44,080 nucleotides of DNA, taken from positions 1 through 44,080 of the IMG/VR virus record IMGVR_UViG_3300002225_000006, one strand, 5' to 3'. The notes under the pieces were generated by a model. It was not told the DNA's origin. It did not search any database and saw only the letters and a program-made list of their open reading frames with translations. Of this stretch, positions 1 to 44,080 are shown one piece after another. Every line of letters begins with the position of its first letter. Within the stretch, counting starts at the first letter, position 1. A program made the position numbers and the translations under genes. Source of the stretch: a virus.

Positions 1-55
1 TTAAAAAAAAAAAAAAAAAGGAAAAAAAAAATTTCTCTTAAATCTCTAATAGCTT
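1..55. repeat. Terminal direct repeat, left copy (circular overlap)
   Basis: Bases 1-55 are identical to 44026-44080: TT, 17 A, GG, 10 A, then a T/C/A-rich tail ending AGCTT. Exactly 55 nt matches the k-mer overlap left by common short-read assemblers on a circular graph. The genome is therefore circularly permuted or was joined across a terminal repeat. True physical ends cannot be placed from the sequence. Confidence 0.95.
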
Positions 56-200
56 CTATATAGTAGTAGGACACCATTAGCCACACTTTAACACAACATT
101 TTTGTAACCATTTATATTCCCTATTAAATACAAGCACATACAATACACCAAAACACTCCAGAGACACAAATAATTTGGCTAACATACCTTATAATTTAAC
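1..200. other. AT-rich noncoding stretch at the circle junction
   Basis: Together with 43672-44025 this makes about 550 bp without a credible gene. It holds the A17-GG-A10 tract and AT-rich sequence downstream of the leftward gene ending at 201. On the leftward strand the A tracts read as long T runs, but I see no stable hairpin just before them, so a classical terminator is not evident. The A tracts could bend DNA or act as an easily melted element. Confidence 0.5.
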
Positions 201-491
201 CTATTTAAGCAATATCCAGTGTAAGTATACATCCACATAGGAGCTACCAGTAGTCTCTAGTGTAGGAATACCACTACCTTCACCCCTAGCATAGGCAACA
301 AAGCTACCAGCACTATCAAACACACCAAACTCGTAGTCCGTTGTCCCTGTAACTTCATCATATTTCTCTACCATGTGTGTTATTCCATATGGTGTAACAG
401 GCTTAAGGAATACATACACAGCTTGGTCACATTCAGACAGCTTCATGTCTGTGTATATTTCTTTAGTGTTAACCCTGAAGATCGTTTTCAT
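201..491 (-). CDS. Hypothetical protein, 96 aa
   Basis: I do not recognise this protein. It is short, acidic to neutral and predicted mostly beta, without membrane segment or signal peptide. Two ATGs lie two codons apart (497 and 491). The downstream one is favoured because GAGGGT sits about six bases before it, whereas the upstream one has almost no spacing from that motif. It lies 3' of the 66-aa gene in the leftward unit controlled by the promoter at 795-822. It is the last gene before the AT-rich junction, and a role in early takeover is only an inference from position. Confidence 0.6.
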   Translation of the reverse strand: MKTIFRVNTKEIYTDMKLSECDQAVYVFLKPVTPYGITHMVEKYDEVTGTTDYEFGVFDSAGSFVAYARGEGSGIPTLETTGSSYVDVYLHWILLK

Positions 492-526
492 AGCCATACC
501 CTCATCATTGCATTACCCCCTCCCTC

Positions 527-573
527 AAAAGCTCTGAGAGGGGCTTACAGAAGCTTCTAGCTATACTAGGAAG
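527..573. repeat. 47-bp dispersed hairpin-type repeat, copy A
   Basis: This stretch matches 1564-1610 at 42 of 47 positions, with the core GCTTACAGAAGCT conserved. It overlaps the stop codon of the gene at 561-761 and continues toward the RBS of the next gene, so part of the repeat is coding. The copy at 1564 forms a better hairpin than this one. Confidence 0.8.
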
Positions 574-761
574 CTGCCGTCCACATTTATCCCCTTAATG
601 ACAACAGGATCATAGCTATCCTTATCACCCTCACCTGTGTATTCAATAGCTTCACCAAGATCAACACCTTCAAGCTGTTCTTTAAGCTTGTCTTCAAAGG
701 ACTTACCCTTATTAGCGTCAAAGTCATCATGCATAGGATAGTGATTGTTTATATTTCTCAT
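561..761 (-). CDS. Hypothetical acidic protein, 66 aa
   Basis: A small acidic protein rich in Asp, Glu and Lys, with no recognised domain. The start at 761 is preceded by a clear AAGAGGAA ribosome binding site and, further upstream, by promoter P1 (795-822). It is the first gene leftward from the divergent noncoding region, so it is probably among the first expressed. Its last codons lie inside a 47-bp repeat (527-573) that recurs in noncoding DNA at 1564. This suggests that the 3' end was acquired with the repeat. Confidence 0.65.
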   Translation of the reverse strand: MRNINNHYPMHDDFDANKGKSFEDKLKEQLEGVDLGEAIEYTGEGDKDSYDPVVIKGINVDGSFLV

Positions 762-794
762 AGTGTTGTTCCTCTTGGTTAGTCAGTAAGTATA

Positions 795-822
795 AGCTTA
801 ACAGGTTGTGAGGAGAAAGCAA
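795..822 (-). promoter_or_regulatory. Early promoter P1 (leftward)
   Basis: Read leftward, TTGCTT (817-822) is followed after exactly 16 nt by TAAGCT (795-800), preceded by TG at the extended -10 position. The same CCCTTGCTTT-N12-TGTTAAGCTT arrangement occurs at P2 (43185-43212) and P3 (43702-43729), each upstream of a strong RBS and start codon. The -35 element and extended -10 fit host sigma-70 recognition. Recognition by the phage sigma factor is possible. Confidence 0.75.
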
Positions 823-1095
823 GGGTTGTTACAAATAAGTGTAATCAAGAGGGGATCAAGAGTACAGCCCTAGTGCTGCAAGCTTATAGGTGATATGCAG
901 CAGCTAGCATCAAGAGCTACCAGCAAATCCTTAGGTGTTGGCCTTAGCAACTTACGTAAGCTCCTTAGGCCATTGCCTTAGGTAATACTGAGAAGCTCCT
1001 TTAAGCTTACAAGGGGGTGAGTAGCTTACGGGGAAACATAAGGGGAATAAGGAGAAAGGGTAGTGTAGGGAATACATAGATGTGTAGGGAACACA

Positions 1096-1114
1096 CAAGG
1101 GGTAAAGCCCCTTG
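1096..1114. other. Perfect hairpin, 7-bp arms
   Basis: CAAGGGG at 1096-1102 pairs with CCCCTTG at 1108-1114 around a 5-nt loop. Rightward it is followed by a C-rich rather than U-rich run, so it is not a standard intrinsic terminator. It lies about 80 bp before the iterons. Confidence 0.6.
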
Positions 1115-1193
1115 TCCCCCCTTCTCCTTAAGCTTGCTGAGGATGTCTCTGAGGAAAGCCCCTGAGCAGATGGCTGCAATTTCCTAGGCGCAA

Positions 1194-1272
1194 GCAATAG
1201 TCATGCCAAGTTATGATAAGCAATAGGCGTGCCAAGTATGTCCTAGCAATGTTCGTGCCAGAATTATTCCTA
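1194..1272. repeat. Three tandem 26-27 bp iterons
   Basis: Three adjacent degenerate copies start at 1194, 1220 and 1246, each beginning GCAAT and containing GTGCCA or ATGCCA about ten bases in. Copies 2 and 3 end TCCTA, and TTCCTAGG flanks the array on both sides (about 1181 and 1267). Regularly spaced iterons in noncoding DNA are typical of initiator or regulator binding sites. No cognate protein is evident. Confidence 0.65.
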
Positions 1273-1383
1273 GGCAAGCTGCTGCTGGGGGACAGAGGGG
1301 GAAAGGGGTTGTACATATATGCTGTATAGCCCCTAAATATTTTCTCGCAGAAATTAGCCATTTCCAGCCCCTCTCTGGGGATG

Positions 1384-1456
1384 TCCTTCTCAGCTTAGGC
1401 ATTTCCTGAGCTTCACAGCCCCCTAGGTGATTAAATAGGCCCTTTTCTGAGAAGGA
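1384..1456. repeat. Inverted repeat with 10-bp arms
   Basis: TCCTTCTCAG at 1384-1393 is the reverse complement of CTGAGAAGGA at 1447-1456, with a 53-nt interval. It could form a large stem-loop or be a paired protein-binding site. Confidence 0.5.
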
Positions 1457-1563
1457 GCTATTGGCTGTTGAGGAAGCCCCTTGACATAATGTGTAGGAGA
1501 GCCTGAGAGAGCTTCTGAGGAGTTTCCCTGCAGTAACTGGTAGGGTAGCTTAGGTATTTCCTT

Positions 1564-1610
1564 AAAAGCTCTCAGAGGAGCTTACAGAAGCTCCTAGCTA
1601 TATTGGGAAG
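1564..1610. repeat. 47-bp dispersed hairpin-type repeat, copy B
   Basis: It matches copy A (527-573) at 42 of 47 positions. Here AGGAGCTT and AAGCTCCT form a perfect 8-bp stem around ACAG. The CTCTCAGAG core is shared with the palindrome at 1724-1752. Confidence 0.8.
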
Positions 1611-1723
1611 ATGGTCTAGAATGTGTCTATATTGGTGAGGAGTAGGCAGCACTAGGGCTACAAGCTCCTGAGAGGCTGCTGGAGAGGAGCTAGCTATTCC
1701 CTAGTACATTCCCCCTCTATAGC

Positions 1724-1752
1724 CCTATAAGCCTCTCAGAGAGGCTTATAGG
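1724..1752. repeat. 29-bp near-perfect palindrome upstream of the late operon
   Basis: CCTATAAGCCTCTC (1724-1737) and GAGAGGCTTATAGG (1739-1752) are exact reverse complements around the single base 1738. The palindrome ends 58 bp before the first late gene start and 17 bp before the candidate late promoter. It could be an operator for a dimeric regulator, an RNA hairpin, or a replication or packaging signal. Confidence 0.8.
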
Positions 1753-1769
1753 TAGGCTCTAATGTCAAA

Positions 1770-1798
1770 GTGCTTACAGGAGTGTCCTACTATATATT
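1770..1798 (+). promoter_or_regulatory. Candidate rightward late promoter
   Basis: GTGCTT (1770-1775) and TATATT (1793-1798) are separated by 17 nt, just downstream of the 29-bp palindrome and 12 bp before the first late gene. The -35 box is a weak match, so host sigma-70 alone may use it poorly. It could instead need the phage sigma factor or an activator. Confidence 0.35.
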
Positions 1799-1810
1799 AC
1801 GAGGTGACTT

Positions 1811-2314
1811 ATGACAGTAGACAAGAAATTGATGACAGATGACAAAGGTGGGATGAGGACACAGAGCCTTTTCCTTGAAATGGGGTACAACTATGATGTA
1901 GCCATGTTCACTTTGAAGAGTCAAGATCACACAGCCAAAGGCAAAACTTTCATTAGCCTCAAACGATTATATCTCTCAGCTGAGGACATTATTGAATATG
2001 ATTTTGCTAATACACATCTACTTGGTTGGGATCATTGGAAACGGCTATGTAATAACAAGCAGCTTGGGGAACATATCAAGGATTGGCGTGAAGAGCTTGA
2101 GCTTAAGCTTAGAGGACAAGCTGTTAAAGATATTATTGACCTCTCTGCTGAAGAGCGGGGCTTTCAAGCATTAAAGTGGTTGGCTGATAAGGGTTGGGGT
2201 AAGAGAGAAGTTGGTAGGCCAACTAAGGATCAGACAGACCATGAAGACAGAATGAATAAGCGGCTGAATGATGAGTTTGGAGCTGATGTCATCAGAATGA
2301 AAGATAAGAGGTAG
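1811..2314 (+). CDS. Terminase small subunit (probable)
   Basis: This 167-aa protein opens the late operon, two genes before the large terminase, which is where podoviruses carry the DNA-recognition subunit of the packaging motor. The middle (residues about 60-100) is a charged segment with TFISLKRLYL, WDHWKRLC and HIKDWREELE, followed by ALKWLADKGW and a basic GKREVGRPTK segment near residue 140. This pattern looks like small terminases of T7-like marine phages. The protein would bind the packaging site on the concatemer and hand it to TerL. GAGGTGACTT precedes the ATG. A separate DNA-binding protein cannot be excluded. Confidence 0.65.
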   Translation: MTVDKKLMTDDKGGMRTQSLFLEMGYNYDVAMFTLKSQDHTAKGKTFISLKRLYLSAEDIIEYDFANTHLLGWDHWKRLCNNKQLGEHIKDWREELELKLRGQAVKDIIDLSAEERGFQALKWLADKGWGKREVGRPTKDQTDHEDRMNKRLNDEFGADVIRMKDKR

Positions 2315-2325
2315 GGGTGACTGAT

Positions 2326-2505
2326 ATGACTGGTGTGTACAACGAAGTGAGAAGGGCTTTCTACCAAGACCTTGAGGACAACCAACTGGAGTTTTTAAAA
2401 GTAGTAGTTGGACCATGTGAGAGTAAACCGGAAACTTGCTTACACTGCGAGGTGACAAAGAATAGTGTCGGCGTTGTTAAGATAGGCGACAGAGATTGGG
2501 TATGA
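2326..2505 (+). CDS. Hypothetical small protein, 59 aa, between the terminase genes
   Basis: The ATG at 2326 follows AGGGGTGACTG. An in-frame GTG at 2317 is possible but crowds the RBS. The protein has one CLHC pair near residue 40 and an acidic central helix. It lies between the two terminase genes with gaps of only 11 and 19 bp, so it is co-expressed with them. I do not recognise the family. A packaging accessory role is suggested by location alone. Confidence 0.6.
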   Translation: MTGVYNEVRRAFYQDLEDNQLEFLKVVVGPCESKPETCLHCEVTKNSVGVVKIGDRDWV

Positions 2506-2524
2506 ACAATGTAGGAGTAGCACT

Positions 2525-4126
2525 ATGGAACAGTGGTTAGCTGAAGCGTATGACAGAATAGACAGAATGCCTGAAGCTGCCAAAGAGATTAGGGAGAGGG
2601 CTTTAGTAGATCTCCCCTTCTTTGCTCGACTAGTGAACCCTGGGCACCTATACGGGTCTATACATGATTCAATCTTCAGGTGGATGCAGGAATACTCGCT
2701 ATATGGGCAAGGTAATGGACTTACAGATAACAAGCTAATAATGCTTCCCAGGGGCCACTTGAAAAGTCATTGCGTAGCAACTTGGGCTTCTTGGATAATA
2801 ACTAGGCACCCAGAAGTTACAATGTTGTATGTATCTGCTACAGCGGAACTTGCTCAATTGCAGCTATATGACATACAGAACATGCTAGGGTCTTCTACAT
2901 ACAGAAGGTTCTTCCCTGAGTACATACACCCACAAGAGGGTAAGCGTGAGAAGTGGAGCGTTAATAAGCTTTCAATAGACCACCCTAAGCGTGCTGAGGA
3001 GCGTATACGAGACTCCACTATAGCTACAGCAGGACTAACAACTACAACAACTGGGTGGCACGCTGACATAATCCTAGCGGATGATTTAGTGGTTCCTGAG
3101 AATGCCTATACAGAGGATGGTCGGGAGAGTGTCTCCAAGAAGAGCAGTCAGTTCACCTCTATAAGGAACGCTGGTGGCTTCACAATGGCTTGTGGTACAA
3201 GGTATCACCCAAAAGACATATACAGTGTTTGGAAAGAGCAAGTGTATGATGACTATGATGATGAAGGCTTGCTAATAGACAAGAAGAATGTATGGGAGAT
3301 TAATGAACACGTTGTTGAAGAGGACGGTGTGTTCCTATGGCCAAGAGCCGTTAGGGAGGATGGTAAAGCTTTCGGTTGGGATCAGAGGGTGTTGAGTAGG
3401 ACTAAATCTGAATACACTGACCAGACACAGTTCTTCGCCCAATACTATAACAACCCAAACGATAGTTCAAAAGATAGGATTAGTAGAGACAAATTCCAGT
3501 ATTACAACCCCAGGCATTTAAGCTATCAAGGTCGTTGGTTTTACAACGGTAAGAAGCTTAATGTCTATGGTGCAGTTGATTTTGCATTCTCCCTTAGTAA
3601 CAGTGCTGATTATACAGCTATTGTGGTAATAGGGATTGATTGTGACGGTTGCATATACGTATTGGACATAGACAGATTTAAGACAGACAAAACCTATGTG
3701 TACTTCCAGCATATTGCTGAGCTTCACTCTAAGTGGCATTTGAGCAAGCTTAGGGCTGAGGTGAGTGTTGCACAGAAGGTTATAGTTAATGCTATTAAAG
3801 ATCACGTTAAGGATGAGGGTATGTCCCTCTCTATTGAAGAATACAGACCTACTAAGTCTGAGGGTTCTAAGGAAGAGCGTATTGAAGCCACCCTTGGTCA
3901 CAGGTATGAAGGTTTGAAGATGTGGCATAGAGAGGGCGGTTGGACCCCACAGCTTGAAGAAGAGCTTGTGTTAGCTAGACCACCACATGATGATTTGAAG
4001 GATACCTTGGCATCTGCTGTAGGTATTGCTGTAGCACCTAAAGCTCTTAGAGGCGTTGGCCTTGATGAGATGCTAGGTAACAACAAACAACGGGGTAGCC
4101 GCTTTGGTGGTTACAAGGCCCATTAG
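2525..4126 (+). CDS. terL: Terminase large subunit (packaging ATPase/nuclease)
   Basis: The 533-aa protein has the two-domain plan of T7-type large terminases. The ATPase domain shows a variant Walker A, PRGHLKSH at residues 75-82, a coupling stretch LYVSATAELAQ near 101-111, and Walker B IILADD at 182-187. The C-terminal RNase H-like nuclease starts near residue 345 with GAVDFAFS and continues to a late acidic site around DDLKDTLASAVG. It cuts concatemers and pumps DNA through the portal with the small subunit and the portal protein. GTAGGAG precedes the ATG. Its length is close to that of related podovirus terminases. Confidence 0.93.
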   Translation: MEQWLAEAYDRIDRMPEAAKEIRERALVDLPFFARLVNPGHLYGSIHDSIFRWMQEYSLYGQGNGLTDNKLIMLPRGHLKSHCVATWASWIITRHPEVTMLYVSATAELAQLQLYDIQNMLGSSTYRRFFPEYIHPQEGKREKWSVNKLSIDHPKRAEERIRDSTIATAGLTTTTTGWHADIILADDLVVPENAYTEDGRESVSKKSSQFTSIRNAGGFTMACGTRYHPKDIYSVWKEQVYDDYDDEGLLIDKKNVWEINEHVVEEDGVFLWPRAVREDGKAFGWDQRVLSRTKSEYTDQTQFFAQYYNNPNDSSKDRISRDKFQYYNPRHLSYQGRWFYNGKKLNVYGAVDFAFSLSNSADYTAIVVIGIDCDGCIYVLDIDRFKTDKTYVYFQHIAELHSKWHLSKLRAEVSVAQKVIVNAIKDHVKDEGMSLSIEEYRPTKSEGSKEERIEATLGHRYEGLKMWHREGGWTPQLEEELVLARPPHDDLKDTLASAVGIAVAPKALRGVGLDEMLGNNKQRGSRFGGYKAH

Positions 4127-4134
4127 GAGACAAT

Positions 4135-5907
4135 ATGTCAGATAAAGTAGCAGAGCTTAACGGCTTGATAAGTCAGGATGATGCCTCCGACTGGGTTAGC
4201 TCCCTTTGGGACAAGTTTAACCAACAGCGTGGTGGTAAGATTGATGAGTGGAATGAGCTTAGGCAGTTCCTATTCGCCACTGACACTACGTCAACCAGTG
4301 TTAATACACTCCCTCACAGCAACACTACAACAGTACCTAAACTAACGCAGATTAGAGACAACCTACATTCAAACTACATAAGCTCTTTGTTCCCTAATGA
4401 TGATTGGCTATCCTGGCAGGCTTTCTCTGCTGACTCAGCTAAGAAGTCTAAGGCTGAAGCAATTGAAGCTTATATGTCTAATAAGACACGAGAGGGTGGG
4501 TTTAGGACAGAGATTAGTAAGTTGTTAATGGATTATATTGACTTCGGTAATGCCTTTGCAATGCCCTCCTTTGAGGCTCGCTACAGGAAATTAGCTGACG
4601 AGACAATAGTAGCTGATTACATTGGCCCTAAAGCTGTTCGTATAAGCCCTCTGGACATTGTATTCAACCCACTAGCAACCTCCTTTAAAGATACATTTAA
4701 GATAGTACGGTCAGTTAAGACACTAGGTGAAATACAGAAGATGGCTAATGACGAGCCTGACCAGAGATTCTGGCAGGGTATTGTCGATAAGCGTCTTGCA
4801 ATACGTATGGGAGCTTATGGCCCTGAAGATTGGAACAAGGCTAATGCCTATTCACTAGATGGGTTTGGTGATTTGTACGAATACTACATGAGTGATTATG
4901 TAGAGATATTAGAGTTTTATGGTGATTATCACGATACAGAAGCAGGTCTACTCAAGACAGATGTAGTCCTCACAATTGCCGATAGGTCAATGACTATTCG
5001 TGAAGAGCCAATACCATCATGGTTCGGTGGTGCTCCTATATACCATGTAGGTTGGAGGCATAGGCCAGACAACTTGTGGGCTATGGGGCCGTTAGATAAC
5101 ATAGTGGGTATGCAATATAGGTTAGATCACTTAGAGAACTTAAAGAGTGATGCCTTAGATTTAGCAGTTAGCCCCCCTATTAAAGTTATCGGTGAAGTTG
5201 AAAGCTTTGAGTGGGCGCCTAGAGAAGAGATCACCATAGATGAAGGTGGCGATGTAGGTGTAATGTCAGTTGACCTCAATGGGATAGCAGCCGCAACAAA
5301 CAATGCCATACAGCTTATGGAGTTGATGGAGTTGTTTGCAGGTGCACCAAGGGACGCAATGGGCATACGAACTCCGGGCGAGAAGACAGCTACGGAGGTT
5401 AACCAACTCAGTAATGCAGCTGGACGGATATTCCAAGAGAAGATCACACACTTTGAGGTTGAGCTATTAGAGAAACTCCTCAACGGTATGTTGGAGACAG
5501 CCAGACGTAACTTAGATGAGAGTGATGTCATCCGTATAACTGATAGTGACTTGGGGGCTGTTGAGTTCCTAACAATCACTAAGGAAGACATTGTAGCTAA
5601 TGGGGTTATACGCCCTATAGGTGCCAGACACTTTGCTAAGCAATCTCAGGATCTCCAAAACCTCATAGGTGTGTTCAACTCTCCGTTAGGTGCTTTAGTT
5701 GGACCACATACATCAGGTAAGGAACTTACAAAGCTTGTTAACGACATTGCAGGTTTAGATGGATATAACATATTTAGCCCTAATGTTGCTGTGTTTGAAC
5801 AACAAGAGACCCAACAGATAGCCAATCAGGCTAGTGAGGACTTGGAAGTGCAGTCACAGACACCAGCAGAGGGTTCGGCAGAAGGTGAGCCAGAGGTAGA
5901 CCTATGA
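4135..5907 (+). CDS. Portal (head-tail connector) protein
   Basis: The 590-aa protein directly follows the large terminase and precedes the scaffold, the standard place for the portal. Typical podovirus portal features are a long helical body, the segment NLWAMGPLDNIVGMQYRLDH near residue 310, and a C-terminal tail rich in Gln, Glu and Pro. Twelve copies would form the ring at the head vertex that binds terminase during packaging and the tail proteins afterwards. TAGGAGACAAT precedes the ATG. The stop overlaps the next start (ATGA). Confidence 0.9.
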   Translation: MSDKVAELNGLISQDDASDWVSSLWDKFNQQRGGKIDEWNELRQFLFATDTTSTSVNTLPHSNTTTVPKLTQIRDNLHSNYISSLFPNDDWLSWQAFSADSAKKSKAEAIEAYMSNKTREGGFRTEISKLLMDYIDFGNAFAMPSFEARYRKLADETIVADYIGPKAVRISPLDIVFNPLATSFKDTFKIVRSVKTLGEIQKMANDEPDQRFWQGIVDKRLAIRMGAYGPEDWNKANAYSLDGFGDLYEYYMSDYVEILEFYGDYHDTEAGLLKTDVVLTIADRSMTIREEPIPSWFGGAPIYHVGWRHRPDNLWAMGPLDNIVGMQYRLDHLENLKSDALDLAVSPPIKVIGEVESFEWAPREEITIDEGGDVGVMSVDLNGIAAATNNAIQLMELMELFAGAPRDAMGIRTPGEKTATEVNQLSNAAGRIFQEKITHFEVELLEKLLNGMLETARRNLDESDVIRITDSDLGAVEFLTITKEDIVANGVIRPIGARHFAKQSQDLQNLIGVFNSPLGALVGPHTSGKELTKLVNDIAGLDGYNIFSPNVAVFEQQETQQIANQASEDLEVQSQTPAEGSAEGEPEVDL

Positions 5908-6137
5908 AGAAGAGTTGGACTAATGGCTTAGACGAAGATCGTGTAGAGTACATACGGGGGGCCTTTACCTCCTCTAACCTCATAAGAAGCCGCCTAGAAG
6001 AGATGATACAGCAGCGCATAGGGGCCTCTTATAAGCTTAGCAGATCTGAGTATGACTGCCCCAACTGGGCACTACTACAGGCTGACTCAGTAGGCTACCG
6101 AAGAGCTTTAGAAGAAATCATATCACTAATTGAGTGA
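5904..6137 (+). CDS. Hypothetical protein, 77 aa, downstream of portal
   Basis: It starts inside the portal stop codon (ATGA), implying translational coupling. It is a small charged helical protein with no recognised motif (AFTSSNLIRSRLEEMIQQRI, YDCPNWALLQADSVGYRRAL). Its last codons, for ISLIE, lie in the first copy of a 16-bp direct repeat (6119-6134). Position suggests a head-assembly accessory. Confidence 0.65.
   Translation: MKKSWTNGLDEDRVEYIRGAFTSSNLIRSRLEEMIQQRIGASYKLSRSEYDCPNWALLQADSVGYRRALEEIISLIE
6119..6134. repeat. 16-bp direct repeat, left copy
   Basis: CATATCACTAATTGAG occurs here and again at 6338-6353. The left copy is the end of the 77-aa reading frame. The right copy lies between the next gene and the scaffold gene. 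The two bracket a 61-codon gene, which suggests a segmental insertion or duplication. Confidence 0.85.
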
Positions 6138-6150
6138 GTCAGGTTCGCTT

Positions 6151-6336
6151 ATGGGATACAAAAACAAAGAAGACGTAGTACAAGGCACTATAACAGTACA
6201 AGACTTATTGGATACCACGGAGATGTTAGACAAAGTGGATAGGGAGTGTTCTGAACAAAAATCTAAAGCTGCTAGAGGCCTTTTTAAGCCTAAAAGTTTT
6301 GATAGGAGTAAATTACCAAGAAGCAGTCGGATTTAA
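6151..6336 (+). CDS. Hypothetical protein, 61 aa, bracketed by direct repeats
   Basis: The start chosen is the ATG at 6151, preceded by a weak AGGTT site. A TTG at 6130 would be less usual. The product is charged, with an acidic helix (TVQDLLDTTEMLDKVDREC) and a basic, Ser-rich tail. No family is recognised. The gene sits between two copies of a 16-bp repeat in an otherwise standard portal-to-scaffold interval, so it may be a late insertion (a moron). Confidence 0.6.
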   Translation: MGYKNKEDVVQGTITVQDLLDTTEMLDKVDRECSEQKSKAARGLFKPKSFDRSKLPRSSRI

Positions 6337-6337
6337 C

Positions 6338-6353
6338 CATATCACTAATTGAG
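6338..6353. repeat. 16-bp direct repeat, right copy
   Basis: Identical to 6119-6134 and offset by 219 bp, immediately upstream of the RBS of the scaffold gene. Confidence 0.85.
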
Positions 6354-6370
6354 AATTAAGAGAGTAAATA

Positions 6371-7120
6371 ATGACAGACCAGTCAGTATTTGAATCAAAA
6401 CCTAATGAACAAGCACCACAAGAAGCAACACCACCTCAACCAGATTCTAACTTGTTTAATGACCAGTTAAGCATGATTAAGAATGACAAAGGTGAGCCTA
6501 AATATGACTCAGTGCCAAAGGCATTAGAAGCTTTGCAACACTCACAGCAGTATATTCCTGAGATTAAAACCCAGCTAGATGCTAGGGATCAGGAGATAGC
6601 AACTCTGAAAGAGCAGTTGGCAAAGGCTTCAACTTTGGATGATGTCGTAGATAGATTTACCGCGAGTCAAGCTCCAGCTAGTGAGGCCACACCAGCGCCA
6701 GCACAAGCACTTGATGAACAGGCAATAATAGCTATTCTTGATAGTCGAAACGCCCAACAGGCGCAGTTACAAGCTGCACAGACTAATGAGATGGCAGTGA
6801 GTAAAGCCCTTACCGATAAGTTTGGTGACAAAGCTCAGGAAGCCCTTGTTAGCAAGGCAGCTGAGATGGGTATGTCAACAGATGAATTGAAGAGCTTAGC
6901 TCAAAAGAGTCCCACAGCAGCTTTGCAGTTATTTGGCACAAGTTCTGTGGCGACAAAGCAACCAGTGCAATCCTCAGTAAGTATACCTATGAACCAGGAA
7001 CAACCTAGTGGGTTAGCCCCACCTGAGAAGTCCTTGCTAGCAGGTTCAACTTACAAAGACCAGCTAGATTACCTGAACAAGGTGAGACAAGCTGTACATT
7101 TAAAACATGGCGTACAATAA
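6371..7120 (+). CDS. Capsid assembly scaffolding protein
   Basis: The 249-aa product is acidic, rich in Gln, Ala and Glu, with long predicted coiled-coil (residues about 55-85, with LDARDQEIATLKEQLAK) and a short basic C-terminus ending LKHGVQ. This is the usual build of a phage scaffold, whose C-terminal helix contacts the capsid shell. It lies directly before the major capsid gene, as in T7. It guides procapsid assembly and then leaves. No separate prohead protease is evident in the head module. Confidence 0.85.
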   Translation: MTDQSVFESKPNEQAPQEATPPQPDSNLFNDQLSMIKNDKGEPKYDSVPKALEALQHSQQYIPEIKTQLDARDQEIATLKEQLAKASTLDDVVDRFTASQAPASEATPAPAQALDEQAIIAILDSRNAQQAQLQAAQTNEMAVSKALTDKFGDKAQEALVSKAAEMGMSTDELKSLAQKSPTAALQLFGTSSVATKQPVQSSVSIPMNQEQPSGLAPPEKSLLAGSTYKDQLDYLNKVRQAVHLKHGVQ

Positions 7121-7141
7121 CTTTTAGTTAGGAGCTAAAAT

Positions 7142-8080
7142 ATGCAACTTACATCTAATACTCAAGCTTTCATTGATGCTGAAGTCTATTCAGATTTCAT
7201 CTTATACAACATGCATGACGGAGAGCTTGGTGAACAGTTCTACCGGAACATCTCTGACTTCCAGTCTGGTGACACCCTCAACATTAAAACTGTTGGTACA
7301 GTCACTTTGCAAGAAGCTTCAGAAGACACCCCCATCAACTACAGCCCTATCGACACAGGTACAGTTACTCTGTCCATGACTGATAGTGTTGGTGATGCAT
7401 GGCACGTAACTGACGATCTTCGTGAAGACGGTAGCCAGGTTGACCAGCTCATGACAGCTCGTGCAACTGAGTCTACTCGTGCTTACCAAGAGCATTTTGA
7501 AACTCGCTTCTTTGCTGTGGCTAACGCTGCACAGACTAATGCTAATGCAAACGCTATTGATGGCTTTGCTCACCGTATAGCATCTTCTGAGACTAACAAC
7601 GTATTTGCTCTTTCTCAGTTGGTTTCTCTGCGTTTAGCTTTCAATAAGGCTAACGTACCAGCACAAGGTCGCGTACTCTTCGCTGACTCTGTTGTTGAAG
7701 CAACTCTGAACAACTTAGTAACAATCACTTCAGACGTTTCTCCTTTCGCTAGTGACATTCTAGCTAATGGTATGTCTAGCAACATGCGTTTCATGATGAG
7801 CCTATATGGTTTTGATATCATCTTAAGCAACCGTTTGCCTACTGGATCTTTCAGTGATGGTGTAACTGCCGTAACTGACGCTGTTGCTAACATAGCAATG
7901 TGTGTTCTTGATGACCAGTGCAAGCCTATCATGGGTACTTGGCGTCGACGTCCTGTTGTTAAGGGCGAGTACAACAAAGACCTTTTCCGTTCTGAGTTTA
8001 CTTCACGAGCACGTTTTGCTCTTGGTGCTCAGCGTGTAGACACTCTCGGTGTCATCATCACTTCAGCATCTAACATCTAA
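7142..8080 (+). CDS. Major capsid protein
   Basis: The 312-aa product follows the scaffold gene after an excellent RBS (TTAGGAGC). Its order in the operon and size fit the HK97-fold major capsid protein of podoviruses. Recognisable stretches include DGELGEQFYRNISDF near residue 27 and ATESTRAYQEHFETRFFAVANAA near 108. Codon use differs from its neighbours: Arg is almost always CGT, and AAC, TCT and GTT are common, whereas adjacent genes use AGG and AGA often. That is expected for the most highly expressed phage gene. Hundreds of copies form the head shell. Confidence 0.92.
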   Translation: MQLTSNTQAFIDAEVYSDFILYNMHDGELGEQFYRNISDFQSGDTLNIKTVGTVTLQEASEDTPINYSPIDTGTVTLSMTDSVGDAWHVTDDLREDGSQVDQLMTARATESTRAYQEHFETRFFAVANAAQTNANANAIDGFAHRIASSETNNVFALSQLVSLRLAFNKANVPAQGRVLFADSVVEATLNNLVTITSDVSPFASDILANGMSSNMRFMMSLYGFDIILSNRLPTGSFSDGVTAVTDAVANIAMCVLDDQCKPIMGTWRRRPVVKGEYNKDLFRSEFTSRARFALGAQRVDTLGVIITSASNI

Positions 8081-8091
8081 GGGGAATTAAA

Positions 8092-8556
8092 ATGAGCTAC
8101 GAAGACAGTGCAGGATTGAACGTAAGCAATCACTATGGTGAGCGTAAGGTTGGTGGGGCTATTGGTCACATCAAATCTGAAGGTTCATACAAAGAGCTTA
8201 CAATTGAAATTACAGGTGAGATGCTGAATGACAGCTTCCGTCCTGAAGTAATCTTACCAGCGGGTGCTCTACCTGTTGAAGCTTACATTGACGTTAGCGA
8301 AGTATTCGCACTTGGTGGAACCACTCCAACTATCTTGGTTGGTACTTCTGGAAGTGAAGCTACTAACGGTTTGGTTGTATCTGAAGCTATTGCTGAAGCA
8401 GTTGCTACAGAAGACCTTAGCGCAACTTTGACTGGTACTTGGGGAGCTTCTTTAGCTGCCGCAACTACTGTTGGTGTAACTCTAGGTGGAACATCACCTA
8501 CAGCTGCAGCCGCATCTGGTAAAGGTCGCTTAGTAGTACGTTATATTTCTATCTAG
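8092..8556 (+). CDS. Head decoration/stabilisation protein candidate
   Basis: The 154-aa protein follows the capsid gene by 11 bp behind a GGGGAATT ribosome binding site. It is rich in Ala, Thr, Gly and Val, predicted all-beta (LTIEITGEM, VEAYIDVSEVF, VVRYISI), and lacks membrane segments. A high-copy small beta protein encoded between the capsid gene and a terminator is typical of decoration or cement proteins. I do not recognise a specific family, and a head-completion role is the alternative. Confidence 0.6.
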   Translation: MSYEDSAGLNVSNHYGERKVGGAIGHIKSEGSYKELTIEITGEMLNDSFRPEVILPAGALPVEAYIDVSEVFALGGTTPTILVGTSGSEATNGLVVSEAIAEAVATEDLSATLTGTWGASLAAATTVGVTLGGTSPTAAAASGKGRLVVRYISI

Positions 8557-8565
8557 TAAAACAAG

Positions 8566-8588
8566 GGGGAGGCGATTGTCTCCCCTTT
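8566..8588 (+). terminator. Intrinsic terminator after the capsid genes
   Basis: GGGGAG (8566-8571) pairs with CTCCCC (8580-8585) around an 8-nt loop and is followed by TTT. The short U run suggests partial termination, which would lower transcription of tail genes relative to the capsid gene, as in T7-like phages. Confidence 0.65.
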
Positions 8589-8609
8589 CCTACCTATTGA
8601 GAGGATGTT

Positions 8610-9284
8610 ATGGCAGAACACAATACATTGACAGGGGCCAGCTTACACGAGCCTAAAGGGGCAGCGGCAGCATCTTCTGGTGAGGTTTATACAGCTGACG
8701 GGGCTGGTAGCGGTGCTTGGACTGAGATTGCAATAGCTGGGCAGAGTGCAGCAGCGGCAGATGAAATACCTAAGAGTGATGGCGCAGGTAGTGTCACTTG
8801 GGTAGAGAACAAGGTGCTGACAACCAGTATTCTTAATAGAAGTGAAACAATAGATCAGAACCCATCAACAACAGATACACCATTGCAGATTACTTTCGGT
8901 GCTGCACACAACACAACAGAATTCGATATATCAGCAGCAGGTGCCATAACTTGTAATGTTACTGGTTCATACATCATTAGGTTCAACTTCAGGTTTGCTA
9001 GGACATCAGGTACAGGTACAGCAATCCTAGTGGGGCGTTACCTACTAGATGGTGTAGAGGCAGCCTCACCAATTACTTGTGAACTTACAGGTGCAGGTGA
9101 CGTAGTCCCATATTCAGTGTCAGTGCCAGCTCAATTGACAGCAGGTCAGGTACTAACTGTAGAGTTGCTACGTGACAGTTCAGGTAATGATGATGGCGGT
9201 TTAGCTTCATTCAACCCCACGTTAGCTGGTTGGGGAACTGTTGGTAGTGCATTAGTAAGTATAGACAAAATGAGAGTTGGCTAA
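8610..9284 (+). CDS. Head-fibre/structural beta-sandwich protein
   Basis: The 224-aa protein starts with LTGASLHEPKGAAAA, a motif I associate with phage head or tail fibre N-termini. The C-terminal ~130 residues look like a jelly-roll or C1q/TNF-like beta-sandwich: repeated beta strands with YIIRFNFRFAR, LVGRYLLDGVE and VLTVELLRDSSG. Such proteins form trimeric knobs on virions that bind cell-surface or environmental glycans. It sits between the decoration gene and the tail-tube gene. Attachment to head rather than tail is inferred from position. Confidence 0.65.
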   Translation: MAEHNTLTGASLHEPKGAAAASSGEVYTADGAGSGAWTEIAIAGQSAAAADEIPKSDGAGSVTWVENKVLTTSILNRSETIDQNPSTTDTPLQITFGAAHNTTEFDISAAGAITCNVTGSYIIRFNFRFARTSGTGTAILVGRYLLDGVEAASPITCELTGAGDVVPYSVSVPAQLTAGQVLTVELLRDSSGNDDGGLASFNPTLAGWGTVGSALVSIDKMRVG

Positions 9285-9286
9285 TT

Positions 9287-10039
9287 ATGAAGATGACAGT
9301 GTTAGAAATCATACAAGAAGTGCTGTCCTACATAGATGGCGATGAAGTTTCAACTTGGGATCACACAACTGAGAGTGAGCAAGTATACACCATAGTCAAG
9401 GCCACCTACTTTAACATGATGAGCAATAGGCTATGGCCCCACCTACGAAAAGGTGTGACTGTAGCTACCCTAGCTGATGTCAATACCCCTACACATATGG
9501 TGTTGGCTGACACTATTAAAGAATTGTGCTTCATCAATTACAATGTGGCCACAACTACAGACACAAGAAAGAAGTATACTGAGCTTAAGTACTTGTCAGC
9601 TGAGGAGTTTATCCACAGAACTAACCAAGAAGACGACAGTCTATCTGAGGTGCAAGTGGTTACAGATCTGTCTGGTATTGAGCTAATGATACGTAATGAC
9701 AGAGCACCCACATACTACACAAGCTTTGATGATGAGAACCTTGTGATGGATAGCTTTGACTCAGCTGTTGCTACAACACTTGAGACAGCTAAGGTGCAGG
9801 CACAAGCCTATGTACTCCCAGCTTGGACAGATGAGACAGATGCATTCATACCTGACCTACCTGATGATGCTTTCAGGAGCTTAGTTGAGAGCTGTAAGTC
9901 AGTGGCTTCACAGAGCCTTATACAGACAGCTGACCCAAAGGCAGAGCAAGAGGCCACTAGGCAGAGTAGGTGGCTAGCTAGGAAGGCTAGACGTGTTGAA
10001 GGTGGTATTAAGTTTGCAAGCTTTGGTAGGAGGAAGTAA
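9287..10039 (+). CDS. Tail tubular protein A (T7 gp11-like adaptor)
   Basis: The 250-aa protein has the build of T7 gp11-type adaptors: N-terminal helices (MTVLEIIQEVLSYI, YTIVKATYFNMMSNRLW), a central beta region, and C-terminal helices rich in Arg and Lys (AFRSLVESCKSVASQSL, RQSRWLARKARR). Twelve copies would sit under the portal and connect it to the nozzle. It lies upstream of the nozzle gene with one tiny gene between, as in related marine podoviruses. Confidence 0.85.
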   Translation: MKMTVLEIIQEVLSYIDGDEVSTWDHTTESEQVYTIVKATYFNMMSNRLWPHLRKGVTVATLADVNTPTHMVLADTIKELCFINYNVATTTDTRKKYTELKYLSAEEFIHRTNQEDDSLSEVQVVTDLSGIELMIRNDRAPTYYTSFDDENLVMDSFDSAVATTLETAKVQAQAYVLPAWTDETDAFIPDLPDDAFRSLVESCKSVASQSLIQTADPKAEQEATRQSRWLARKARRVEGGIKFASFGRRK

Positions 10040-10040
10040 G

Positions 10041-10250
10041 ATGACAGCAAAGGTTATAGGCCAAGAGTATAAGGGCCACAAGATTATAAACAGCTTCGGC
10101 ACTATGTTTGAGATAAAGGCATTAGGCAAGGGCACAGTTAACAAAGACCTCCGTGGTATGTACACAAGTGCAGCAGCGGCTATGCATGATATAGATAGAG
10201 TTAAGTCAATTGCTGCGGAGAAAGACAATGGGACAAAGCAAACAGGTTAA
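10041..10250 (+). CDS. Hypothetical protein, 69 aa, between tail tube genes
   Basis: The ATG at 10041 follows the strong site GGTAGGAGGAAGTAAG. The frame stays open upstream to 9993, but that would overlap the adaptor gene. The product is small and basic with a beta-rich first half (VIGQEYKGHKI) and a helical end. Its 3' end overlaps the next start by 23 bp, implying coupling. No family is recognised. Confidence 0.65.
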   Translation: MTAKVIGQEYKGHKIINSFGTMFEIKALGKGTVNKDLRGMYTSAAAAMHDIDRVKSIAAEKDNGTKQTG

Positions 10251-12495
10251 GGAGTTTAGGAACTTCACAGGTGGGTTAGTCACTGATGGCCCCCTCCTAA
10301 GTAGGGCGGATAACACCACAACTGATGAAGCTAATTTCAGAATTAATAAGGACGGTAGTAGATCTAGAAGGGATGTGCTGTACAAGGATAACAGCTCTGC
10401 AGATTCCTATACAGCATCACAAGGTTATGACGCGACTGTTGACGTAGCCATCACCACCTTCGTGTGGGAAGCGGCTGGTGGAATTCCTGGAAATGACAGG
10501 GTCGTGGTGCAGGTAGGTACCGAGGTGTTCTTGTCAGCACAATCAGATAGTATACCTGAACGTAACCACATAACATTCCCATCAATCACTTCCAACTATA
10601 CAATACCAATGTCATTTGCCACTATGAGTGGTAAGCTTATAATAGCTACAGGCCAAGGTGAGCCATACTTAGTATCACTTAGCGCAGCTGATGTAATAAC
10701 TGTTGAGCAGATAGCGATAAGGGTTAGGGACAGCTTCGGTGAGGCTGACACAGGTTCAGCATTCTCTGGTGAGTTTAGTCCATTAGATGACTTATTGTCT
10801 GAGGGCTTCCTAGATGAACGCCCCACCACAATGACTAGGTCACATGAGTATAATCTCCGTAATCAAGGTTGGGGTACTAAGAGGACTTCATACACAACTG
10901 GTAGGACAGAGTATGACCCCATTAGATTGTTTAATACGGATTCAGGTGTCTACCCATCTAATGCAGATAGCGTAGTACCTTGGCTAAAGACAAACCCTAA
11001 TGCTGGCGCCAACTCATTCAGAATAAGATTTGATAGTGAGAGTCTTGAGAGTAATACACCAACTAACAGTAGAGCGCCATATGGCTCCTTTGTTATAAAC
11101 CTCCTTAGTCGTGGTCAGAGTAGGGCTACAGAGCTTGAGAGGGTTAACACTAAACAGGGGTTCACTACATTTGCCGGATCTATATCAACTGATCTATCCT
11201 CTGGTGGCCCTAGGCTTGTAGAGGAGTTTGCAGGTAGGGTGTGGTATGCTGGTTTCTCAGATGAGGTAACTGGTGGCACAGACCACTCACCTACGTTATC
11301 CTCTATATTAGCTTATAGTCAAAGTGTAGAGAAGGACTCGCAGATAGGCAAGTGCTTCCAAGAGGGTGACCCAACACATGAGGATCAGCCAGACCTAGTT
11401 GACACTGATGGTGGCTTCATAAAGATTGCTGGTGTCTCAGATGTAGTTAAGTTGGTTGCTGTTGATGACTCGCTAGTTGTGTTTGCACGTAATGGGACCT
11501 GGGCTATATCTGGTGGTGAGAGCTTATTTACAGCAAACAATCAGTTGGTGTACAAAGTGTCGGATGATGCCATAGTGCAGGAAGGGTCAACAGTTAAGGT
11601 TGGCAACACTGTATATTTCATGAGTGACCTAGCAATACACAAGATAGGTAGGGATCAGTCCGGTAGGTTATCATGCATTAAGATTTCTGATAAGGTATCA
11701 ACACTATTGTCAGACTGGCAACCATCAACCTTCTCTAACCTATCTGGTGTCTACGATGAGTTTGAGAATGTCATTAAGTGGGTGTTTGGTAATAACCTCC
11801 GTAATGCAGGGGAAGCACAGGAGATTGTGTACAACTTAAATTTTGATGCATTTAGCTTTAACACATACCCAGGGGCTGTAGACCCAGCTAATGGTAACTC
11901 TGTTGTTGGTTATGTAGAAGTGCCATCAACTGACATAAACTCATTCTTAGAGGTGGTTACTGACGGTGGTGTGACAGTCACAGATAGCGGGGCCGATGTG
12001 GAGTCATCTGTCAGCTCTGTCTCTCGTGCGCCAGTGAGGCACAGGTACCTATGTACTGTAGGTGACACAGTGTCAACAACATCATTACAGACATTTGGCA
12101 CCACCACTAACAGGGACGGGTTCGTCGGTGATTACAGTGATGTGGACTACGAGATGCAGTCATATATTAAGACACCGCCGCTAACACTACCAGAGAGTTC
12201 TAGGCGTAAGTCTTGTCCTTATGCGGTGTTTCACTTAGGTTTTTTCGAAGGGCCAGAGGTATCTGTTGGTTCGTCTTGCCTGGTGACACCTAGGTGGGGT
12301 TTTGATGAGAAGTTTGGCAAGACGTTTGAGGCATACAAGACTACTGATCTTTTGTTCCCTGGGACTATCATATCGTCTAGACGTAAGATAAGGGGTAGGG
12401 GCAGGGAGTTATCATTCCTCATGGAAGCAGACCCAACACTACCACTAGTAATATATGGCTGGGGGATGGACATTGACACAAACAAAAAGCTGTAA
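10228..12495 (+). CDS. Tail tubular protein B (T7 gp12-like nozzle)
   Basis: The 755-aa product has the N-terminal signature of nozzle proteins (FRNFTGGLVTDGPLLSRADN, then DEANFRINKDGSRSRRDVL) and a long beta-rich body resembling a propeller, as in T7 gp12. Six copies would form the tail nozzle at the distal end of the adaptor ring and carry the fibre. The ATG at 10228 follows GCGGAGAAAG. A start at 10210 has no RBS. It is the largest pure tail protein here and comparable in size to gp12 of T7. Confidence 0.88.
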   Translation: MGQSKQVKEFRNFTGGLVTDGPLLSRADNTTTDEANFRINKDGSRSRRDVLYKDNSSADSYTASQGYDATVDVAITTFVWEAAGGIPGNDRVVVQVGTEVFLSAQSDSIPERNHITFPSITSNYTIPMSFATMSGKLIIATGQGEPYLVSLSAADVITVEQIAIRVRDSFGEADTGSAFSGEFSPLDDLLSEGFLDERPTTMTRSHEYNLRNQGWGTKRTSYTTGRTEYDPIRLFNTDSGVYPSNADSVVPWLKTNPNAGANSFRIRFDSESLESNTPTNSRAPYGSFVINLLSRGQSRATELERVNTKQGFTTFAGSISTDLSSGGPRLVEEFAGRVWYAGFSDEVTGGTDHSPTLSSILAYSQSVEKDSQIGKCFQEGDPTHEDQPDLVDTDGGFIKIAGVSDVVKLVAVDDSLVVFARNGTWAISGGESLFTANNQLVYKVSDDAIVQEGSTVKVGNTVYFMSDLAIHKIGRDQSGRLSCIKISDKVSTLLSDWQPSTFSNLSGVYDEFENVIKWVFGNNLRNAGEAQEIVYNLNFDAFSFNTYPGAVDPANGNSVVGYVEVPSTDINSFLEVVTDGGVTVTDSGADVESSVSSVSRAPVRHRYLCTVGDTVSTTSLQTFGTTTNRDGFVGDYSDVDYEMQSYIKTPPLTLPESSRRKSCPYAVFHLGFFEGPEVSVGSSCLVTPRWGFDEKFGKTFEAYKTTDLLFPGTIISSRRKIRGRGRELSFLMEADPTLPLVIYGWGMDIDTNKKL

Positions 12496-12496
12496 A

Positions 12497-12763
12497 GTGA
12501 TATTCAAAGAGACAGCAAACTACTGCTTGTCATACATCCACAATGGTTGTGAGTTCCACGTACACTGTGAGGTGTATAACTGGAAGCTTTCAGTCATGAA
12601 GGAGTTGTATGTAGAGTTTGCTCACCTACTTGAGGTGGCAAGTGACATGGGGTTTTCTGAGGTGTGGAGTGTCACACCTAACCCTAAGTTCTGCCTCCTC
12701 TTTGGTGGTATTGACACTAACACAAACCTTGCAGGTTGCAGGGTTATGTACTGGGAAATTTAG
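12497..12763 (+). CDS. Hypothetical late protein, about 88 aa
   Basis: Two starts compete: GTG at 12497, two bases after the nozzle stop, and ATG at 12455, which would overlap the nozzle gene by 41 bp. GTG is preferred because the recognisable part of the protein begins VIFKETANYCLSYIHNG, but neither start has a good RBS. Conserved-looking stretches include CEFHVHCEVYNW and VTPNPKFCLLFGG. I have the impression of a small family of podovirus proteins between nozzle and ejection genes. An acetyltransferase-like fold is possible but unproven. Confidence 0.6.
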   Translation: MIFKETANYCLSYIHNGCEFHVHCEVYNWKLSVMKELYVEFAHLLEVASDMGFSEVWSVTPNPKFCLLFGGIDTNTNLAGCRVMYWEI

Positions 12764-12772
12764 GAGGTTAGT

Positions 12773-13195
12773 ATGGGTACTGGAGTTCTTATAGGACTAA
12801 CAGTGACAGGTGGTGTGGCTCAAGTGGCTGGCTCTCTTAAAGCTGGTGAGAAACAAGAGGAAGCAGCATTCGCTAATAAAGCCTCACAAGCTCAAGCTAC
12901 AGCTGAACAACGCAGGCAAACGGTGAGGGAGCAGCGTATTAGGAAGGCTAGGATTGTAGCCGCTTCACAAGCCAGTGGTACAGCTGGTAGCTCCTCTGAG
13001 CAAGGTTCGTTAGTTGCATTAGACACCTCCACAGCTAGCAACATAGCTTTCGGGAGGAGTCAAGAGGGTTCTGCCTTAGCTCAGACAGGGGCTTTGCAGA
13101 AAGGTCAGAATGCACAGAATAACGCAGCTTTAGCATCCAGTGTGTTTAATCTAGCTGCTACTGGTGTTGAGTATAACGCGAATAAACCTAAGTAG
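12773..13195 (+). CDS. Internal virion (ejection) protein, T7 gp14-like
   Basis: The 140-aa protein has a hydrophobic N-terminus with repeated small residues (VLIGLTVTGGVAQVAGSL) followed by a long Gln- and Ala-rich helix (ATAEQRRQTVREQRIRKARI) and a Gly/Ser/Ala tail. This matches gp14-type proteins ejected into the outer membrane to start the DNA channel. It opens the gp14-gp16-type set of three ejection genes. GGAGGTTAGT precedes the ATG. Confidence 0.8.
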   Translation: MGTGVLIGLTVTGGVAQVAGSLKAGEKQEEAAFANKASQAQATAEQRRQTVREQRIRKARIVAASQASGTAGSSSEQGSLVALDTSTASNIAFGRSQEGSALAQTGALQKGQNAQNNAALASSVFNLAATGVEYNANKPK

Positions 13196-13208
13196 AAGGT
13201 AGGTACAG

Positions 13209-16200
13209 ATGTCGTTAAATGAAGATTTAGGCGAAACTATAGAGCCAAGCTCTGAACTATTCAAAACAGAAGAAGAAAGACCAACTCTCAGTCCTTCCTC
13301 TAACTCTAACTTAGCGGCACACGGGGCACTACTTACAGGCGATGAGAACATTGGGGCAACCTTTGATTTAATATCAGCAGAGCTTGCCGATGGTGGCGTG
13401 TCTGAGACTAGCACTTCCTTAGTGCAGTTAGCTAAAGATGGCGCACAGCAGTCCTCAGAGGACGCTCTTACAGAGATGTTGCTAGACCCTACCGTAAGTC
13501 AGGTTGACAAACAATCGGCCATACATGGCTTCTCACAGCTTGCTGTTAAGCCTACTAGTATACAAGATGTAGTGAGTGAGCAAGCTTTGATAGCTCCCTC
13601 TGAAGGTGAGACTGTTGAGGCTGAGGTTATACGTATATCCACTGCACAGCTCGTCACTGAACTTAACGATTTCAAAAGACAGAAGACAGCTATACTGAAC
13701 GCTGCCGCTGCTGAAGGCAGCTCTGAGACAGCTGACATAGTGCTAGACCTAGTTGAGATTATAGCGCCTTTCACTGAGAGTAAGCTAGTCACACAGGTTA
13801 TGGGTGATGTACGAGGCAAGCATAAGCTTAAGGACTTCGTATTGAGTGGTAGTGCTAAAGAAGAGCTTAGATCTGCCATAGCTGCCATGCCTATTGACCA
13901 ACAGCTTGAAGCCTCACAGAAGGTTGTAGATATAATATCTAAGAACTCTAGTATAATACTTCCAGGTGATAATGACTTTGCTAAGCTAGACTTACTACGC
14001 ACAGTCCTTGAGGATGGGTATTACACACAAGCTGACAAGTATTTAGATAACATGGTTAGCCTTCTTGACATGACAATACTAGGTGGTGCTCTTAGCTCAC
14101 CTGTGCGTGGCCTGAAGAAGCTTGTTAAAGGTTTTAGAGGAGCTAAGGCACCATCAGTTGGTGACACTGTTGCAGATGGTGTTAAGTCCACTGTAAGTCC
14201 ATCGTCTGTTAGCCAGAACCTAAAGGACACTAACCCAGCTAAGTCTAAGAACTTGCATGACGCTGTAGTGAACAGTGAGGGTGATGACGTAGCTAAGGCT
14301 GCTTACGGAGCTGACAAGAATGAAGCTGTTGCTAATGACTTGCTACAAGAGGTTGCTAAGACTGATGGTAGTGTTAAGAACAAAGTTGGAAACATGGGAT
14401 CTAAGAAGGACCAAGAGATTACAGGCAACCCTGATACATTAGAATTCAATAAGAAAGATGGTCAGATATACTACTTCGAACAAGAGAAGCGTTCAGCTAG
14501 GGCGCACATAGCTAATGACCTACATAACGCATTAGGTATTACAGCACGCAGTGAACTAACAACTGTTGAGAGTTTTGGTGGATCTACACGCTTTAGTATG
14601 AAGTTCGGCCCCAAGAAAAAGGGCGACTCTAAGGGATTGGCAGTTGTGTCTGGTGTTAAAGGTAAGGGTGAGTTAGCTACAGGTAGTGACCACACTGGCA
14701 TAACACGCTACAGTATGAAGTATGGCCCTGAACAAGGTGGTTGGTCAAATGCTGGGGATGCTATTGAGGGCGTTAAAATCAGCTTGAGAGATCTTGGTAT
14801 AACAGATGACAATATCAAACTCCTATACAGAGATGGTGAGAACTACGTACCGACCACACTAGCTGATGAAGCTAAGTTAGCTGATGGACCACAAGATTAC
14901 ATTGTACAGGTTGACTACGACTACAAGGTCAACCCTATGGATGTCGAGGAGTGGGCTAAGCCTGACGTGAAGCGTAACCTATTTGATAGAAGTGCTCTGC
15001 TGTCTGGTACAAGTAATGGATCCTTCCAGCGACACCTACTTGATGCTGCTAGTATGCTTGACCCTAAGCTTACAGGTGGTGCTGCACAGGTTATAGATAA
15101 GTCTGCTGAGCTGGACAGGAAGCTGGTAGAGGAGCTTAAGAAGTTCTCTGACACGTATGTGGCCCTACCTGCTGACAGACAACAGATGGTTGAGTCTCTA
15201 CTTAAGGAAGCTAACTTCAAGAGTCAAGGCCCTAACCTAAACAAGCTTATAGCTGATGGCTTCACGCCTAAAGAGATTGAGGCACTATCCTCATGGAAGA
15301 ACTTCGGTGACACTATGTACTGGCTGGAGAATGCTGACTTAGTTAAGACGCTCTCTAATCAAGGCTTCGGTGTTATTGATGGCACTAAAGATGGATCTAA
15401 GCTGTTTGCTAAGGGTATTCAGAGAGGTGGTGTCAAGCAGAATGCTAGAGTGTATGACCCTATTAAGGATGAGGTTGTCACACTGTCCGGTAAAGAGCTT
15501 GACGATCTATATGAAGCTGGTGGGGAAGTTGCTACATTGAAGCAGCCAACTATGATTGATGATGACATGGTTGACCTTATAGTGACCACAAATAAGCCGG
15601 GTGCGTCCTACTTGAGAAGGTTGAATCCTGAAGACTCAGTATTGACTTACAAGCCTTGGCACTATCAGGTGAGATATAAGGCTCCATACTTCATAGACGA
15701 GCTTGTACACAACTCTAAAGGTGAGTTCCTATACAAGAAGGCTGTTGCTGTATCTGGTAATGTTAAAGACGCTGAGAGGGAAGTTAGACGCCTCACAGCT
15801 ACAACTGGCAGACAGTATGCACCACCACGTAGGGATATCAAGATGATGGACTTAGGTAGTGAGGACTACTGGAGCTTACAGGTTACAACCGGCAGAACAT
15901 CACAGCGTGTACGTGGTAAGCGTCTTGAAGATTCCACTAATCCTATGAACTCTGGAGCAGATAACCAGTGGGTGCTTGGCCCTATTGATAGTGCTATAGC
16001 AGCTGCTAGGAATATGTCTAAGCGAGCTTCCACTAGGGACTACCTAGACGCCACTAAGGCAAGGTTCATGGAGAACTATGGTGACTTGATACCTAAGAAC
16101 AAGTATGGTCAAGTTGCCTTCCCAAGGACTAGCAAAGATATTAGTAATATGGGTAGTGTTGGTAAGGGACAATCTAAGCGCCTTGCGGATGCTAGGACAA

Positions 16201-17996
16201 CTTACGAGTATATCAAGAGTGTTGAGAATGGTTATGTGAACTCACTGGATGATGCCTTCAAGGCTCTGTTCCGTGGTGTAGGTGATATAGCTGGTAGCAT
16301 GGGCCTTAAGAAGGTTGAGGGTAGTGCTAATTTCATGGCTGATAACGTCTCTATCACTAGTGACACTAAGCAGCTGGCAACCACCTTGTACATTACAACT
16401 AACCCACTGAGACAGATTGCTGTGCAAAGCTCGCAGGCTATGCAGTTGATGGCTAACTTCCCAGGGTATGTTGGTAAGCAAGGTTTGGCTAGGGATATGT
16501 CGTGGTTGTATACATTGATGAGTGCTAATGGTGAAGTTGGTAGTACAGCTAAGAAGTTGATTAAGGCAGCTGGACGTACCGAGACTGAAGCTAAGGATAT
16601 GTACAGATGGTTTATGGAGAGTGGCCAAGCTTCTGGTATTGACAGACAAGCCCTTGTTAAGGGATCTCTGACAGACCTAGTTGAAGCGTCTAAGATTACT
16701 GGTAAGAACACCATACTGTCTAAGACATTGGGCACACTACGTAAGTATGGCTTCGATGCTGGGGAGACTGTTAACGTTTCAACCTCTTGGTTAGCTCACT
16801 ACGACAAGATTAGCAAGGCTAAGAAAGGTAAGCTTACACAAGCTGACTTAGATCAGATCTCTGCTAGTGCTAGGAACTACACAGGAAACTTCAATGATGC
16901 GGGCCGTATGCCTTACTCAGAGAACTTCTTAGGGTTGATCTTTCACTATGCTCAGGTTCCACACAAGTTGATCTTGACAGGACTTACTAACAGGGGCTTG
17001 TCTCCTGCTGAGAGGGTTAGGTTAACAACCTTCAATGCTCTGATGTTCTCGTTACCACCTGCCACTATGTACTCTATGTTTGGGGACATATTGCCAGAGG
17101 GTGAGGAAGCTAGGGATTTGGTTGTGCAGGGTTTGTTGGGGTACACCTTCAACTCCATGCTGACACAAGCCTCGCAGATGGTTGACGAGAGCCAGCCCAA
17201 GACTAAGTTAGACTTCTCCAACATGGCACCTAATGACATGACAGGATTGGTTGAGCTTGTACACGGGTTGTTCACTACGGATGCCGGCGAGATTATGTCT
17301 AACACACCAGCTGGGCAGTTGTTCTTTGGTGCAAACCCTAGACTGACTAACCTAGCTAAGAGTAGTGCTAGATTGTTCAACTACTTTGATGATGAGCAAG
17401 AGCCTATCGCGGTTGCCACTTTGGCTAAGGAAACTGCTAAGATGTTCTCTGGTATGAGCAACTTGTGGAAGGCTAAGATGGCACTCCAGACTGGCTTGAA
17501 GCGTAATAGCTTAGGTAACATCACAGATACTCAGGTGTCTGCATTTGAAGGTGTTGGTCAGGCATTTGGCTACCCAACAATGGATGAAAGTCAAAGACGT
17601 TGGATTGGTAACGAACGCTACGTTAAGACTAAGGCCTTTAAGGATGATGTGAAGGAATACTACAAGACTATTAAGCGTAACCTAGCAGTTGACGGTATTG
17701 ATCCTAAGAGTCATGAGGGTATCACCAGAGTTGTTAGTTATGCTTCACAAGGCTTTGAGGGTGTTGCTAAGATTGAAGCACAGCGTATGATTGGTCAGTT
17801 GTTAAAGAGAGATGCTAGTGATGGTGATGGCTCTTTGTACAACTCAATCATAAAGGCTAGCGGCATGATGGACGCTCAAGAGACTCACAACATGATTGAT
17901 GCCATTCCTGACTGGGATGAGAAGAAGCGGCAGAAGGCTCATGATACTATAGACTTCATGCACAACTTTAAGATTGAATCAGAGGTAGATAAGTGA
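13209..17996 (+). CDS. Giant internal virion/DNA ejection protein, 1595 aa
   Basis: This is the largest gene. Its size and place, after the gp14-like gene and before the lysozyme-bearing internal protein, match the ejected core proteins (T7 gp16-like) that form the trans-envelope channel. The N-terminus is acidic and helical. Residues about 455-510 carry an internal duplication, TRFSMKFGP followed about 40 residues later by TRYSMKYGP. The last third is helical with hydrophobic stretches (NPLRQIAVQSSQAMQLMANF, LPPATMYSMFG). I see no transglycosylase motif here. The next gene carries the muralytic domain instead. Its stop overlaps the next start (TGATG). Confidence 0.85.
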   Translation: MSLNEDLGETIEPSSELFKTEEERPTLSPSSNSNLAAHGALLTGDENIGATFDLISAELADGGVSETSTSLVQLAKDGAQQSSEDALTEMLLDPTVSQVDKQSAIHGFSQLAVKPTSIQDVVSEQALIAPSEGETVEAEVIRISTAQLVTELNDFKRQKTAILNAAAAEGSSETADIVLDLVEIIAPFTESKLVTQVMGDVRGKHKLKDFVLSGSAKEELRSAIAAMPIDQQLEASQKVVDIISKNSSIILPGDNDFAKLDLLRTVLEDGYYTQADKYLDNMVSLLDMTILGGALSSPVRGLKKLVKGFRGAKAPSVGDTVADGVKSTVSPSSVSQNLKDTNPAKSKNLHDAVVNSEGDDVAKAAYGADKNEAVANDLLQEVAKTDGSVKNKVGNMGSKKDQEITGNPDTLEFNKKDGQIYYFEQEKRSARAHIANDLHNALGITARSELTTVESFGGSTRFSMKFGPKKKGDSKGLAVVSGVKGKGELATGSDHTGITRYSMKYGPEQGGWSNAGDAIEGVKISLRDLGITDDNIKLLYRDGENYVPTTLADEAKLADGPQDYIVQVDYDYKVNPMDVEEWAKPDVKRNLFDRSALLSGTSNGSFQRHLLDAASMLDPKLTGGAAQVIDKSAELDRKLVEELKKFSDTYVALPADRQQMVESLLKEANFKSQGPNLNKLIADGFTPKEIEALSSWKNFGDTMYWLENADLVKTLSNQGFGVIDGTKDGSKLFAKGIQRGGVKQNARVYDPIKDEVVTLSGKELDDLYEAGGEVATLKQPTMIDDDMVDLIVTTNKPGASYLRRLNPEDSVLTYKPWHYQVRYKAPYFIDELVHNSKGEFLYKKAVAVSGNVKDAEREVRRLTATTGRQYAPPRRDIKMMDLGSEDYWSLQVTTGRTSQRVRGKRLEDSTNPMNSGADNQWVLGPIDSAIAAARNMSKRASTRDYLDATKARFMENYGDLIPKNKYGQVAFPRTSKDISNMGSVGKGQSKRLADARTTYEYIKSVENGYVNSLDDAFKALFRGVGDIAGSMGLKKVEGSANFMADNVSITSDTKQLATTLYITTNPLRQIAVQSSQAMQLMANFPGYVGKQGLARDMSWLYTLMSANGEVGSTAKKLIKAAGRTETEAKDMYRWFMESGQASGIDRQALVKGSLTDLVEASKITGKNTILSKTLGTLRKYGFDAGETVNVSTSWLAHYDKISKAKKGKLTQADLDQISASARNYTGNFNDAGRMPYSENFLGLIFHYAQVPHKLILTGLTNRGLSPAERVRLTTFNALMFSLPPATMYSMFGDILPEGEEARDLVVQGLLGYTFNSMLTQASQMVDESQPKTKLDFSNMAPNDMTGLVELVHGLFTTDAGEIMSNTPAGQLFFGANPRLTNLAKSSARLFNYFDDEQEPIAVATLAKETAKMFSGMSNLWKAKMALQTGLKRNSLGNITDTQVSAFEGVGQAFGYPTMDESQRRWIGNERYVKTKAFKDDVKEYYKTIKRNLAVDGIDPKSHEGITRVVSYASQGFEGVAKIEAQRMIGQLLKRDASDGDGSLYNSIIKASGMMDAQETHNMIDAIPDWDEKKRQKAHDTIDFMHNFKIESEVDK

Positions 17997-20260
17997 TGGT
18001 AGATTTTACACAAGCACAAGTGGGAGGCCCACAAGGAACTCCTACAACTGTGCAGGCACCTATATCTGATAGGTCAGCTGAGCTTGGTGTTAATCTGTTT
18101 ACTGACCTTGTAAGAGGGGTTGGTAAGCAGCAGGAAGCTAAGAGGGAAGCTGAGAGTGTTGACGCTGGTAATACAGCCCTTGCAAACTACTCTAAGCAGC
18201 AACTCAAGCTGGCACAAGCTGTAGAGCAAGGTTCTATGTCAAGTGCTAAGGCTCGTACATTGATGCGAGTTAACACTAGTCAGTTCATCTCAGACAACCC
18301 AGCACTACGGGAAGACACCTTCAAGGCTCATAAGAGTATTGTTGGTGGGTCTGGGTTAGGTAAGGTTGTTGCTGAAGGTACACAAGCTGAGAAGCTTCAG
18401 ATTAAGCTGGAGAGTACAGCAGCTCTTGAAGGCTGGCTATCTCCTGACATGACAGATAGTGAACGTGAAGAGGGTGTACAGAATTACCTAGATAACAAAG
18501 CTGCTGGACGGGCCTTAGATAAAGCGCAGAAAGATGTGTCTTTAGCCACTGCTAAGGTGGGATTAAGTGAGGCTGAGCGTAAAGCTGCCCTAGGTAAAGC
18601 TAAGACAGACACACAGCGGGCCTTATCACAGACAGCTTCAGCTTGGACTAAACGGGCTGTTAGTGAGGTTGGTAGCATCAATAAGCAAGTACAACAGGGT
18701 GCTATGTCTGCTCAAGATGGTGAGGTTAGGTTGAACCAGCTTAAGGCCACACTTAATGGCGAGCTTAGCCGTATGGGTGCCCAAGGTGGTGGTGAGTATC
18801 TAAACACTATAGCCAACCCTATTATGGATGTATATGACAACGGTATTGAGCAAGTTAGTGGTCGTATGAGTACAGCAGCAGTTAAGCTTGCTAATGACCG
18901 CAAGGTTGCCATAGCGACTAACCAACTACTCCAGAATGAGAGTGCTGTAAGAATTAAGGCTGCACAGAGCTTGTCCAACTTTGCTAATGTAATAACTGTT
19001 GGTCAGATTACACCAGTTATAGTTGACTTCATGGAAGCAGCTAATGACCCTAGCCCTGAGTCTGAAGTTGCTAACCTAACTGTATCAAAGAACAGTGAAG
19101 ATGCTAAGAACTACCTCAGCATTATGAAGGATAACTACAAAGCTGATGGCAGAAAGGATACAAACGAGGAACAGAAGGTTGGTATACAGAATGGCGTCAA
19201 TGACATGCTCAAGAGTCTACCAACTCACGAAGGTAGTATCAAGTCCCCTAAGCAAGTTGCTGAACTGTTGAACCACTATGCAAGTCAGGAGTTTGGCTCC
19301 TACAGTGTAGCTAATGGTGCCGTTATGGATCAGGGCGCTGCTGCTGAGAGTGTTAGGGTTATACAAGGTCAAATCCTAAATGCTGTAGGGCCTGAGATTG
19401 AGAAGTATTATAACACAGGCTTTAAGATTGAGGGTAATGTTAAGTCAAGAGTAAACCCACTACCACCCACAGATGTTAAGGTTGCTGTAATGCCTAACTT
19501 CGTCAATGGTGCTTTCGTGTTTACACCAAGAGCTGAGTTTATCAATGACCCTGACGTACAGGCAAGAGCCTCAAGAATGACTAAGGATATGGCCCCAGCT
19601 ATTAACAAGCTTATTAAAGCTGAGAGTCATTTGTCTGGCCACAAGTCTTATGCTACAACTTACCAGAACTTGCTACCAGCTATGTTCCCAGGTGAGAGTG
19701 GTGAAGAACAGCTTAGTGGCAAGATTGACAGGAGTGGTGGTGCTGTTAAAGCCCCTGAGAGTCCACAGGAGCCTATTACAGAGGAACCTAGTGCAGACGT
19801 ACCAACTAGCAGAGAAGACCTCCTACGGAGCAGTGAGGGAGTCAGAGAGGAAAGCTACCTAGACAGTAAAGGCAACTTGACTGGTGGTATAGGTCACTTG
19901 ATGTCTGCTGAAGAGCGTAAGCAATACCCAGAAGGCTCTGCCATACCTAAAGAGGTGGTTGATAAGTGGTTTAAGGAAGATACAGCCACAGCTGCTAAGG
20001 AGTCTAAGGAGCTTATAGATGAGCATATAGGAGAGGAAGTACCTAAAGAGGTTGAAGAGATATTATTTGATATGACCTTCAATATGGGTAAGTCTCGTTT
20101 ATCTAAGTTTAAGAAGACTTTTGCTGCAATCAAGAATAAGGATTACATAGAAGCTGCTATGGAGATGTTGGATAGCAACTGGGCAAGGGATGTCAAAGGT
20201 AGGTCTAATGACCTGGCTAGACGTATGATAGCTTTAGACAGGGGTGGGCGTAATGAATAA
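17996..20260 (+). CDS. Internal virion protein with C-terminal GH24 lysozyme domain
   Basis: The 754-aa protein has a long helical N-terminal region, an acidic Pro-rich linker near residues 580-605 (PESPQEPITEEPSAD), and a T4-lysozyme-type GH24 muramidase at about 605-754. In the last, SEGVREESYLDSKGNLTGGI aligns with the Glu-x8-Asp-x5-Thr catalytic segment, followed by DMTFNMG and NDLARRMIALDRGG. It would cut peptidoglycan during DNA entry. No other endolysin is visible, so it might also act in lysis. The ATG at 17996 overlaps the previous stop. GAGGT lies eight bases upstream. Confidence 0.87.
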   Translation: MVDFTQAQVGGPQGTPTTVQAPISDRSAELGVNLFTDLVRGVGKQQEAKREAESVDAGNTALANYSKQQLKLAQAVEQGSMSSAKARTLMRVNTSQFISDNPALREDTFKAHKSIVGGSGLGKVVAEGTQAEKLQIKLESTAALEGWLSPDMTDSEREEGVQNYLDNKAAGRALDKAQKDVSLATAKVGLSEAERKAALGKAKTDTQRALSQTASAWTKRAVSEVGSINKQVQQGAMSAQDGEVRLNQLKATLNGELSRMGAQGGGEYLNTIANPIMDVYDNGIEQVSGRMSTAAVKLANDRKVAIATNQLLQNESAVRIKAAQSLSNFANVITVGQITPVIVDFMEAANDPSPESEVANLTVSKNSEDAKNYLSIMKDNYKADGRKDTNEEQKVGIQNGVNDMLKSLPTHEGSIKSPKQVAELLNHYASQEFGSYSVANGAVMDQGAAAESVRVIQGQILNAVGPEIEKYYNTGFKIEGNVKSRVNPLPPTDVKVAVMPNFVNGAFVFTPRAEFINDPDVQARASRMTKDMAPAINKLIKAESHLSGHKSYATTYQNLLPAMFPGESGEEQLSGKIDRSGGAVKAPESPQEPITEEPSADVPTSREDLLRSSEGVREESYLDSKGNLTGGIGHLMSAEERKQYPEGSAIPKEVVDKWFKEDTATAAKESKELIDEHIGEEVPKEVEEILFDMTFNMGKSRLSKFKKTFAAIKNKDYIEAAMEMLDSNWARDVKGRSNDLARRMIALDRGGRNE

Positions 20261-20600
20261 GCTTACACTAATACTCCTAGTCACACTCCTAGTTGGTTGT
20301 GAGTCTATGACACCAATAGGTATGGTCAAGAATGCCTTCGGGTTTGGTGGAGCTGCTAAGGGTGGGATTGAAGTTAGTCCTAACATTGGTAAGGAAATTA
20401 AAGATGAAGACTCTGTTGTTAAGGTTGTCGGTGAGACATCTGACATAAAGGCTGAGAAGATAACTGGTGGTATAAACAAAACCACTATTCAAGAAATCCC
20501 AATGGAGTTTATGTTGCTGATGGTATTAGGCTGGATGTTGCCAAGCCCTAGTGAGATTTGGCGTGGCTTCACCAACTTATTCCGTAGGAGAAAATCATGA
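20253..20600 (+). CDS. Membrane lipoprotein with C-terminal membrane segment (lysis candidate)
   Basis: The 115-aa product starts MNKLTLILLVTLLVGC, a lipoprotein signal with lipobox LVGC, so the mature protein would be lipidated at Cys. A hydrophilic middle (KIEDEDS-like repeats, VVKVVGETSDIKAEKI) is followed by a hydrophobic helix near residues 85-100 (EFMLLMVLGWMLPSPSEIW) and a basic RRRKS end. The ATG overlaps the lysozyme gene by 8 bp behind AGGGG. Together with the next gene it looks like a lysis pair in which this member is a holin- or spanin-like lipoprotein. The double anchoring makes the assignment uncertain. Confidence 0.7.
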   Translation: MNKLTLILLVTLLVGCESMTPIGMVKNAFGFGGAAKGGIEVSPNIGKEIKDEDSVVKVVGETSDIKAEKITGGINKTTIQEIPMEFMLLMVLGWMLPSPSEIWRGFTNLFRRRKS

Positions 20601-20896
20601 ACATTCCTGACGTTGTGACAGCAACAATAACTAGCCTAGCTTTCATTGGTGGTGGTATCGGGCTATACACCAGCTCAGAGTCAAGGGATGCAATCATAGA
20701 CCAAAGAGTTGAGAATCTACTGACTGTGTCAGAGAGGAACTCAAGTAAGATTGCTGAGCTATCTGAAGCTGTTGGTAACTTACGTGTACAGCAGATGTAT
20801 GATGATAAGAGCAGAGATGAGTTTATCTATGACATGCGTAAGCTTACAGAAGAGATTAAGCAAGTTAACAGACACCTACTAAACAAAGACCGCTAA
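20597..20896 (+). CDS. Membrane-anchored coiled-coil protein (spanin/holin candidate)
   Basis: This 99-aa protein has one N-terminal membrane helix (residues about 7-24, ATITSLAFIGGGIGLYT) followed by a coiled coil (SKIAELSEAVGNL, MRKLTEEIKQVNRHLL). An N-terminal anchor plus periplasmic coiled coil is the plan of inner-membrane spanins. The lipoprotein just upstream could be its outer-membrane partner. Starts overlap (ATGA), with TAGGAG upstream. A structural or superinfection role cannot be ruled out. Confidence 0.6.
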   Translation: MNIPDVVTATITSLAFIGGGIGLYTSSESRDAIIDQRVENLLTVSERNSSKIAELSEAVGNLRVQQMYDDKSRDEFIYDMRKLTEEIKQVNRHLLNKDR

Positions 20897-20906
20897 GGGG
20901 TAGATT

Positions 20907-22364
20907 ATGAGTGAACAAAATATAAATGATTTGAAACACAAGTTCCTTGGTGGTTCTGGCAACATCAATGACATGATGCTAGCTGTCTTGTTAGCTGCTG
21001 AGGATAGTACAAACCTATTCTGGGACAATGATGATGGTACGTTAGGGATAGGTGAACCAAGTGATGGGGCGGCCCTTCATGTTGGTGGGTCAATAGAGCA
21101 GGTTGTCATAAGTGACCCAACTGTTGTTGGTAGCGTTAGTGATGGGGTTAACCTAAGTGGGGCTTTTGGTAGTTATGTCTCAGGGAGTTATGCATATGTA
21201 GCAAACACTCTCGGGGATAGCCTAACAGTAGTTGATGTGTCTGACCCTACAGCTCCTAGTATGATTGGTCAAGTTGTAGACGCCACTAACCTTAATGGTG
21301 CTATCAGCGTCTACGTAGTGGGTAGTTATGCCTATGTTGCTTCTGAGGGTGGAGATAGCCTAACAGTAGTTGATGTGTCTGACCCTACAGCTCCTAGTGT
21401 GGCTGGGCAGGCAATAGATGGAACTAATCTTAATGGGCCAAGGGGTGTACATATCTCAGGTAATTATGCCTATGTAGCTTGCAACTTTGGGAACAGCTTA
21501 ACAGCAGTTGATGTGTCCGACCCTACAGCTCCGGTAGTTGCAGGACAAGTAATAGATGGAACCAACTTAAATGGTGCCAGAGGTGTTAAAGTGTCAGGTA
21601 ATTATGCCTATGTAGCTTGTGGTGGTGGAAATAGCTTAACGGTAGTTGATGTGTCTGACCCCACAGCTCCTAGCGTGGCTGGGCAAGTTATTGATGCTAC
21701 TAACCTCAATGACCCAAGGGGTGTCAGCTTGTCAGGTGGTTACGCCTATGTAGCTTGTTTCACTGGAGATAGCTTAACGGTAGTTGATGTATCTGACCCT
21801 ACAGCTCCTAGCGTGGCTGGGCAAGTTATTGACAGTGTAGCTCTAGACAAGGCATCTAGCGTCCATGTATCCGGTAATTACGCTTATGTTGCTGGTAGTG
21901 GTGTCACAGTTGTAGACATAAGTGACCATACAGCCCCTAGTGTTGCAGGGCAAGTCACAGACGGTACTGATTTGGATGTTGCCAGAGGTATATACGTGTA
22001 TGGTGGTTACGCTTATGTAGCTTGTTTCACTGGAAATAGCCTAACAGTTGTTGACATAAATGGCACTAAGCTACTATCAGCTGATATAGGGGACATTAAA
22101 ACTCACCACATTGATGTAGACCAAGAAGCCCAAGTGGGAAACCTCCTAGTCAAGACTGGGGCTAACATAGGTGGTAACTGCCTGGTAGCTGGACGATTAG
22201 CTCTTGGTGGTGGTGGTGTTGAGTTCATCACTGGTACAGGAACTCCTGAGAGTGCTGTAGTGGCTCAGGTAGGTTCAATCTTCACAAGGGCTGATGGCGG
22301 AGCCTCAACCACTATGTACATCAAGGAGTCAGGCACAGGTAACACTGGGTGGGTGGCCAAGTAA
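20907..22364 (+). CDS. Tail fibre/receptor-binding protein with seven LVIVD-type repeats
   Basis: The 485-aa product has a short virion-attachment N-terminus (1-60), seven near-identical 43-48 residue repeats (about 73-391) and a C-terminal fibre domain ending in the common phage motif SGTGNTGW. Each repeat carries the core YAYVA, then LTVVDVSDPTAPS, as in LVIVD beta-propeller repeats. Seven copies would close a seven-bladed ring. The segment VVISDPTVVG at 67-76 resembles the outer strand of a blade and could give the closing overlap. It most likely binds the host receptor. It lies after the lysis genes and before a small outer-membrane-like gene, with AAGGGG as RBS. Confidence 0.85.
   Translation: MSEQNINDLKHKFLGGSGNINDMMLAVLLAAEDSTNLFWDNDDGTLGIGEPSDGAALHVGGSIEQVVISDPTVVGSVSDGVNLSGAFGSYVSGSYAYVANTLGDSLTVVDVSDPTAPSMIGQVVDATNLNGAISVYVVGSYAYVASEGGDSLTVVDVSDPTAPSVAGQAIDGTNLNGPRGVHISGNYAYVACNFGNSLTAVDVSDPTAPVVAGQVIDGTNLNGARGVKVSGNYAYVACGGGNSLTVVDVSDPTAPSVAGQVIDATNLNDPRGVSLSGGYAYVACFTGDSLTVVDVSDPTAPSVAGQVIDSVALDKASSVHVSGNYAYVAGSGVTVVDISDHTAPSVAGQVTDGTDLDVARGIYVYGGYAYVACFTGNSLTVVDINGTKLLSADIGDIKTHHIDVDQEAQVGNLLVKTGANIGGNCLVAGRLALGGGGVEFITGTGTPESAVVAQVGSIFTRADGGASTTMYIKESGTGNTGWVAK
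21123..22079 (+). repeat. Seven tandem repeats of about 138 bp in the fibre gene
   Basis: The repeats encode residues about 73-391. Units 2 to 5 are exactly 46 codons, unit 6 is three codons shorter, and unit 7 ends differently. The DNA encoding VVDVSDPTAPS is almost identical between units, for example GATGTGTCTGACCCTACAGC. Such similarity indicates recent duplication or gene conversion and would allow unequal recombination. Confidence 0.92.
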
Positions 22365-22759
22365 TGATAAAGAAAGCATTGATATGGTTAATGCTAGCAG
22401 CTGGAGCCAATACGGCTCTGGCTGACAACTTGCATGTAGGCCAAGTGAGTCACCACTTTGTTCAACATAAGGGAACTGACTGGAGGGAGAAACATGCCTA
22501 CCTAGTGTATGAGCACGATAAGTCTGGCATCATGTTTGGGTATCTAAGGAACTCTTACAATGATGACTCTTGGCTTATTGGTAGCAAGTTCTTCAAGGGT
22601 GGCACTAGGGCTGGTGAGTTTGGTATTAAGGCTGGCCTAGTGTACGGATATGAGGAGTTTCCTGCATATGTGCTAGGCTATTGGAAATTTGCAATATTTG
22701 AAGTGAACTACCTACCTACACAAATGATTAGTGCAGGCTTTGTTTTTAAACTTAATTAG
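22364..22759 (+). CDS. Secreted small outer-membrane beta-barrel protein (PagP-like fold suspected)
   Basis: The 131-aa precursor starts MIKKALIWLMLAAGANTALA, a clear Sec signal peptide cleaved after ALA. The mature part alternates polar and aromatic residues in beta strands (YLVYEHDKSGIMFGYLRNSY, YVLGYWKFAIFEVNYLP) and ends FVFKLN with a near-terminal aromatic, as outer-membrane barrels do. Size and the late YLP segment recall PagP-type 8-stranded barrels, but catalytic residues cannot be confirmed. The ATG overlaps the fibre stop (TAATG), so it is coupled to the receptor-binding gene. A role in superinfection exclusion or surface modification is inferred. Confidence 0.7.
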   Translation: MIKKALIWLMLAAGANTALADNLHVGQVSHHFVQHKGTDWREKHAYLVYEHDKSGIMFGYLRNSYNDDSWLIGSKFFKGGTRAGEFGIKAGLVYGYEEFPAYVLGYWKFAIFEVNYLPTQMISAGFVFKLN

Positions 22760-22770
22760 GAAGATATATC

Positions 22771-22950
22771 ATGGCAGCTAAGAAGAAGACTATTAAACGA
22801 ATCAATGGACGTATAACAGACCCTAAAGCAACATCTAAGAGGGTGCCCAGGAAGACTAAGAAGAAGCTCACTGGGTCAACTGGTAGTGGTCTATTAGGTA
22901 AGGCTACAAGAGCCAAGAAGGCTCGTAAGAAGCGTTTAAAATCCATCTAG
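22771..22950 (+). CDS. Very basic Lys/Arg-rich protein, 59 aa
   Basis: An open frame of 60 codons with a good RBS (AGGAAGATATATC). More than a third of the residues are Lys or Arg, for example AAKKKTIKRINGR and RAKKARKKRLKSI, with a small Gly/Ser hinge. It is predicted disordered and nucleic-acid binding. It could be a virion DNA-condensing peptide or an RNA-binding regulator. The late-operon position favours a virion or packaging role. No family is recognised. Confidence 0.7.
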   Translation: MAAKKKTIKRINGRITDPKATSKRVPRKTKKKLTGSTGSGLLGKATRAKKARKKRLKSI

Positions 22951-22965
22951 TATGTGAGGTAGGAT

Positions 22966-23325
22966 ATGCAAGAACTTGTACTTGTACCAGCAGCAGACTT
23001 GAAAGGGGCCTTTAGGCTTGCTAGTGATTGGCATATTAAGGTGAATGGTAAGCTTTGGATTGTGCCAGCAGGAACACTAACTAATGGTGCTAGCATACCT
23101 AGCTATCTTAGAGTGTTCTTCAAGCCATTTCATCCACACTACACGGAAGCTTCAGTGTTGCATGACTACTTGACAGGGGAGTGGGATGGTAAACCTAAAG
23201 TTGGGTGGGGTGAGGCAACAAATATAATGGGGCAGGTTATGGAAGCTAACGGATCTCCACAGTGGAAGGTAACATTGTTTAAGGCTAGCTTGTTGGTGTA
23301 TGGATTACACACAGGCAGGTACTAG
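22966..23325 (+). CDS. DUF1353 family protein
   Basis: The 119-aa protein shows the DUF1353 signature: LWIVPAGTLTNGASIPSYL at residues about 31-49, then ASVLHDYLTG near 62-71 and a C-terminal amphipathic helix. DUF1353 proteins are common at the ends of phage late operons near lysis or tail genes, and their function is unknown. The conserved His-Asp pair in LHDYL hints at a metal or catalytic site. GTGAGGTAGGAT precedes the ATG. It is the last rightward gene, and transcription converges 45 bp downstream. Confidence 0.82.
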   Translation: MQELVLVPAADLKGAFRLASDWHIKVNGKLWIVPAGTLTNGASIPSYLRVFFKPFHPHYTEASVLHDYLTGEWDGKPKVGWGEATNIMGQVMEANGSPQWKVTLFKASLLVYGLHTGRY

Positions 23326-23332
23326 ATAAGAA

Positions 23333-23359
23333 GCAGCCCAGCATGGACGCTAAGGCTGC
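23333..23359. terminator. Convergent-junction hairpin
   Basis: GCAGCC (23333-23338) pairs with GGCTGC (23354-23359) across a 15-nt loop, in the 44-bp gap where the rightward and leftward operons meet. The stem is short and no U run follows, so termination strength is uncertain. Confidence 0.4.
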
Positions 23360-23369
23360 CTAGTGTTAC

Positions 23370-23717
23370 TTAATCTTCTGTAGGAGCTTCTGGAGCACCT
23401 TCGTAGTCACCACTATTGAAATAAGGCAAGAACACTGCTACAGACTCCCGCATCACCTCAATCTCATCCTTCCCATCTACAGACCATTTCCCATTCTTAC
23501 ACTTAATGACGTAACGGCTACCAGGTAGCTTCTTACGAATTGTGTTTGCCATGTATGCCTCTTTAAAACCATTTGTATCAGTCACTATACTCTCCTCATA
23601 AAATTTACGTAACGCCCTCACAGCTAAGCTAATGATGACACCAAAGATTAAAATTACAATAACAAATGCTGTAGCGGCTAGGTAGCCACCAAACATATCA
23701 TTCAAAACTTCAAACAT
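23370..23717 (-). CDS. Membrane-anchored hypothetical protein, 115 aa
   Basis: The last gene of the leftward operon. A strong membrane helix lies at residues about 12-34 (AATAFVIVILIFGVIISLAV), followed by a basic amphipathic segment and a soluble domain with YVIKCKNGKWSVDG. It is the largest of five consecutive tiny genes of which four have a membrane helix. GGAGGGAG stands before the start. It may be a holin-type or host-membrane-targeting protein. The family is not recognised. Confidence 0.65.
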   Translation of the reverse strand: MFEVLNDMFGGYLAATAFVIVILIFGVIISLAVRALRKFYEESIVTDTNGFKEAYMANTIRKKLPGSRYVIKCKNGKWSVDGKDEIEVMRESVAVFLPYFNSGDYEGAPEAPTED

Positions 23718-23718
23718 C

Positions 23719-23862
23719 TTAACTCCCTCCTGTTAGTGTTAGGTAAAACCTATGCACTGATTCAGCTAAACTCTGTGCAGTTAACCCATCACCATTTTGT
23801 CCCATATCCATAAGTAGCAAGACTGCTGCCACAAGTAGTACTATTTTTATTACATTAGCCAT
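23719..23862 (-). CDS. Small membrane protein, 47 aa
   Basis: The product is MANVIKIVLLVAAVLLL followed by a polar tail (MDMGQNGDGLTAQSLAES), i.e. one N-terminal membrane helix. The ATG overlaps the stop of the upstream gene by 8 bp, with GGAGACGGGCC as RBS. This is a real but very short gene by coupling and composition. Its function is unknown. Confidence 0.65.
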   Translation of the reverse strand: MANVIKIVLLVAAVLLLMDMGQNGDGLTAQSLAESVHRFYLTLTGGS

Positions 23863-24007
23863 TAGGCCCGTCTCCTGTTATTAAACATAATCCAGTGTCC
23901 TCACTATTCATACCAATCTGCTGAGCTACAACAAGTACCATTGAACCCATTAGCAGTATGATGATAAACATAAGGACAATCACTAAACTTTCAATTATCT
24001 TAGCCAT
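23855..24007 (-). CDS. Small membrane protein, 50 aa
   Basis: It begins MAKIIESLVIVLMFIIILLM and continues through a second hydrophobic part to LVVAQQ, giving a single long membrane helix with a short polar end. GAGGTGAAG precedes the ATG directly. Its N-terminus resembles the next gene's MANVIKIV, suggesting tandem duplication of tiny membrane proteins. Confidence 0.65.
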   Translation of the reverse strand: MAKIIESLVIVLMFIIILLMGSMVLVVAQQIGMNSEDTGLCLITGDGPNG

Positions 24008-24028
24008 CTTCACCTCGTCACTGTTACA

Positions 24029-24208
24029 TCACTTGTCAATCCAAATAGTACATCCGTAAGTGGTGTCATAAGTCTCTTCCTGTAGCTTTTTACAGCGGGT
24101 GCAACACCTAAGTAGGCAAGGGCTTCTTTCTAGTTTTAAGCTCTTTAATTGCTCCCACTCATGACACCCGACAAGGCATAGCAATCTACTGAGTGCACCT
24201 TTACTCAC
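24029..24208 (-). CDS. Small Cys-rich (zinc-binding?) protein, 59 aa
   Basis: The GTG start at 24208 is favoured: GGAG lies seven bases upstream and the start is coupled to the upstream stop (GTGAGTAA). The protein carries LLCLVGCHEW and CLLRCCTRCKKL, a Cys/His arrangement like the small prophage-type zinc ribbons such as DUF1660. The C-terminus is YDTTYGCTIWIDK. Metal binding is inferred from Cys spacing. Its role is unknown. Confidence 0.55.
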   Translation of the reverse strand: MSKGALSRLLCLVGCHEWEQLKSLKLERSPCLLRCCTRCKKLQEETYDTTYGCTIWIDK

Positions 24209-24401
24209 ATTCCTTCTCCACAACAATAAGCTTAGGCACATTCATCCAAGGTTGGGCCATCATCTGGGGCATTAAAAGGAACGCAAGCCAGAATACGAAC
24301 AACATGAAGAATATATCTGCTATCAATCTCCTATACTTATTAAGCAACACAGTGTAGCCCTCCGTAGTTCTTATGAATACTGTTACACTTAGGTGGCTCA
24401 T
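24201..24401 (-). CDS. Membrane protein, 66 aa
   Basis: One hydrophobic helix lies near residues 28-45 (ADIFFMLFVFWLAFLLM), flanked by a basic LNKYRRL on the cytoplasmic side and a C-terminal PKLIVVEKECE. AGGGGAG lies ten bases before the ATG. It is the fourth small membrane protein of the cluster at the operon end. No family is recognised. Confidence 0.6.
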   Translation of the reverse strand: MSHLSVTVFIRTTEGYTVLLNKYRRLIADIFFMLFVFWLAFLLMPQMMAQPWMNVPKLIVVEKECE

Positions 24402-24448
24402 ACAGGAATGTCTCCCCTCTTAAGCTCCACACTAGTAATACTACTCTG

Positions 24449-25525
24449 CTATTCCTCATCCTTATTCCTCCACATTGTAGCCACTGGGTGAAATGGTATC
24501 CCAGACTTAGTTAGCCCACTATATCGAATATTCACCATCTTTCCGATATAAGCACCTTTCCTATCATAGATAGCTTGCTTCTCAGCCTTATTACCTGGTG
24601 CTGTCACCTTAAAGGGTTTGCCGTCAACTAGACAATGAAGTAGTGTCACACCAGCATTAGTCTGTGTTATATCCTGTACAGTGAACTCCTCATCTAGGAA
24701 GGGCTTAATCTTAATCAACCCTTTAGACCTCTTGCCTTCCTCATACAGGCTAGAAGCTTTCCTAGCTATAGTTCCCTCATAACCATCTTCGACAGCTTCA
24801 CTCAGTGCACCCTTAATCAAGCTTGACTTTGCAGTGGTGTAGTGCTTGGCGTGTGCCCTGACAACATTATCAGCACCACCTATGAAGATGTTTCTCAATA
24901 CCTCAATACGGTCACTATACCTAACACCCTCAAGCAACACATCATAGCAAACATAAGTTAGCTTCTTGGAGTCTTCTTGCTCCTTCCTAACCCAGGATGA
25001 TATTGTCTGAAGTGCTGTACCGTGGTGATACAGCTCCCCATCCAATGTCATGCCCTCTGGCAGCACACCCTCTAAGCTATCTAGGATGTGGTTGACAGAA
25101 GTGATTAACTTGCCATTACGTGAGTAAGCCACTAGCTCACCACCATCATTCTTGATTAGGCACCTATGGCCGTCATACTTATATTGCAAGTAGACATCAG
25201 TTAAGTCTCCACCATCATACACAGATGCTAGCATTGGTCTAGCAAAGCCTAGGGAGTTAGTCCTCTCACTTGCCTCAACTTCCTCAAGAGAGGGTAGGTA
25301 TCCAGCTAGGAGCTTCTTGTTTATCATAGAAGCCATCCTGTGATCTACCTGCTCCTCCATAGAGCGCCCTCCTAGCCCCTGTGGGACGTTCTCAAAGGAG
25401 GCAGTACCCTTGCCCCCTAAAAGACCATAAGTAACCCCCAGCGGCCCGTGAGGGCCTTCCTTGGTCACTCTCCAGTATCTAATAGAGCCTGTGGCATCCT
25501 TAGCGTATAATGTTTTAGTTTCCAT
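24449..25525 (-). CDS. ATP-dependent DNA ligase with WGR-like N-terminus
   Basis: The 358-aa enzyme seals nicks in replicating phage DNA. The nucleotidyltransferase core has motif I YKYDGHR with the AMP-accepting Lys116, motif III LDGELYHHG, motif IV EGTIARK and motif V LIKIKPF, followed by an OB-fold ending HPVATMWR. Residues 1-75 form an additional domain (TLYAKDATGSIRYWRV, then GGRSMEEQVDHRMASMI) resembling WGR-type DNA-binding modules, which could replace larger DNA-binding domains. It lies three bases from the neighbouring gene in the leftward replication operon. Confidence 0.92.
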   Translation of the reverse strand: METKTLYAKDATGSIRYWRVTKEGPHGPLGVTYGLLGGKGTASFENVPQGLGGRSMEEQVDHRMASMINKKLLAGYLPSLEEVEASERTNSLGFARPMLASVYDGGDLTDVYLQYKYDGHRCLIKNDGGELVAYSRNGKLITSVNHILDSLEGVLPEGMTLDGELYHHGTALQTISSWVRKEQEDSKKLTYVCYDVLLEGVRYSDRIEVLRNIFIGGADNVVRAHAKHYTTAKSSLIKGALSEAVEDGYEGTIARKASSLYEEGKRSKGLIKIKPFLDEEFTVQDITQTNAGVTLLHCLVDGKPFKVTAPGNKAEKQAIYDRKGAYIGKMVNIRYSGLTKSGIPFHPVATMWRNKDEE

Positions 25526-25528
25526 GTG

Positions 25529-25858
25529 TTAACCTCCAACACAAATGTTTGAGTTCCTCTTTACCCACTCTATAGCTTCCTGTACAGTACTAGCCCCACT
25601 CCAGCGTACATCGAAGCCACCAGAAGCCAGCCAAAACTTTCCCTCTAAGTCCCTATACCCTGACTCTATATCCCTGCCACCGTAGCCAGTCATCCTATCT
25701 AATACAGTGAGACTGCCTAAGTTTGTATGTAGTGCAACTGACTCATCACTCTCAAACTGATAGGCAGGTGTGTGGAACTCAAGATCTGACAGTGGTGTGT
25801 CAGGTAAGACTCCCTTGTAGTGCGGTTCATCCAACCCATTTATGTGTTTCTCAGGCAT
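25529..25858 (-). CDS. Hypothetical protein, 109 aa
   Basis: No family is recognised. The N-terminal 45 residues are acidic and probably disordered. The rest looks like a small alpha/beta domain with GKFWLASGGFDVRW and a helix AIEWVKRN. GGAGGCAAT precedes the ATG. It sits between ligase and ribonucleotide reductase in the leftward operon with gaps of 3 and 12 bp. Confidence 0.6.
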   Translation of the reverse strand: MPEKHINGLDEPHYKGVLPDTPLSDLEFHTPAYQFESDESVALHTNLGSLTVLDRMTGYGGRDIESGYRDLEGKFWLASGGFDVRWSGASTVQEAIEWVKRNSNICVGG

Positions 25859-25870
25859 ATTGCCTCCTAA

Positions 25871-27763
25871 TTATATCTCACAATTTCCAGCAACGCAACT
25901 AAGAGTTTGCATAGCCACTGTCTGGTCTTCCTTCTCATACTCACCTAACTCAGACCAGTCTATGCTCTTTGGCATAACTTTGCAGGCATCTTCGTATTCT
26001 TTCTTAGTGATAGCCTGATAAGGGGCTTGAGCATAAGTGTGATCCTGCCGCGGCAAGAAGCTTACACCAGACACATCATCAAAGTTCTTATATAACCATG
26101 CGCCTATCTCTAGGAACTCGTCATCACTGTAATAGACAGTCTGGGACACCTTGTGCTCTGTGTAGAAGTCCTGATACACCTTACCAAGCTCAAGCTGCTC
26201 CATAGCGCTTAGCTTGTCAACACACAAAGAACCTTCCGGACTCTTAGTTGGGAAGCTGAATACTAGGCCAGTCTCAGGCTTCATAACATCCTCTTCCCAA
26301 GGGAATCCATTAGCCTGCATAAGCTTGGCTAGGGGGTCGGTCTTGTCTGCCCTTACAGTTCTTATGTAGTAAGGAGAGAACCTGCCGTGTATACCACTAG
26401 CAGAGTCTACCAGCTGTGACACTGTGCCAGAAGGTTTAACACAAGTTATAGCAGCTGCCTGGTTTATATCAAACTTCTTAGCCCACTTCCTGTTTGTGCT
26501 TATAGCCTCATCCTTCAGCCTCGTCAACAACCACTCAAGCTTACCATTCTTGTTGTCATACGTCAAGGGGTTGTCCATAATCCCAGTCATACTAACACCT
26601 AGCAAGGCTTCCTCATCAGCGTTCTTCTTCCAAATAGCTCTTACATATTTGAAGTCTGTCAAGGTTGCTTGCATAGTCCCTAGCACTGTTGCCACACGGA
26701 TCTTCCTTAGCAAGTCCTTCTCTGTGTCAGAAGCTCGCACAACAACTTCTGTAAGGTTGCATAGGCCGCCATTCCCACGTAGAAGTATTTCCGAGCAAGG
26801 GTTACATATTGTATCATCCCGCTCTTGTCTCCTACCATTCTTAGCCATCTGCTTATTAGCAGCAACCCGACTAAACATACCTCGCTCACCACTCTTAGAT
26901 TCGTACAGGTTCTCCCATTCCTTGAGGAAGCTCTCCATATCCGGCTTCTCTGTATAAGCTACACTGTTGTTAGCCAAGGCCCGTTGTGGGTTATCTTCCC
27001 ACCACTGCCCAGATTTGGCCCTACTCATCCGACCATCCGTTAAGTTGGATAATGAGATTAAAGCTGACCTACGGACACCACCGACAATTACTACATCAGC
27101 TATCTTACAGATTATATCATGAACCTCAATAGACTGTAGCTTTCTACCAGCTGCATTCTTAAACACCTCAGTGGTAAACTGGAATAAATCCACAAGTGGT
27201 TTAGACCCTGAACTACGGCCACCAAACGTCTTAAGCCTAGCTCCTTTTGGTCTAACCTTGCTTACGTCCCAGGTTGGTATCTCACCATTGTACAGAGAAG
27301 AGATAACCTTCCTATAAGCACCAGCCCAACCCTCTTTAGAGTCGCCAACAATTATACTACCACCATCTTTAAAGGTGTCTGCTACAGCTGGTAACTTATT
27401 TATAAACTGTCGCTCACAACTAAACCCCAGCCCTGTACCGCACATCAGTATGTACAAGATCTCATCAAAAACCCTGGGATGGTCCACAACAACTGCCGAA
27501 CAATTGTACCCAGCCATGTTGCAGCGATCTAGGGCTGGTCCAGCTGCCATCATGGCTCTCATAGATGGCAACACTTCACAGTTCAGTATAGCGTCCCTAA
27601 GTTCGTCTCTTGTATCTTTAGGTATGTCCAACTTGTTGTCAAAGAAGGCTAAGTAACGGTCAACAGTCTCAGGCCACTCCTCTCTGCGCCCCTCATTTTC
27701 TAGCCACCGTGCGTAGCGGCTCTTGTGGATAAACTCTCTGTATGTTGTCTCAAGTTCACTCAT
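25871..27763 (-). CDS. nrdJ: Class II (adenosylcobalamin-dependent) ribonucleotide triphosphate reductase
   Basis: The 630-aa enzyme makes deoxynucleotides for phage replication and resembles the monomeric B12-dependent RTPR of Lactobacillus. Signatures are MAGYNCSAVVV and MCGTGLGFSCE in the N-terminal half, CNPCSEILLR carrying the thiyl-radical Cys, LCNLTEVVV with its redox partner, CVKPSGTVSQLVDSASG, and a C-terminal shuttle pair in LSCVAGNCEI. No separate small subunit is needed. The ATG at 27763 overlaps the upstream stop with GGGGATTGAAG as RBS. The frame opens at 27787, but that start lies inside the neighbour. The host must supply cobalamin. Confidence 0.93.
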   Translation of the reverse strand: MSELETTYREFIHKSRYARWLENEGRREEWPETVDRYLAFFDNKLDIPKDTRDELRDAILNCEVLPSMRAMMAAGPALDRCNMAGYNCSAVVVDHPRVFDEILYILMCGTGLGFSCERQFINKLPAVADTFKDGGSIIVGDSKEGWAGAYRKVISSLYNGEIPTWDVSKVRPKGARLKTFGGRSSGSKPLVDLFQFTTEVFKNAAGRKLQSIEVHDIICKIADVVIVGGVRRSALISLSNLTDGRMSRAKSGQWWEDNPQRALANNSVAYTEKPDMESFLKEWENLYESKSGERGMFSRVAANKQMAKNGRRQERDDTICNPCSEILLRGNGGLCNLTEVVVRASDTEKDLLRKIRVATVLGTMQATLTDFKYVRAIWKKNADEEALLGVSMTGIMDNPLTYDNKNGKLEWLLTRLKDEAISTNRKWAKKFDINQAAAITCVKPSGTVSQLVDSASGIHGRFSPYYIRTVRADKTDPLAKLMQANGFPWEEDVMKPETGLVFSFPTKSPEGSLCVDKLSAMEQLELGKVYQDFYTEHKVSQTVYYSDDEFLEIGAWLYKNFDDVSGVSFLPRQDHTYAQAPYQAITKKEYEDACKVMPKSIDWSELGEYEKEDQTVAMQTLSCVAGNCEI

Positions 27764-27986
27764 CTTCAATCCCCCGCAGTTTGCCAACAGTAGTTTTAGG
27801 AAATATGTTACTTATGAAAGGTACTTGTGCCTTTATTGGTAAGTCTCCGTAGAACAACTCCCTGACTTTTCCTCCCTCATCTACAGCAAACTTACCTACA
27901 GTCATCTTACTAACATTGATACAACACCCGTCCACAGAGTACCAGAACCCAGTACCAACAAACACTTTATCACCTGCGCTTATCAT
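27756..27986 (-). CDS. Hypothetical SH3-like small protein, 76 aa
   Basis: The product begins MISAGDKVFVGTGFWYS and is beta-rich, like small barrel modules at the start of other small genes in this operon (28628, 32949). It starts within the upstream stop (ATGA) and ends overlapping NrdJ by 8 bp, so it is tightly coupled to both. Its function is unknown. Confidence 0.55.
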   Translation of the reverse strand: MISAGDKVFVGTGFWYSVDGCCINVSKMTVGKFAVDEGGKVRELFYGDLPIKAQVPFISNIFPKTTVGKLRGIEDE

Positions 27987-28393
27987 TCCTCAATCCCCGC
28001 TGCAACCCAGGTATGGCGATTATTTATTGAAATTTCATAGTAAGCCAGCAAGTCTACATAACTTACTGTAGCTGTCCCACCAATAATCACACCTGTTATC
28101 CCAAGAAACCCAACGAACCCAACAAAAGATGTGCAACTCTTCCCTTTAGCTCGTGCCCATACCTGGGCCTTGGGGAAGGTTTCTTGTGTGAAGGGCACAA
28201 GCTTAGGCTTCTTTGAGGTGGGGGTAATAAATTCAAATGACTTTATAATCCCATCATCCATCACAAGGGCGTTACCATCAGCACAAAGTCCCACCAACTC
28301 GAACGGCCCAAATTCCTTAGCACTGGGGTAGTCCCAACACATAACCTCTTGGAACCACTCATACTCACCACCTTTAAACTTAATCAAGACCAT
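27983..28393 (-). CDS. Paralogue-family protein A (TFP...ISxDxxHTW...AG), 136 aa
   Basis: The C-terminal module contains ETFPKAQVW, then a hydrophobic insert GFLGITGVIIGG, then YYEISINNRHTWVAAGI. The same module recurs at 28628-29005 and 40940-41326. The N-terminal half (KFKGGEYEWFQEVMCWDY) is beta-rich. ATG at 28393 directly follows AAGGAGA with very short spacing. TTG at 28387 has better spacing, and the open frame to 28435 would overlap the neighbour further. No known function. Confidence 0.6.
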   Translation of the reverse strand: MVLIKFKGGEYEWFQEVMCWDYPSAKEFGPFELVGLCADGNALVMDDGIIKSFEFITPTSKKPKLVPFTQETFPKAQVWARAKGKSCTSFVGFVGFLGITGVIIGGTATVSYVDLLAYYEISINNRHTWVAAGIEE

Positions 28394-28640
28394 TCTCCTT
28401 CTTAATGACAACCATTTGCTTATCAATGTAATCAAGCTTCTTGTTCATCTTGCCAAGATCCATTAGCATCTCAAACACCTTCTCTGGGGTGTTACCATCA
28501 GTTAGGAGTTGCACCTCATCAATTATGCACTTAGAGCATATATCCCCAGTATCACTCTCAGCTGAGCATATCCGACAAGGGGCTGTGTATATTGTGGGGT
28601 GTGCTAGTCTCCTTAGCAAATTATCCACTAGTGTTTCCAT
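28380..28640 (-). CDS. Hypothetical Cys-rich protein, 86 aa
   Basis: The ATG at 28640 is preferred to 28730, because the longer frame would lie within the 3' end of the upstream gene. GGAG lies ten bases upstream. The protein holds CRIC and DICSKC about 14 residues apart, a likely zinc finger, then a helical part (VFEMLMDLGKMNKKL) with a basic C-terminus. Its role is unknown. Confidence 0.55.
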   Translation of the reverse strand: METLVDNLLRRLAHPTIYTAPCRICSAESDTGDICSKCIIDEVQLLTDGNTPEKVFEMLMDLGKMNKKLDYIDKQMVVIKKENGLD

Positions 28641-29005
28641 CCGTTCGGTACTCCTGCTGTGTGCCAAGTTTGGCAATTGTCTGTTGAGATTTTCCAGTTG
28701 TCTAACACTTCTTTGTACGTTAGGTAACACTCTATTATACCTACCACCGACCCCTTAGTACACAATACTAAGAAAATCTCTGCGCCATCATCCTCTCTTA
28801 ACCAAACTACACCCCTTGGGAAAGTTTCTAGTGTGTATTCCTCTGTTGCGACTTTTGGTTTGTGTTGTGGCCAATTTAACAGTGACTTGCTACCCACGAA
28901 TAACTCACACCACACTGTGTCACCCTCACTAAACTTGAAGTACCTACTCCTCCACAAATTCTCATCACTACTCTTAACCAATATCTCTTCGCCCACCTTA
29001 TACAT
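28628..29005 (-). CDS. Paralogue-family protein B, 125 aa
   Basis: Its module LETFPRGVVWLREDDG, LTYKEVLDNW, KISTDNCQTWHTAGV matches A and C of the same family. The N-terminus MYKVGEEILVKSSDENLW looks like a small SH3-like barrel. AGAGGGG precedes the ATG. I have the impression that phages encode many such small proteins with this ending, but I cannot name the family or function. Confidence 0.65.
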   Translation of the reverse strand: MYKVGEEILVKSSDENLWRSRYFKFSEGDTVWCELFVGSKSLLNWPQHKPKVATEEYTLETFPRGVVWLREDDGAEIFLVLCTKGSVVGIIECYLTYKEVLDNWKISTDNCQTWHTAGVPNGWKH

Positions 29006-29009
29006 ACCA

Positions 29010-29549
29010 CTACCCCTCTAAGCTTTCACAAAATTTATCAAGAACAGCCTTAAGCTCACTTGCATCCAAGTACTTATCATGACCCTTAAGTACCTTGTTT
29101 ATCTTCTTCTTTGAAAAATACGGCCCGTAGACATTGTGGTATAAGTTGCTTATAGTCTTCTTAGAGGACTTAGAGCGCCTCTCAATTTCATTGAACTTAC
29201 CACCTAAGCCACCTATTGAGGCATCATGCAACAACACCTCAGCAAAGTCACCAACTACAAGCTGGTGCCCACTAAAGAATAGTAAGCTCCCAGCACTAGC
29301 TACGTTACCCTCAGCTATTGTAGTGATTACACCTTTGCAATTACGCATAGCTTCGACCAGTGAGACAGCTGTATCTAGGTATCCACCAAGAGTGTTTATG
29401 TGTACTACAATGTCATCCTGTGGTGTTGAATTGCCTAACACTTCAAACAAGTCTTCGTACGCTTCAGGTGGGCCAATCTCACCATACAGTCTTACAGTAT
29501 GTACCCAGCCCTTCACATCCATACTTATATTCATATCACTATACCTCAT
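29010..29549 (-). CDS. ClpP-like serine protease
   Basis: The 179-aa protein has the ClpP fold signature: VVHINTLGGYLDTAVSLVEA at residues 48-67, the nucleophile in NVASAGS (probable Ser85), and VLLHDASIGG with probable His108. The C-terminal helices (YHNVYGPYFSKKKINKVL) fit too. Phage ClpP-like enzymes usually act as prohead proteases and sit beside the portal. Here the gene is in the leftward replication operon and no cleavage partner is adjacent. It may therefore act on host or early phage proteins, or still reach the head when expressed from afar. It overlaps the upstream gene by 11 bp. Confidence 0.85.
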   Translation of the reverse strand: MRYSDMNISMDVKGWVHTVRLYGEIGPPEAYEDLFEVLGNSTPQDDIVVHINTLGGYLDTAVSLVEAMRNCKGVITTIAEGNVASAGSLLFFSGHQLVVGDFAEVLLHDASIGGLGGKFNEIERRSKSSKKTISNLYHNVYGPYFSKKKINKVLKGHDKYLDASELKAVLDKFCESLEG

Positions 29550-29805
29550 TAACTAAGGAATCTTCAACCCTCTTAACATAACCTTTAATATCATGCCAGT
29601 GGTCTGTATATTCAGGATCCCCTGTCAGTATCCGGCTAATCTTAACAGACAGCATCTCTAAAGCTTCACGCTTATCATCAGAGAGGGAGTCCCAGTTTCG
29701 GGAGTATCGCATAGATCTCTTAATACCCTGGGAGACAATAGCTTGTTCTTGGAAGTCCCCGTGAGTATTACCCCGCTCCCCTAATGTTTCATCTATGTTT
29801 GACAT
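29539..29805 (-). CDS. DUF6378-like phage protein, 88 aa
   Basis: The sequence ERGNTHGDFQEQAIVSQGIK, LSDDKREALEMLSVKISRIL, then GDPEYTDHWHDIKGYV resembles a common phage family I know as DUF6378, with conserved His/Asp positions suggesting a metal or nucleotide-binding helical fold. The N-terminal NIDETL is shared with the next upstream gene. It overlaps the protease gene by 11 bp. Confidence 0.7.
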   Translation of the reverse strand: MSNIDETLGERGNTHGDFQEQAIVSQGIKRSMRYSRNWDSLSDDKREALEMLSVKISRILTGDPEYTDHWHDIKGYVKRVEDSLVNEV

Positions 29806-29812
29806 TCTAACC

Positions 29813-30061
29813 TCAATTTATGTGCTTATTGACAACACACATTACGTTAACGACTAATGACCTAACCCGCCCCCTAAATATCTGGTCTGTGCGGTATTTA
29901 TACAACATGGTGTGTATACCCTCACCTATTGGTGGCATAGGTTCATCAAGTCTCTGTTGGTAGTTAATGAACATCTCTGTTAGTTCGTCGTACATTGCCT
30001 CCCTATCAACCCCACCACTCACTCTTGTGGTTTGCCTCGCTAATGTTTCATCTATGTTCAT
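29813..30061 (-). CDS. Hypothetical protein with shared NIDETL start, 82 aa
   Basis: The start is set at the ATG at 30061, after AAGGCGG. The open frame runs to 30094 without an RBS. The first residues, MNIDETLARQ, and their DNA match the start of the neighbouring gene's MSNIDETLGE, whereas the rest (YDELTEMFINYQQRLDEP, RGRVRSLVVNVMCVV) differs. Predicted helical. No known function. Confidence 0.6.
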   Translation of the reverse strand: MNIDETLARQTTRVSGGVDREAMYDELTEMFINYQQRLDEPMPPIGEGIHTMLYKYRTDQIFRGRVRSLVVNVMCVVNKHIN

Positions 30062-30074
30062 AGTATATACCGCC

Positions 30075-30206
30075 TTAATGTAGTGTGTCAACATCTATCC
30101 CATCAAATGGGTCAACCTCTAGTTCAGTAGTTTCCACTTCGTCAGGGATTAGTTGACATAGGTATTCTATTAGAATTTCTATTTCTTCTATAGGTAGATC
30201 AGGCAT
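30075..30206 (-). CDS. Very acidic small protein, 43 aa
   Basis: The frame starts ATG at 30206 behind an excellent AGGAGGCAAC site inside the end of the HNH gene. The product, about one third Asp and Glu (LPIEEIEILIEYL, DEVETTELEVD), has one helix and an acidic tail. Small acidic early proteins are frequently DNA mimics or enzyme inhibitors, which is only a hypothesis here. Confidence 0.6.
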   Translation of the reverse strand: MPDLPIEEIEILIEYLCQLIPDEVETTELEVDPFDGIDVDTLH

Positions 30207-30732
30207 GTTGCCTCCTAGTTCCATGATTTGGGTGAAAGCCATACTTTAAGTTAGCAGCTTTACGAGCAGCTATGGCATCCTCTTTGTGGGTGAAGCGGCC
30301 AAGGTTCATGGCTTTACGCATAACTGTGATTTGTGCACACCACTTACCCCTAGACTCATTCCAAGACACACCAACAAATCCAGAAGTGTTCTTGTCACTC
30401 ATCTCCCTGTTCTTGTGGTTCTCATGTGCTGTGGCCTCACGAAGATTGCACCACCTGTTGTCAGCCCTCACCCCATTGATATGGTCAACATGGTGACTAG
30501 GCCACGACCCAGTCATGTACAGGAAGGCCAACCGATGTTCCTTGTAGTGGTCACAGTCAAGATTCAGTGTCCTGTATCCGTTAACCTTATTGACCCACCC
30601 AGCAATCCTATTAGCCTTCACCCCACGTCCGTTGTTACGCCTACTGAACACACCAGTATTCTCGTCGTAACTTAACACCTCCTTCAGTCTGGCTTGTGTT
30701 AACCTAGCTTCCTTCTCCTTGTTAACTTTCAT
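30199..30732 (-). CDS. HNH homing endonuclease with AP2 domain (copy 1)
   Basis: The 177-aa protein has an N-terminal NUMOD-like region (VLSYDENTGVFSRR), an HNH_3 core in HHVDHINGVRADNRWCNLRE, and a C-terminal AP2-type DNA-binding domain with SGFVGVSWNESRGKW and ALARKAANLKYG-like ending. These mobile enzymes cut intron- or gene-lacking alleles and spread by repair. It is a clear homologue of the protein at 38558-39082. Being free-standing, it probably homes into this site between small genes. It overlaps the next gene's start. Confidence 0.88.
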   Translation of the reverse strand: MKVNKEKEARLTQARLKEVLSYDENTGVFSRRNNGRGVKANRIAGWVNKVNGYRTLNLDCDHYKEHRLAFLYMTGSWPSHHVDHINGVRADNRWCNLREATAHENHKNREMSDKNTSGFVGVSWNESRGKWCAQITVMRKAMNLGRFTHKEDAIAARKAANLKYGFHPNHGTRRQHA

Positions 30733-31483
30733 AGTAGTCTTTCATCAAGGAGTCTAAGCTAATCTCGGCAATGTCAGCATTTCCATTAGATGCATTACCT
30801 AAGTATATGATCCCTCTCCAGTGGTGCTGAGACTGAGCGTTCATGTAAGGTTCCTCATGGCTGTAGAAAGCCCCCGCCACAACCCCTATATGTACATCAC
30901 CATTACTTAAATACCTCTTCCCAACCGAGAGGCGCTGCTGGTGGCCACATACAAATGAGTGCCCTAAGTTCTTAATCATGGTTTCCACGGCACCACCTAT
31001 TGGTGCACCCTTCAAACTACAAGGATTTGAGAATATGTGCGAGAAGCTAATGCCCTCAATTTTCACCACCTCCAGGTAAGGGACAATCTCAATACCTTGG
31101 CTGACCATGTACTTTGTGAACTTGTCTTCAATAGACCCTGTTAGCTCTGGCTGAGCTTCCTCTAATCGCTTAACCCTCACGGATATTTCATGGTTACCAG
31201 TTGTGATAACCAGCCGGGGGTTATATCCCTTAGCCTTCTTAATTGGTTTAAGAAAGAGCTTAAGAGCGGCGATTGCCGCCGCGGAATCAGACTCTAGTGT
31301 TAGGCCCTCTGCTTGCTTCTTACTATTGTACATGGATAGTGACGGTGTGTCAGCGAAATCGCCTATGAAAACTATCACGTCTGGCTTGTGCCAAGCCGCA
31401 TACTTACCAGCCGCTAATATATGTTTCGTACAAACCCCTTCTCTTGTCTGCACATCCGGAATCACTAAAATATCTGAACTCAT
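30722..31483 (-). CDS. Calcineurin-like metallophosphoesterase
   Basis: The 253-aa enzyme carries metallophosphoesterase motifs: VIPDVQ at residues 8-12, GDFAD at 41-45, GNHE at 96-99, a His in FSHIFSN, and CGHQQR near 196-201. Gln12 stands where many members have His. Phage relatives are annotated as DNA-processing or phosphodiesterase enzymes. It lies in the replication arm, so nucleic-acid or nucleotide processing is plausible. It overlaps the HNH gene by 11 bp, whose insertion may have trimmed the junction. Confidence 0.85.
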   Translation of the reverse strand: MSSDILVIPDVQTREGVCTKHILAAGKYAAWHKPDVIVFIGDFADTPSLSMYNSKKQAEGLTLESDSAAAIAALKLFLKPIKKAKGYNPRLVITTGNHEISVRVKRLEEAQPELTGSIEDKFTKYMVSQGIEIVPYLEVVKIEGISFSHIFSNPCSLKGAPIGGAVETMIKNLGHSFVCGHQQRLSVGKRYLSNGDVHIGVVAGAFYSHEEPYMNAQSQHHWRGIIYLGNASNGNADIAEISLDSLMKDYYES

Positions 31484-31488
31484 CCTAC

Positions 31489-31881
31489 CTACTCCTCATA
31501 ATATCCATTGTTGTAGTCTTCAACGGCAAAGCTTGTCTTAGGCCGCTTAAGCGCATCCCTAAGATCAAAGCCATTCTCTGGCTCGTCGTATGCATCCTCC
31601 AGAAACTTCTTCCCTGTAGCCTCACCAACTGGTGTGAAGCCCTGGATAGGGACACCACCCAGCATATCAACCCTACGCTGTAGTGTGTCAATAGCCTCTT
31701 GTAAGTCCTTAAGCTCACCCTTAACTCCCCTCTGACCTGAGCACAATATCTTCTTAATAGCATGTTGTGTAGCCCCACTAGTGTCACGTACACTGAACAG
31801 ATCACACACAGCGTAGATATCAACTGTGTCCAGCTTAGATACATCCTTGAAGTAATGCTTGTATTTATCTTCAGCACTCAT
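31489..31881 (-). CDS. Hypothetical conserved phage protein, 130 aa
   Basis: The helical first half KYKHYFKDVSKLDTVDIYAV, FSVRDTSGATQHAIKKIL looks like a widespread phage protein of unknown function, followed by a long coiled-coil helix (LKDLQEAIDTLQRRVDML) and a disordered, acidic end. An ORF of equal length in another frame (31485-31877) is rejected because only this one has coherent composition and an RBS (GGTGGGTTGAT). Confidence 0.7.
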   Translation of the reverse strand: MSAEDKYKHYFKDVSKLDTVDIYAVCDLFSVRDTSGATQHAIKKILCSGQRGVKGELKDLQEAIDTLQRRVDMLGGVPIQGFTPVGEATGKKFLEDAYDEPENGFDLRDALKRPKTSFAVEDYNNGYYEE

Positions 31882-32126
31882 ATCAACCCACCTCTTAGTA
31901 AGTTTCTCTTAGTTTGCTCCCAACCATACATCCTGACCATAGACACTATCCAATCCACCATAGACCTATCAGTGTTTGATAGTGAATTGTAATACTTACC
32001 TAAGTCTAACCCGTCCTCAGCTATGACACGCATGATAGCTAACATATTGTAAGCCTTTATGAAAGGATCTTTTATGTCATCAAATAACGTATGCCCGACA
32101 GACAGTCTACCAACCTTCCTACTCAT
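31878..32126 (-). CDS. Hypothetical helical protein, 82 aa
   Basis: The ATG at 32126 follows GGAGGTTGACA, a leader also used at 32360 and 32547. Upstream TTG would move into that RBS. The protein is helical with HTLFDDIKDPFIKAYNML and MVDWIVSMVRMYGWEQ. It overlaps the next gene by 4 bp. No known function. Confidence 0.65.
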   Translation of the reverse strand: MSRKVGRLSVGHTLFDDIKDPFIKAYNMLAIMRVIAEDGLDLGKYYNSLSNTDRSMVDWIVSMVRMYGWEQTKRNLLRGGLI

Positions 32127-32144
32127 TGTCAACCTCCAATTAAT

Positions 32145-32360
32145 CTATCTGTAAACTGAGAACACTGCCTCATTACTCTTGCAGGTCTTGCAGTATACAA
32201 TCTTACCATCGTTGACTAACTCCGAAGCGTAGTTAATCTCCTCACCCTTCAACCACCAACCATGTATACCAGCGGCTTTTACACTAGCTAACAACTCCTG
32301 CTTACTTTTCTTTGGTGTTGGCAGTGGTGTGTCACGCCAAGTGTGGTTACAGTCACTCAC
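32145..32360 (-). CDS. Hypothetical zinc-binding protein, 71 aa
   Basis: The GTG at 32360 is placed six bases after GGAGG in the shared cassette. The protein opens MSDCNHTWRDTPLP and ends with KIVYCKTCKSNEA, so Cys/His pairs at both ends could bind zinc. The central helix is LLASVKAAGIHGWWL. Its start overlaps the end of the preceding gene by 8 bp. Confidence 0.65.
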   Translation of the reverse strand: MSDCNHTWRDTPLPTPKKSKQELLASVKAAGIHGWWLKGEEINYASELVNDGKIVYCKTCKSNEAVFSVYR

Positions 32361-32547
32361 TGTCAACCTCCTTCACTAGGACTTCTTTCGTAACACATGT
32401 ACCCTTTTGTGTATCAGTGTAGTCAATATGAGTCCACCACTCTTGGTGGCAGGCTAGACATGCCCTGTACCCATCACCAAGATAGTCTTCGGCCTTATAT
32501 TCACTGCACCCACACTCAGGACACTCTGAACACTTAATATCACTCAT
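32353..32547 (-). CDS. Hypothetical zinc-ribbon protein, 64 aa
   Basis: The ATG at 32547 follows GGAGGTTGACA. An ORF open to 32661 is unlikely because it runs inside the HNH gene. The product has CSECPECGC and CLACHQEWW, a four-cysteine zinc ribbon as in many tiny phage proteins. Its last codons VKEVDSE also carry the RBS of the next gene. Confidence 0.7.
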   Translation of the reverse strand: MSDIKCSECPECGCSEYKAEDYLGDGYRACLACHQEWWTHIDYTDTQKGTCVTKEVLVKEVDSE

Positions 32548-32956
32548 TGTCAACCTCCTTTTTCTTTTTAGCCCTTCTAGCAGCAGCCCTTTCAGCTGTC
32601 TCCAGCTTACTCTTCTCTTTGTGGCAAGGTAGGCATAGTAGTTGTAATTCCTCAATCTCACAGAACATATTCTCTATCACCTCATCCCAGGATCTAAACC
32701 CTGTGACAGGGACAATAGGAACTATGTGGTCAATGGAGGTGTTCTTCTTACGCTTACCGTCAATAACAGTAGTCACTTTAACTTCTTCCTGACACCCTGC
32801 ACACCTACGAACACCACGTCTAACTGTGGCATTACGGTCACATTGGGATATTGGTGCCCAGCGGCGACTACCAGCTCTTAGTAGAGATTTAATCATACTG
32901 TTAAACTGGGCTTCCGTCATAGTGCCGCCACACCTAGTCTTCTCTCCTCTAGCCAT
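32540..32956 (-). CDS. HNH endonuclease
   Basis: The 138-aa protein carries a treble-clef HNH motif: CAGCQEEV, then SIDHIVPIVPV, NLQ-like QLLCLPCHKEKS, with paired Cys residues for structural zinc. The C-terminal tail is strongly basic (RAAARRAKKKK). It differs from the HNH/AP2 pair and is more like the small HNH proteins of T7-type phages near replication genes. DNA cutting or mobility is expected. Its end KEVDNE overlaps the next gene's RBS and start. Confidence 0.85.
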   Translation of the reverse strand: MARGEKTRCGGTMTEAQFNSMIKSLLRAGSRRWAPISQCDRNATVRRGVRRCAGCQEEVKVTTVIDGKRKKNTSIDHIVPIVPVTGFRSWDEVIENMFCEIEELQLLCLPCHKEKSKLETAERAAARRAKKKKEVDNE

Positions 32957-33176
32957 TAGTAACCACCTTCCATTTTAGGATTTCCTCAAAGCTCTTAGTG
33001 GATGGCTTAGGGCGTTTCTTTAATGCGCTGCTATGCCACAGGTCAAGGTCGTTTGGCCCGACTACACCTACACGATAGCCATTACCTACAATCTCCTGAA
33101 CAACACATTTGCAGTTAAGCTCAGGGGCTTCCTTACTCACTAAGGAAACCTCCTCATCTATTTTAAACCTCATCAT
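32949..33176 (-). CDS. Hypothetical SH3-like protein, 75 aa
   Basis: The N-terminus MMRFKIDEEVSLVSKEAP is beta-rich, with IVGNGYRVGVVGPNDLDLWH continuing a small barrel, then a basic linker KKRPKPST and a final helix. It overlaps both neighbours (8 bp and 14 bp). No known function. The fold guess rests on pattern alone. Confidence 0.6.
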   Translation of the reverse strand: MMRFKIDEEVSLVSKEAPELNCKCVVQEIVGNGYRVGVVGPNDLDLWHSSALKKRPKPSTKSFEEILKWKVVTNG

Positions 33177-34038
33177 ACCCTCCTAGTACATCATAGTGAA
33201 CTGGTTCACCATCCTCATCAAGCTCTTGGATCATGTACAGCAGCTTACTTTGCTCCCTTGCATATTCTTCCCATCCATCACCTATAACCTCTTTGTATAG
33301 GTCTAGGGTGACTTTCTTAAGCTCTTCCTCAGACTTACAATCCACTAAAGCGTTATACGCCTTCTTGGGACCATACCTCGGAAGACCTGGGATATTGTCA
33401 GCCCCATCGCCTGTTATCATCTGAGAGTAGAAAAAACTTAATCCACAACCTCGTAGTTTGTTACCTTCCATCTTAATGTAACCCAGCTTAGTCACAAGTT
33501 CAGGCCCCCAAGCTAGCTGCTTACCACATGACCACCGGTAGTGCAAGCCTGGTGTTATGGCCAAGTCCTTGTCTCGGCTGCAACAAACTACTTCCCTGCC
33601 TTCTTTAGCCGCTTTAACCAGCTCCATACTGATAACGTCATCAGCTTCAACCCCTTGCACAACTTCAGCACCAAGCTGATGGATGAAATGGCAAATGATA
33701 TTGCGATAGTGGAAAGGCTTCTCTTGCTTTCTGGAGCCTTTATACGGTTTGGAGGTGGCAACCGAGGCGCGGAAATTCTCCTTATAGGTGGTTTCCCCCG
33801 CTTCTCTCGCTCCTCGTTCAGTTTTACAATATTCGTCATATGCGTACTCACTCGTAGTTAAGAAAAACCTGTGTGGCTCGTCTGCCCAAACTTCAGATTC
33901 TATCTCCTTAATCCTCTGCAAGAGCGCCTCCTCCACCCAATCCCAGCCCCTCACCTGTGGCTCACCGTCATCGTCCTTGTACTGCGCTGCGAAACCCACT
34001 TCATATACCAGGATGTCTGCATCTATTAATGCTTGCAT
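33163..34038 (-). CDS. 5'-3' exonuclease / flap endonuclease (PIN/FEN family)
   Basis: The 291-aa protein starts MQALIDADILVYEVG with the first acidic metal ligands (Asp6, Asp8), followed by GVEADDVISMELVKAA, CCSRDKDLA and the H2TH segment TGDGADNIPGLPRYGPKKA. This is the FEN domain present in Taq polymerase and in T7 gp6-like enzymes. It removes RNA primers and may degrade host DNA. It belongs with DNA polymerase, primase-helicase, SSB and ligase in this operon. AGGAGGAG precedes the ATG. Confidence 0.92.
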   Translation of the reverse strand: MQALIDADILVYEVGFAAQYKDDDGEPQVRGWDWVEEALLQRIKEIESEVWADEPHRFFLTTSEYAYDEYCKTERGAREAGETTYKENFRASVATSKPYKGSRKQEKPFHYRNIICHFIHQLGAEVVQGVEADDVISMELVKAAKEGREVVCCSRDKDLAITPGLHYRWSCGKQLAWGPELVTKLGYIKMEGNKLRGCGLSFFYSQMITGDGADNIPGLPRYGPKKAYNALVDCKSEEELKKVTLDLYKEVIGDGWEEYAREQSKLLYMIQELDEDGEPVHYDVLGGYDEV

Positions 34039-34055
34039 AAGCTCCTCCTAAGTTA

Positions 34056-34077
34056 AGCCCCTCTTCGTAGAAGGGCT
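34056..34077 (-). other. Hairpin in the 48-bp gap before the exonuclease gene
   Basis: AGCCC (34056-34060) pairs with GGGCT (34073-34077), extended by TTC/GAA inside. There is no U run on either side. It could be an RNA processing, mRNA stabilising or attenuation hairpin between the DUF4116-like gene and the exonuclease gene. Confidence 0.4.
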
Positions 34078-34087
34078 GTCTAGTTAA

Positions 34088-34882
34088 CTAGGGCTGTGGC
34101 TCAGCTGGTGGTGGATTTAAAGTGTACCACACTACCGAAGCTGCGGCCATTATATCCTTATCAACAAACCTCACTGCCACTGGGTTCTGCTTTACAGCAA
34201 GGGTGCACAACTTAACTGTTTGCTTCCTAACAATCCTCAAGGCCATGCCATTCTGCTTAACAGCAAGCCTGCAAACCTTATTAGTCTTGTTAGCTATAAA
34301 CCTCAGTGCCATGCCATCCTGCCTTACAGCAGCCTCAGACAGATCTTTTGTCTGCATCGTCACAAACTTAATAGCAGAGCCATTCTGCGTAACAGCAGCC
34401 AACTCTATCTCAGCAGTGTGTGTGTCAACAAACTTCAAGGCCATGCCGTTCTGCCCAACAGCAGCTAAGGCTATTGCCTCTGTCTGTTCAGTGAACTTAA
34501 TGGACAGCCCATTCTGACTAACAGCAGCTAAGAACACACCACCAGTTCTAACCTCTGAGTATCTAAGGGCCATACCGTTCTGACCCACTGCGGCAAGGCA
34601 TATCTCTGTTGTCTGTACCGCAACATCCTTCAAGGCCATCCCATTCTGGGTCACAGCTGCTAAAGCTATTGCCTCTGTCTGTAGGTGTACGTGCTTTAGT
34701 GCAAGTCCATCAGCTGAGACAGCGGCTAGTGCCACCTCCTCAGTTTGATCTACTATATACTCCAAAGCTTCCGGATCAGCGACAACTATAGCTAACGCAT
34801 CACCGTCAGCTAACCCTGTAGTGCCGTCCCCGTTATTCCCTGCCACCACTAAGAATTGCTCTGCCGTTATTGAATTTCCCAC
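34088..34882 (-). CDS. DUF4116-like tandem repeat protein, 264 aa
   Basis: Residues about 40-245 are nine to ten copies of a ~22-residue repeat with consensus LAAVxQNGxALKFVxxQT, plus a divergent first copy (DPEALEYIV) and a Pro-rich end. The pattern matches the DUF4116 repeat family known from large viruses, protists and some bacteria, predicted to be helix-turn-helix solenoids that bind proteins. Here it sits between the SSB-like genes and the exonuclease, so it may act as a scaffold for replication or host proteins. AAGTGGG precedes the start. The function is unknown. Confidence 0.8.
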   Translation of the reverse strand: MGNSITAEQFLVVAGNNGDGTTGLADGDALAIVVADPEALEYIVDQTEEVALAAVSADGLALKHVHLQTEAIALAAVTQNGMALKDVAVQTTEICLAAVGQNGMALRYSEVRTGGVFLAAVSQNGLSIKFTEQTEAIALAAVGQNGMALKFVDTHTAEIELAAVTQNGSAIKFVTMQTKDLSEAAVRQDGMALRFIANKTNKVCRLAVKQNGMALRIVRKQTVKLCTLAVKQNPVAVRFVDKDIMAAASVVWYTLNPPPAEPQP

Positions 34883-35089
34883 TTACTTACCTCCCTCTAA
34901 ATCAAGCCTATCCCAGTTGATAGCTACTAGTCCATACTCACCACCAACATTAACTATTGCGAAGCGGCCTGTGTCTGTCTTAAGCTCACCTGCCACTTCA
35001 ACTTCATCACCAACAGTTAGGCCACAATCATCCAGGCCATCTACACTATTGACAATGCCAGTGTCGCCCTCTCTACCAGTCTTTGCCAT
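34883..35089 (-). CDS. Hypothetical beta-barrel protein, 68 aa
   Basis: The start is ATG at 35089, overlapping the SSB-like gene by 17 bp, behind GAGGAAGGCGAAG. The product (GLTVGDEVEVAGELKTDTG, RFAIVNVGGEYGLVAINW) is a small SH3-like domain. The longer frame to 35158 lies wholly within the upstream gene and is unlikely. It may partner the SSB or another replication protein. Confidence 0.65.
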   Translation of the reverse strand: MAKTGREGDTGIVNSVDGLDDCGLTVGDEVEVAGELKTDTGRFAIVNVGGEYGLVAINWDRLDLEGGK

Positions 35090-35741
35090 CTTCGCCTTCC
35101 TCGTCAGTTTCATTAGTTGTGCTCTCTTCAGGTGCGTCCTCTTTAGCTGCACCTTCATTACCTACACGACCGTCTATAAGCTCCTTCAGCCAATCCTCTA
35201 AGCCTGCCCATACATCTTTGTCTGGACTATCCAAGTCGAATAAGACTGTTGGGTTAACCAACTGTGGGGCACTCTCCTCATCCTTCTTACGCATGAGACT
35301 TACACCACCAACATTGTTGAAGGTCTTTCCTACGTGTTTGCCACTACCAGCATTTGTCACCAGTGTTAGTAACACGGGCTTACCTAGTAGTTTAGAGAAA
35401 TCACCGCCAAACTCTAGCTCAGGGTCTATTGCCTTGTAACGCTTAGTCGATGTTGAGTTATCTTGGCTTAAGCTGAACACTGGGAAGCGTTCTGTAATCC
35501 AACGTGGCTTGTCCTTAATCTCCTCACCATCCTCATCAATGCAAAACTCATCTAACAACTCATAAGTCATTAAGATGTGTGGTGCTGGTTTCTTCTCCTC
35601 ACCTTTGAATGGTCGGCGCTTCTGTACACCTAAGTCAATGATCCTGACTATACGTGCTGGGTATCCACCTGGCTCAAGGTGCCCTTGTATAGGCATGTCC
35701 GAACTATTACTACTGCTTCCACTTCCTGCTTTAAGTCCCAT
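35073..35741 (-). CDS. Single-stranded DNA-binding protein (probable)
   Basis: The 222-aa protein has an OB-fold-like core (PARIVRIIDLGVQ, HILMTYELLDEF, KPVLLTLVT) and an acidic, disordered C-terminus ending EGEDGKDW. An acidic tail with a terminal aromatic residue is the hallmark of SSBs from E. coli to T7 gp2.5, which use it to recruit polymerase and helicase. It lies next to DNA polymerase. A flanking Gly/Ser-rich N-terminus is unusual. No nuclease motif is present. Confidence 0.75.
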   Translation of the reverse strand: MGLKAGSGSSSNSSDMPIQGHLEPGGYPARIVRIIDLGVQKRRPFKGEEKKPAPHILMTYELLDEFCIDEDGEEIKDKPRWITERFPVFSLSQDNSTSTKRYKAIDPELEFGGDFSKLLGKPVLLTLVTNAGSGKHVGKTFNNVGGVSLMRKKDEESAPQLVNPTVLFDLDSPDKDVWAGLEDWLKELIDGRVGNEGAAKEDAPEESTTNETDEEGEDGKDW

Positions 35742-35755
35742 ATTATCACCTTTGT

Positions 35756-37621
35756 TTAATGTATTTCACTATAGTTATTGCCAAATTGCACAGTCACGCT
35801 TAACGGTTTATTAAGCTTGAGAGTTATATTAGCACTCTTAATTGCGTCTTGCAACACCTTTTCCACTTCTTTTTCCTTACCTTCTCCCACTGGTACGATA
35901 ATCTCATCATGCATTTGGCCGCAAACTTTCACATGCTTCCTGCATCCCCTAACCCAAGTATCAAAACAATAGACACCTGTCCCCTGGTTTAGTGTGCTCC
36001 ACCTATCCTTCTCAGCTCTCAAGGTATACCAGAATTTACTAACTGGGTTGTATAACCACTTCTGTCCGCTCACTGTTTTCACCTTAGCGTCTTCAGCAAT
36101 CTTAATTACACTCCAGTTCTTTTTCCAGTACGCTTCAAGTAGCTTCTCAGCTTTGCGTTTACTAACCTTCAAGTTCCTTGCTAGTGCTGTGGCACCAATC
36201 CCATACACAGATGAGTAGTTCACAGCCTTATACTCCTTGCGTATGGTTGACATCTTACCGACATCACCCTCACCCAGCTTGTACAAGTCTTCTTCCTCCT
36301 TGGTCATAGCCCCAGCGAATACAGCAAGTGAGGTGTGAGGGTCATAGTCGCTACCACTCATCTCCTTGACATACTCAGGGTCATGCTCCCACATATAGTG
36401 TTGCTTAGTGTTGTCCTCAAGAGAACACATATCAGAGCCGCACAATACCATACCCTCTGGAGCTGTTAAGCACCCCCTAACTTCCTTGCCGTATGGCTTA
36501 TCCGTACCTGGTAAATTCACAACAGTTTTATGTTTGAACCGTAAGGTGTTGGTTAAGCCGCTCACTGTAGCTTCGAGGTAGTTATCCTCGCTAGCATCCC
36601 TCATGAACCCTTTCAGTATACCTATTCTGTGCTTGATAACGAACAAGTCATCCAGTTCTGCAAGTGATGGCTCCTTGTCGTACAACAGCTTGATGCTCTC
36701 ACATACACCACCACCTGTCAAGCTAACTTGTGGTATCTTCTTTACATCCCCTGTCTCCTTATCCCTATTATACTTAAATGTCTGTGGCTCCCAACCTAAT
36801 GAGTGTAGCCAGGATTTAATCTGTGTATGTGAACCTGGGTTAGGCTGCTTAGGCTTACCCTCAACTTCCACAATACCCTCGTAGTCTTCTGGTAGATTGT
36901 GTTGCTTGAGTAGATCAAACCATTTAACACCTGTAGCAGACAGTGTACCGTCCTGTTTGAAGGGCTTTGCTGGTCTACCCTTCTTAGTGTATGTCTTAAC
37001 CTCTGGCATGGCCTCAGCGAGCTTACAGAGCTTCTCAGCCACTATTGGCTCAAGCTTGCCTAGGGATTGTTCGCAATACTCCCTATCAAACTTCCAGCGT
37101 ATAGCCTCTTGCTCACGTACGCAATCCATTTTAAAGGTGAGGTAGTTGAGGAACCTAATTATGTCTTCCTCACTGTCGTAAACTCTGCACAGTAGGTTGT
37201 ATTGCTCCTTCCACAGTTTAGTGTTTATGACAACGTCTTGGTCACACCTGTGTACATACTCTTCTACTGACAAACCTTCCCAGTCGTCTACAACTGGCTT
37301 AGATATGCCGTAGTCCTTACCGTAAGAGTCTAGGCTGTGGCTAAACCTATTAGGCTCTAAGTACCAGCTTAAGGCTAATGTGTCTACAAGTTTAGCTTTT
37401 ATCGACACATCCAGTAGTTTTTCAAGGACAGGTATGTCATATCGACATATGTTATGTCCTATAAGAGCTTTGGCACCTAGTAGGAACTCCCTCATACTTT
37501 CATAGGTTGTGAGGGCAACACGTTCACCACCAAGTTTAGTATGTACAAGGCAATGTATCTTAGTGGGGTTTAGTCCATTAGTTTCTATATCAAATACTGA
37601 AGCTTCAGCTAAGTAGTTCAT
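35756..37621 (-). CDS. DNA polymerase I family (T7-like) with 3'-5' exonuclease
   Basis: The 621-aa enzyme replicates the phage genome. The exonuclease domain shows VFDIETNGL (Asp11, Glu13), LIGHNICRYD (55-62) and CDQDV. The polymerase domain shows motif A in SDMCSLEDNTKQHY, motif B in RKEYKAVNYSSVYG and motif C in QMHDEIIVPV (His571-Glu573). Motif A is divergent from the usual DYSQIELR, a form I recognise from marine podoviruses. No thioredoxin partner gene is present. It lies next to SSB and is about 80 residues shorter than T7 gp5. Confidence 0.95.
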   Translation of the reverse strand: MNYLAEASVFDIETNGLNPTKIHCLVHTKLGGERVALTTYESMREFLLGAKALIGHNICRYDIPVLEKLLDVSIKAKLVDTLALSWYLEPNRFSHSLDSYGKDYGISKPVVDDWEGLSVEEYVHRCDQDVVINTKLWKEQYNLLCRVYDSEEDIIRFLNYLTFKMDCVREQEAIRWKFDREYCEQSLGKLEPIVAEKLCKLAEAMPEVKTYTKKGRPAKPFKQDGTLSATGVKWFDLLKQHNLPEDYEGIVEVEGKPKQPNPGSHTQIKSWLHSLGWEPQTFKYNRDKETGDVKKIPQVSLTGGGVCESIKLLYDKEPSLAELDDLFVIKHRIGILKGFMRDASEDNYLEATVSGLTNTLRFKHKTVVNLPGTDKPYGKEVRGCLTAPEGMVLCGSDMCSLEDNTKQHYMWEHDPEYVKEMSGSDYDPHTSLAVFAGAMTKEEEDLYKLGEGDVGKMSTIRKEYKAVNYSSVYGIGATALARNLKVSKRKAEKLLEAYWKKNWSVIKIAEDAKVKTVSGQKWLYNPVSKFWYTLRAEKDRWSTLNQGTGVYCFDTWVRGCRKHVKVCGQMHDEIIVPVGEGKEKEVEKVLQDAIKSANITLKLNKPLSVTVQFGNNYSEIH

Positions 37622-37632
37622 ACCATACCCCC

Positions 37633-37920
37633 TTAACCTACATTAATGGAGGATAATATAACACCCCGTGGCTCTTTTGTCTTTCCTAAGTACTTCACAG
37701 TAAGTTCATCTGTCTGATCTAGACTAACCCAATCACCTACGAAACACTTCCTCTCACTGCCATCTTTGTTGGTATACATCCACTTACCATTCTTAGTGTG
37801 TGTCACATCTCCGTCAGGGTGAATCTTCCTTGCATCTTTAGGTGATTTTGCAGCCACCACCATAGAGTTATAAGCCTCAAAACCAAGGTATTTGTCTAGT
37901 TCTACTAGGTATAAATTCAT
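37633..37920 (-). CDS. Hypothetical protein, 95 aa
   Basis: The ATG at 37920 lies six bases after GGTGG. TTG upstream is rejected. The protein has MNLYLVELDKYLGFEAYNS, MVVAAKSPKDARKIHPDG and YLGKTKEPRGVILSSINVG, a pattern resembling small phage proteins that start with Tyr/Phe-rich beta strands. No function is known. It lies 12 bp from the sigma-factor gene and is co-transcribed with it. Confidence 0.65.
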   Translation of the reverse strand: MNLYLVELDKYLGFEAYNSMVVAAKSPKDARKIHPDGDVTHTKNGKWMYTNKDGSERKCFVGDWVSLDQTDELTVKYLGKTKEPRGVILSSINVG

Positions 37921-37932
37921 AACAACCACCAA

Positions 37933-38487
37933 TTAAACCTCAATAATCCCTGTGGCATCATCTAAGACAGCCTCAGCTAGGTCTTCCTTAAGCACTTCAT
38001 GCAGCTTACTCATCACATACCGACAATGCCTATGGGCTAATCCTGTAATGTTGCTAATCTCCAAGGGAGTGTAGGATAAGTCATAGAACAAGTGGGCGAT
38101 CTGTTGAGTCTCGCTGTCACTCTTAGCAAATCGGTTTAGGTATACCTCTTGTACTAGCGGTATGTTGAAGTCAAGGGTGTAGCTAGGCTCAACCTGTTCG
38201 TTCTCACCCTTAGCATCAAGGGAGTAGCTCATTCCTTCCAGTCGTTGTGATCTCTGCATAGCTTTAGTGGCTCTGCATAGGTGTCTGTTGAGATAACGAT
38301 CCATAGACTCTGTGGCTGGTGTATGTGAGTCAAGCTCTTGTAGAGCTGAACAGAACGCTGTCTGAACTACATCCTCACATTCCCTACCGACGCGTCTACG
38401 TGCATGGCTCATCATAGTCTTACGCTGTGTTTTGTACAAGAATTCAATATGACTTGTAGCACTCATATCTTCTGTTGAAATGTTCAT
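37933..38487 (-). CDS. ECF-like RNA polymerase sigma factor
   Basis: The 184-aa protein has the two-domain build of ECF sigma factors: region 2 at about 13-75 (FLYKTQRKTMMSHARRRVG, then CEDVVQTAFCSALQEL) and region 4 at about 115-170 (SETQQIAHLFYDLSYTPLEI, then a recognition helix). A 40-residue linker joins them. Host core polymerase could thus be turned toward phage promoters. It has its own promoter (38523-38550). No anti-sigma partner is evident. A divergent HTH regulator is the alternative. Confidence 0.75.
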   Translation of the reverse strand: MNISTEDMSATSHIEFLYKTQRKTMMSHARRRVGRECEDVVQTAFCSALQELDSHTPATESMDRYLNRHLCRATKAMQRSQRLEGMSYSLDAKGENEQVEPSYTLDFNIPLVQEVYLNRFAKSDSETQQIAHLFYDLSYTPLEISNITGLAHRHCRYVMSKLHEVLKEDLAEAVLDDATGIIEV

Positions 38488-38522
38488 AATTTTACCTACC
38501 TGTTTGTATGTTGTAGGTATAG

Positions 38523-38550
38523 TCTATAACTAATACCCAGCTGTTGTCAA
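38523..38550 (-). promoter_or_regulatory. Promoter P4 upstream of the sigma-factor gene (leftward)
   Basis: Read leftward, TTGACA (38545-38550, a perfect -35 box) is followed after 16 nt by TATAGA (38523-38528). It lies in the only 70-bp gap of the region, between the HNH/AP2 gene and the sigma-factor gene. It begins CCCCTTG like P1-P3 but has a more canonical -10 box, so host sigma-70 should recognise it. Confidence 0.75.
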
Positions 38551-38557
38551 GGGGCTT

Positions 38558-39082
38558 CTAGGGAGATCTTCCATGGTTAGGGTGATAGCCATACTTTAAG
38601 TTGGCGGCCTGGCGAGCAGCTATGGCTTCAGTTTTGTGGGTGAAGTAACCTAGATTCATGGCTTTTCCATTAGCTTTTATCTGAGCACACCACTTGCTGT
38701 TGGCCTTACTCCATGTAACACCCACAAACCCAGAGGTGTTGTCAGACCTAACCCCCTGATTCTTAAGGTTTTCACTTTGATTAGCCTCACGTAAGTTGAC
38801 CCACCTGTTGTCAGTTCTGTCACCGTTTATGTGATCCACTTGCTCCACCGGCCACTCACCTGTGACATATAAGAATGCCAGACGGTGCGCCCTGTAGGGA
38901 GTAGCTGCTATGCTAATTATCCTGTACCCAGTGGACTTGTTAATACACCCTGCGATAGACCCTGCCTTTACTCCTTTCCTGCCCTTAACTCTGGTGAACA
39001 GTCCTGTATCTTTGTCGTAACTAAACAACTCCTTAATCTTACTTTGACTTAATTTTGCCTCTTTATCTTTGTTAATACTCAC
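38558..39082 (-). CDS. HNH homing endonuclease with AP2 domain (copy 2)
   Basis: The 174-aa homologue of copy 1 (30199-30732) has the HNH core EQVDHINGDRTDNRWVNLRE, then SGFVGVTWSKANSKW of the AP2 domain and AARQAANLKYGYHPNHG at the end. The two copies share layout and most motif residues, so they derive from one mobile element that moved within or into this genome. It stands between primase-helicase and the sigma-factor promoter, that is between essential replication and regulatory genes, a typical target for homing. Confidence 0.88.
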   Translation of the reverse strand: MSINKDKEAKLSQSKIKELFSYDKDTGLFTRVKGRKGVKAGSIAGCINKSTGYRIISIAATPYRAHRLAFLYVTGEWPVEQVDHINGDRTDNRWVNLREANQSENLKNQGVRSDNTSGFVGVTWSKANSKWCAQIKANGKAMNLGYFTHKTEAIAARQAANLKYGYHPNHGRSP

Positions 39083-39090
39083 CTTAACTC

Positions 39091-40764
39091 CTAAATTTCA
39101 TTCAACCTTCCGGTGTTTTTATCATACTGCAAGTCCACAGCCCCAGTCTGCCCATATGTCCTCTCACTTAACAATACCAGTCGCCTTTGATTACGCTCAT
39201 CCTCAGATAGATCAGGAGACTTATCACCCTCCATACCTATGAGGATGTGACAACCCCGTGCCATTGCGCGACTTCCAGCAAATTGTGAACTCAAAACGCG
39301 ACCACCCTCTTGGTGTGACTTACCTTGTGATGGATTACGGAGATGACAAAATATTAGTATCAATATGTTCAAATCCTTAGCCATCATCGACATCTCCTGT
39401 GTCACTGTCTGCAATAGTGTATTAGCCTCAGCCGCATCTACACCATTAGATAACGTGGTGATTGGGTCAAGGAAGACAACTTGTGCCCCCCAGTCTACCG
39501 CCTCTTCTATATCCAGCTTAACACTATCCCAGGTTAGGTTTTGATAAGTATCAACAAACTTAACTTTGCCACTAACCACCTCACCAGCTTTATCAAACGC
39601 CTCACGGTCAAAAGGTATATCAGGTAAATGGAACAACTCACCTGCCACTTGGCCACAAAGTAATCTGTAGCTGTGTGCTGGTAGTTCCTCACTCTTAATC
39701 ATCAACACCTTAACGTCATCTTCCTTAATGAAGTTGGCTGCCATCTGATTTACTATGGTACTCTTGCCTATCTTTTCCCCAGCACCTATAAAGATAGTCT
39801 CGCCTAGCCTAAGCTTCTTAGTAAGGGCGTTCATACCTTCCCAGGGCCATGTCAATTCACCTTCCTTAACCCTTGTAGCTGCTTCCTCGTGAAGACTACT
39901 GGCCTCTACGAGCCTAGTCTTCTTAACCTCCTTAGCATCAAATGTAATAAGCTTATGCACCTGCTTACCCATGCCCTTTATCAAGGCTTCGTTGGGATCC
40001 TTAACATTTGGTAAGGTAATAGTAGTTGCCTCTGGTAACAGCTTACTAACAGCTACAGTAGCCTTATCGCCAGCTTCGTCTTCATCAAAGCATATACTAA
40101 TGTGGGTGAAGTTTGCCTTAATCTCCTTCAACACCCGCTTAACATCCTTCTCAGCACTGCCAGCACCATGAGGTAGTGACACTACAGCTGGTATGTATTC
40201 CTTGAAGCTATCCTTAGTGTAAAGCTCTAAAATACGATGCATAGCTACACAATCTAATTCACCCTCACATACAATCAACCGCTTAGCGCCGCTCTCTAAA
40301 GCTTGCTGCCAACCAAATAGCTCCACATCCCTTTGATTACCAACCGACCAAGTGTTCTTTGTTTGTAAATGCTTAACTTTGTACCCAACAACCTCCCCGC
40401 CCTTGTAGTATGGCTGATATACAAACGCTGGGGTCTTCCCATCACTCTCAGAAACCCCAACCTTAATCCCAAAATGCTCCAGGCTAGCCTTCCTTAGTCG
40501 CCGACCCTTAAGGTCCATGCACCCTAACTTACCTATCTCCGCCATTTGTGCTGCAATTTCCTCAGCTGTCTTCTTAGGCTTAGCCTTAGGTGCCTTGCCA
40601 CCACCCAGTGGGTCATCGACAAAAGTGTCACAGGCGAAACAAAAACCCGTGATACTCCCATCTTCCTGCTCAAAGACAGCTAGACCTTCTTGTGTTGTGT
40701 GGTCGTCACTGCACTTGTGGGGCATTTTTGCAACACACTGGCCCCGATCCCTTACCTGTCCCAT
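39091..40764 (-). CDS. Primase-helicase (T7 gp4-like)
   Basis: The 557-aa bifunctional enzyme primes and unwinds DNA. Order: a zinc site with HKCSD (15-19) and CFACD (42-46), a TOPRIM primase domain with VCEGELD (Glu168) and CFDEDEAGD (226-233), a linker, and a RecA-like helicase with Walker A GAGEKIGKST (327-336), Walker B VVFLDPITTL (~430), and QFAGSRAMARGCH near 510. GAGGGGG precedes the start. It forms the replisome with the polymerase, SSB and exonuclease of this operon. Confidence 0.95.
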   Translation of the reverse strand: MGQVRDRGQCVAKMPHKCSDDHTTQEGLAVFEQEDGSITGFCFACDTFVDDPLGGGKAPKAKPKKTAEEIAAQMAEIGKLGCMDLKGRRLRKASLEHFGIKVGVSESDGKTPAFVYQPYYKGGEVVGYKVKHLQTKNTWSVGNQRDVELFGWQQALESGAKRLIVCEGELDCVAMHRILELYTKDSFKEYIPAVVSLPHGAGSAEKDVKRVLKEIKANFTHISICFDEDEAGDKATVAVSKLLPEATTITLPNVKDPNEALIKGMGKQVHKLITFDAKEVKKTRLVEASSLHEEAATRVKEGELTWPWEGMNALTKKLRLGETIFIGAGEKIGKSTIVNQMAANFIKEDDVKVLMIKSEELPAHSYRLLCGQVAGELFHLPDIPFDREAFDKAGEVVSGKVKFVDTYQNLTWDSVKLDIEEAVDWGAQVVFLDPITTLSNGVDAAEANTLLQTVTQEMSMMAKDLNILILIFCHLRNPSQGKSHQEGGRVLSSQFAGSRAMARGCHILIGMEGDKSPDLSEDERNQRRLVLLSERTYGQTGAVDLQYDKNTGRLNEI

Positions 40765-40784
40765 AAAACCCCCTCTACGCGCTG

Positions 40785-40943
40785 CTACGCCTTCTTGTTG
40801 CCTTGTTTGTTAGTGTCGTAAGTGACTATACACCCGCACTTGGTGCAACACTCCACACGCCTAAAGCTTTGCTCGTGCTTACCTTGACAGTCAATTGCCC
40901 AGGATACTAACTTCTGCTTAGTTTCTTTGTGTTCGCATCTCAT
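40785..40943 (-). CDS. Small Cys-rich (zinc-ribbon-like) protein, 52 aa
   Basis: This short frame begins with an ATG inside the preceding stop (ATGA) behind AGGGGTTGAGGT. The product has MRCEHKE at the start and VECCTKCGCIV near 30-40, a Cys pattern like a zinc ribbon, and a basic end. It lies immediately before the primase-helicase gene. Its function is unknown. Confidence 0.65.
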   Translation of the reverse strand: MRCEHKETKQKLVSWAIDCQGKHEQSFRRVECCTKCGCIVTYDTNKQGNKKA

Positions 40944-41326
40944 ACCTCAACCCCTGCCTTGATCCAAGTGTGTCCACCATCTGTTGAGATTTTGTTAAAC
41001 TTCAACAGTATGTCGTAAGTGTGAAGTCCTTTACTAGTTAACACCCCACCCTCCTTGACAGCCATAACTAAAACCCTCTCAGTATCACTAACCCACACCA
41101 TACCTTTGGGGAATGTATCAATATCATAAGGCCTATATTCACACTTAGCCTCCTTAACCACCTGAACCTTCTCAGCGAATAGGTAAGACAATGGTACGCT
41201 ACCGTCATCTGACATAACAATGTAGCCACCCACTGGTGTTCTGCCTAGTAACTTCTTGACGGGGTACCAACTACATATATAAGGGCTATCACTAACACGC
41301 ACCAAATCTCCAGTTTTAATATCCAT
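40940..41326 (-). CDS. Paralogue-family protein C, 128 aa
   Basis: The N-terminus MDIKTGDLVRVSDSP is almost identical to protein D (41386-41565), and the end (IDTFPKGMVWVSDT, KFNKISTDGGHTWIKAGVEV) matches A and B. The ATG at 41326 stands six bases after GGAG. In-frame TTG at 41338 would add MENR, and its counterpart in D uses ATG. It is thus the complete version of the tandem pair. No known function. Confidence 0.65.
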   Translation of the reverse strand: MDIKTGDLVRVSDSPYICSWYPVKKLLGRTPVGGYIVMSDDGSVPLSYLFAEKVQVVKEAKCEYRPYDIDTFPKGMVWVSDTERVLVMAVKEGGVLTSKGLHTYDILLKFNKISTDGGHTWIKAGVEV

Positions 41327-41385
41327 TCTATTCTCCAAGCTTAAGTTAAAATTCTATACCAACCTTTCCCAAGTAATCCAACCAC

Positions 41386-41565
41386 CTATGTATCTAGTTC
41401 GGCGTACTTATAAGACAAGGTCACATTACCCTCATCTGACATAACAATATAGTCACCCTCTGGTGTCCTACCTAACAACTCTTTAACATTGTACCAGTAA
41501 TACCCATCAGGGCTATCGCTAACCCTAACCATATCTCCAGTCTTAATATCCATTTTATTTTCCAT
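41386..41565 (-). CDS. Truncated paralogue D of the C protein, 59 aa
   Basis: The product MENKMDIKTGDMVRVSDSPD, then VKELLGRTPEGDYIVMSDEG, matches the first half of protein C and then stops after SYKYAELDT, lacking the TFP...HTW...AG module. AAGGGGAAATAGG precedes the ATG at 41565, two bases after the upstream stop. It arose by tandem duplication and C-terminal loss. It may be functional as a stand-alone N-terminal domain. Confidence 0.65.
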   Translation of the reverse strand: MENKMDIKTGDMVRVSDSPDGYYWYNVKELLGRTPEGDYIVMSDEGNVTLSYKYAELDT

Positions 41566-41566
41566 C

Positions 41567-41872
41567 CTATTTCCCCTTAAGTCTTTCATGTATTGTATCG
41601 TAGACACTGTCATTAATCAAGTCTCTCATCTTGGCGCAAAGCTCCTTACATCCAGCTAGTGAAGCTCCCTTAGTAGCAAAGACAAGCTCTAACAACCTGT
41701 TAGCGTCCTCATCGGAGCACCACCCGTAAAACTCCTCACTCCAGCTTGATATTGTTAAGCTGTCTATAGCTTCCTGTGTGTCTGTGTGAAGGGCCACATC
41801 CTGGCTCTCTTGCTCATCTTCAAGTGTCTCTTGTTTACGCCTCAGTAGGCTGTAGTATTCGTCCAAGTTCAT
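41567..41872 (-). CDS. Hypothetical helical protein, 101 aa
   Basis: The product is acidic and helical (LDEYYSLLRRKQETLEDEQE, NRLLELVFATKGASLAGCKE, LINDSVYDTIHERLKGK). GAGGTAATTAAG precedes the ATG. No family is recognised. It lies between the pentapeptide protein and protein D with 11 bp and about 1 bp gaps. Confidence 0.6.
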   Translation of the reverse strand: MNLDEYYSLLRRKQETLEDEQESQDVALHTDTQEAIDSLTISSWSEEFYGWCSDEDANRLLELVFATKGASLAGCKELCAKMRDLINDSVYDTIHERLKGK

Positions 41873-41883
41873 CTTAATTACCT

Positions 41884-42369
41884 CTACTTAGTTGGTTTAG
41901 CTGGGTTAGCTTCTATTGCATCAAATATATAAGCTTTGTTCTCTTTCCAGAAGCTTAAAGCCTCGCTGTCCATAGCCCCTATCTCTTGGTCACTAAAGCT
42001 TAACCACTCCTTAAAACTGCAATTCTTACAACCTATTTGTAGTCTATCAGAAGTGTAGCACACTTTGTAGGTAGGTGTCTTTATATTTTTAATATAAGTT
42101 TGATCGCCTGTTGTGCCCCATAGTCTAGCACCCCCTATGTCAGCACCCTCTAGGTAAGCACCTTCTAGGTTAGAGCATACTAGGTTAGCACCTTCTAGGT
42201 AAGCGCCTTCTAGGTAAGCACCAGCTAAGTAAGTGCCATATAGGTAAGCACCTTCTAGGCGAACACCTTCGCTAACAGCTTTCTCAACTGTTAGCTTAAT
42301 GGTGTTATTCTCACAAGCGTGAGTGAATAAAGCCTTTCCTTTAGTACTCTGTATAGTTATAGCTTTCAT
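41884..42369 (-). CDS. Pentapeptide repeat protein, 161 aa
   Basis: Residues about 37-86 hold ten consecutive pentapeptides of the A(Y/N/D)LxG type, for example EGAYLEGAYLEGANL, forming a quadrilateral beta-helix. The C-terminal 75 residues are a phage-typical domain with YIKNIKTPTYKVCYTSD, CKNCSFKEWLSFSDQEIG and EALSFWKENKAYIFDAIE. Helix-mimicking pentapeptide proteins can inhibit gyrase (Qnr/MfpA type), but nothing here proves it. The start overlaps the previous stop (ATGA). An in-frame coding DNA repeat accompanies it. Confidence 0.85.
   Translation of the reverse strand: MKAITIQSTKGKALFTHACENNTIKLTVEKAVSEGVRLEGAYLYGTYLAGAYLEGAYLEGANLVCSNLEGAYLEGADIGGARLWGTTGDQTYIKNIKTPTYKVCYTSDRLQIGCKNCSFKEWLSFSDQEIGAMDSEALSFWKENKAYIFDAIEANPAKPTK
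42112..42261 (-). repeat. 15-bp tandem repeats encoding the pentapeptides
   Basis: On the plus strand, variants of TAGGTAAGCACC follow each other in 15-bp steps. Some copies are identical, so slippage or recombination can add or remove repeats. These are coding repeats, not a CRISPR array. Confidence 0.8.
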
Positions 42370-42593
42370 AAATATACCTCTTTGTAATTAACCCCAACTT
42401 CCTCAAGCTGATTAGCCACACTTAGTAGGTCACTCTCAATCTCTGTAAACCCTAGCAACCTACCACCTGGTAGTCTTATTGTGAACCCACCAGAGCTATC
42501 AAGCTTGGCTGTAGCTAGTGTAGATCCTGCCTCAGACCTCAACAACCAAATGGATTTTACTTTGCTGTAGTCTACCCTGTGTAAGTGTGCCAT
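42366..42593 (-). CDS. Hypothetical protein, 75 aa
   Basis: A beta-rich small protein with SIWLLRSEAGSTLATAKLDS and GGFTIRLPGGRLLGF, followed by a helix SVANQLEEVGV. GAGGTTGAT precedes the ATG. The stop overlaps the pentapeptide start. No family is recognised. Confidence 0.6.
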   Translation of the reverse strand: MAHLHRVDYSKVKSIWLLRSEAGSTLATAKLDSSGGFTIRLPGGRLLGFTEIESDLLSVANQLEEVGVNYKEVYL

Positions 42594-42601
42594 ATCAACC
42601 T

Positions 42602-42688
42602 CTATACGTTTAACAGATAGTCTAGCACTAGTAAGACTAGAACACCAGAGGAAATAACAGATAGTTTTAAAATAAGATCATTACCCAT
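42602..42688 (-). CDS. Tiny membrane peptide, 28 aa
   Basis: The frame encodes MGNDLILKLSVISS, then a hydrophobic GVLVLLVLDYLLNV ending. The ATG overlaps the upstream stop by 8 bp behind GAGGTTGAACA. A single membrane helix this short could act as a toxin-like or membrane-targeting peptide. Evidence is limited to RBS, overlap and composition. Confidence 0.5.
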   Translation of the reverse strand: MGNDLILKLSVISSGVLVLLVLDYLLNV

Positions 42689-42890
42689 TGTTCAACCTCT
42701 TATTCCAGAATATATCTACATCCCCCCAGTATGACAACTCACCATCAGGCCAAAGAAAAGCATCAGATACAAAACCTTGCTTACAGTGCGGTACGGAACT
42801 ACCGCCTAATAGGTTAAAATACTTCTTAACTATACCCAAGCTGTCCAGAAATCTTACAAACTCTATAATGTCTTTCTCTCTTTCAGTCAT
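42681..42890 (-). CDS. Hypothetical protein, 69 aa
   Basis: The ATG at 42890 follows GAGAGGGTAGC. A start at 42911 has no RBS. The protein has a charged N-terminal helix (EREKDIIEFVRFLDSLG) and an aromatic C-terminal part with FLWPDGELSYWGDVDIFW. No family is recognised. It begins a run of small overlapping genes leading to the pentapeptide protein. Confidence 0.6.
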   Translation of the reverse strand: MTEREKDIIEFVRFLDSLGIVKKYFNLLGGSSVPHCKQGFVSDAFLWPDGELSYWGDVDIFWNKRLNNG

Positions 42891-42993
42891 GCTACCCTCT
42901 CTTAGCCTCACCAGGCTGTTTAATTAGTATACCTACCCAACCATACCACCAGCTTGTATAAACCTCCCACAGGCGCTTACACAAGCCCTCAGG

Positions 42994-43155
42994 TTAGTGT
43001 TCAAGCTTATGTAGGACACCTTGTGCATGGCTAAGTGAACTGCACACTGTCACCTCACCTTGGAAGAACACTGCAAAGGCTCCAATGTCAGACACTTTAA
43101 GTGAACTATTATACTCTAGATCGCTCTCTTCTATGATTACTATTTTACCGAACAT
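42994..43155 (-). CDS. Hypothetical small protein, 53 aa
   Basis: This short frame encodes MFGKIVIIEESDLEYNSS, then FAVFFQGEVTVCSS and ends HKLEH. It is directly downstream of promoter P2 and a strong AAAGAGGTAATTAAA site, which is the best evidence that it is real. It looks like a small beta-rich early protein. Function unknown. Confidence 0.7.
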   Translation of the reverse strand: MFGKIVIIEESDLEYNSSLKVSDIGAFAVFFQGEVTVCSSLSHAQGVLHKLEH

Positions 43156-43184
43156 TTTAATTACCTCTTTGATTAGTAGTTATA

Positions 43185-43212
43185 AGCTTAACACAGCTGA
43201 CTTGTAAAGCAA
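43185..43212 (-). promoter_or_regulatory. Early promoter P2 (leftward)
   Basis: TTGCTT (43207-43212) and TAAGCT (43185-43190) are 16 nt apart, within the same CCCTTGCTTT-N12-TGTTAAGCTT motif as P1 and P3. It lies between the 151-aa gene and the 53-aa gene and drives the latter and the run of small genes downstream. Confidence 0.75.
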
Positions 43213-43215
43213 GGG

Positions 43216-43671
43216 CTATCGCTCAGTTAGTTTGTAAGCTGTGTCCTCTAAGGCAAACCAGGCTAGGTGATTTTTAATAGTGGTGTCTTCCTCAGTCTTG
43301 TATCCCATTAAGAAGCTTTCAACAACATGTTGATCCACTAAGGTGAATCCGGACACAAGACCAACCACAGACTCGCCAAGCTCCCTAGCAAGCTCCATTA
43401 CAATCTGATCTATATCTTCCTTATTAGCATCACAGAACTCAACTGTATCGTCGTAGTAAGTAAAGCCACCATAACCACCAGCAGCCCCGTGGTTAGCCAC
43501 ATCAGACAATGTCTGTAAGGCATCCTCGCATAAACTGTCATACCCTAGTTGCTCTACCACTGCATTTTGTAATTTGTTCATAGTACTTGCCTCTTTGATT
43601 AATGATCTGATGTCGGCACCACCAAGGTTAGCTCCCTTTAGGTTTGCATTCTTGAATGAGAGATTGTTCAT
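43216..43671 (-). CDS. Hypothetical protein with pentapeptide-like leader, 151 aa (or 121 aa from an internal start)
   Basis: The first 20 residues (LSFKNANLKGANLGGADIR) are three to four pentapeptide repeats fused to a helical domain that starts MNKLQNAVVEQLG and continues GGYGGFTYYDDTVEF and VKN-like NHLAWFALEDTAYKL. Both the first ATG (43671, RBS AAGAGGAA) and the in-frame ATG at 43581 (RBS AAAGAGGCAAG) have excellent ribosome binding sites, so two forms may be made. It is the first gene after P3. The domain is familiar from phages, function unknown. Confidence 0.7.
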   Translation of the reverse strand: MNNLSFKNANLKGANLGGADIRSLIKEASTMNKLQNAVVEQLGYDSLCEDALQTLSDVANHGAAGGYGGFTYYDDTVEFCDANKEDIDQIVMELARELGESVVGLVSGFTLVDQHVVESFLMGYKTEEDTTIKNHLAWFALEDTAYKLTER

Positions 43672-43701
43672 AGTGGTAGTTCCTCTTAGTTAGTAAGTAC
43701 A

Positions 43702-43729
43702 AGCTTAACACAAACCGTAGACAAAGCAA
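43702..43729 (-). promoter_or_regulatory. Early promoter P3 (leftward)
   Basis: TTGCTT (43724-43729) and TAAGCT (43702-43707) are 16 nt apart in the shared motif, followed by RTACTTACTAAC and a strong RBS. It drives the gene at 43216-43671. Confidence 0.75.
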
Positions 43730-43803
43730 GGGTAGGGACAATAAAAACTTAAATTAATTTTATATGTGGATATTAAATAGCCTGGGAATAGGCTTAGGGA
43801 TAA

Positions 43804-43817
43804 TACAGGATCCTGTA
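43804..43817. repeat. 14-bp perfect palindrome
   Basis: TACAGGATCCTGTA is fully self-complementary and lies about 75 bp upstream of P3 (leftward sense), where a dimeric activator or repressor could bind. Confidence 0.65.
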
Positions 43818-43936
43818 CTACCTTGGTCATATTACAAGGGGGTATACCATAGAAGTAATACCCCCACCCCTTGTGTATCCTAGGTATTCCTATCATTCCT
43901 CACACTTACTACAACTCCTTATGTATACTTAGTACT

Positions 43937-43970
43937 CCTATACATACATATAGTCTATCTTATGTATAGG
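43937..43970. repeat. Inverted repeat with 10-bp arms
   Basis: CCTATACATA (43937-43946) and TATGTATAGG (43961-43970) are exact reverse complements around a 14-nt loop, in AT-rich DNA near the circle junction. It could be an origin hairpin or a regulator site. Confidence 0.65.
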
Positions 43971-44025
43971 CTACAGCTATAGCTTACATACAGATCCTTA
44001 TAAGCTTAAGTATATTATATATTAT

Positions 44026-44080
44026 TTAAAAAAAAAAAAAAAAAGGAAAAAAAAAATTTCTCTTAAATCTCTAATAGCTT
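44026..44080. repeat. Terminal direct repeat, right copy (circular overlap)
   Basis: Identical to bases 1-55 over all 55 positions. See the left copy. Confidence 0.95.

Follow-up and report, generated by a model that had tools for sequence, protein, structure and literature searches.

The window, that is, the whole stretch of DNA analysed, comprises 44,080 nt of one viral record (IMGVR_UViG_3300002225_000006). Its ends form a 55-bp direct repeat, indicating that the record is a complete, circularly assembled genome. Matches to Zobellviridae core genes were found for the terminase, head-tail adaptor, major head protein, tail tube A, and large internal virion proteins, with tail tube A (9287-10039) sharing about 50% identity with its counterpart in oyster-associated and Vibrio members of the family. 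By its predicted core genes and their order, the virus is assigned as a Zobellviridae-like podovirus. Its late operon is closed by P0001, an intact ORF (ORF listing). Upstream of it in the operon lie two small membrane-type proteins as well as an internal virion protein that bears a lysozyme domain. The parts of P0001 are as follows.

20907..22364 (+): P0001, probable tail fibre with an LVIVD propeller, 485 aa (ORF, Pfam, AF2)
20907..21119 (+): N-terminal region, residues 1-71; predicted helices 3-14 and 20-32, low confidence; proposed tail anchor (AF2, weak ND-motif resemblance)
21120..21140 (+): residues 72-78, predicted strand that would be the fourth of blade 7 and so close the ring (AF2 strand list)
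21126..21263 (+): LVIVD repeat 1, residues 74-119 (Pfam, repeat comparison)
21264..21401 (+): LVIVD repeat 2, residues 120-165 (Pfam, repeat comparison)
21402..21539 (+): LVIVD repeat 3, residues 166-211 (Pfam, repeat comparison)
21540..21677 (+): LVIVD repeat 4, residues 212-257 (Pfam, repeat comparison)
21678..21815 (+): LVIVD repeat 5, residues 258-303 (Pfam, repeat comparison)
21816..21944 (+): LVIVD repeat 6, residues 304-346, 43 aa (Pfam, repeat comparison)
21945..22061 (+): LVIVD repeat 7, residues 347-385, without loop and fourth strand (Pfam, repeat comparison, AF2)
22062..22244 (+): residues 386-446, presumed beta stem, low confidence in AF2 (similarity to sequence that follows other LVIVD arrays)
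22245..22361 (+): residues 447-485, C-terminal tip module common to tail fibres (sequence matches)

Several other genes deserve mention. The internal virion protein (17993-20260, +) carries its phage lysozyme domain at the C-terminus; several relatives (O4, T5S1) encode the lysin in a gene of its own. Directly after P0001 lies a gene for a 131-aa protein (22364-22759, +) with a signal-like N-terminus and a PHROG match to PagP (lipid A acylation, E 1e-16). Its ATG overlaps the stop codon of P0001 (TAATG), and it is possibly a coupled, envelope-modifying moron. Further downstream, a DUF1353 protein (22966-23325, +; Pfam E 1e-14) is also hit by the PHROG named tail assembly chaperone. On the opposite strand, a 161-aa protein (41884-42369, -) features pentapeptide-like repeats (GAYLE), which correspond to a 15-nt tandem repeat at 42127-42270.

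The Pfam profile of the LVIVD family (PF08309) matches P0001 in seven stretches with an E-value of 8.8e-68, far beyond chance, and the score of 223.9 bits compares with a gathering score of 20.2. The seven tandem repeats claimed in the preliminary description are thus borne out; they start at residues 74, 120, 166, 212, 258, 304, and 347, with a length of 46 aa for six repeats and 43 aa for the sixth. P0001 also matches phrog_22523 (E 7e-34), a family that carries no function and that matches other phage LVIVD proteins as well. From the single sequence, AF2 gave a model with a mean pLDDT of 49.6, which was not used. The model used here was obtained from an alignment of 51 seven-repeat arrays (P0001 and 50 relatives), and in it residues 71-380 reach a pLDDT of about 94-98, while confidence is low in the N-terminus, stem, and tip. 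The 28 predicted strands amount to seven blades of four strands each, and Foldseek superpositions with seven-bladed WD40 propellers of solved structure give 2.3-2.7 Å over about 310-330 columns, with 8-9% identity. Residues 72-385 are predicted with high confidence to form a seven-bladed LVIVD propeller, and the monomer prediction agrees with the earlier proposal of such a fold. Repeat 7 comprises three strands, and repeat 1 is preceded by an additional one, residues 72-78 (VVGSVSD), so that, judging from strand count and superposition, the ring would most simply be closed by the N-terminal strand. This predicted strand overlaps the end of VVISDPTVVG, which the preliminary description had likened to a closing outer strand; the half-repeat ahead of the first repeat is real. 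A profile search of the PDB yielded no clear solved LVIVD structure, the matches to NHL, YbhE, and phosphotriesterase propellers being weak; BFVD already contains predicted propellers from uncultured phages and from Pithovirus.

The identity of P0001 as a fibre is indicated by its end and by its surroundings. The final 39 residues have counterparts in 34 phage records, with identities of 55-72%. The match is C-terminal in Loki gp21, Sour gp22 (minor tail protein), and KOX1 gp23 (tail fiber protein), and internal to a tail fibre in Eowyn. Homology to fibres runs through these C-terminal 39 aa only; the late operon in which the gene stands also carries genes for tail and lysis. At the other end of the protein, an ND-motif weakly resembles small ORFs in the same slot of two related contigs, L159 and L164 (E 0.006-0.02), and the anchor had no relatives by a degenerate DNA pattern and no significant tblastn match. 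No close relative of the whole protein was found in IMG/VR, the repeats matched nothing in named phages at E-values up to 1, and none of 49 Zobellviridae-like loci contains LVIVD repeats. In related contigs L142, L153, and L169, the slot of P0001 is filled by large fibre-like or spike-like genes, only one of which has a PHROG tail-fibre match, the others being judged by eye. Relatives carry a pectate-lyase-like spike or fibre gene upstream of the terminase, where this genome has small ORFs only, and neither the ORF list nor profile searches revealed another fibre candidate among the late genes of the complete genome. In a composition test for foreign origin, the overall G+C of the P0001 gene was ordinary (0.467 vs. 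0.446) and its GC3 was low (0.335). P0001 is most likely a tail fibre on the grounds of position, domains, and elimination, and the phage fibre of the preliminary description is well supported by gene position, the C-terminal module, and the lack of a second candidate in the genome. A place in the virion, an N-terminal anchor, a trimeric state, and receptor binding are inferred.

Variability between the repeats is unevenly distributed over the blade. It is highest in the BC loop (1.40 bits), followed by the A strand (1.24 bits), where it is concentrated at the start, while the B strand (0.21 bits), C strand (0.30 bits), and CD loop (0.19 bits) are nearly invariant. The D-A and B-C loops of a propeller lie on a common face; thus one face of P0001 appears to vary while the other is constant. 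If the variable face binds a ligand, this is the pattern to be expected, and the propeller may have a role in host range. Taken together, these observations make it probable that P0001 is a fibre and receptor-binding protein built from an anchor, a propeller with one variable face, a beta stem, and a tip. In this model, P0001 would be the receptor-binding tail fibre of a Zobellviridae-like podovirus, in which the short helical N-terminus would anchor the fibre to the tail. Residues 386-446 would form a probably trimeric beta stem ending in the tip module common to phage fibres. In the propeller, the variable face carrying the D-A and B-C loops would be directed at the cell surface, the other face being nearly constant, and specificity would change through loop substitution and not through blade number. 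The model proposes a function, that of tail fibre, for the phrog_22523 proteins, and it locates specificity, in a testable way, on the variable face of the seven-fold ring.

It is possible, though doubtful, that the propeller of this virion fibre serves only as a platform or spacer and that receptor binding falls to the C-terminal stem and tip. The antireceptor of podovirus fibres usually resides in the C-terminal domain (PMC10386132), and the tip module is common to fibres; however, that tip is conserved over phages of unrelated hosts, unlike a host-specific binder, and the variation sits in the propeller loops. An enzymatic role is very unlikely. A lactonase-like or phosphotriesterase-like propeller acting on the cell surface would account for the weak profile match to the propeller phosphotriesterase 5hrm (E 2e-5), which is also among the Foldseek hits, and for a Pfam lactonase match ranked below LVIVD, but the blades are nearly equal, which argues against a single asymmetric active site. 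That P0001 is a non-virion moron product, displayed on or secreted from the infected cell, is very unlikely. Although cell surfaces are the typical location of LVIVD proteins (PMC2447325) and P0001 lies directly upstream of the PagP-like moron, visual inspection of its N-terminus does not suggest a signal peptide, its C-terminus is a tail-fibre module, and the genome would then be without a fibre.

The repeats of P0001 were previously described as almost identical in DNA, which is incorrect. Pairwise identity is 50-83% for protein and 60-79% for DNA, and third codon positions of adjacent equal-length repeats are 50-65% identical; exact matches at the repeat spacing extend to 45 nt at most. The closest relative of each repeat is another P0001 repeat (7/7), i.e., the repeats appear to have been amplified or homogenised within their own lineage. 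Where residues are identical between repeats, the same codon is used in 55% of cases vs. 38% expected from the late genes, and this agreement, combined with the divergence, points to past amplification of the array as opposed to recent duplication. A repeat HMM was applied to 113 loci, some of them near-duplicates, and arrays of three or more repeats were counted, giving 36 viral and 118 cellular arrays. Exactly seven repeats are present in 19 of the viral and 37 of the cellular arrays, and 25 of the latter have 13-14. The modal numbers, 7 and 13-14, correspond to one or two propellers, and in arrays counted at five or six repeats, diverged repeats have probably been missed. Two viral proteins (L007 and L009) contain 21 and 20 repeats, equivalent to about three consecutive propellers of seven repeats. 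LVIVD arrays seem to evolve by the addition of whole propellers and not of single blades; blade number looks fixed, with variation in the number of propellers per protein and in the loops of one face. The proposal that unequal recombination changes blade number and thereby shifts host range, for which the 45-nt exact repeat and the raised codon agreement could be cited, is most improbable, and rapid change of this kind is rejected given the divergence of the repeats and the two peaks in the array counts. This corrects the idea of host range shifts by blade gain or loss in LVIVD arrays.

LVIVD arrays occur at 34 IMG/VR loci, and several of them are fused to tail domains, which adds to the case for P0001 as a fibre. 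Within one polypeptide, the array is combined with tail-collar and appendage regions (L014), tail-spike regions (L015), a tail-fibre N-terminus (L016), Mtd_N (L019), or Phage-tail_3 with Rcc01698_C, a tail-hub combination (L032). The family is, as had been stated, known mainly from microbial surface proteins, but its rarity in phage fibres was overstated in view of these several tail architectures and of phrog_22523. The segment comprising residues 386-446 of P0001 resembles segments that follow the LVIVD arrays of phages L007 and L015, as well as those of Magasanikbacteria and Nanoarchaeia contigs (L053, L063, L073, L074). Of the eight non-self matches obtained on comparing this segment with every ORF of the loci (4031 in total), six were LVIVD proteins, which account for 125 of the 4031 ORFs; the matches have modest E-values (2e-4 to 2e-2) and the stem sequences are simple. 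This suggests a travelling propeller-stem cassette, which is a lead and not a result. Tentatively, LVIVD propeller and stem may constitute a transferable recognition cassette of phage fibres in several groups and of surface proteins in Patescibacteria and DPANN archaea, with the loops of one face diversified and seven-blade closure fixed. Through such a shared two-part module, phage fibres and microbial surface proteins may be connected.

The LVIVD repeat family was described in archaeal and bacterial cell-surface proteins (PMC2447325). By profile, the repeat of P0001 is that of PF08309, but unlike the described proteins, P0001 is found in a phage and is joined to a tail-fibre tip module. A double peak corresponding to one and two propellers, as in the LVIVD arrays, is known from repetitive WD40 propellers (7 and 14 blades; PMC9218822). 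The blades of P0001, with a mean identity of 67% over 39 columns, lie near the median threshold of 60% used for highly repetitive propellers in that study, the main text of which does not mention the LVIVD family. Propellers are also contained in the fibres of injection systems (PMC12923769), and in phages they are present in the receptor-binding protein Gp45 of Staphylococcus phage phi11 (five blades; PMC4901313) and, as cited there, in PRD1 P2 and phiKZ gp131 (seven blades). Like phiKZ gp131C, a suspected receptor-binding protein, P0001 would have a seven-bladed propeller; gp131C is a baseplate protein of a jumbo myovirus and, judging from its absence among the hits listed in the P0001 sequence search, not of the LVIVD family. 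The plan of P0001 resembles that of phi11 Gp45 in its helical N-terminus, central propeller, and C-terminal beta domains, and in Gp45 an N-terminal strand closes the ring (PMC4901313), as predicted for P0001. Gp45 has five blades and a Staphylococcus host, whereas P0001 has seven, and Gp45 is absent both from the PDB sequence matches and from the 50 Foldseek hits listed, so it is the plan alone that is alike. No paper linking LVIVD with phage fibres was found in the literature, of which coverage was partial. Propellers in phage receptor-binding proteins are thus already known; what is proposed as new, within that coverage, is the LVIVD family in this role, which would extend the small number of propeller families known from such proteins.
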